NCBI GenBank assembly: GCA_031257315.1
Contig: JAIROW010000253.1
Coordinates: 1-36,604, forward strand
Reading direction: 5' to 3'
From: Prevotellaceae bacterium
GTDB lineage: Bacteria; Bacteroidota; Bacteroidia; Bacteroidales; UBA932
DNA length: 36,604 nt
In this document: piece after piece, positions 1 through 36,604 of the stretch
Numbering within the stretch: position 1 is the first letter of the stretch
How the letters are laid out: each line of letters opens with the position of its first letter
Position numbers and translations under genes: made by a program
The notes under the pieces: generated by a model
Databases searched by the model: none
What the model was told of the DNA's origin: nothing
Seen by the model: the letters and a program-made list of their open reading frames with translations, nothing else

Positions 1-423
1 GAAAAACATACATTGGAAGCCGTTTTATCAATGCCCGACGAACTGTTTTTTAATTCAAACGTAAATGTCGTAACCTGCGTAATGATTTTTACCGCACATA
101 AAAAGCACAGTCCCACAAAGAAAACATATTTTGGCTATTATAAAGATGATGGATTTATAAAAAGGAAAATTCAGGGGCGGTATGACGGATTGGGCAAGTG
201 GAAAACAATAAAGAAAAAATGGATAGGATATTTTCTTGATGAAAACCGAAAAGAAGAGGCGGGATTTAGCGTAAATAAGGTAGTTACTGCTTATAATGAA
301 TGGTGTGCAGAGGCGTATATGGAAACTGATTACTCAAATCTTACAGAAAAAGATTTTGAAGATACGGTTTTGAACTATGTTACCTTTTTGTTGAACAATC
401 GAATAGAATTAGAAAATGAATAA
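1..423 (+). CDS. hsdM: Type I restriction-modification methylase subunit, C-terminal fragment (5' end outside window)
   Basis: The reading frame is open from base 1 and encodes the last 140 residues of an HsdM-like N6-adenine methyltransferase, which would modify DNA in complex with the specificity subunit encoded next. The diagnostic part is the MPDELFF segment, then VVTCVMIFTAHKKH, then a YYKDDGF stretch and a conserved tryptophan region. This is the usual tail of type I M subunits after the catalytic core. The SAM-binding motif and NPPF/NPPY catalytic motif lie upstream and are not in the window, so activity cannot be judged. A TTG at 13 is only an in-frame codon, not a believable start. 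The stop at 421-423 overlaps the next gene by 8 bases, which indicates translational coupling. Confidence 0.85.
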   Translation, partial: EKHTLEAVLSMPDELFFNSNVNVVTCVMIFTAHKKHSPTKKTYFGYYKDDGFIKRKIQGRYDGLGKWKTIKKKWIGYFLDENRKEEAGFSVNKVVTAYNEWCAEAYMETDYSNLTEKDFEDTVLNYVTFLLNNRIELENE

Positions 424-1384
424 TTTAGTAAAAGTATCGGATTTATTCACGCTAAAATACGGCGTTAATTTAGAACTCATTAATTTAGAGCAGTGCAGTT
501 CTACTGACATTGATGCTATTCCTTTTGTTTCGAGAACGGAACAGAACAATGGTGTTTCTGCCTTTGTGTATGAAATGCCAACTATTGAGCCAAATCCTGC
601 ACATACGCTTTCGGTTGCTGTTAGCGGCTCGGTGCTTTCTACATTCTATCAGCCACTGTCATATTACAGCGGGCGAGATTTATATGTTCTAATTCCCCAA
701 AAAGATTTTTCGGCAATCGAAATGCTGTTTTATGCAAAATATATTTCGGCAAACAAATATAGGTATAATTATGGAAGACAGGCAAATAAAACATTAAAAG
801 ATATTTTAATACCGGAAACAATATCTGATAACTTATTGCAGTATTTGAAATCTTTTAAAATAGCAACCCAAAAATCTATCATAAAACAACCGATAAATTC
901 CAACAAAATTGAATTTGATATGAGTAATTGGAAATATTTTAAATATGAAGATATTTTTACAATAAAAAAAGGAAAGCGATTAATCAAAGAAGATTTTGAA
1001 GAAGGCGTAACGCCTTTTATCGGGGCGATAGATTCCAATAACGGATACCGCGATTTTATTGGACAAGCGCCCATACACAAAGGAAACACAATTACAATAA
1101 ATTATAACGGTTCTGTTGGCGAGGCGTTTTATCAACCCAATTCGTTCTGGGCAAGCGATGATGTAAATGTTTTGTATCCTAAATTCAAATTTAATAAATA
1201 TATAGCAATGTTTTTGCTACCAATTATCCGAAAGGAAAAATTCAGGTTTAATTACGGCAGAAAATGGGAAATGGACACAATGAAAAAATCAATTATCAAA
1301 TTGCCTGCAACTCATTCAGGCGAAATTGATACGGTTTTTATGGAAAACTATATTAAGAGTTTAAATTATTCAAAATTGTTGTAA
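416..1384 (+). CDS. hsdS: Type I restriction-modification specificity (S) subunit
   Basis: This 322-residue protein should recognise the DNA target for the methylase encoded upstream. It has two target-recognition-like halves, about residues 5-145 and 172-300. Each half begins with a VSDLFTLKYG / YEDIFTIKKG type segment and ends with a matching motif, R-Y-N-Y-G-R at 116-121 and R-F-N-Y-G-R at 277-282, followed by a basic helix ending in I-x-I/L-P. The internal duplication is typical of S subunits, which bind a bipartite site. At 322 residues it is shorter than classical HsdS (about 400-450) but normal for the compact S-like proteins paired with this kind of methylase. The ATG at 416 lies inside the hsdM stop region. 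No HsdR gene is visible; the locus continues off the window. Confidence 0.82.
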   Translation: MNNLVKVSDLFTLKYGVNLELINLEQCSSTDIDAIPFVSRTEQNNGVSAFVYEMPTIEPNPAHTLSVAVSGSVLSTFYQPLSYYSGRDLYVLIPQKDFSAIEMLFYAKYISANKYRYNYGRQANKTLKDILIPETISDNLLQYLKSFKIATQKSIIKQPINSNKIEFDMSNWKYFKYEDIFTIKKGKRLIKEDFEEGVTPFIGAIDSNNGYRDFIGQAPIHKGNTITINYNGSVGEAFYQPNSFWASDDVNVLYPKFKFNKYIAMFLLPIIRKEKFRFNYGRKWEMDTMKKSIIKLPATHSGEIDTVFMENYIKSLNYSKLL

Positions 1385-1482
1385 TATGCAAGAGGCGATA
1401 CAATGTACAGCGCAACCATTGACGACAACAATGTATTTCTGAAAGTTTTTTGAACAGCCTCGTTTGCCTTATAAAATTTCGA

Positions 1483-4125
1483 TTATCTATTATCCCAGTA
1501 ACTCGACTGTTTGTCGTATTTCAGTACGTCGGCAAGCATTGAGGAGTTTATGCCGATTTTAAAACTCCAGCTCTGGTAGCGTCCCATCGGCGTCCAGTTG
1601 AACGAGAAGCTGAAACAGTGCAATTTCCGCATTATGCTGATATTTGTTGTGGTCAAATCCATCGCTTTAAAATCGAAACCGCTTTGCAGACGCATGTCCC
1701 AGTTGGGAGTCGGCGAAATAGAAGCGTTGAAGCCGAGCGTTTGCGTGTGCGCATGGTTTGTGAACAGCTGATTGTTTGAGTATGAATAGCTCTTGTTGTA
1801 ATTGTACGAATAGTTGAACGAAAAACTCCATGGAACGGAAAACGGTTCGTAAACAAACGGACTGTAAGTGTTTCTCCTGCTGTTGGCGCTGCTGTGGTCG
1901 TCGCCGTCTCTATTGTCGCGTTCGTTACTCTTGCCTTTACCTTTGTCGCTTTTGCCTTTGCCTCCGCTGAACGAATAGCCGAAGGCAAGACTGAAATTTG
2001 TCAGCCGTCCGATATTAAGCCATTTTTTATCCTCCCATACAAATTTGTTAACTCTTGTTCCGCGCTCGTTGATTTGATACGGATCGAGCGTAAAGCGGAA
2101 GGTCAGCGCCGTGTTTCCGGGAAGGTTTGTCGAACCCGAAAACGATATGTTTGCCAGATTCATCGAATCGGCAAGCAGATTGTACGACGTGCTAAGGTCG
2201 AATGTGTTCAGCAGAGGCACTTTCTTTACGCCGGTCGAATCTTTTCTGTTGCGCATTTTCATTTCAAGATTGTTGCCCAGCGAAAAGGATATTGACCCGC
2301 TTTCACGCTGCGACGGGTATCCGTAGGGTTGTCCTTCATATATATTGTATTCGGCTGTATTACCCAGCGTGTCAACCTGTACCCGACGGTAGCCGTTAAA
2401 CGCTTTTTTCATGTCTGGATTGTACGAAAGTGACAGCGAGGGTTTTACAACGTGGCGCACGGCTTCGATAAGGCTGCCTTTTTTGAAGTTGACAATCCCG
2501 TAAATCTGCGTGTTGAGCGACGCCGAGAAACCGTATTCGTGTACCATTCCAAGTTTGCTGAATGCTGACGTGGTGTCGATTACCACTCTGCGCCGGATGC
2601 TGTCCCAGTTTTTTTCGATGGATTTGAAGTACCATTTTGTCGAATATCTTACCGACGGAGAAAGGTTGACATATTTAAACAGTGTAAAATTTGGCAGCCC
2701 GATGTTTATGTTGTGGTTCAGCCCGTTGTTTATCTTTTTTGTAAAATTGGGATTTTTCAGTTCGGTTGATTTGAATGCGACCTTGTTGTCGAATGTTGCG
2801 CTGTAACTCAACGAAATATCTTCATAAAGGGCTTTTGAACCGACTCGTTCCTTTCGTGCAAACGGATAAAGACGCGACATGGTGAGAGTAAGATTCGGGA
2901 GTGTTATCGAATAGGTGCTGTCTCTCATGTTTTGACTGTGCGATGCGTTTACCGACAGATTTAATGGCGAACCGTCCCATGAACGCGAGTATGAAATGCT
3001 TGAACTTATAGTGTTGTTTATGTTCTGATACGGGTCGTGCGATGCGTTGTTATTGTACAGATTATTGTTTGCCGACGAAAAGTTTACATTTGCCGAAAAC
3101 CCTGTTCCCGGATGGGCTTTTGGAGACTGACGGTGGCTCCACTGCACCGAAAAGGTTGTGGCGGCGCGGTAGTCCGACGAATTTTTCTCTCCTGTCGCAT
3201 TAAAAGCATAGCTAAGATTGAAAGTTCCGTCAAACTTATACTTTTTTGTATAACGCGCAGAAGAACGCAGCGCCCACGAACCGAGCGTATAATAGTCGCC
3301 CTGAAATTCGAGATCCATATAATCGCCCAATGCGAAATAATAGCCAATATTTCGCAGAAAAAAACCGCGAGCCACTTCTTCTCCGTAAGTCGGCATTCTG
3401 AAACCCGACGAGCGGGACGACTGCTGCGGAAAAAAACCAAACGGAATCACGAGCGGAATAGGCACGTCTGCTATTACAAGATACGAAGGTCCAAAATAGG
3501 TATATTTGCCGGCTATCTTGCCCCGCGTTATTTTTATGTAGTAATGCGGATGCGGGTCTTCGCATGTCGTAGATATTACATCTTTTATAAATGACGAATT
3601 GTCGGGCATACGTTTCGTAATGCCTCCGCTGAGCTGCATGTCGCCCTGTTTTGTTTTTATGTTTACAATACGCGCTTTTTCTGACTTGAAATTATAGATA
3701 ATAGAATCCATTTCGTAAGAATCCTTACCCTGCGTAAATACCGGTTTTTCGAGCTGCGTACCGGTCGAGTCAACATATCCAAGCCCCTTTATATTGCTGG
3801 TTTTTTTGCTGCCTTCGATATATCTGGCGCTCATGGACATGTCCAGCGATACGACTTTTGCTTCGGTGTACATGAAAATTATCGTATCAACGTCCGAAAA
3901 GTCATAAACTATCGAATCTTTGGCAGAATATTTGACCGGATCTTTAAAAGTTGAACTCTTGGAAGCCGCCTCTGTCGAATCCATCGCCATACGGACGGTA
4001 TCCGTCTTTTTTTCATTTTTATCCGGCATAATTATTCTCTGAGCGTCCATTTTTTGGACGCCCGCGCCCGCCGTAATAATCAGGGCAACAATAATCAGAC
4101 TACATTTTTTCAACAATCTTACCAA
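1483..4125 (-). CDS. lptD: LptD-like LPS-assembly outer membrane protein
   Basis: This 880-residue protein is the Bacteroidota form of LptD, the outer-membrane barrel that inserts lipopolysaccharide into the outer leaflet. The N-terminus has a signal peptide (KKCSLIIVALIITAGAG, then a likely cut near DAQ). Residues of about 60-200 form a beta-rich OstA/LptA-like domain. The highly conserved family block around PLVIPFGFFPQQ and SGFRMPTYGEE follows at about residues 225-250, and the remainder is rich in alternating aromatic beta strands, consistent with a large barrel. A charged low-complexity insert lies at about residues 720-752. The first start is TTG; TTG codons 3 and 4 triplets later would give a more typical short signal peptide, so the exact start is uncertain. 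An in-frame stop just upstream rules out a longer form. It is convergent with hsdS and divergent from the amidase gene. Confidence 0.85.
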   Translation of the reverse strand: MVRLLKKCSLIIVALIITAGAGVQKMDAQRIIMPDKNEKKTDTVRMAMDSTEAASKSSTFKDPVKYSAKDSIVYDFSDVDTIIFMYTEAKVVSLDMSMSARYIEGSKKTSNIKGLGYVDSTGTQLEKPVFTQGKDSYEMDSIIYNFKSEKARIVNIKTKQGDMQLSGGITKRMPDNSSFIKDVISTTCEDPHPHYYIKITRGKIAGKYTYFGPSYLVIADVPIPLVIPFGFFPQQSSRSSGFRMPTYGEEVARGFFLRNIGYYFALGDYMDLEFQGDYYTLGSWALRSSARYTKKYKFDGTFNLSYAFNATGEKNSSDYRAATTFSVQWSHRQSPKAHPGTGFSANVNFSSANNNLYNNNASHDPYQNINNTISSSISYSRSWDGSPLNLSVNASHSQNMRDSTYSITLPNLTLTMSRLYPFARKERVGSKALYEDISLSYSATFDNKVAFKSTELKNPNFTKKINNGLNHNINIGLPNFTLFKYVNLSPSVRYSTKWYFKSIEKNWDSIRRRVVIDTTSAFSKLGMVHEYGFSASLNTQIYGIVNFKKGSLIEAVRHVVKPSLSLSYNPDMKKAFNGYRRVQVDTLGNTAEYNIYEGQPYGYPSQRESGSISFSLGNNLEMKMRNRKDSTGVKKVPLLNTFDLSTSYNLLADSMNLANISFSGSTNLPGNTALTFRFTLDPYQINERGTRVNKFVWEDKKWLNIGRLTNFSLAFGYSFSGGKGKSDKGKGKSNERDNRDGDDHSSANSRRNTYSPFVYEPFSVPWSFSFNYSYNYNKSYSYSNNQLFTNHAHTQTLGFNASISPTPNWDMRLQSGFDFKAMDLTTTNISIMRKLHCFSFSFNWTPMGRYQSWSFKIGINSSMLADVLKYDKQSSYWDNR

Positions 4126-4191
4126 TCTATTTAAAATTTGTTATACCTTTGCGGTATAAAAAAGAGTACAAAATTAAATAAATTTGGTGGA
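4126..4191. promoter_or_regulatory. Divergent lptD/amidase promoter region with palindromic element over the -7 box
   Basis: For the amidase, a Bacteroidota -7 box TACCTTTG lies at 4144-4151. It sits inside a 7-bp inverted repeat, TTATACC (4141-4147) and GGTATAA (4153-4159), separated by 5 bases. A clear -33 TTTG at proper spacing is not visible, and I found no good TAnnTTTG box for lptD on the other strand. The palindrome could be an operator shared by both genes; this is inference. Confidence 0.5.
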
Positions 4192-5013
4192 ATGACAATA
4201 AGTTTTAAATATTTATTGATTACAGCGCTGTTTTTCTGTATCTCTGCACCGCTGTTTTCCCGTTCTGTCAACGTCGGAGTAAAGACAGTTGTCATCGATC
4301 CGGGGCATGGAGGGCGAGATCCCGGAACGGTCGGCAAACATATCAAAGAAAAGGATATAGTCCTTTCAATAGCCCTGCGCTTTGGACAGCTTGTCGAAGA
4401 ATGGTTTCCCGACGTCCGCGTACTCTATACCAGAAAAACAGACGTTTTTGTTGATCTGTACAAACGCGGAGAATTTGCAAACGAAAACAGCGCCGACATA
4501 TTCATATCCATACATGCCAACTCCATTGACGCATCGGAAGAGGAGAGAAATGCAACTTCGGGCAACGAAACATGGATTATGGGAATGCACCGGTCGGAAG
4601 AAAATCTGAGAGTGGCAATGATGGAAAACAGGGTTATTCAAACCGAAGACAGGTATGAAGAAAATTATGGTGGCTTCGACCCCACAGAACCTGAATCCTA
4701 CATTGTATTCAGTTTGATTCAGGACGTTTACATGGAACAGAGTCTCCGAATGGCTGAATATATTCAGAACGAAATGCAAAACGGACCTGTAAGACGGAAC
4801 AGAGGCGTAAAACAGGCTGGATACGTCGTTCTGTGGAAAACCGCCGCGCCAAGCGTACTGATAGAAACCGGATTTGTGTCCAATCCGAAAGAAGAAAAAA
4901 TTCTGATGGACGCCAATAACCAGCAGCAAATAGCCGAATGTATATTCCGTGCTTTTCAGCGCTACAAAAACGACATGGACAGAATTGTTTACAGTTACGG
5001 GGACGATAAATAG
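4192..5013 (+). CDS. Secreted N-acetylmuramoyl-L-alanine amidase (Amidase_3)
   Basis: This 273-residue zinc amidase cleaves the bond between N-acetylmuramic acid and the stem peptide in the periplasm. A signal sequence covers residues 1-25. The Amidase_3 landmarks are all present: DPGHGG with H39, K-E-K-D with E53, SIHANS with H108 as the zinc ligands, and LIETGFVSNPKEE near residue 240 supplying the catalytic glutamate. The frame is open upstream to a TTG at 4138, but that region contains the -7 promoter box, so the ATG at 4192, preceded by GGTGG, is chosen. Size and order suggest a minimal catalytic domain with no SPOR or AMIN module. It is divergent from lptD, a pairing seen in other Bacteroidota, and its 3' end is followed by about 200 bases before the ATPase operon. 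Confidence 0.9.
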   Translation: MTISFKYLLITALFFCISAPLFSRSVNVGVKTVVIDPGHGGRDPGTVGKHIKEKDIVLSIALRFGQLVEEWFPDVRVLYTRKTDVFVDLYKRGEFANENSADIFISIHANSIDASEEERNATSGNETWIMGMHRSEENLRVAMMENRVIQTEDRYEENYGGFDPTEPESYIVFSLIQDVYMEQSLRMAEYIQNEMQNGPVRRNRGVKQAGYVVLWKTAAPSVLIETGFVSNPKEEKILMDANNQQQIAECIFRAFQRYKNDMDRIVYSYGDDK

Positions 5014-5150
5014 AATTTTATACTGTTTTTACCTCATTTTTCAACTAAACCACTGCAATTTCTGTGGCGCTTAAAAAAATTTTTTTATGCTGATATACAG
5101 AGTTTTGACGTTATTATATATAAATAAATTACAAATTTTTTATAAAAAAA

Positions 5151-5183
5151 TTTGTAAAATTGAAAAAAATGTCGTTAACTTTG
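5151..5183 (+). promoter_or_regulatory. Promoter of V-type ATPase operon (-33 TTTG, -7 TAACTTTG)
   Basis: TTTG at 5151-5154 and TAACTTTG at 5176-5183 are separated by 21 bases, matching the Bacteroidota housekeeping promoter pattern. Transcription would begin around 5189-5190, downstream of the ATG at 5185, so that codon cannot be the start of atpE. The flanking region 5080-5160 is extremely A+T-rich, as expected for an UP-like region. Confidence 0.7.
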
Positions 5184-5211
5184 CATGTTTTTTTGTTTAA
5201 AATATTTTTGT

Positions 5212-5832
5212 ATGGGCGATAAATTAAAGGAGCTTACAGACAAACTGTACAGCGAAGGTTTGCAGAAAGGCAAACAGGAAGCGGAAGAACTTCTTGAAAA
5301 GGCAAAAATCGAAGCCGGACGTATTGTAGCCGAAGCAAAAAACATGGCTGCGGAAATTGAACACGCCGCAAAAAAGCGTTCAGAAGAAATGAAGGCAAAC
5401 GCCGACGCCGAAATTAAACTTGCAGGCAGACAGGTTGTCAGCGAAGTGAAACAAACGCTTGAAAATCTGATTATCACTGCTGCTGTATCGAATGATATTA
5501 AAAACGCTTTCAACGACATTGCTTTTGTACAGTCGCTGATAAAGTCGGCAGTGGAAAAATTTGACCTCAAAAACTCGGAAACTCCCGATTTGTTTGTGAT
5601 TATACCGCAGGAAAAGCAAAAAGAATTTTCGGAATATATCTGCGGAAAAGTTTCGCAGGGGTTAGCTTCTCCTCTGGAAATAAAAATAGACGGCGATCTG
5701 AAATCAGGCTTTAAAATCGGCTCAAAATCGGACGGATATTACATAAGTTTTACCGACGGCGAGTTTGAAAACCTTTTCAAGGCATCTCTGCGTTCAAAAG
5801 TTTCCGAATTATTGTTTGGCAACAAATTGTAA
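5212..5832 (+). CDS. atpE: V/A-type ATPase subunit E (peripheral stalk)
   Basis: This 206-residue protein is the first gene of the ATPase operon. Residues of about 5-90 are a long charged, alanine-rich amphipathic helix (KGKQEAEELLEKAKIEAGRI, then more of the same) typical of the stator coiled coil. The C-terminal half is a globular alpha/beta domain that would contact the catalytic head. The ATG at 5212 is preferred over the in-frame ATG at 5185, because 5185 lies upstream of the predicted transcription start and would add an unlikely MFFCLKYFC extension. No subunit G/H gene, the usual coiled-coil partner of E, is present in the operon, so E may dimerise, or its partner may be DUF2764 or encoded elsewhere (inference). 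The stop codon abuts the next ATG directly. Confidence 0.85.
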   Translation: MGDKLKELTDKLYSEGLQKGKQEAEELLEKAKIEAGRIVAEAKNMAAEIEHAAKKRSEEMKANADAEIKLAGRQVVSEVKQTLENLIITAAVSNDIKNAFNDIAFVQSLIKSAVEKFDLKNSETPDLFVIIPQEKQKEFSEYICGKVSQGLASPLEIKIDGDLKSGFKIGSKSDGYYISFTDGEFENLFKASLRSKVSELLFGNKL

Positions 5833-6651
5833 ATGACAAGAAATTATTACCATCTGGTGGCGAGTTTGCCCGATTTGCTGTTTAAATCGGACAGTTTTAA
5901 GAACGTCAGTCTGCTGCAAATCAGAAATTTTATTATGGAAGAAGTTTCTGCCGGAGACCTTGCGTATATGTACGAAATATTAAGTCATATAGACAATTAT
6001 AACCTGATTACGCATCTGTACGGAAAAAACAGGGCGTGGAAAACCGGAGGAAAGTTTGACGCCGAATCGTTCTCAAATCCGCATGATACCAATTTGCCGG
6101 AATATATGCGCCAGTTTTTCGATTATATCGAAAAATACAAAAGCGAAAACGGAACGCAGCCCGACTGTTTTTTGGCAGAACAATATCTGTACAAACTGTG
6201 TTATGAAAGTCTGGAAGCATCGAAAAACATGTTTGTATCGAAATACAGCAGACTTGAAAAGGAAATCAGAAACGTTCAGACGGCATATCTTTGCCGGCAA
6301 TCGGGAATATCTTTTGAAAATCAGTTTATTGCAGAAGATGAACTGACCGAAATGCTGGCAAAAAGTCAGGCACAGGATTTTGGGCTGTCGAAAGAATGGG
6401 ACTATCTTGCCGGACTGGTTCAAATATTTGACGTCAAAGATTTATTTGAAAGAGAAATGAAACTTGATATGTTCAGATGGAACAATATAGACGAAATCAA
6501 TGTATTTGAGTATTTTACAGTGAATATGGTTCTCGGAACGCTGCAAAAAGCCTGTATCGCCGAACGCTGGATGGCGATGGACGGCAGCAAAGGCGAAAAA
6601 ATATTCAAAAAATTAATAAACGAATTAAAATCCTGGAATTTAAAATCATGA
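5833..6651 (+). CDS. DUF2764 family protein of the V-type ATPase operon (candidate subunit C equivalent)
   Basis: This 272-residue, mostly helical soluble protein opens with the NYYHLVASLPDLLF signature of DUF2764, a family found in V-ATPase operons of Bacteroidota. Its ATG follows the atpE stop with no spacer, and its TGA overlaps the atpA start as ATGA, so it is tightly coupled to both. No signal peptide or membrane segment is seen. It occupies the place where subunit C, the socket between the central stalk and the rotor ring, is encoded in many bacterial operons, and no other C gene is present. A role as a diverged C subunit is a reasonable inference from position, size and helical content, but I see no motif that proves it. 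An assembly factor is the main alternative. Confidence 0.8.
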   Translation: MTRNYYHLVASLPDLLFKSDSFKNVSLLQIRNFIMEEVSAGDLAYMYEILSHIDNYNLITHLYGKNRAWKTGGKFDAESFSNPHDTNLPEYMRQFFDYIEKYKSENGTQPDCFLAEQYLYKLCYESLEASKNMFVSKYSRLEKEIRNVQTAYLCRQSGISFENQFIAEDELTEMLAKSQAQDFGLSKEWDYLAGLVQIFDVKDLFEREMKLDMFRWNNIDEINVFEYFTVNMVLGTLQKACIAERWMAMDGSKGEKIFKKLINELKSWNLKS

Positions 6652-8405
6652 AGACTAAAGGAAAAGTAACCGGAATAATAGCAAATCTTGTAATTGTAGA
6701 AGTTGACGGACCCGTGTCGCAGAACGAAATCTGTTTTGTCTCGCTTGGAGAAGTGAAGCTCATGGCAGAAGTTATTAAAATCACAGGCAGCAGAGCGTTT
6801 ATACAGGTGTTTGAAAGCACTCGCGGACTGAAAACCGGAAACGTTGTGGAATTTGAAGGACACATGCTCGAAGTTTCGCTCGGTCCCGGAATACTGTCAA
6901 GTATATACGACGGTTTGCAGAACAATCTGAAAACCATGGACGGCGTCTTTCTGAAAAGAGGCGAATATACAAGTCCCTTAAATCCCGATACTGAATGGAA
7001 TTTCAAACCTTTGGCAAAAGCCGGAGACACTGTTAAAGCCGGAAGCTACCTTGGCGAAGTTCCCGAAAACAATTTAAGTCATAAAATAATGCTTCCCTTT
7101 AAATTCAGGGGAAACTATACGGTAAAAAGCGTGGCGGACGAAGGCAGCTATACGGTAAATCACGTAATAGCAGTTGTTGTTGATGAACATGGCGGCGAAC
7201 ATGATGTAACAATGGTTCAAAAATGGGCTGTAAAACTTCCGATTACCTGTTATAAAAACAAGCCGAGACCGTTCAGAATTATGGAAACAGGAGTACGGAT
7301 ATTCGACACTTTTAACCCGATGGCTGAAGGAGGTACAGGTTTTATACCGGGTCCTTTCGGCTCTGGAAAAACCGTTTTGCAGCACGCTCTCGCCAAACAG
7401 GCTGAAGCTGACGTTATTATAATGGCTGCCTGCGGCGAACGCGCAAACGAAGTTGTCGAAATATTTGTAGAATTTCCAGAACTGAACGACCCGCGCACCG
7501 GACGCAAACTGATGGAACGTACCATAATTGTTTGCAATACATCGAATATGCCCGTTGCAGCCCGCGAGGCTTCGGTATATACGGCTATGACTCTGGGCGA
7601 ATATTACAGGGCAATGGGTTTGAAAACGCTACTGCTCGCCGATTCTACTTCGCGCTGGGCGCAGGCGCTCAGAGAAATGAGCAACCGGCTGGAAGAACTT
7701 CCGGGCGCCGACGCTTTCCCTATGGATTTGTCGGCTGTAATTTCCAATTTTTATTCGCGTGCAGGATACGTCGAACTCGAAAACGACAAAAGCGGCTCGG
7801 TTACTTTTATCGGGACGGTATCGCCCGCAGGAGGAAATTTGAAAGAACCTGTTACAGAATCGACAAAAAAAGTCGCCCGCTGTTTTTACGCGCTTTCTCA
7901 GGCTCGCGCCGACAGCAAGAGATACCCCGCCGTCGATCCCGTTGACAGTTATTCCAAATATTTAGAATATCCTGAAATACAGGAATATCTTAACGAAACA
8001 GTAGAAGACAGATGGCACGAAAAAGTCGCCGAAAGTAAAAATATTATATTAAGAGGAAAAGAAGCGGCAGAACAGATAAACATACTTGGCGACGACGGCG
8101 TCCCGCTCGAATATCACGACCGTTTCTGGAAATCGGAACTTATCGATTTTATTATCTTACAGCAAGATGCGTTTGACAAAACAGATTCGTCAACGCCAAT
8201 GGAACGTCAGAAATACATGTTAAATCTTGTTCTGGAAATATGCCGGCGGTCGCCAGAATTTGAAAATTTTGAAGAATGTGCCTCCTATTACACAGATTTG
8301 ATAAATATCATGAAACAGTTGAATTATTCGGAATACGGCAGCGAAAAATTCATGAATTACGAAAAACAGATTCTGGACAAAACCGGTATAAAAAACAATA
8401 ATTAA
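6648..8405 (+). CDS. atpA: V/A-type ATPase catalytic subunit A
   Basis: This 585-residue protein is full length for the family and carries the catalytic nucleotide sites. The N-terminal barrel runs through about residue 70. The non-homologous insert characteristic of A subunits follows (about 115-185) and includes the GDTVKAGSYLGEV segment. The P-loop is GPFGSGKT at 235-242. The catalytic glutamate is in G-E264-R-A-N-E. The Walker B strand LLLAD ends at D332 and leads into the conserved SRWAQALREMS segment (R336). The C-terminal helical domain is intact. The start overlaps the DUF2764 stop by 4 bases (ATGA), and atpB begins 13 bases after the stop. Nothing suggests loss of function. Confidence 0.97.
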   Translation: MKTKGKVTGIIANLVIVEVDGPVSQNEICFVSLGEVKLMAEVIKITGSRAFIQVFESTRGLKTGNVVEFEGHMLEVSLGPGILSSIYDGLQNNLKTMDGVFLKRGEYTSPLNPDTEWNFKPLAKAGDTVKAGSYLGEVPENNLSHKIMLPFKFRGNYTVKSVADEGSYTVNHVIAVVVDEHGGEHDVTMVQKWAVKLPITCYKNKPRPFRIMETGVRIFDTFNPMAEGGTGFIPGPFGSGKTVLQHALAKQAEADVIIMAACGERANEVVEIFVEFPELNDPRTGRKLMERTIIVCNTSNMPVAAREASVYTAMTLGEYYRAMGLKTLLLADSTSRWAQALREMSNRLEELPGADAFPMDLSAVISNFYSRAGYVELENDKSGSVTFIGTVSPAGGNLKEPVTESTKKVARCFYALSQARADSKRYPAVDPVDSYSKYLEYPEIQEYLNETVEDRWHEKVAESKNIILRGKEAAEQINILGDDGVPLEYHDRFWKSELIDFIILQQDAFDKTDSSTPMERQKYMLNLVLEICRRSPEFENFEECASYYTDLINIMKQLNYSEYGSEKFMNYEKQILDKTGIKNNN

Positions 8406-8418
8406 ATCACATAACGGA

Positions 8419-9738
8419 ATGGAAAAGAAAGCGTTTCAAAAAGTATATACTCAATTGCAGGCAATAACAAAAGCCACCATTGCAGTTAAAGCGCAGGGCA
8501 TTGGAAACGACGAGCTTGCAATAGTTGGCGGACGGCTTGCGCAGGTTGTGCGGATTATCGGCGACATGGTTACGTTACAGGTGTTTTCGGGTACGGAAGG
8601 CATAGCCACAAATACCGAAGTAATATTTCTGGGCGAACCGCCGACGCTTAATGTCAGCGACGACCTTGTCGGACGCTTTTTCGATGCATACGGAAAACCG
8701 TTTTTCGGCGAAAAACGCGAAATCAGAGGCGAAAAACGCGAAATCGGCGGTCCTTCGGTCAACCCGTACAGACGCAAACAGCCGTCGGACTACATTCACA
8801 CCGGAATTGCAGGAATTGACCTGAATAACGCTCTGGTAACAGGTCAGAAAATACCTTTTTTCGCCAACCCCGACCAGCCGTACAATCAGGTTATGGCAAT
8901 GGTTGCTTTGAGAGCAAAAGTAGATAAAATCATTCTCGGCGGAATGGGACTGAGCAACGACGATTTTCTGTATTTTAAAAAAATGTTTGAAAACGCCGGC
9001 GTTCTCGACAGAATAATCTGTTTTGTAAATACAACCGAACAGCCGCCGGTTGAACGGCTGCTGATTCCCGACATGGCGCTTGCCGCCGCCGAATATTTTG
9101 CGGTGGACAAAAACGAAAACGTACTGGTTCTGCTTACCGACATGACGCAGTATGCCGACGCTCTCAGCATTGTCTCGAACCGAATGGATCAAATACCTTC
9201 AAAAGACAGTATGCCCGGCTCGCTTTATTCCGACCTTGCAAAAATTTACGAGAAAGCGGTACAGCTGCCCGAAGGCGGCTCGATAACGATTATCGCCGTT
9301 ACTACGCTGAACGAAGGAGATATAACCCATGCTGTTCCCGACAATACGGGATATATTACCGAAGGACAGCTGTTTCTGCGCAAGGACAGCGACACGGGCA
9401 AAGTTATAGTCGATCCGTTCCGCAGCCTGTCGCGCCTTAAACAGCTGGTTATAGGCAAACAAACTCGCGAAGACCATCCGCAGGTAATGAACGCCGCTGT
9501 CCGACTGTACGCCGACGCCGCAAATGCAAAAACCAAACTCGAAAACGGTTTTGAACTTTCGGACTACGACAAACGGTGCCTGGATTTTGCAAAAGACTAT
9601 GCGGAAAAACTGCTTGCCGTCGATGTTAATATCGATTCAACTGAAATGCTGGACAAAACATGGGATTTATTTTCAAAATATTTCAAAAAGGAAGAAGTCC
9701 GAATTAAAGATGAATTTACGTCGAAATACTGGAAGTAA
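8419..9738 (+). CDS. atpB: V/A-type ATPase non-catalytic subunit B
   Basis: This 439-residue regulatory nucleotide-binding subunit alternates with A in the hexameric head. It has the expected beta-barrel start (KATIAVKAQGIGNDELA), the GGPSVNPYRR segment, the HTGIAGIDLNN region where a degenerate P-loop replaces the A-subunit Walker motif, and the IPSKDSMPGSLYSDLAKIYE stretch that reaches the catalytic interface. Length is normal. One oddity is a 21-base tandem duplication at 8707-8748, which makes the peptide G-E-K-R-E-I appear twice (from residues 97 and 104), just before GGPSVNP, where homologues usually have a PIDGGPEI-like loop. It preserves the frame and lies in a surface turn. Confidence 0.96.
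   Translation: MEKKAFQKVYTQLQAITKATIAVKAQGIGNDELAIVGGRLAQVVRIIGDMVTLQVFSGTEGIATNTEVIFLGEPPTLNVSDDLVGRFFDAYGKPFFGEKREIRGEKREIGGPSVNPYRRKQPSDYIHTGIAGIDLNNALVTGQKIPFFANPDQPYNQVMAMVALRAKVDKIILGGMGLSNDDFLYFKKMFENAGVLDRIICFVNTTEQPPVERLLIPDMALAAAEYFAVDKNENVLVLLTDMTQYADALSIVSNRMDQIPSKDSMPGSLYSDLAKIYEKAVQLPEGGSITIIAVTTLNEGDITHAVPDNTGYITEGQLFLRKDSDTGKVIVDPFRSLSRLKQLVIGKQTREDHPQVMNAAVRLYADAANAKTKLENGFELSDYDKRCLDFAKDYAEKLLAVDVNIDSTEMLDKTWDLFSKYFKKEEVRIKDEFTSKYWK
8707..8748 (+). repeat. 21-bp in-frame tandem repeat inside atpB
   Basis: Two copies of a 21-base unit start at 8707 and 8728 and share their first 18 bases (GGCGAAAAACGCGAAATC). They encode two consecutive G-E-K-R-E-I units. Slippage is the simplest origin. 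Confidence 0.85.
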
Positions 9739-9774
9739 AAATATTATTGGTCAATAAAAAATCGGGTTAAAAAA

Positions 9775-10374
9775 ATGGCTATAAAGTTTCAATTCAACAA
9801 AACTTCGCTCAACGAACTGAACAAACAGTTGAAAATGCGTGCAAAAGCTCTGCCGACGCTTAAAAACAAAGAATCGGCTCTGAGACTTGAAGTCCAGAAA
9901 GCAAAGGAATATGCCGGCAGTTTGTCGATAAAACTGGAAAAACTGATTGCTTCGTATTCCGGCATGTCGCGTCTGTGGAACGAATTTGAGCCTGATTTAA
10001 TTAAAATTGAAGACGTTAAAATAAGTTCAGTCAAAATAGCGGGCGTGCATATTCCTGTACTCGAAGAAATACTGTTCGACGTCAGGCAGTACAGCCTGTT
10101 CGGAAATCCCGCATGGTATTACGATGGATTACAGATTCTTAAAAACATGGCAAGTATCGGCATTGAATACGAATTTTACCATAACAAAATGACCATGCTC
10201 GACGGCGCAAGGAAAAAAACAACGCAAAAAGTAAATCTGTACGAAAAAGTGCAGATACCCGGCTATTCGGAAGCAATACGGAAAATCAAACGGTTTCTGG
10301 AAGACGAAGAAAATCTGTCGAAATCGGCTCAAAAAATAGTAAAAAAACGTCAGGAAGAGGAGGCAGGATTATGA
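9775..10374 (+). CDS. atpD: V/A-type ATPase subunit D (central rotor shaft)
   Basis: This 199-residue protein forms the coiled-coil axle rotating inside the A3B3 head. The start KFQFNKTSLNELNKQLKMR and the following long helix (to about residue 65) are typical of subunit D. A compact middle part follows, and the C-terminal helix (about 140-195) completes the antiparallel coil. The gene follows atpB by 36 bases and ends in an ATGA overlap with atpI. Subunit F, which normally binds the middle of D, has no gene in this operon. Confidence 0.93.
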   Translation: MAIKFQFNKTSLNELNKQLKMRAKALPTLKNKESALRLEVQKAKEYAGSLSIKLEKLIASYSGMSRLWNEFEPDLIKIEDVKISSVKIAGVHIPVLEEILFDVRQYSLFGNPAWYYDGLQILKNMASIGIEYEFYHNKMTMLDGARKKTTQKVNLYEKVQIPGYSEAIRKIKRFLEDEENLSKSAQKIVKKRQEEEAGL

Positions 10375-12152
10375 TAGTACCGATGACAAAATACAGTTTT
10401 CTGATTTTTAAAAATGATTTTAAAAAATTTCTCGAACAGTTGCAGGAAGCTGGAATGATTCATGTAGAATCGACAAACGTAGAACCTGACGGACAGACGC
10501 TTGCATTATTCCGGAAAATTGATGAATATGAGAAAATTTACAATGAACTGCTTTTGCTCAAACCCGATAAAAACGCCGACAGGTTCGACGGAAACGCAGA
10601 AGCTCTGATAGAGAACTATCGCGTCGTAAGGGAACAGATGGCAAAACTTGACGCCCGCATCAAAAATACCGAAAAGGAAGCAACAGACGCTTTACCATGG
10701 GGCGATTTTAATCGGAACGATTTGGATAAACTGAATATCAGCATAAGGTTTTACGCCGTAAATATCAAGCAGTTTGACAGCGACTGGGCAAACAGATTTC
10801 CGCTGTGCGAAATCAGCAGAAACAGCGGCAAAGTCTATTTTGCAGTTCTCAACGACATTCCCGATTTCGGTTTTGATTTGCCTGAAATAAAACTGCCTTC
10901 GGCTTCGTATTCCGATTTGCTCGAAGACTGGAAAAAAATGAAATCGGAGTACGGAAACTTTTGCAAAAAATTAGACTCAATGGCAGCATCTGCCGCTATT
11001 TTGTCGGAGGCTCGCAAATCGTTAATCGAACAGACTGATTTTAATATTGCCGAACTTGGCGCCCGCAGCGAAGCAGATGGCAGTCTGAAACTGCTGTCGG
11101 GCTGGCTGCCTACCGACAGGAAAGAAAAATTTGAAGATTTTCTTGAATCCCTGAACGTCGTTTACTGTTCGACAGACAAGCCCGAAGACGGAGATGAACC
11201 TCCTATTCTGTTGAAAAACAATAAATTTGCCCGTCTGTTTGAGCCTCTTACAAATTTATATTCGCTGCCAAATTACTGCGAACTGGATCCGACGGCTTTT
11301 TTTGCGCCGTTTTTCATGATGTTTTTCGGATTCTGTCTCGGAGACGGAGGTTACGGTTTGATAATATTTCTGACAGCTTTGATTTTAAAATTAAAAATTA
11401 AAAATCCCGATACGCGACGGTATCTTTCGATAGCTCAATGGCTTGGAATTGCAGGCATGTTTTTCGGATTTGTAACGGCAACATTCTTGGGTATTTCCAT
11501 CAATGAAATAAAACTTGACAGAATTGTCGAAGAAAAACTCGACATATCACAAGGATACGGAATGTTGTATCTTTCGCTGCTGTTAGGATTTGTACAGATT
11601 ATATTCGGAATGTGTTTAAAAGTCATGAATATAGTGCATAAGAAAGGAATAAAATATGCGCTGTATCAAATCGGCTGGATTATTATAATTCTTGGAGGAA
11701 TTGCGCTGTATGTAATTGATAATCAGATTATACAAAATATAGTTGCAGTAATTTTCGGACTTAGCGTTCTTATTGCGTTTTTATACAATTCGCCGGGCAA
11801 AAATCCGTTAATAAACATCGGCGGAGGGCTGTGGAACGCATACAATACAGCATCTGGCTTACTTGGCGATATACTCTCATACATAAGGCTTTATGCTCTT
11901 GGTATGACGGGGGGAGTGCTTGGCGAAGTTTTCAACGAAATAGCCATAAGCGCCGGCGACGGAATCAATATTCCCGTTGTTGCTCAGATTGCAACACTAA
12001 TTATTCTGTTGCTGGGACACGGTTTGAATTTTATGCTTGGAATAATAGGCGCTATTGTGCATCCCATACGTTTGACATTTGTAGAATTTTATAAAAATGC
12101 AGGATTTGAGGGAGACGGTTTGCCTTTCAAAATATTTGGAAAAATAAATTAA
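10371..12152 (+). CDS. atpI: V/A-type ATPase membrane subunit I (a-subunit)
   Basis: This 593-residue stator subunit provides the two half-channels for the transported ion. The N-terminal half (about 1-300) is the soluble arm that binds the peripheral stalks. From about residue 310 there are seven or eight hydrophobic segments, starting with the FFMMFFGFCLGDGGYG block typical of the family. The essential arginine is R506 in the SYIRLYALG motif, which faces the rotor carboxylate. The conserved GHGLNFMLGIIGAIVHPIRL tail region and the C-terminal AGFEGDG are present. Size is slightly below that of many homologues (about 600-660) but no domain is missing. It is coupled to atpD by a 4-base overlap, and atpK follows after 34 bases. 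Confidence 0.95.
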   Translation: MIVPMTKYSFLIFKNDFKKFLEQLQEAGMIHVESTNVEPDGQTLALFRKIDEYEKIYNELLLLKPDKNADRFDGNAEALIENYRVVREQMAKLDARIKNTEKEATDALPWGDFNRNDLDKLNISIRFYAVNIKQFDSDWANRFPLCEISRNSGKVYFAVLNDIPDFGFDLPEIKLPSASYSDLLEDWKKMKSEYGNFCKKLDSMAASAAILSEARKSLIEQTDFNIAELGARSEADGSLKLLSGWLPTDRKEKFEDFLESLNVVYCSTDKPEDGDEPPILLKNNKFARLFEPLTNLYSLPNYCELDPTAFFAPFFMMFFGFCLGDGGYGLIIFLTALILKLKIKNPDTRRYLSIAQWLGIAGMFFGFVTATFLGISINEIKLDRIVEEKLDISQGYGMLYLSLLLGFVQIIFGMCLKVMNIVHKKGIKYALYQIGWIIIILGGIALYVIDNQIIQNIVAVIFGLSVLIAFLYNSPGKNPLINIGGGLWNAYNTASGLLGDILSYIRLYALGMTGGVLGEVFNEIAISAGDGINIPVVAQIATLIILLLGHGLNFMLGIIGAIVHPIRLTFVEFYKNAGFEGDGLPFKIFGKIN

Positions 12153-12171
12153 AAGTTAATTATAAATTTAA

Positions 12172-12645
<474 letters not shown>

Positions 12646-12654
12646 TCAAAGCAG

Positions 12655-12692
12655 TAAGTTATTTATTTAAATAACACAAAATAAATAACTTA
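12655..12692 (+). terminator. A+T-rich 14-bp hairpin after the ATPase operon
   Basis: The arms 12655-12668 and 12679-12692 are perfect complements around a 10-base loop, starting 10 bases after the atpK stop. There is no U tract downstream, so termination is plausible from position but not certain. mRNA 3'-end protection is an alternative. Confidence 0.5.
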
Positions 12693-12733
12693 TGGCAGTT
12701 GCCTTACGGGAGAATATTGGTAAAAAACAGTAT

Positions 12734-12764
12734 AAGACAGGGGGGGCATTTTCCCCCATGTCTT
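12734..12764. repeat. G-rich hairpin (AAGACA...TGTCTT with G7/C5 core)
   Basis: AAGACA at 12734-12739 pairs with TGTCTT at 12759-12764. Inside them, five of the seven G at 12740-12746 can pair with C5 at 12753-12757, leaving a small bulge. On the plus strand it lacks a T tract, but read on the minus strand it is followed by a run of T (complement of 12724-12729), so it would work better as a terminator for leftward transcription, although no minus-strand gene ends here. Confidence 0.55.
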
Positions 12765-12851
12765 GAAGTTTACGGTTAATAAAGTGCAACCGTTGCGCGG
12801 TTATACGTAACAGCCTGTTTTACAAACGGAGACAAATTTTGAAGATCGCAT

Positions 12852-12905
12852 TAGAGATTATGTAGATTTTATTTTTATACAAAAATAAAATCTACATAAT
12901 CTCTA
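12852..12905. terminator. Perfect 25-bp hairpin with 4-base loop; possible bidirectional terminator
   Basis: The arm 12852-12876 is the exact reverse complement of 12881-12905, with loop ATAC. The stem is A+T-rich, with a T5 run near the loop on the left and A5 on the right. Such long perfect stems are common between Bacteroidota operons. A terminator or mRNA-stabilising structure is likely; a miniature mobile element is possible, but I see no direct target duplications. Confidence 0.6.
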
Positions 12906-12955
12906 TTAAATACAGCTTTATTCAAATGATTTTTCACCATAAAAAGGCTGTCCTG

Positions 12956-12994
12956 CAAAAGGCTGAAAAGTTTCAAAAAATTTCAGCCCTTTTG
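12956..12994 (+). terminator. Hairpin with AAAAGGCTGAAA / TTTCAGCCCTTTT arms
   Basis: Positions 12956-12968 pair with 12981-12994 with one bulged C at about 12989. The right arm ends in T4, giving a weak intrinsic-terminator shape. It lies 344 bases before the next gene. Confidence 0.5.
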
Positions 12995-13185
12995 ATATTG
13001 GTTTGTTCTCTGCGAAGCGACAAACGCCTGATTGCAGTCAAAATCTGAACTCGAAACATTGTGGTAACAGGAAGTCAATAAAAACAACAGTTTTCGAAAA
13101 AGAATTAACCGGACAAAAATTTTTTATTGTGTTATGAAAAATTTTATACCTTTAATCTGTAATTTTTAAGGTACATTCCTGTGCG

Positions 13186-13220
13186 TTTGCGTGTGATCTG
13201 AAAATTTTATGCTAACTTTG
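13186..13220 (+). promoter_or_regulatory. Promoter of Fe-S protein gene (-33 TTTG, -7 TAACTTTG)
   Basis: TTTG at 13186-13189 and TAACTTTG at 13213-13220 are 23 bases apart, at the long end of the Bacteroidota range. The -7 box is identical to the one before the ATPase operon. Transcription from about 13227 leaves a leader of roughly 112 bases before the ATG at 13339. Confidence 0.6.
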
Positions 13221-13338
13221 CGGCGATATTTATTGATTGATGAATCTTGATAATAATTAATATACATACGCCGTTTACAGGGATTTTCTCTCAAAATGAA
13301 CTGTCCCGTCCTGCGGTATGTTTGAAAAATTTTGAAAA

Positions 13339-14721
13339 ATGGGAAATGAAGAATTGAAAGCCGGAATTTTTTCGATTGATAATCATCAACTTACAATCGA
13401 AAACGGTCAGTTACCGATTATAGAATATGCACGCCGGTCTGGCGTTGAAATTCCTTCATTATGCTATGCAAACGGGGCTGCACACAAATCGTCGTGCATG
13501 ATGTGCGCCGTTTCCAACGCTGCATCGGGTCAGATAATTCCCGCATGTTCGACAGTTCCGGTCAACGGTATGCAGATTGTTACCGACAGCGAAGAGATAC
13601 GTACAGTCCGCACCCTGTCGCTCGAACTTTTGCTGAGCGATCACCGCGCCGACTGCGAGGCTCCGTGTAAGATTGCATGTCCGGCAGGTTTCAACGTGGC
13701 AGCAATGAACCGCATGTTCGACGCTGGAAAAATCGAAGACGCCGCTGAATTTATGCGCGATTCGCTGGTCATACCGGCTACGCTGTGCTATATTTGCAAT
13801 GCTCCGTGCGAAAAAATATGTAGAAAAAAAGACCTTGCAGAACCGGTTGCTATCAGAGAAATAAAAAAGATGCTTGTCAGTAAAACGTCAGACGGCAAAA
13901 TAAACAGAATTAAAAATAACGGAAAAAAAACTGCAATAATCGGTTCAAATCCTGCCGGACTGTCGGCTGCATACCGGTTGCGCAAACAGGGCTGCGAAGT
14001 TACGGTGTTTGAAAAGTTCGATAAAATTCTTATTCCTCACATCGAGGCAGACAAAACGCCGCTTGAAACAGTCGAACTCGAAATTGGAATAATAAGACAG
14101 ACAGGCGTAAAATTCATAACTTCATTCAACAGCCTGCCAACTGACAGTTTTGACGGAATTATTTCGGTTTCGGGCGACGAAACGTATCCTGATGCCGTAA
14201 AACTGACGGCTAAAACCAGACAGCCGGCGCGTTTGGTTCTCGAAGGATTTAAACTTGCTGAAAAACTGTTTTCCGAAATGTCCGGAAATATCAAAGCGAC
14301 GGAAATACTGGCAGAAAACAGAATTTTTAACTCTACATACGGTCGTTTCAATGAAAACGAGAAACGCGAACTGTTGAAAAAAACTGAAAGCGACGCCCGT
14401 ACAAGCGGCTGTCTCTATTGCGACTGCAACAGTAAAAACGATTGCCGTCTGCGTAGCTGCGCTACGGCTTACGGTATAAAAAACACAAGATACCTGCGCG
14501 AATCTTCGTTACCGGCAATGAATTGCGTCGAAGCCGGAAATCTGCGTTTTGAAGCCGCAAAGTGCATACGCTGCGGGCTTTGCGTTTACAACAGCATCAA
14601 CGGTTTTACATTTAAAAATCGCGGTTTTGTAATGCAGGTAACGCTTCCCGAAGGAAATGCCGGAAATGTGCCGGAAAGTATTGCCGAACTTTGCCCGACA
14701 GGAGCAATTTGTAGAGCTTAA
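13339..14721 (+). CDS. Multi-cluster Fe-S protein, [2Fe-2S] ferredoxin domain fused to a truncated GltD-like flavoprotein
   Basis: This 460-residue cytoplasmic electron carrier has, in order: a plant/NuoG-type [2Fe-2S] domain with C42, C53, C56 and C70; an H102-x3-C106 motif and a GltD-type 4Fe-4S region (C106, C110, C114, then C150, C153, C157, C161); a dinucleotide motif GSNPAG at 202-207; a cysteine-rich C-x2-C-x-C-x5-C-x4-C segment (358-374); and one ferredoxin cluster (C409, C412, C415, C452). GltD-like relatives with both extra domains are well over 600 residues. Here the middle is cut down, the NAD(P)H Rossmann fold is not seen, and the GxGxxG motif has N204 in place of the central G. 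It may be a partner subunit of a hydrogenase, formate dehydrogenase or similar enzyme encoded elsewhere; no catalytic partner is in the window. The start is the ATG after an A-rich site. Confidence 0.8.
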   Translation: MGNEELKAGIFSIDNHQLTIENGQLPIIEYARRSGVEIPSLCYANGAAHKSSCMMCAVSNAASGQIIPACSTVPVNGMQIVTDSEEIRTVRTLSLELLLSDHRADCEAPCKIACPAGFNVAAMNRMFDAGKIEDAAEFMRDSLVIPATLCYICNAPCEKICRKKDLAEPVAIREIKKMLVSKTSDGKINRIKNNGKKTAIIGSNPAGLSAAYRLRKQGCEVTVFEKFDKILIPHIEADKTPLETVELEIGIIRQTGVKFITSFNSLPTDSFDGIISVSGDETYPDAVKLTAKTRQPARLVLEGFKLAEKLFSEMSGNIKATEILAENRIFNSTYGRFNENEKRELLKKTESDARTSGCLYCDCNSKNDCRLRSCATAYGIKNTRYLRESSLPAMNCVEAGNLRFEAAKCIRCGLCVYNSINGFTFKNRGFVMQVTLPEGNAGNVPESIAELCPTGAICRA

Positions 14722-14854
14722 AGTTAAAAAACGGCTTCATGTTTTAGATTATCAAGAAAATTTTCACACTAAAAGTTCTGTGTGCTTTTTTTGTAAATAT
14801 ACAGTATAATATTCGCGTCGAAACAAAACGTTTTTCGGTTTAACAATAAATATA

Positions 14855-14862
14855 TACCTTTG
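14855..14862 (+). promoter_or_regulatory. -7 box (TACCTTTG) of the namZ-porE unit
   Basis: TACCTTTG at 14855-14862 matches TAnnTTTG and lies 22 bases before the chosen namZ ATG. No exact TTTG is seen at the -33 distance. The same octamer precedes the amidase gene. A TTG in this box opens the longer namZ frame but cannot be its start. Confidence 0.5.
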
Positions 14863-14883
14863 CATAAACGAATTGAAATTGAA

Positions 14884-16101
14884 ATGAATGAAAAAAAGAT
14901 GATAAATGCGCAGAAACAGTCGAAAACGGATATGTCAGGTTTGAGGTTTTTCGGACTGTTTGCCATTGTTTTACTGTCGCTAACTGCTGTTAACGCCCAG
15001 AAACCGGCGGCTGACAATCCCGATACATATATATATATGCTGAAAAATAAAAAAGCGGGATTGACTGCCAATCATACAAGTCTGTCGGGAAAAAAGCATT
15101 TGCTCGACGTTTTGCTCGAAAACAGTATCGACGTAGTTAAAATCTACGCCCCCGAACACGGGTTCAGAGGCAACGCCGGCGCGGGTGAAACCGTTAACAG
15201 TTCGAAAGATAAAAAAACAGGTATCCCGATTGTTTCGCTTTACGGCGCAAACAAAAAACCTTCAGTTGAACAGCTTGCCGGAATCGACTGTATGGTTTTC
15301 GACATGCAGGACGTTGGAACAAGATTTTATACATATCTCTCGACCATGCACCTTGTTATGGAAGCGTGCGCCGAAAACAGTATTCCGCTGATTGTACTCG
15401 ACCGTCCGAATCCTAACGGATTTTATATCGACGGTCCGGTGTTGCAGCCCGAATGTAAGTCATTTGTGGGAATGCATAAAATTCCGGTAGTGCATGGAAT
15501 GACTCTGGGCGAACTCGCAACAATGATTAACTCCGAAAAATGGCTTGACGGCGGCAAAACCTGTAACTTGACGGTAATTCCGTGCGAAGACTATTCGCAC
15601 AAGTCGAAATACGCGCTGCCAACGCCTCCATCGCCAAATTTGCCCGATATGCAGTCGGTTTACCTGTATCCGACGCTGTGTTTTTTTGAAGGCTCGCCGC
15701 TGAGCGTGGGCAGAGGCACGGATTTCCCCTTTAAAGTCGTTGGACATCCAGATTTTAAGGGAAAAACGGGATACGGATTTTCGTTTGTTCCGAAAACGAA
15801 AGACGGAAAAATCAAACCGCTGCTCGAAAATCAGGTCTGTTACGGGAAAGATTTCAGAAATGTCGAAACAGACAAAATCAGTGAAATAAATCTGGATTTG
15901 ATTATTGAAATCTATAACGATTATCCATTTAAAGATAAATTTTTTAAACCTGTTTTTTCAAAACTTGCCGGAAATACCGTCCTGCAAAAACAGATTGCAG
16001 ATAAAAAAAGCGCCGGAGAAATCAGAAAAAGCTGGCAGAAAGATTTGAATGATTTTAAAACGATGAGAAAAAAGTATCTTTTGTATCCTGATTTTTATTG
16101 A
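14884..16101 (+). CDS. namZ: Secreted exo-beta-N-acetylmuramidase NamZ family (DUF1343)
   Basis: This protein is 405 residues from the ATG at 14884. DUF1343 members such as YbbC/NamZ of Bacillus subtilis and the Tannerella enzyme release terminal MurNAc from peptidoglycan fragments. The conserved blocks are GLTANHTSLSGK, then APEHGFRGNAGAGE with the essential acidic/histidine region, FDMQDVGTRFYTY, LDRPNPNG, HGMTLGELA and the C-terminal SVGRGTDFPF. A signal peptide, RFFGLFAIVLLSLTAVNAQ, follows an unusually long polar N-terminus. ATG codons at 14899 or 14932 would give a more ordinary signal sequence, so the start is uncertain. The upstream TTG at 14860 overlaps the -7 box and is rejected. 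The porE-like gene follows after 42 bases with no terminator. With the amidase at 4192 it suggests peptidoglycan turnover or recycling. Confidence 0.88.
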   Translation: MNEKKMINAQKQSKTDMSGLRFFGLFAIVLLSLTAVNAQKPAADNPDTYIYMLKNKKAGLTANHTSLSGKKHLLDVLLENSIDVVKIYAPEHGFRGNAGAGETVNSSKDKKTGIPIVSLYGANKKPSVEQLAGIDCMVFDMQDVGTRFYTYLSTMHLVMEACAENSIPLIVLDRPNPNGFYIDGPVLQPECKSFVGMHKIPVVHGMTLGELATMINSEKWLDGGKTCNLTVIPCEDYSHKSKYALPTPPSPNLPDMQSVYLYPTLCFFEGSPLSVGRGTDFPFKVVGHPDFKGKTGYGFSFVPKTKDGKIKPLLENQVCYGKDFRNVETDKISEINLDLIIEIYNDYPFKDKFFKPVFSKLAGNTVLQKQIADKKSAGEIRKSWQKDLNDFKTMRKKYLLYPDFY

Positions 16102-16143
16102 TTAAATATATTTTAAACAAATTAAACGAATTGTTACAAAAAA

Positions 16144-18147
16144 ATGAATAATACACGCAATAATCTGATTTTATTCTGTTTGACGATGTTTACAGTCGTA
16201 TCGTGCGGAGTAAACGCCCGTCTGAAAAAGGCAAATGAAATTTATGAAGCCGGAGGTTACGATAAATCGGCAAATCTGTATAAAAAAGTTGCCCCAAAAA
16301 TAAAAAAGGATAAAAGCAAAAAAGCCGAAACATATTTCAAAGCGGGAGAGGCTTATCGCAAATCGGGAAACTCTTTGCAGGCAGGGAGAAATTACGATAT
16401 GGCAATCAGAAACGGTTATAAGAATGCGGCGGTTTTCATGCACGCCGCAGCGATGGCTTTGATGAACGACGACGTCGAAAAAGCGCAAAACCGTTTGAAA
16501 ACTTTCAGAGATATGGAACCGAACAACCGGCAGGGAGTTGTGTTACAGCAGTCGTGTGAAATGATTCTGTCCGACAAGTCGGCTAAATCCAGACAGCAGT
16601 ACAAAGTCGAAAATATGAAAATATTTAACTCCAAATACCATGATTTTTCTCCTTCGTATGCTTCGAGCGACTATGAAACGGTGTTTTTTACATCGTCGAG
16701 AAAAGACGGCGCGGGAAAAACCAAAACTTTTGAAGCAACCGGACAAAATAACGCCGACATATATAAATCCGTCCTTACGAAAAAAGGCTGGGAAACGCCT
16801 CAACCACTGGACAATACAATAAATACGGTTGACGAAGAAGGCGCAAGCGTTTTCAACAGCAATTATACGACAATTTATTATACACAGTGCGTAAAGGAAA
16901 ACGGCGAAAAATTTGGTTGCAGCATAATGACGGCAAAATCGAAAGGCGATTCGTGGACTGAACCCGAAAAACTGAAATTAGTAAGCGACAGTATGGTTGC
17001 AGCGCACGCGGCGCTTTCTGCCGACGGCTTGACCATGTATTTTTCGTCGAACGTTTTTGGCGGTTTCGGCGGTTTAGACCTCTGGAAAACAGGCAGAGGA
17101 AATGAAGACGATAATTTCTGGAGCGAACCTGTAAATCTTGGCTCTCAAATCAATACTCCCGGCGACGAAGTTTTTCCGACCCTGCGCGGCGATACTCTGT
17201 ATTTTTCATCAAACGGACGGGCTGGATATGGTGGGCTGGATATTTACAAGGCTTGGCAGGACAGCGACGGAATATGGACAACGGTCAACATGGGAAAACC
17301 GTTCAATTCAAACGCCGACGATTTCGGAATTGTTTTTGAAGGCGAAAACGAGCGCGGATATTTCTGTTCGCGCAGAAAAGGCGGACGCGGAGGCGACGAC
17401 ATCTATTCCTTTAAAATGGACATTCCTGTGATAGAATTTGATTTGAAGGGAACTGTACGCGACGCAAAAAGAAACGTCCCGCTTGCCGCTGCCGAAGTCG
17501 TTCTGCACGGAAGCGACGGCTCAAGTCTGAAACGTGTTACCGAAAAAGACGGAACGTTCAGATTCCGTCTTGCAAAAAACACTGAATACATGGCTGTTGT
17601 GCGGCGCAGCGGCTATTTTGTCCAAAAATCCGGACGCATAAATACAGAAGGATTAACCGAGAGTAAAACATTTACCCAAAATCTGCTGATAACTCCATAT
17701 TCTGAAATTGTCGAAATTCCGAACATATTTTTTGAATACGGAAAAGCCGACCTGTCGAAAGAATCGACAGCTGCTCTCGACAATCTTATTGCGCTGATGA
17801 ACGAAAATCCCAAAATAGTGATTTCGCTTATAGCGCATACCGACAACAGAGGCAGCGAAGGAGCGAACATGAACCTGTCGCAGCGACGGGCGCAGGCAGT
17901 CGTCGATTATCTTGTATTCAATGGCGTGGACGATGAACGTCTGGAAGCAAAAGGCATGGGCGAATCGCAGCCGCGAAAAGTTACGGCAGAAATCGCAGCC
18001 AAATATAAGTTTCTCAAAACAGGACAGGTTTTATCGGAAGAATTTATAAACAGTTTGCAAGACAACGACCAGAAAGAAACCTGCCATGCGTTGAACCGCA
18101 GAACAGAAATCAAAGTACTGTCGGAAGATTACGAACCGAATCCGTAA
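16144..18147 (+). CDS. porE: PorE-like OmpA-family lipoprotein (TPR, beta-propeller, CRD, OmpA_C)
   Basis: This 667-residue protein resembles Porphyromonas gingivalis PorE (PG1058), a peptidoglycan-bound component of the type IX secretion system, in order of domains and in size. A lipoprotein signal ends at C21 (TVVSCG). TPR-like helical repeats cover about 25-150. WD40/PD40 blades with repeated SSR.DG, YFSSNVFGGFGGLDLW and YFSSNGRAGYGGLDIY units span about 165-430. A carboxypeptidase-regulatory-like beta sandwich follows at about 435-525. The OmpA domain (about 545-660) has IFFEYGKADL and the peptidoglycan-binding residues D567 (HTDNRG) and R582 (LSQRRA). Related OmpA/PD40 paralogues exist in Bacteroidota, so the PorE name is likely but not certain. 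No other T9SS gene is nearby. Confidence 0.8.
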   Translation: MNNTRNNLILFCLTMFTVVSCGVNARLKKANEIYEAGGYDKSANLYKKVAPKIKKDKSKKAETYFKAGEAYRKSGNSLQAGRNYDMAIRNGYKNAAVFMHAAAMALMNDDVEKAQNRLKTFRDMEPNNRQGVVLQQSCEMILSDKSAKSRQQYKVENMKIFNSKYHDFSPSYASSDYETVFFTSSRKDGAGKTKTFEATGQNNADIYKSVLTKKGWETPQPLDNTINTVDEEGASVFNSNYTTIYYTQCVKENGEKFGCSIMTAKSKGDSWTEPEKLKLVSDSMVAAHAALSADGLTMYFSSNVFGGFGGLDLWKTGRGNEDDNFWSEPVNLGSQINTPGDEVFPTLRGDTLYFSSNGRAGYGGLDIYKAWQDSDGIWTTVNMGKPFNSNADDFGIVFEGENERGYFCSRRKGGRGGDDIYSFKMDIPVIEFDLKGTVRDAKRNVPLAAAEVVLHGSDGSSLKRVTEKDGTFRFRLAKNTEYMAVVRRSGYFVQKSGRINTEGLTESKTFTQNLLITPYSEIVEIPNIFFEYGKADLSKESTAALDNLIALMNENPKIVISLIAHTDNRGSEGANMNLSQRRAQAVVDYLVFNGVDDERLEAKGMGESQPRKVTAEIAAKYKFLKTGQVLSEEFINSLQDNDQKETCHALNRRTEIKVLSEDYEPNP

Positions 18148-18457
18148 CTGAAATTGACGGCGTTTGAAAAATGTATAAACAGACAGTTATTTGCTCGTAT
18201 GTTGCGATACAACTTCACGCGAAACGATAGACAAAGAAAATATTTATTGTTTATAACATTTTGCTAAACAGTATTATAATGAAAAATCTGCCAAATAATT
18301 TATAAATTATTTGGCAGATTTTTCATTATAATACTGTTTAGCAAAATGTTATAAACAATAAATATTTTCTTTGTCTATCGTTTCGCGTGAAGTTGTATCG
18401 CAACATACGAGCAAATAACTGTCTGTTTATACATTTTTCAAACGCCGTCAATTTCAG
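18148..18457. other. 310-bp junction region between the two porE copies
   Basis: This is the 155-base downstream sequence of porE joined to its own reverse complement. No gene is present. The only structure is the palindrome itself; its central 42 bases are described separately. Each half is A+T-rich toward the axis. Confidence 0.85.
18282..18323. terminator. Central palindrome at the axis, terminator-like
   Basis: The sequence begins A5, continues through TCTGCCAAATAATTTA to the axis at 18302/18303, and returns to end in T5. A G+C-containing stem (CTGCC/GGCAG) flanked by A5 and T5 has the shape of an intrinsic terminator for porE, 135 bases after its stop. A natural hairpin here could have seeded the fold-back. 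Confidence 0.55.
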
Positions 18458-20461
18458 TTACGGATTCGGTTCGTAATCTTCCGACAGTACTTTGATTTCT
18501 GTTCTGCGGTTCAACGCATGGCAGGTTTCTTTCTGGTCGTTGTCTTGCAAACTGTTTATAAATTCTTCCGATAAAACCTGTCCTGTTTTGAGAAACTTAT
18601 ATTTGGCTGCGATTTCTGCCGTAACTTTTCGCGGCTGCGATTCGCCCATGCCTTTTGCTTCCAGACGTTCATCGTCCACGCCATTGAATACAAGATAATC
18701 GACGACTGCCTGCGCCCGTCGCTGCGACAGGTTCATGTTCGCTCCTTCGCTGCCTCTGTTGTCGGTATGCGCTATAAGCGAAATCACTATTTTGGGATTT
18801 TCGTTCATCAGCGCAATAAGATTGTCGAGAGCAGCTGTCGATTCTTTCGACAGGTCGGCTTTTCCGTATTCAAAAAATATGTTCGGAATTTCGACAATTT
18901 CAGAATATGGAGTTATCAGCAGATTTTGGGTAAATGTTTTACTCTCGGTTAATCCTTCTGTATTTATGCGTCCGGATTTTTGGACAAAATAGCCGCTGCG
19001 CCGCACAACAGCCATGTATTCAGTGTTTTTTGCAAGACGGAATCTGAACGTTCCGTCTTTTTCGGTAACACGTTTCAGACTTGAGCCGTCGCTTCCGTGC
19101 AGAACGACTTCGGCAGCGGCAAGCGGGACGTTTCTTTTTGCGTCGCGTACAGTTCCCTTCAAATCAAATTCTATCACAGGAATGTCCATTTTAAAGGAAT
19201 AGATGTCGTCGCCTCCGCGTCCGCCTTTTCTGCGCGAACAGAAATATCCGCGCTCGTTTTCGCCTTCAAAAACAATTCCGAAATCGTCGGCGTTTGAATT
19301 GAACGGTTTTCCCATGTTGACCGTTGTCCATATTCCGTCGCTGTCCTGCCAAGCCTTGTAAATATCCAGCCCACCATATCCAGCCCGTCCGTTTGATGAA
19401 AAATACAGAGTATCGCCGCGCAGGGTCGGAAAAACTTCGTCGCCGGGAGTATTGATTTGAGAGCCAAGATTTACAGGTTCGCTCCAGAAATTATCGTCTT
19501 CATTTCCTCTGCCTGTTTTCCAGAGGTCTAAACCGCCGAAACCGCCAAAAACGTTCGACGAAAAATACATGGTCAAGCCGTCGGCAGAAAGCGCCGCGTG
19601 CGCTGCAACCATACTGTCGCTTACTAATTTCAGTTTTTCGGGTTCAGTCCACGAATCGCCTTTCGATTTTGCCGTCATTATGCTGCAACCAAATTTTTCG
19701 CCGTTTTCCTTTACGCACTGTGTATAATAAATTGTCGTATAATTGCTGTTGAAAACGCTTGCGCCTTCTTCGTCAACCGTATTTATTGTATTGTCCAGTG
19801 GTTGAGGCGTTTCCCAGCCTTTTTTCGTAAGGACGGATTTATATATGTCGGCGTTATTTTGTCCGGTTGCTTCAAAAGTTTTGGTTTTTCCCGCGCCGTC
19901 TTTTCTCGACGATGTAAAAAACACCGTTTCATAGTCGCTCGAAGCATACGAAGGAGAAAAATCATGGTATTTGGAGTTAAATATTTTCATATTTTCGACT
20001 TTGTACTGCTGTCTGGATTTAGCCGACTTGTCGGACAGAATCATTTCACACGACTGCTGTAACACAACTCCCTGCCGGTTGTTCGGTTCCATATCTCTGA
20101 AAGTTTTCAAACGGTTTTGCGCTTTTTCGACGTCGTCGTTCATCAAAGCCATCGCTGCGGCGTGCATGAAAACCGCCGCATTCTTATAACCGTTTCTGAT
20201 TGCCATATCGTAATTTCTCCCTGCCTGCAAAGAGTTTCCCGATTTGCGATAAGCCTCTCCCGCTTTGAAATATGTTTCGGCTTTTTTGCTTTTATCCTTT
20301 TTTATTTTTGGGGCAACTTTTTTATACAGATTTGCCGATTTATCGTAACCTCCGGCTTCATAAATTTCATTTGCCTTTTTCAGACGGGCGTTTACTCCGC
20401 ACGATACGACTGTAAACATCGTCAAACAGAATAAAATCAGATTATTGCGTGTATTATTCAT
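18458..20461 (-). CDS. porE: PorE-like OmpA-family lipoprotein, mirror copy
   Basis: Exact reverse-complement copy of the gene at 16144-18147, with the same 667-residue product. The two copies are tail to tail across the axis, 310 bases apart. If the palindrome is an artefact this is not a second gene. Confidence 0.78.
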   Translation of the reverse strand: MNNTRNNLILFCLTMFTVVSCGVNARLKKANEIYEAGGYDKSANLYKKVAPKIKKDKSKKAETYFKAGEAYRKSGNSLQAGRNYDMAIRNGYKNAAVFMHAAAMALMNDDVEKAQNRLKTFRDMEPNNRQGVVLQQSCEMILSDKSAKSRQQYKVENMKIFNSKYHDFSPSYASSDYETVFFTSSRKDGAGKTKTFEATGQNNADIYKSVLTKKGWETPQPLDNTINTVDEEGASVFNSNYTTIYYTQCVKENGEKFGCSIMTAKSKGDSWTEPEKLKLVSDSMVAAHAALSADGLTMYFSSNVFGGFGGLDLWKTGRGNEDDNFWSEPVNLGSQINTPGDEVFPTLRGDTLYFSSNGRAGYGGLDIYKAWQDSDGIWTTVNMGKPFNSNADDFGIVFEGENERGYFCSRRKGGRGGDDIYSFKMDIPVIEFDLKGTVRDAKRNVPLAAAEVVLHGSDGSSLKRVTEKDGTFRFRLAKNTEYMAVVRRSGYFVQKSGRINTEGLTESKTFTQNLLITPYSEIVEIPNIFFEYGKADLSKESTAALDNLIALMNENPKIVISLIAHTDNRGSEGANMNLSQRRAQAVVDYLVFNGVDDERLEAKGMGESQPRKVTAEIAAKYKFLKTGQVLSEEFINSLQDNDQKETCHALNRRTEIKVLSEDYEPNP

Positions 20462-20503
20462 TTTTTTGTAACAATTCGTTTAATTTGTTTAAAATATATT
20501 TAA

Positions 20504-21721
20504 TCAATAAAAATCAGGATACAAAAGATACTTTTTTCTCATCGTTTTAAAATCATTCAAATCTTTCTGCCAGCTTTTTCTGATTTCTCCGGCGCTTTTT
20601 TTATCTGCAATCTGTTTTTGCAGGACGGTATTTCCGGCAAGTTTTGAAAAAACAGGTTTAAAAAATTTATCTTTAAATGGATAATCGTTATAGATTTCAA
20701 TAATCAAATCCAGATTTATTTCACTGATTTTGTCTGTTTCGACATTTCTGAAATCTTTCCCGTAACAGACCTGATTTTCGAGCAGCGGTTTGATTTTTCC
20801 GTCTTTCGTTTTCGGAACAAACGAAAATCCGTATCCCGTTTTTCCCTTAAAATCTGGATGTCCAACGACTTTAAAGGGGAAATCCGTGCCTCTGCCCACG
20901 CTCAGCGGCGAGCCTTCAAAAAAACACAGCGTCGGATACAGGTAAACCGACTGCATATCGGGCAAATTTGGCGATGGAGGCGTTGGCAGCGCGTATTTCG
21001 ACTTGTGCGAATAGTCTTCGCACGGAATTACCGTCAAGTTACAGGTTTTGCCGCCGTCAAGCCATTTTTCGGAGTTAATCATTGTTGCGAGTTCGCCCAG
21101 AGTCATTCCATGCACTACCGGAATTTTATGCATTCCCACAAATGACTTACATTCGGGCTGCAACACCGGACCGTCGATATAAAATCCGTTAGGATTCGGA
21201 CGGTCGAGTACAATCAGCGGAATACTGTTTTCGGCGCACGCTTCCATAACAAGGTGCATGGTCGAGAGATATGTATAAAATCTTGTTCCAACGTCCTGCA
21301 TGTCGAAAACCATACAGTCGATTCCGGCAAGCTGTTCAACTGAAGGTTTTTTGTTTGCGCCGTAAAGCGAAACAATCGGGATACCTGTTTTTTTATCTTT
21401 CGAACTGTTAACGGTTTCACCCGCGCCGGCGTTGCCTCTGAACCCGTGTTCGGGGGCGTAGATTTTAACTACGTCGATACTGTTTTCGAGCAAAACGTCG
21501 AGCAAATGCTTTTTTCCCGACAGACTTGTATGATTGGCAGTCAATCCCGCTTTTTTATTTTTCAGCATATATATATATGTATCGGGATTGTCAGCCGCCG
21601 GTTTCTGGGCGTTAACAGCAGTTAGCGACAGTAAAACAATGGCAAACAGTCCGAAAAACCTCAAACCTGACATATCCGTTTTCGACTGTTTCTGCGCATT
21701 TATCATCTTTTTTTCATTCAT
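20504..21721 (-). CDS. namZ: NamZ family exo-beta-N-acetylmuramidase (DUF1343), mirror copy
   Basis: Mirror of 14884-16101. The chosen ATG is at 21719-21721, by the same reasoning that the longer frame runs into the -7 box at 21743-21750. It leads into the mirrored porE with the same 42-base spacing. Confidence 0.86.
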   Translation of the reverse strand: MNEKKMINAQKQSKTDMSGLRFFGLFAIVLLSLTAVNAQKPAADNPDTYIYMLKNKKAGLTANHTSLSGKKHLLDVLLENSIDVVKIYAPEHGFRGNAGAGETVNSSKDKKTGIPIVSLYGANKKPSVEQLAGIDCMVFDMQDVGTRFYTYLSTMHLVMEACAENSIPLIVLDRPNPNGFYIDGPVLQPECKSFVGMHKIPVVHGMTLGELATMINSEKWLDGGKTCNLTVIPCEDYSHKSKYALPTPPSPNLPDMQSVYLYPTLCFFEGSPLSVGRGTDFPFKVVGHPDFKGKTGYGFSFVPKTKDGKIKPLLENQVCYGKDFRNVETDKISEINLDLIIEIYNDYPFKDKFFKPVFSKLAGNTVLQKQIADKKSAGEIRKSWQKDLNDFKTMRKKYLLYPDFY

Positions 21722-21742
21722 TTCAATTTCAATTCGTTTATG

Positions 21743-21750
21743 CAAAGGTA
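21743..21750 (-). promoter_or_regulatory. -7 box of the mirrored namZ-porE unit
   Basis: Reverse complement of the TACCTTTG at 14855-14862. Confidence 0.48.
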
Positions 21751-21883
21751 TATATTTATTGTTAAACCGAAAAACGTTTTGTTTCGACGCGAATATTATA
21801 CTGTATATTTACAAAAAAAGCACACAGAACTTTTAGTGTGAAAATTTTCTTGATAATCTAAAACATGAAGCCGTTTTTTAACT

Positions 21884-23266
21884 TTAAGCTCTACAAATTG
21901 CTCCTGTCGGGCAAAGTTCGGCAATACTTTCCGGCACATTTCCGGCATTTCCTTCGGGAAGCGTTACCTGCATTACAAAACCGCGATTTTTAAATGTAAA
22001 ACCGTTGATGCTGTTGTAAACGCAAAGCCCGCAGCGTATGCACTTTGCGGCTTCAAAACGCAGATTTCCGGCTTCGACGCAATTCATTGCCGGTAACGAA
22101 GATTCGCGCAGGTATCTTGTGTTTTTTATACCGTAAGCCGTAGCGCAGCTACGCAGACGGCAATCGTTTTTACTGTTGCAGTCGCAATAGAGACAGCCGC
22201 TTGTACGGGCGTCGCTTTCAGTTTTTTTCAACAGTTCGCGTTTCTCGTTTTCATTGAAACGACCGTATGTAGAGTTAAAAATTCTGTTTTCTGCCAGTAT
22301 TTCCGTCGCTTTGATATTTCCGGACATTTCGGAAAACAGTTTTTCAGCAAGTTTAAATCCTTCGAGAACCAAACGCGCCGGCTGTCTGGTTTTAGCCGTC
22401 AGTTTTACGGCATCAGGATACGTTTCGTCGCCCGAAACCGAAATAATTCCGTCAAAACTGTCAGTTGGCAGGCTGTTGAATGAAGTTATGAATTTTACGC
22501 CTGTCTGTCTTATTATTCCAATTTCGAGTTCGACTGTTTCAAGCGGCGTTTTGTCTGCCTCGATGTGAGGAATAAGAATTTTATCGAACTTTTCAAACAC
22601 CGTAACTTCGCAGCCCTGTTTGCGCAACCGGTATGCAGCCGACAGTCCGGCAGGATTTGAACCGATTATTGCAGTTTTTTTTCCGTTATTTTTAATTCTG
22701 TTTATTTTGCCGTCTGACGTTTTACTGACAAGCATCTTTTTTATTTCTCTGATAGCAACCGGTTCTGCAAGGTCTTTTTTTCTACATATTTTTTCGCACG
22801 GAGCATTGCAAATATAGCACAGCGTAGCCGGTATGACCAGCGAATCGCGCATAAATTCAGCGGCGTCTTCGATTTTTCCAGCGTCGAACATGCGGTTCAT
22901 TGCTGCCACGTTGAAACCTGCCGGACATGCAATCTTACACGGAGCCTCGCAGTCGGCGCGGTGATCGCTCAGCAAAAGTTCGAGCGACAGGGTGCGGACT
23001 GTACGTATCTCTTCGCTGTCGGTAACAATCTGCATACCGTTGACCGGAACTGTCGAACATGCGGGAATTATCTGACCCGATGCAGCGTTGGAAACGGCGC
23101 ACATCATGCACGACGATTTGTGTGCAGCCCCGTTTGCATAGCATAATGAAGGAATTTCAACGCCAGACCGGCGTGCATATTCTATAATCGGTAACTGACC
23201 GTTTTCGATTGTAAGTTGATGATTATCAATCGAAAAAATTCCGGCTTTCAATTCTTCATTTCCCAT
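21884..23266 (-). CDS. Multi-cluster Fe-S protein, mirror copy
   Basis: Mirror of 13339-14721. The product has the same cysteine set and the same missing NAD(P)H domain. Because both copies are identical, the truncation cannot be tested by comparing them. Confidence 0.78.
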   Translation of the reverse strand: MGNEELKAGIFSIDNHQLTIENGQLPIIEYARRSGVEIPSLCYANGAAHKSSCMMCAVSNAASGQIIPACSTVPVNGMQIVTDSEEIRTVRTLSLELLLSDHRADCEAPCKIACPAGFNVAAMNRMFDAGKIEDAAEFMRDSLVIPATLCYICNAPCEKICRKKDLAEPVAIREIKKMLVSKTSDGKINRIKNNGKKTAIIGSNPAGLSAAYRLRKQGCEVTVFEKFDKILIPHIEADKTPLETVELEIGIIRQTGVKFITSFNSLPTDSFDGIISVSGDETYPDAVKLTAKTRQPARLVLEGFKLAEKLFSEMSGNIKATEILAENRIFNSTYGRFNENEKRELLKKTESDARTSGCLYCDCNSKNDCRLRSCATAYGIKNTRYLRESSLPAMNCVEAGNLRFEAAKCIRCGLCVYNSINGFTFKNRGFVMQVTLPEGNAGNVPESIAELCPTGAICRA

Positions 23267-23384
23267 TTTTCAAAATTTTTCAAACATACCGCAGGACGGG
23301 ACAGTTCATTTTGAGAGAAAATCCCTGTAAACGGCGTATGTATATTAATTATTATCAAGATTCATCAATCAATAAATATCGCCG

Positions 23385-23419
23385 CAAAGTTAGCATAAAA
23401 TTTTCAGATCACACGCAAA
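23385..23419 (-). promoter_or_regulatory. Mirrored promoter of the Fe-S protein gene
   Basis: Reverse complement of 13186-13220: -7 TAACTTTG at 23385-23392 and -33 TTTG at 23416-23419, both read on the minus strand. Confidence 0.58.
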
Positions 23420-23610
23420 CGCACAGGAATGTACCTTAAAAATTACAGATTAAAGGTATAAAATTTTTCATAACACAATAAAAAATTTTTGTCCGGTTAA
23501 TTCTTTTTCGAAAACTGTTGTTTTTATTGACTTCCTGTTACCACAATGTTTCGAGTTCAGATTTTGACTGCAATCAGGCGTTTGTCGCTTCGCAGAGAAC
23601 AAACCAATAT

Positions 23611-23649
23611 CAAAAGGGCTGAAATTTTTTGAAACTTTTCAGCCTTTTG
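23611..23649 (-). terminator. Mirrored GGCTGAAA hairpin
   Basis: Reverse complement of the hairpin at 12956-12994. Confidence 0.48.
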
Positions 23650-23699
23650 CAGGACAGCCTTTTTATGGTGAAAAATCATTTGAATAAAGCTGTATTTAA

Positions 23700-23753
23700 T
23701 AGAGATTATGTAGATTTTATTTTTGTATAAAAATAAAATCTACATAATCTCTA
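23700..23753. terminator. Mirrored perfect 25-bp hairpin
   Basis: Reverse complement of 12852-12905. The stem reads the same on both strands and only the 4-base loop differs (GTAT here). Confidence 0.58.
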
Positions 23754-23840
23754 ATGCGATCTTCAAAATTTGTCTCCGTTTGTAAAACAGGCTGTTACGT
23801 ATAACCGCGCAACGGTTGCACTTTATTAACCGTAAACTTC

Positions 23841-23871
23841 AAGACATGGGGGAAAATGCCCCCCCTGTCTT
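23841..23871. repeat. Mirrored G-rich hairpin
   Basis: Reverse complement of 12734-12764. On this plus strand it is followed by a T6 run (23876-23882 region), the orientation in which it looks most like a terminator. Confidence 0.52.
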
Positions 23872-23912
23872 ATACTGTTTTTTACCAATATTCTCCCGTA
23901 AGGCAACTGCCA

Positions 23913-23950
23913 TAAGTTATTTATTTTGTGTTATTTAAATAAATAACTTA
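23913..23950 (-). terminator. Mirrored post-atpK hairpin
   Basis: Reverse complement of 12655-12692. Confidence 0.48.
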
Positions 23951-23959
23951 CTGCTTTGA

Positions 23960-24433
<474 letters not shown>

Positions 24434-24452
24434 TTAAATTTATAATTAACTT

Positions 24453-26234
24453 TTAATTTATTTTTCCAAATATTTTGAAAGGCAAACCGTCTCCCTCAAA
24501 TCCTGCATTTTTATAAAATTCTACAAATGTCAAACGTATGGGATGCACAATAGCGCCTATTATTCCAAGCATAAAATTCAAACCGTGTCCCAGCAACAGA
24601 ATAATTAGTGTTGCAATCTGAGCAACAACGGGAATATTGATTCCGTCGCCGGCGCTTATGGCTATTTCGTTGAAAACTTCGCCAAGCACTCCCCCCGTCA
24701 TACCAAGAGCATAAAGCCTTATGTATGAGAGTATATCGCCAAGTAAGCCAGATGCTGTATTGTATGCGTTCCACAGCCCTCCGCCGATGTTTATTAACGG
24801 ATTTTTGCCCGGCGAATTGTATAAAAACGCAATAAGAACGCTAAGTCCGAAAATTACTGCAACTATATTTTGTATAATCTGATTATCAATTACATACAGC
24901 GCAATTCCTCCAAGAATTATAATAATCCAGCCGATTTGATACAGCGCATATTTTATTCCTTTCTTATGCACTATATTCATGACTTTTAAACACATTCCGA
25001 ATATAATCTGTACAAATCCTAACAGCAGCGAAAGATACAACATTCCGTATCCTTGTGATATGTCGAGTTTTTCTTCGACAATTCTGTCAAGTTTTATTTC
25101 ATTGATGGAAATACCCAAGAATGTTGCCGTTACAAATCCGAAAAACATGCCTGCAATTCCAAGCCATTGAGCTATCGAAAGATACCGTCGCGTATCGGGA
25201 TTTTTAATTTTTAATTTTAAAATCAAAGCTGTCAGAAATATTATCAAACCGTAACCTCCGTCTCCGAGACAGAATCCGAAAAACATCATGAAAAACGGCG
25301 CAAAAAAAGCCGTCGGATCCAGTTCGCAGTAATTTGGCAGCGAATATAAATTTGTAAGAGGCTCAAACAGACGGGCAAATTTATTGTTTTTCAACAGAAT
25401 AGGAGGTTCATCTCCGTCTTCGGGCTTGTCTGTCGAACAGTAAACGACGTTCAGGGATTCAAGAAAATCTTCAAATTTTTCTTTCCTGTCGGTAGGCAGC
25501 CAGCCCGACAGCAGTTTCAGACTGCCATCTGCTTCGCTGCGGGCGCCAAGTTCGGCAATATTAAAATCAGTCTGTTCGATTAACGATTTGCGAGCCTCCG
25601 ACAAAATAGCGGCAGATGCTGCCATTGAGTCTAATTTTTTGCAAAAGTTTCCGTACTCCGATTTCATTTTTTTCCAGTCTTCGAGCAAATCGGAATACGA
25701 AGCCGAAGGCAGTTTTATTTCAGGCAAATCAAAACCGAAATCGGGAATGTCGTTGAGAACTGCAAAATAGACTTTGCCGCTGTTTCTGCTGATTTCGCAC
25801 AGCGGAAATCTGTTTGCCCAGTCGCTGTCAAACTGCTTGATATTTACGGCGTAAAACCTTATGCTGATATTCAGTTTATCCAAATCGTTCCGATTAAAAT
25901 CGCCCCATGGTAAAGCGTCTGTTGCTTCCTTTTCGGTATTTTTGATGCGGGCGTCAAGTTTTGCCATCTGTTCCCTTACGACGCGATAGTTCTCTATCAG
26001 AGCTTCTGCGTTTCCGTCGAACCTGTCGGCGTTTTTATCGGGTTTGAGCAAAAGCAGTTCATTGTAAATTTTCTCATATTCATCAATTTTCCGGAATAAT
26101 GCAAGCGTCTGTCCGTCAGGTTCTACGTTTGTCGATTCTACATGAATCATTCCAGCTTCCTGCAACTGTTCGAGAAATTTTTTAAAATCATTTTTAAAAA
26201 TCAGAAAACTGTATTTTGTCATCGGTACTATCAT
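24453..26234 (-). CDS. atpI: V/A-type ATPase membrane subunit I, mirror copy
   Basis: Mirror of 10371-12152, 593 residues, essential arginine R506 retained. It overlaps the mirrored atpD by 4 bases. Confidence 0.93.
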   Translation of the reverse strand: MIVPMTKYSFLIFKNDFKKFLEQLQEAGMIHVESTNVEPDGQTLALFRKIDEYEKIYNELLLLKPDKNADRFDGNAEALIENYRVVREQMAKLDARIKNTEKEATDALPWGDFNRNDLDKLNISIRFYAVNIKQFDSDWANRFPLCEISRNSGKVYFAVLNDIPDFGFDLPEIKLPSASYSDLLEDWKKMKSEYGNFCKKLDSMAASAAILSEARKSLIEQTDFNIAELGARSEADGSLKLLSGWLPTDRKEKFEDFLESLNVVYCSTDKPEDGDEPPILLKNNKFARLFEPLTNLYSLPNYCELDPTAFFAPFFMMFFGFCLGDGGYGLIIFLTALILKLKIKNPDTRRYLSIAQWLGIAGMFFGFVTATFLGISINEIKLDRIVEEKLDISQGYGMLYLSLLLGFVQIIFGMCLKVMNIVHKKGIKYALYQIGWIIIILGGIALYVIDNQIIQNIVAVIFGLSVLIAFLYNSPGKNPLINIGGGLWNAYNTASGLLGDILSYIRLYALGMTGGVLGEVFNEIAISAGDGINIPVVAQIATLIILLLGHGLNFMLGIIGAIVHPIRLTFVEFYKNAGFEGDGLPFKIFGKIN

Positions 26235-26830
26235 AATCCTGCCTCCTCTTCCTGACGTTTTTTTACTATTTTTTGAGCCGATTTCGACAGATTTTCTTCG
26301 TCTTCCAGAAACCGTTTGATTTTCCGTATTGCTTCCGAATAGCCGGGTATCTGCACTTTTTCGTACAGATTTACTTTTTGCGTTGTTTTTTTCCTTGCGC
26401 CGTCGAGCATGGTCATTTTGTTATGGTAAAATTCGTATTCAATGCCGATACTTGCCATGTTTTTAAGAATCTGTAATCCATCGTAATACCATGCGGGATT
26501 TCCGAACAGGCTGTACTGCCTGACGTCGAACAGTATTTCTTCGAGTACAGGAATATGCACGCCCGCTATTTTGACTGAACTTATTTTAACGTCTTCAATT
26601 TTAATTAAATCAGGCTCAAATTCGTTCCACAGACGCGACATGCCGGAATACGAAGCAATCAGTTTTTCCAGTTTTATCGACAAACTGCCGGCATATTCCT
26701 TTGCTTTCTGGACTTCAAGTCTCAGAGCCGATTCTTTGTTTTTAAGCGTCGGCAGAGCTTTTGCACGCATTTTCAACTGTTTGTTCAGTTCGTTGAGCGA
26801 AGTTTTGTTGAATTGAAACTTTATAGCCAT
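26231..26830 (-). CDS. atpD: V/A-type ATPase subunit D, mirror copy
   Basis: Mirror of 9775-10374, 199 residues, coiled-coil shaft. Confidence 0.91.
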   Translation of the reverse strand: MAIKFQFNKTSLNELNKQLKMRAKALPTLKNKESALRLEVQKAKEYAGSLSIKLEKLIASYSGMSRLWNEFEPDLIKIEDVKISSVKIAGVHIPVLEEILFDVRQYSLFGNPAWYYDGLQILKNMASIGIEYEFYHNKMTMLDGARKKTTQKVNLYEKVQIPGYSEAIRKIKRFLEDEENLSKSAQKIVKKRQEEEAGL

Positions 26831-26866
26831 TTTTTTAACCCGATTTTTTATTGACCAATAATATTT

Positions 26867-28186
26867 TTACTTCCAGTATTTCGACGTAAATTCATCTTTA
26901 ATTCGGACTTCTTCCTTTTTGAAATATTTTGAAAATAAATCCCATGTTTTGTCCAGCATTTCAGTTGAATCGATATTAACATCGACGGCAAGCAGTTTTT
27001 CCGCATAGTCTTTTGCAAAATCCAGGCACCGTTTGTCGTAGTCCGAAAGTTCAAAACCGTTTTCGAGTTTGGTTTTTGCATTTGCGGCGTCGGCGTACAG
27101 TCGGACAGCGGCGTTCATTACCTGCGGATGGTCTTCGCGAGTTTGTTTGCCTATAACCAGCTGTTTAAGGCGCGACAGGCTGCGGAACGGATCGACTATA
27201 ACTTTGCCCGTGTCGCTGTCCTTGCGCAGAAACAGCTGTCCTTCGGTAATATATCCCGTATTGTCGGGAACAGCATGGGTTATATCTCCTTCGTTCAGCG
27301 TAGTAACGGCGATAATCGTTATCGAGCCGCCTTCGGGCAGCTGTACCGCTTTCTCGTAAATTTTTGCAAGGTCGGAATAAAGCGAGCCGGGCATACTGTC
27401 TTTTGAAGGTATTTGATCCATTCGGTTCGAGACAATGCTGAGAGCGTCGGCATACTGCGTCATGTCGGTAAGCAGAACCAGTACGTTTTCGTTTTTGTCC
27501 ACCGCAAAATATTCGGCGGCGGCAAGCGCCATGTCGGGAATCAGCAGCCGTTCAACCGGCGGCTGTTCGGTTGTATTTACAAAACAGATTATTCTGTCGA
27601 GAACGCCGGCGTTTTCAAACATTTTTTTAAAATACAGAAAATCGTCGTTGCTCAGTCCCATTCCGCCGAGAATGATTTTATCTACTTTTGCTCTCAAAGC
27701 AACCATTGCCATAACCTGATTGTACGGCTGGTCGGGGTTGGCGAAAAAAGGTATTTTCTGACCTGTTACCAGAGCGTTATTCAGGTCAATTCCTGCAATT
27801 CCGGTGTGAATGTAGTCCGACGGCTGTTTGCGTCTGTACGGGTTGACCGAAGGACCGCCGATTTCGCGTTTTTCGCCTCTGATTTCGCGTTTTTCGCCGA
27901 AAAACGGTTTTCCGTATGCATCGAAAAAGCGTCCGACAAGGTCGTCGCTGACATTAAGCGTCGGCGGTTCGCCCAGAAATATTACTTCGGTATTTGTGGC
28001 TATGCCTTCCGTACCCGAAAACACCTGTAACGTAACCATGTCGCCGATAATCCGCACAACCTGCGCAAGCCGTCCGCCAACTATTGCAAGCTCGTCGTTT
28101 CCAATGCCCTGCGCTTTAACTGCAATGGTGGCTTTTGTTATTGCCTGCAATTGAGTATATACTTTTTGAAACGCTTTCTTTTCCAT
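26867..28186 (-). CDS. atpB: V/A-type ATPase subunit B, mirror copy
   Basis: Mirror of 8419-9738, 439 residues. It even retains the 21-base tandem repeat (27857-27898), a slippage-prone feature expected to differ between old independent copies. Confidence 0.94.
   Translation of the reverse strand: MEKKAFQKVYTQLQAITKATIAVKAQGIGNDELAIVGGRLAQVVRIIGDMVTLQVFSGTEGIATNTEVIFLGEPPTLNVSDDLVGRFFDAYGKPFFGEKREIRGEKREIGGPSVNPYRRKQPSDYIHTGIAGIDLNNALVTGQKIPFFANPDQPYNQVMAMVALRAKVDKIILGGMGLSNDDFLYFKKMFENAGVLDRIICFVNTTEQPPVERLLIPDMALAAAEYFAVDKNENVLVLLTDMTQYADALSIVSNRMDQIPSKDSMPGSLYSDLAKIYEKAVQLPEGGSITIIAVTTLNEGDITHAVPDNTGYITEGQLFLRKDSDTGKVIVDPFRSLSRLKQLVIGKQTREDHPQVMNAAVRLYADAANAKTKLENGFELSDYDKRCLDFAKDYAEKLLAVDVNIDSTEMLDKTWDLFSKYFKKEEVRIKDEFTSKYWK
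27857..27898 (-). repeat. Mirrored 21-bp tandem repeat in atpB
   Basis: Reverse complement of 8707-8748. Confidence 0.83.
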
Positions 28187-28199
28187 TCCGTTATGTGAT

Positions 28200-29957
28200 T
28201 TAATTATTGTTTTTTATACCGGTTTTGTCCAGAATCTGTTTTTCGTAATTCATGAATTTTTCGCTGCCGTATTCCGAATAATTCAACTGTTTCATGATAT
28301 TTATCAAATCTGTGTAATAGGAGGCACATTCTTCAAAATTTTCAAATTCTGGCGACCGCCGGCATATTTCCAGAACAAGATTTAACATGTATTTCTGACG
28401 TTCCATTGGCGTTGACGAATCTGTTTTGTCAAACGCATCTTGCTGTAAGATAATAAAATCGATAAGTTCCGATTTCCAGAAACGGTCGTGATATTCGAGC
28501 GGGACGCCGTCGTCGCCAAGTATGTTTATCTGTTCTGCCGCTTCTTTTCCTCTTAATATAATATTTTTACTTTCGGCGACTTTTTCGTGCCATCTGTCTT
28601 CTACTGTTTCGTTAAGATATTCCTGTATTTCAGGATATTCTAAATATTTGGAATAACTGTCAACGGGATCGACGGCGGGGTATCTCTTGCTGTCGGCGCG
28701 AGCCTGAGAAAGCGCGTAAAAACAGCGGGCGACTTTTTTTGTCGATTCTGTAACAGGTTCTTTCAAATTTCCTCCTGCGGGCGATACCGTCCCGATAAAA
28801 GTAACCGAGCCGCTTTTGTCGTTTTCGAGTTCGACGTATCCTGCACGCGAATAAAAATTGGAAATTACAGCCGACAAATCCATAGGGAAAGCGTCGGCGC
28901 CCGGAAGTTCTTCCAGCCGGTTGCTCATTTCTCTGAGCGCCTGCGCCCAGCGCGAAGTAGAATCGGCGAGCAGTAGCGTTTTCAAACCCATTGCCCTGTA
29001 ATATTCGCCCAGAGTCATAGCCGTATATACCGAAGCCTCGCGGGCTGCAACGGGCATATTCGATGTATTGCAAACAATTATGGTACGTTCCATCAGTTTG
29101 CGTCCGGTGCGCGGGTCGTTCAGTTCTGGAAATTCTACAAATATTTCGACAACTTCGTTTGCGCGTTCGCCGCAGGCAGCCATTATAATAACGTCAGCTT
29201 CAGCCTGTTTGGCGAGAGCGTGCTGCAAAACGGTTTTTCCAGAGCCGAAAGGACCCGGTATAAAACCTGTACCTCCTTCAGCCATCGGGTTAAAAGTGTC
29301 GAATATCCGTACTCCTGTTTCCATAATTCTGAACGGTCTCGGCTTGTTTTTATAACAGGTAATCGGAAGTTTTACAGCCCATTTTTGAACCATTGTTACA
29401 TCATGTTCGCCGCCATGTTCATCAACAACAACTGCTATTACGTGATTTACCGTATAGCTGCCTTCGTCCGCCACGCTTTTTACCGTATAGTTTCCCCTGA
29501 ATTTAAAGGGAAGCATTATTTTATGACTTAAATTGTTTTCGGGAACTTCGCCAAGGTAGCTTCCGGCTTTAACAGTGTCTCCGGCTTTTGCCAAAGGTTT
29601 GAAATTCCATTCAGTATCGGGATTTAAGGGACTTGTATATTCGCCTCTTTTCAGAAAGACGCCGTCCATGGTTTTCAGATTGTTCTGCAAACCGTCGTAT
29701 ATACTTGACAGTATTCCGGGACCGAGCGAAACTTCGAGCATGTGTCCTTCAAATTCCACAACGTTTCCGGTTTTCAGTCCGCGAGTGCTTTCAAACACCT
29801 GTATAAACGCTCTGCTGCCTGTGATTTTAATAACTTCTGCCATGAGCTTCACTTCTCCAAGCGAGACAAAACAGATTTCGTTCTGCGACACGGGTCCGTC
29901 AACTTCTACAATTACAAGATTTGCTATTATTCCGGTTACTTTTCCTTTAGTCTTCAT
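28200..29957 (-). CDS. atpA: V/A-type ATPase catalytic subunit A, mirror copy
   Basis: Mirror of 6648-8405, 585 residues, with intact P-loop and catalytic glutamate. Confidence 0.95.
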   Translation of the reverse strand: MKTKGKVTGIIANLVIVEVDGPVSQNEICFVSLGEVKLMAEVIKITGSRAFIQVFESTRGLKTGNVVEFEGHMLEVSLGPGILSSIYDGLQNNLKTMDGVFLKRGEYTSPLNPDTEWNFKPLAKAGDTVKAGSYLGEVPENNLSHKIMLPFKFRGNYTVKSVADEGSYTVNHVIAVVVDEHGGEHDVTMVQKWAVKLPITCYKNKPRPFRIMETGVRIFDTFNPMAEGGTGFIPGPFGSGKTVLQHALAKQAEADVIIMAACGERANEVVEIFVEFPELNDPRTGRKLMERTIIVCNTSNMPVAAREASVYTAMTLGEYYRAMGLKTLLLADSTSRWAQALREMSNRLEELPGADAFPMDLSAVISNFYSRAGYVELENDKSGSVTFIGTVSPAGGNLKEPVTESTKKVARCFYALSQARADSKRYPAVDPVDSYSKYLEYPEIQEYLNETVEDRWHEKVAESKNIILRGKEAAEQINILGDDGVPLEYHDRFWKSELIDFIILQQDAFDKTDSSTPMERQKYMLNLVLEICRRSPEFENFEECASYYTDLINIMKQLNYSEYGSEKFMNYEKQILDKTGIKNNN

Positions 29958-30772
29958 GATTTTAAATTCCAGGATTTTAATTCGTTTATTAATTTTTTGA
30001 ATATTTTTTCGCCTTTGCTGCCGTCCATCGCCATCCAGCGTTCGGCGATACAGGCTTTTTGCAGCGTTCCGAGAACCATATTCACTGTAAAATACTCAAA
30101 TACATTGATTTCGTCTATATTGTTCCATCTGAACATATCAAGTTTCATTTCTCTTTCAAATAAATCTTTGACGTCAAATATTTGAACCAGTCCGGCAAGA
30201 TAGTCCCATTCTTTCGACAGCCCAAAATCCTGTGCCTGACTTTTTGCCAGCATTTCGGTCAGTTCATCTTCTGCAATAAACTGATTTTCAAAAGATATTC
30301 CCGATTGCCGGCAAAGATATGCCGTCTGAACGTTTCTGATTTCCTTTTCAAGTCTGCTGTATTTCGATACAAACATGTTTTTCGATGCTTCCAGACTTTC
30401 ATAACACAGTTTGTACAGATATTGTTCTGCCAAAAAACAGTCGGGCTGCGTTCCGTTTTCGCTTTTGTATTTTTCGATATAATCGAAAAACTGGCGCATA
30501 TATTCCGGCAAATTGGTATCATGCGGATTTGAGAACGATTCGGCGTCAAACTTTCCTCCGGTTTTCCACGCCCTGTTTTTTCCGTACAGATGCGTAATCA
30601 GGTTATAATTGTCTATATGACTTAATATTTCGTACATATACGCAAGGTCTCCGGCAGAAACTTCTTCCATAATAAAATTTCTGATTTGCAGCAGACTGAC
30701 GTTCTTAAAACTGTCCGATTTAAACAGCAAATCGGGCAAACTCGCCACCAGATGGTAATAATTTCTTGTCAT
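29954..30772 (-). CDS. DUF2764 family protein, mirror copy
   Basis: Mirror of 5833-6651, 272 residues, in the same coupled position between atpE and atpA. Confidence 0.78.
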   Translation of the reverse strand: MTRNYYHLVASLPDLLFKSDSFKNVSLLQIRNFIMEEVSAGDLAYMYEILSHIDNYNLITHLYGKNRAWKTGGKFDAESFSNPHDTNLPEYMRQFFDYIEKYKSENGTQPDCFLAEQYLYKLCYESLEASKNMFVSKYSRLEKEIRNVQTAYLCRQSGISFENQFIAEDELTEMLAKSQAQDFGLSKEWDYLAGLVQIFDVKDLFEREMKLDMFRWNNIDEINVFEYFTVNMVLGTLQKACIAERWMAMDGSKGEKIFKKLINELKSWNLKS

Positions 30773-31393
30773 TTACAATTTGTTGCCAAACAATAATTCG
30801 GAAACTTTTGAACGCAGAGATGCCTTGAAAAGGTTTTCAAACTCGCCGTCGGTAAAACTTATGTAATATCCGTCCGATTTTGAGCCGATTTTAAAGCCTG
30901 ATTTCAGATCGCCGTCTATTTTTATTTCCAGAGGAGAAGCTAACCCCTGCGAAACTTTTCCGCAGATATATTCCGAAAATTCTTTTTGCTTTTCCTGCGG
31001 TATAATCACAAACAAATCGGGAGTTTCCGAGTTTTTGAGGTCAAATTTTTCCACTGCCGACTTTATCAGCGACTGTACAAAAGCAATGTCGTTGAAAGCG
31101 TTTTTAATATCATTCGATACAGCAGCAGTGATAATCAGATTTTCAAGCGTTTGTTTCACTTCGCTGACAACCTGTCTGCCTGCAAGTTTAATTTCGGCGT
31201 CGGCGTTTGCCTTCATTTCTTCTGAACGCTTTTTTGCGGCGTGTTCAATTTCCGCAGCCATGTTTTTTGCTTCGGCTACAATACGTCCGGCTTCGATTTT
31301 TGCCTTTTCAAGAAGTTCTTCCGCTTCCTGTTTGCCTTTCTGCAAACCTTCGCTGTACAGTTTGTCTGTAAGCTCCTTTAATTTATCGCCCAT
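30773..31393 (-). CDS. atpE: V/A-type ATPase subunit E, mirror copy
   Basis: Mirror of 5212-5832. The ATG at 31391-31393 is chosen because the longer in-frame start precedes the predicted transcription start. Confidence 0.83.
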   Translation of the reverse strand: MGDKLKELTDKLYSEGLQKGKQEAEELLEKAKIEAGRIVAEAKNMAAEIEHAAKKRSEEMKANADAEIKLAGRQVVSEVKQTLENLIITAAVSNDIKNAFNDIAFVQSLIKSAVEKFDLKNSETPDLFVIIPQEKQKEFSEYICGKVSQGLASPLEIKIDGDLKSGFKIGSKSDGYYISFTDGEFENLFKASLRSKVSELLFGNKL

Positions 31394-31421
31394 ACAAAAA
31401 TATTTTAAACAAAAAAACATG

Positions 31422-31454
31422 CAAAGTTAACGACATTTTTTTCAATTTTACAAA
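31422..31454 (-). promoter_or_regulatory. Mirrored promoter of the V-type ATPase operon
   Basis: Reverse complement of 5151-5183: -7 TAACTTTG at 31422-31429 and -33 TTTG at 31451-31454, both read on the minus strand. Confidence 0.68.
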
Positions 31455-31591
31455 TTTTTTTATAAAAAATTTGTAATTTATTTATATATAATAACGTCAA
31501 AACTCTGTATATCAGCATAAAAAAATTTTTTTAAGCGCCACAGAAATTGCAGTGGTTTAGTTGAAAAATGAGGTAAAAACAGTATAAAATT

Positions 31592-32413
31592 CTATTTATC
31601 GTCCCCGTAACTGTAAACAATTCTGTCCATGTCGTTTTTGTAGCGCTGAAAAGCACGGAATATACATTCGGCTATTTGCTGCTGGTTATTGGCGTCCATC
31701 AGAATTTTTTCTTCTTTCGGATTGGACACAAATCCGGTTTCTATCAGTACGCTTGGCGCGGCGGTTTTCCACAGAACGACGTATCCAGCCTGTTTTACGC
31801 CTCTGTTCCGTCTTACAGGTCCGTTTTGCATTTCGTTCTGAATATATTCAGCCATTCGGAGACTCTGTTCCATGTAAACGTCCTGAATCAAACTGAATAC
31901 AATGTAGGATTCAGGTTCTGTGGGGTCGAAGCCACCATAATTTTCTTCATACCTGTCTTCGGTTTGAATAACCCTGTTTTCCATCATTGCCACTCTCAGA
32001 TTTTCTTCCGACCGGTGCATTCCCATAATCCATGTTTCGTTGCCCGAAGTTGCATTTCTCTCCTCTTCCGATGCGTCAATGGAGTTGGCATGTATGGATA
32101 TGAATATGTCGGCGCTGTTTTCGTTTGCAAATTCTCCGCGTTTGTACAGATCAACAAAAACGTCTGTTTTTCTGGTATAGAGTACGCGGACGTCGGGAAA
32201 CCATTCTTCGACAAGCTGTCCAAAGCGCAGGGCTATTGAAAGGACTATATCCTTTTCTTTGATATGTTTGCCGACCGTTCCGGGATCTCGCCCTCCATGC
32301 CCCGGATCGATGACAACTGTCTTTACTCCGACGTTGACAGAACGGGAAAACAGCGGTGCAGAGATACAGAAAAACAGCGCTGTAATCAATAAATATTTAA
32401 AACTTATTGTCAT
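31592..32413 (-). CDS. Secreted N-acetylmuramoyl-L-alanine amidase, mirror copy
   Basis: Mirror of 4192-5013, 273 residues with all zinc ligands, divergent from the mirrored lptD. Confidence 0.88.
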   Translation of the reverse strand: MTISFKYLLITALFFCISAPLFSRSVNVGVKTVVIDPGHGGRDPGTVGKHIKEKDIVLSIALRFGQLVEEWFPDVRVLYTRKTDVFVDLYKRGEFANENSADIFISIHANSIDASEEERNATSGNETWIMGMHRSEENLRVAMMENRVIQTEDRYEENYGGFDPTEPESYIVFSLIQDVYMEQSLRMAEYIQNEMQNGPVRRNRGVKQAGYVVLWKTAAPSVLIETGFVSNPKEEKILMDANNQQQIAECIFRAFQRYKNDMDRIVYSYGDDK

Positions 32414-32479
32414 TCCACCAAATTTATTTAATTTTGTACTCTTTTTTATACCGCAAAGGTATAACAAATTTTAAATAGA
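32414..32479. promoter_or_regulatory. Mirrored lptD/amidase divergent promoter region
   Basis: Reverse complement of 4126-4191. The inverted repeat is at 32446-32464 and the amidase -7 box at 32454-32461 (minus strand). Confidence 0.48.
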
Positions 32480-35122
32480 TTGGTAAGATTGTTGAAAAAA
32501 TGTAGTCTGATTATTGTTGCCCTGATTATTACGGCGGGCGCGGGCGTCCAAAAAATGGACGCTCAGAGAATAATTATGCCGGATAAAAATGAAAAAAAGA
32601 CGGATACCGTCCGTATGGCGATGGATTCGACAGAGGCGGCTTCCAAGAGTTCAACTTTTAAAGATCCGGTCAAATATTCTGCCAAAGATTCGATAGTTTA
32701 TGACTTTTCGGACGTTGATACGATAATTTTCATGTACACCGAAGCAAAAGTCGTATCGCTGGACATGTCCATGAGCGCCAGATATATCGAAGGCAGCAAA
32801 AAAACCAGCAATATAAAGGGGCTTGGATATGTTGACTCGACCGGTACGCAGCTCGAAAAACCGGTATTTACGCAGGGTAAGGATTCTTACGAAATGGATT
32901 CTATTATCTATAATTTCAAGTCAGAAAAAGCGCGTATTGTAAACATAAAAACAAAACAGGGCGACATGCAGCTCAGCGGAGGCATTACGAAACGTATGCC
33001 CGACAATTCGTCATTTATAAAAGATGTAATATCTACGACATGCGAAGACCCGCATCCGCATTACTACATAAAAATAACGCGGGGCAAGATAGCCGGCAAA
33101 TATACCTATTTTGGACCTTCGTATCTTGTAATAGCAGACGTGCCTATTCCGCTCGTGATTCCGTTTGGTTTTTTTCCGCAGCAGTCGTCCCGCTCGTCGG
33201 GTTTCAGAATGCCGACTTACGGAGAAGAAGTGGCTCGCGGTTTTTTTCTGCGAAATATTGGCTATTATTTCGCATTGGGCGATTATATGGATCTCGAATT
33301 TCAGGGCGACTATTATACGCTCGGTTCGTGGGCGCTGCGTTCTTCTGCGCGTTATACAAAAAAGTATAAGTTTGACGGAACTTTCAATCTTAGCTATGCT
33401 TTTAATGCGACAGGAGAGAAAAATTCGTCGGACTACCGCGCCGCCACAACCTTTTCGGTGCAGTGGAGCCACCGTCAGTCTCCAAAAGCCCATCCGGGAA
33501 CAGGGTTTTCGGCAAATGTAAACTTTTCGTCGGCAAACAATAATCTGTACAATAACAACGCATCGCACGACCCGTATCAGAACATAAACAACACTATAAG
33601 TTCAAGCATTTCATACTCGCGTTCATGGGACGGTTCGCCATTAAATCTGTCGGTAAACGCATCGCACAGTCAAAACATGAGAGACAGCACCTATTCGATA
33701 ACACTCCCGAATCTTACTCTCACCATGTCGCGTCTTTATCCGTTTGCACGAAAGGAACGAGTCGGTTCAAAAGCCCTTTATGAAGATATTTCGTTGAGTT
33801 ACAGCGCAACATTCGACAACAAGGTCGCATTCAAATCAACCGAACTGAAAAATCCCAATTTTACAAAAAAGATAAACAACGGGCTGAACCACAACATAAA
33901 CATCGGGCTGCCAAATTTTACACTGTTTAAATATGTCAACCTTTCTCCGTCGGTAAGATATTCGACAAAATGGTACTTCAAATCCATCGAAAAAAACTGG
34001 GACAGCATCCGGCGCAGAGTGGTAATCGACACCACGTCAGCATTCAGCAAACTTGGAATGGTACACGAATACGGTTTCTCGGCGTCGCTCAACACGCAGA
34101 TTTACGGGATTGTCAACTTCAAAAAAGGCAGCCTTATCGAAGCCGTGCGCCACGTTGTAAAACCCTCGCTGTCACTTTCGTACAATCCAGACATGAAAAA
34201 AGCGTTTAACGGCTACCGTCGGGTACAGGTTGACACGCTGGGTAATACAGCCGAATACAATATATATGAAGGACAACCCTACGGATACCCGTCGCAGCGT
34301 GAAAGCGGGTCAATATCCTTTTCGCTGGGCAACAATCTTGAAATGAAAATGCGCAACAGAAAAGATTCGACCGGCGTAAAGAAAGTGCCTCTGCTGAACA
34401 CATTCGACCTTAGCACGTCGTACAATCTGCTTGCCGATTCGATGAATCTGGCAAACATATCGTTTTCGGGTTCGACAAACCTTCCCGGAAACACGGCGCT
34501 GACCTTCCGCTTTACGCTCGATCCGTATCAAATCAACGAGCGCGGAACAAGAGTTAACAAATTTGTATGGGAGGATAAAAAATGGCTTAATATCGGACGG
34601 CTGACAAATTTCAGTCTTGCCTTCGGCTATTCGTTCAGCGGAGGCAAAGGCAAAAGCGACAAAGGTAAAGGCAAGAGTAACGAACGCGACAATAGAGACG
34701 GCGACGACCACAGCAGCGCCAACAGCAGGAGAAACACTTACAGTCCGTTTGTTTACGAACCGTTTTCCGTTCCATGGAGTTTTTCGTTCAACTATTCGTA
34801 CAATTACAACAAGAGCTATTCATACTCAAACAATCAGCTGTTCACAAACCATGCGCACACGCAAACGCTCGGCTTCAACGCTTCTATTTCGCCGACTCCC
34901 AACTGGGACATGCGTCTGCAAAGCGGTTTCGATTTTAAAGCGATGGATTTGACCACAACAAATATCAGCATAATGCGGAAATTGCACTGTTTCAGCTTCT
35001 CGTTCAACTGGACGCCGATGGGACGCTACCAGAGCTGGAGTTTTAAAATCGGCATAAACTCCTCAATGCTTGCCGACGTACTGAAATACGACAAACAGTC
35101 GAGTTACTGGGATAATAGATAA
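32480..35122 (+). CDS. lptD: LptD-like LPS-assembly protein, mirror copy
   Basis: Mirror of 1483-4125. On this strand the start region is easy to read: TTG at 32480, 32489 and 32492 are all in frame, and the in-frame stop at 32462-32464 limits extension. The start at 32492 gives the most ordinary signal peptide. The charged insert is encoded at about 34640-34735. Confidence 0.83.
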   Translation: MVRLLKKCSLIIVALIITAGAGVQKMDAQRIIMPDKNEKKTDTVRMAMDSTEAASKSSTFKDPVKYSAKDSIVYDFSDVDTIIFMYTEAKVVSLDMSMSARYIEGSKKTSNIKGLGYVDSTGTQLEKPVFTQGKDSYEMDSIIYNFKSEKARIVNIKTKQGDMQLSGGITKRMPDNSSFIKDVISTTCEDPHPHYYIKITRGKIAGKYTYFGPSYLVIADVPIPLVIPFGFFPQQSSRSSGFRMPTYGEEVARGFFLRNIGYYFALGDYMDLEFQGDYYTLGSWALRSSARYTKKYKFDGTFNLSYAFNATGEKNSSDYRAATTFSVQWSHRQSPKAHPGTGFSANVNFSSANNNLYNNNASHDPYQNINNTISSSISYSRSWDGSPLNLSVNASHSQNMRDSTYSITLPNLTLTMSRLYPFARKERVGSKALYEDISLSYSATFDNKVAFKSTELKNPNFTKKINNGLNHNINIGLPNFTLFKYVNLSPSVRYSTKWYFKSIEKNWDSIRRRVVIDTTSAFSKLGMVHEYGFSASLNTQIYGIVNFKKGSLIEAVRHVVKPSLSLSYNPDMKKAFNGYRRVQVDTLGNTAEYNIYEGQPYGYPSQRESGSISFSLGNNLEMKMRNRKDSTGVKKVPLLNTFDLSTSYNLLADSMNLANISFSGSTNLPGNTALTFRFTLDPYQINERGTRVNKFVWEDKKWLNIGRLTNFSLAFGYSFSGGKGKSDKGKGKSNERDNRDGDDHSSANSRRNTYSPFVYEPFSVPWSFSFNYSYNYNKSYSYSNNQLFTNHAHTQTLGFNASISPTPNWDMRLQSGFDFKAMDLTTTNISIMRKLHCFSFSFNWTPMGRYQSWSFKIGINSSMLADVLKYDKQSSYWDNR

Positions 35123-35220
35123 TCGAAATTTTATAAGGCAAACGAGGCTGTTCAAAAAACTTTCAGAAATACATTGTTGTCGTCAATGGTTGCGCTGTAC
35201 ATTGTATCGCCTCTTGCATA

Positions 35221-36189
35221 TTACAACAATTTTGAATAATTTAAACTCTTAATATAGTTTTCCATAAAAACCGTATCAATTTCGCCTGAATGAGTTGCAG
35301 GCAATTTGATAATTGATTTTTTCATTGTGTCCATTTCCCATTTTCTGCCGTAATTAAACCTGAATTTTTCCTTTCGGATAATTGGTAGCAAAAACATTGC
35401 TATATATTTATTAAATTTGAATTTAGGATACAAAACATTTACATCATCGCTTGCCCAGAACGAATTGGGTTGATAAAACGCCTCGCCAACAGAACCGTTA
35501 TAATTTATTGTAATTGTGTTTCCTTTGTGTATGGGCGCTTGTCCAATAAAATCGCGGTATCCGTTATTGGAATCTATCGCCCCGATAAAAGGCGTTACGC
35601 CTTCTTCAAAATCTTCTTTGATTAATCGCTTTCCTTTTTTTATTGTAAAAATATCTTCATATTTAAAATATTTCCAATTACTCATATCAAATTCAATTTT
35701 GTTGGAATTTATCGGTTGTTTTATGATAGATTTTTGGGTTGCTATTTTAAAAGATTTCAAATACTGCAATAAGTTATCAGATATTGTTTCCGGTATTAAA
35801 ATATCTTTTAATGTTTTATTTGCCTGTCTTCCATAATTATACCTATATTTGTTTGCCGAAATATATTTTGCATAAAACAGCATTTCGATTGCCGAAAAAT
35901 CTTTTTGGGGAATTAGAACATATAAATCTCGCCCGCTGTAATATGACAGTGGCTGATAGAATGTAGAAAGCACCGAGCCGCTAACAGCAACCGAAAGCGT
36001 ATGTGCAGGATTTGGCTCAATAGTTGGCATTTCATACACAAAGGCAGAAACACCATTGTTCTGTTCCGTTCTCGAAACAAAAGGAATAGCATCAATGTCA
36101 GTAGAACTGCACTGCTCTAAATTAATGAGTTCTAAATTAACGCCGTATTTTAGCGTGAATAAATCCGATACTTTTACTAAATTATTCAT
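35221..36189 (-). CDS. hsdS: Type I restriction-modification S subunit, mirror copy
   Basis: Mirror of 416-1384, 322 residues. Specificity genes usually diverge or recombine quickly, so an identical second copy argues for a recent or artificial duplication. Confidence 0.8.
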   Translation of the reverse strand: MNNLVKVSDLFTLKYGVNLELINLEQCSSTDIDAIPFVSRTEQNNGVSAFVYEMPTIEPNPAHTLSVAVSGSVLSTFYQPLSYYSGRDLYVLIPQKDFSAIEMLFYAKYISANKYRYNYGRQANKTLKDILIPETISDNLLQYLKSFKIATQKSIIKQPINSNKIEFDMSNWKYFKYEDIFTIKKGKRLIKEDFEEGVTPFIGAIDSNNGYRDFIGQAPIHKGNTITINYNGSVGEAFYQPNSFWASDDVNVLYPKFKFNKYIAMFLLPIIRKEKFRFNYGRKWEMDTMKKSIIKLPATHSGEIDTVFMENYIKSLNYSKLL

Positions 36190-36604
36190 TTTCTAATTCT
36201 ATTCGATTGTTCAACAAAAAGGTAACATAGTTCAAAACCGTATCTTCAAAATCTTTTTCTGTAAGATTTGAGTAATCAGTTTCCATATACGCCTCTGCAC
36301 ACCATTCATTATAAGCAGTAACTACCTTATTTACGCTAAATCCCGCCTCTTCTTTTCGGTTTTCATCAAGAAAATATCCTATCCATTTTTTCTTTATTGT
36401 TTTCCACTTGCCCAATCCGTCATACCGCCCCTGAATTTTCCTTTTTATAAATCCATCATCTTTATAATAGCCAAAATATGTTTTCTTTGTGGGACTGTGC
36501 TTTTTATGTGCGGTAAAAATCATTACGCAGGTTACGACATTTACGTTTGAATTAAAAAACAGTTCGTCGGGCATTGATAAAACGGCTTCCAATGTATGTT
36601 TTTC
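36182..36604 (-). CDS. hsdM: Type I restriction-modification methylase, C-terminal fragment, mirror copy
   Basis: Mirror of 1-423. It is cut at exactly the same codon as the left copy, which is what a folded-back contig would give. Confidence 0.83.
   Translation of the reverse strand, partial: EKHTLEAVLSMPDELFFNSNVNVVTCVMIFTAHKKHSPTKKTYFGYYKDDGFIKRKIQGRYDGLGKWKTIKKKWIGYFLDENRKEEAGFSVNKVVTAYNEWCAEAYMETDYSNLTEKDFEDTVLNYVTFLLNNRIELENE

Follow-up and report, generated by a model that had tools for sequence, protein, structure and literature searches.

A BfuA-type iron-sulfur protein with a vestigial flavin domain, most likely a wire of a membrane-linked electron-bifurcating complex in Bacteroidales

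A 36,604-nucleotide contig from a Prevotellaceae bacterium (the window, meaning the whole stretch of DNA analysed) carries a gene for a GltD-like iron-sulfur protein with a shortened flavin/NAD(P)H core. This raises the question of whether the protein is still an oxidoreductase, has become an electron wire or scaffold, as the initial annotation proposed, or is simply the product of an assembly deletion.

The gene is an intact open reading frame encoding 460 aa, without a frameshift. The contig in which it lies (C157 of a genome assembly of 3.02 Mb in 281 contigs, 95.8% complete) is a perfect palindrome: 36604 of 36604 positions equal those of its own reverse complement. Its two arms, each 18,302 bp long, meet between 18302 and 18303 without a spacer, and every gene is mirrored. 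Such a contig is probably an assembly artefact. Because a natural gap-free palindrome of 18 kb is unlikely, we treated the two copies of the target gene as one, which they very probably are:

13339..14721, plus strand: target gene, BfuA/NuoG-like iron-sulfur subunit, a short form with a vestigial GltD-type flavin domain that is kept in relatives
21884..23266, minus strand: mirror copy of the target gene, a product of the contig palindrome

A search of the window's genome with the target returned no second close match anywhere in it. The genome also encodes separate GltD/NfnB-like proteins of normal length, on contigs C41 and C107. The target is an orphan here: it adjoins V-ATPase genes and lies away from its presumed partner genes. 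The V-type ATPase operon occupies 5185-12645 (plus strand) immediately upstream, with subunits A, B, D, I and K identified, and a gene for a PorE-family type IX secretion protein lies beside the palindrome centre at 16144-18147 (plus strand; NF052230, 598 bits, narrowly below the cutoff of 600).

Domain architecture of the 460-residue protein

Pfam detects a Fer2_4 [2Fe-2S] domain at residues 11-84 (E=1.2e-7, above cutoff) and a GltD/DPD-type Fer4_20 domain at residues 105-183 (E=8.6e-8). A Rossmann stub starts at residue ~195, and just its first Rossmann unit is recognised (NAD_binding_8, residues 200-228). For the C-terminal 4Fe-4S domain Pfam gives a weak hit (Fer4_15, E=0.007), yet its four cysteines are invariant. 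The features of the protein are as follows:

13369..13650 (residues 11-104), plus strand: NuoG/HydA-type [2Fe-2S] domain with C42, C53, C56, C70 and H102 of HxxxC, from Fer2_4 and ligand conservation
13651..13893 (residues 105-185), plus strand: GltD/DPD-type double [4Fe-4S] domain (Fer4_20) with C106, C110, C114, C150, C153, C157, C161 and K176
13786..13788, plus strand: C150, a gained cysteine; Cys wherever a vestigial or FAD-domain-less form covers it, Gly in 24 of 24 long ~520-aa forms
13915..14316 (residues 193-326, 134 residues), plus strand: FAD-domain remnant; beta-alpha-beta unit and GSNPAG loop kept, GGxLR, ATG and GN/GD-R lost, NADPH domain absent
14410..14445, plus strand: N5-like [4Fe-4S] module C358-x2-C361-x-C363-x5-C369, split from HxxxC by the GltD insertion
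14563..14694, plus strand: C-terminal N4-like single [4Fe-4S] site, C409, C412, C415 and C452, from Pfam and ligand conservation

The protein has 19 cluster-type cysteines, and the 18 other than C150 are conserved, together with H102, in every covering row of an alignment of 39 sequences. Pfam and ligand conservation thus bear out the initial claim that all cluster motifs are kept: [2Fe-2S], Fer4_20, the C-x2-C-x-C module and the C-terminal [4Fe-4S]. The claim that the core is shortened by well over 100 residues also holds, as ~200 residues are missing relative to both the family plan of NF009454 (PRK12814, 657 aa) and residues 1-674 of 9bov_A/StnC. NF009454 is the best NCBIfam model for the target; it matches mainly over residues 11-303 and at 211.9 bits, against a cutoff of 916, which places the target outside the GltD/PRK12814 equivalog. 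The [2Fe-2S] ferredoxin domain and 4Fe-4S domain that BfuA has at minimum are both present. The target is one of the BfuA (NuoG/StnC-like) subunits known from Bfu electron-bifurcating enzymes.

The AlphaFold2 model of the target (pLDDT 92.1, pTM 0.87) aligns with 9bov_A 1-674 over 444 of 460 residues (Z 26.2, rmsd 5.4). Its top structural matches are 9bov_A, 8oh5_C (StnC) and 9n5u_A (Z 25-26), followed by GltD 2vdc_G (model residues 105-325), the N-termini of complex I NuoG and the HoxU-like 5xf9_B; ~198 residues superpose on the NuoG and HoxU-like chains with an rmsd of 2.1. Complete FAD and NAD(P)H domains, for which a fold check had been proposed, are not seen in the model, whose match to GltD-type chains is confined to the cluster domain and a portion of the FAD fold.

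The closest known counterparts are StnC of the transhydrogenase StnABC from Sporomusa ovata (8oh5) and subunit A of Nfn-ABC from Caldicellulosiruptor saccharolyticus (9bov_A) and Thermococcus sibiricus (9n5u_A), which share with the target the order [2Fe-2S], GltD insert, N5/N4-like clusters, as well as a BfuBC-type partner. Unlike them, the target has no NADPH domain, no FAD motifs and no FdhF-like C-terminal domain, and it has gained C150. HoxU and the N-termini of NuoG and HydA also carry [2Fe-2S], N5-like and N4-like sites that superpose with those of the target. In NuoG and HoxU, the N5-like cysteines follow directly after HxxxC; in the target, two additional [4Fe-4S] sites and a folded remnant of the flavin domain come between them. 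With NfnB (NfnL) and the GltD small subunit it shares the Fer4_20 double-cluster domain and the first Rossmann unit, but it has no NADPH domain and its FAD domain is incomplete.

Size series of relatives

The search for relatives covered 393 genomes from the order and 200 from the family. Five intact relatives in the same family also have the short form (459, 462, 454, 462 and 430 aa in G443, G524, G400, G451 and G469, respectively; 51-64% identity), and so does a sixth, G530, where it is split across two contigs; a scan of genome contigs returned a single relative, with the same match as that of G443. The remnant is collinear among the short forms, with an extra gap in G469. Because the short form recurs in this way, an assembly deletion or a frameshift is rejected as its origin.

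The relatives fall into five size classes. The largest (~1,200-1,250 aa) are StnC-like, with the full GltD insert. Those of ~520 aa (~500-558) have the FAD domain but no NADPH domain, and the target's class of 430-462 aa retains a flavin-domain remnant. In the forms of ~325 aa (~321-349; 383 in L090, where the start is uncertain) the FAD domain is gone and Fer4_20 leads directly into the C-terminal clusters; L050, of 366 aa, is another form without it. The smallest (~200 aa; 197-206) have lost the whole insert, Fer4_20 included, and are HoxU-like, nearly the HoxU module alone. The iron-sulfur ligands are preserved down to the ~325-aa form. The contiguous HxxxCxxCxxxxxC that follows the [2Fe-2S] domain in NuoG and HoxU is found only in the 197-aa L096, as HYATCGTCASKNAC; in the target it is split by the GltD remnant.

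The 522-aa L017, a ~520-aa form, matches 9bov_A over 3-289 and 425-671 and leaves 290-424 unmatched: its NADPH domain is cleanly missing and its split FAD domain is kept. The target keeps the first FAD half, and the second is not recognisable. In fits of the whole models to StnC and 9bov_A, L017 (pLDDT 90.3) scores TMq 0.89-0.90 and the target 0.63-0.64, in keeping with a more complete predicted FAD domain in L017. The NAD(P)H domain is therefore absent from the target, as first described, but it was already lost in the ~520-aa relatives; what is specific to the target is erosion of the FAD half. The NADPH Rossmann domain of Type 1 Nfn-Bfu/Stn enzymes, whose third substrate is NADPH, is likewise found in neither the target nor the ~520-aa forms.

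In trees built on shared columns, the 460-aa clade is monophyletic (support 93-97) and, with the StnC-like forms as outgroup, nested among forms lacking the FAD domain, which implies at least two losses. The placement of the 197-206-aa forms is weak owing to their short alignment, and we claim at least two independent losses. The least diverged pair, L085/L086, gives an omega of 0.25 for the remnant, against 0.16-0.19 for the Fe-S domains, most other pairs being near saturation; by this measure, selection on the remnant is slightly relaxed and still constraining.

Partner genes and the predicted complex

The partner gene found beside relatives of the target encodes a NuoE-NuoF (BfuC-BfuB) fusion of ~790 aa, comprising NuoE, a [2Fe-2S] region, NuoF, NADH_4Fe-4S and two C-terminal [4Fe-4S]. 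It contains the parts of a Bfu core (NuoF FMN domain, SLBB, NADH_4Fe-4S, C-terminal 4Fe-4S and NuoE-type [2Fe-2S]), of which SLBB is weak and below the Pfam cutoff. Its closest PDB chains are NfnB of 9n5u, 9bov_B and StnB. Across the order, 59 of 63 genomes with the target also have the fusion, which lies within 1 kb of the target in 48 (median gap 31.5 bp; Fisher p=5e-58, uncorrected for kinship). Among the 200 genomes of the family, 13 have both genes, one the target only, two the fusion only and 184 neither, with p-values that likewise ignore kinship.

Across the order, the ~520- and ~325-aa genes lie in a conserved cluster that reads, with some variation: propeller protein, c6, Tat-type ferredoxin, NapH-like membrane protein, ~600-aa propeller, BfuCB fusion, target, ~375-aa propeller, glycosyltransferase, ABC ATPase and FtsX permease (for example L048:408-18000 and L052:3-17017). 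It holds several PQQ-like beta-propellers and a LolD/FtsX-type ABC pair, with the glycosyltransferase in most loci. The NapH-like protein has six hydrophobic segments, two CxxxCP and two 4Fe-4S motifs. A NapH/NosR-like membrane protein with two CxxxCP and a Tat-type ferredoxin also make up the NapGH quinol dehydrogenase module, but here they are tied to BfuCB/BfuA genes and beta-propellers, not to nitrate reductase. Our search of largely openly accessible literature found no published description of a BfuCB/NapH-like/propeller cluster. The initial suggestion of a hydrogenase, formate dehydrogenase or molybdoenzyme as partner fell away, as these are not the genes found around the target; the BfuC-BfuB fusion and the NapH-like module stand beside its relatives.

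The window's genome keeps all of these components, scattered: BfuCB on C195, the Tat-type ferredoxin and NapH-like protein on C161, and the ~375-aa and ~600-aa propellers on C60 and C141, respectively. In G469, the same components still form one cluster. On C195, a 654-aa NuoL/HyfB-like membrane protein (L059:6547-8511, minus strand; assigned by eye) is encoded divergently from the fusion; among the loci read, a NuoL-like gene beside BfuCB occurs at this one alone.

In the Bfu framework, BfuA feeds the electrons of a third substrate into the BfuBC core (PMC9304861). The reading we favour, at a probability of roughly 70%, is that the target is a BfuA-type relay that has lost its NADP(H) reaction and wires the BfuCB core to another partner, most likely the NapH-like protein and the Tat-type ferredoxin. 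The ancestor would have been of the StnC/Nfn-Bfu type, in which a GltD (NADPH:FAD) domain is inserted into the NuoG N-terminal module between [2Fe-2S]/HxxxC and the N5/N4-like clusters. In this lineage the insert would have decayed by loss of the NADPH domain from all forms, of the FAD motifs from the target, of the FAD domain from the ~325-aa forms and of the entire insert from the ~200-aa forms. With the NADPH domain gone and the FAD motifs lost, the target would no longer react with NADP(H); single electrons would pass through one [2Fe-2S] and four [4Fe-4S] between BfuCB (NADH/FMN/ferredoxin) and the membrane Fe-S protein and exported ferredoxin of the same cluster. The assembly of these subunits into a complex, the direction of electron flow (with menaquinol or a periplasmic acceptor as candidates) and the third substrate are deduced, and the association with the NapH-like protein and Tat-type ferredoxin is based on gene neighbourhood and co-occurrence. 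The partner of the target differs from that of StnABC and Nfn-ABC in being a BfuC-BfuB fusion and in its linkage to membrane and periplasmic genes. As the NADPH site that defines Nfn-Bfu has been lost from BfuA, a Type 1 enzyme, with catalysis inside BfuA, appears to have turned into one of Types 2/3, where extra subunits would do the chemistry; the NapH-like protein and the Tat-type ferredoxin are the best candidates.

An unlikely but serious alternative is that the system is a non-bifurcating NADH dehydrogenase, a HoxEFU/NuoEFG-like diaphorase that passes NADH electrons through the target to the membrane module without ferredoxin. The smallest relatives are indeed HoxU-like in both size and motif, as L096 illustrates. 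However, the BfuCB fusion retains two C-terminal [4Fe-4S] and a [2Fe-2S] region ahead of NuoF, and a His (eeHisg) in it aligns, in 9n5u_B, 9bov_B and 8oh5_B, with the one that precedes the C-terminal Cys pair. By this alignment the fusion has the His ligand of the BfuB B2 [2Fe-2S] cluster, which separates bifurcating from non-bifurcating homologues (Schut et al., PMC9304861). The target is most likely the wire of a membrane-linked, electron-bifurcating complex that is apparently undescribed.

Fate of the flavin domain

We wondered whether the remnant might still hold a flavin. GxGxxG, GGxLR, ATG and GN/GD-R mark FAD binding in GltD/NfnB-type flavoproteins. In the target, the first has become GSNPAG (residues 202-207), as first described, and the others are deleted or replaced. 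Nearly all ~520-type sequences have GGxLR, ATG and GN/GD-R, which are absent throughout the 460-type clade (GGxLR by deletion). That the target has lost the NADPH site is plain, and it has very probably lost the flavin site as well.

A second alternative, somewhat less probable than the diaphorase, is that the protein is a flavoprotein to this day: a modified pocket in the remnant would hold FAD or an ADP-containing nucleotide, and a partner, not NADPH, would reduce the flavin. Its beta1-alpha-beta2 is the best-preserved part (65% mean identity in the 460 clade), the beta-alpha-beta unit is modelled at pLDDT >90, and L087 keeps GSGPAG. The second Gly is nonetheless replaced in the target and most of its clade, the remaining motifs are gone from the clade, and sister forms keep the partner and the clusters without the whole domain. 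The retained, conserved P-loop-like beta-alpha-beta unit does count against the relay reading, and some nucleotide might still bind it.

C150 lies three residues ahead of C153, in the neighbourhood of the flavin-proximal cluster. NfnB is reported to use Glu for this cluster. In the alignment, target K176 is the counterpart of StnC K170; all 460-type forms have Lys at this position, as do 23 of the 24 long forms, the remaining one having Glu, and it is lost in the ~325-aa forms. The flavin-proximal cluster in StnC uses K170 or C114 (PMC10482914). We infer that C150 may have replaced the earlier ligand; once it took this role, the Lys on the flavin side would have become dispensable, followed by the flavin domain itself.

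That the protein instead serves as a scaffold, the other half of the initial proposal, or helps to assemble Fe-S proteins is very improbable: the target does lie far from the partner genes in its own genome, but its complete cluster set and co-occurrence with BfuCB suggest a redox function, and no scaffold-type family was matched. The wire half is supported by the reductive series, the retention of ligands while FAD motifs were lost and the conserved redox partner. A decaying pseudogene or functionless assembly deletion, which the orphan position and the probably misassembled palindromic contig might suggest, is the least probable of all in view of short forms in several other genomes, invariant ligands, the omega of 0.25 in the remnant of the least diverged pair and the confident model. 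The orphan position, apart from the presumed partners, also counts against the relay reading.

Bfu enzymes are thought to evolve by swapping their third-substrate module. We tentatively propose, at a little under even odds, that the Bacteroidales loci represent a new Bfu class, in which a bifurcating NADH/ferredoxin core is wired by a de-flavinated, shrinking BfuA to a NapGH-like module of membrane protein and periplasmic ferredoxin, accompanied by beta-propellers. The shift from transhydrogenase to this enzyme would be recorded as a living domain-loss series, in which a cysteine compensates at what was once the flavin-proximal cluster. With five size classes of one subunit in one order, one could trace residue by residue how a catalytic flavin module is lost and converted to a plain relay. 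The series also carries a warning for annotation, as a Bacteroidales protein can match "NADPH-dependent glutamate synthase small subunit" models and yet have no NADPH site. At one further locus (L045:8448-11051, minus strand), the ~500-aa BfuA-like protein and the PQQ-like propeller encoded downstream form a single in-frame fusion of 867 aa.
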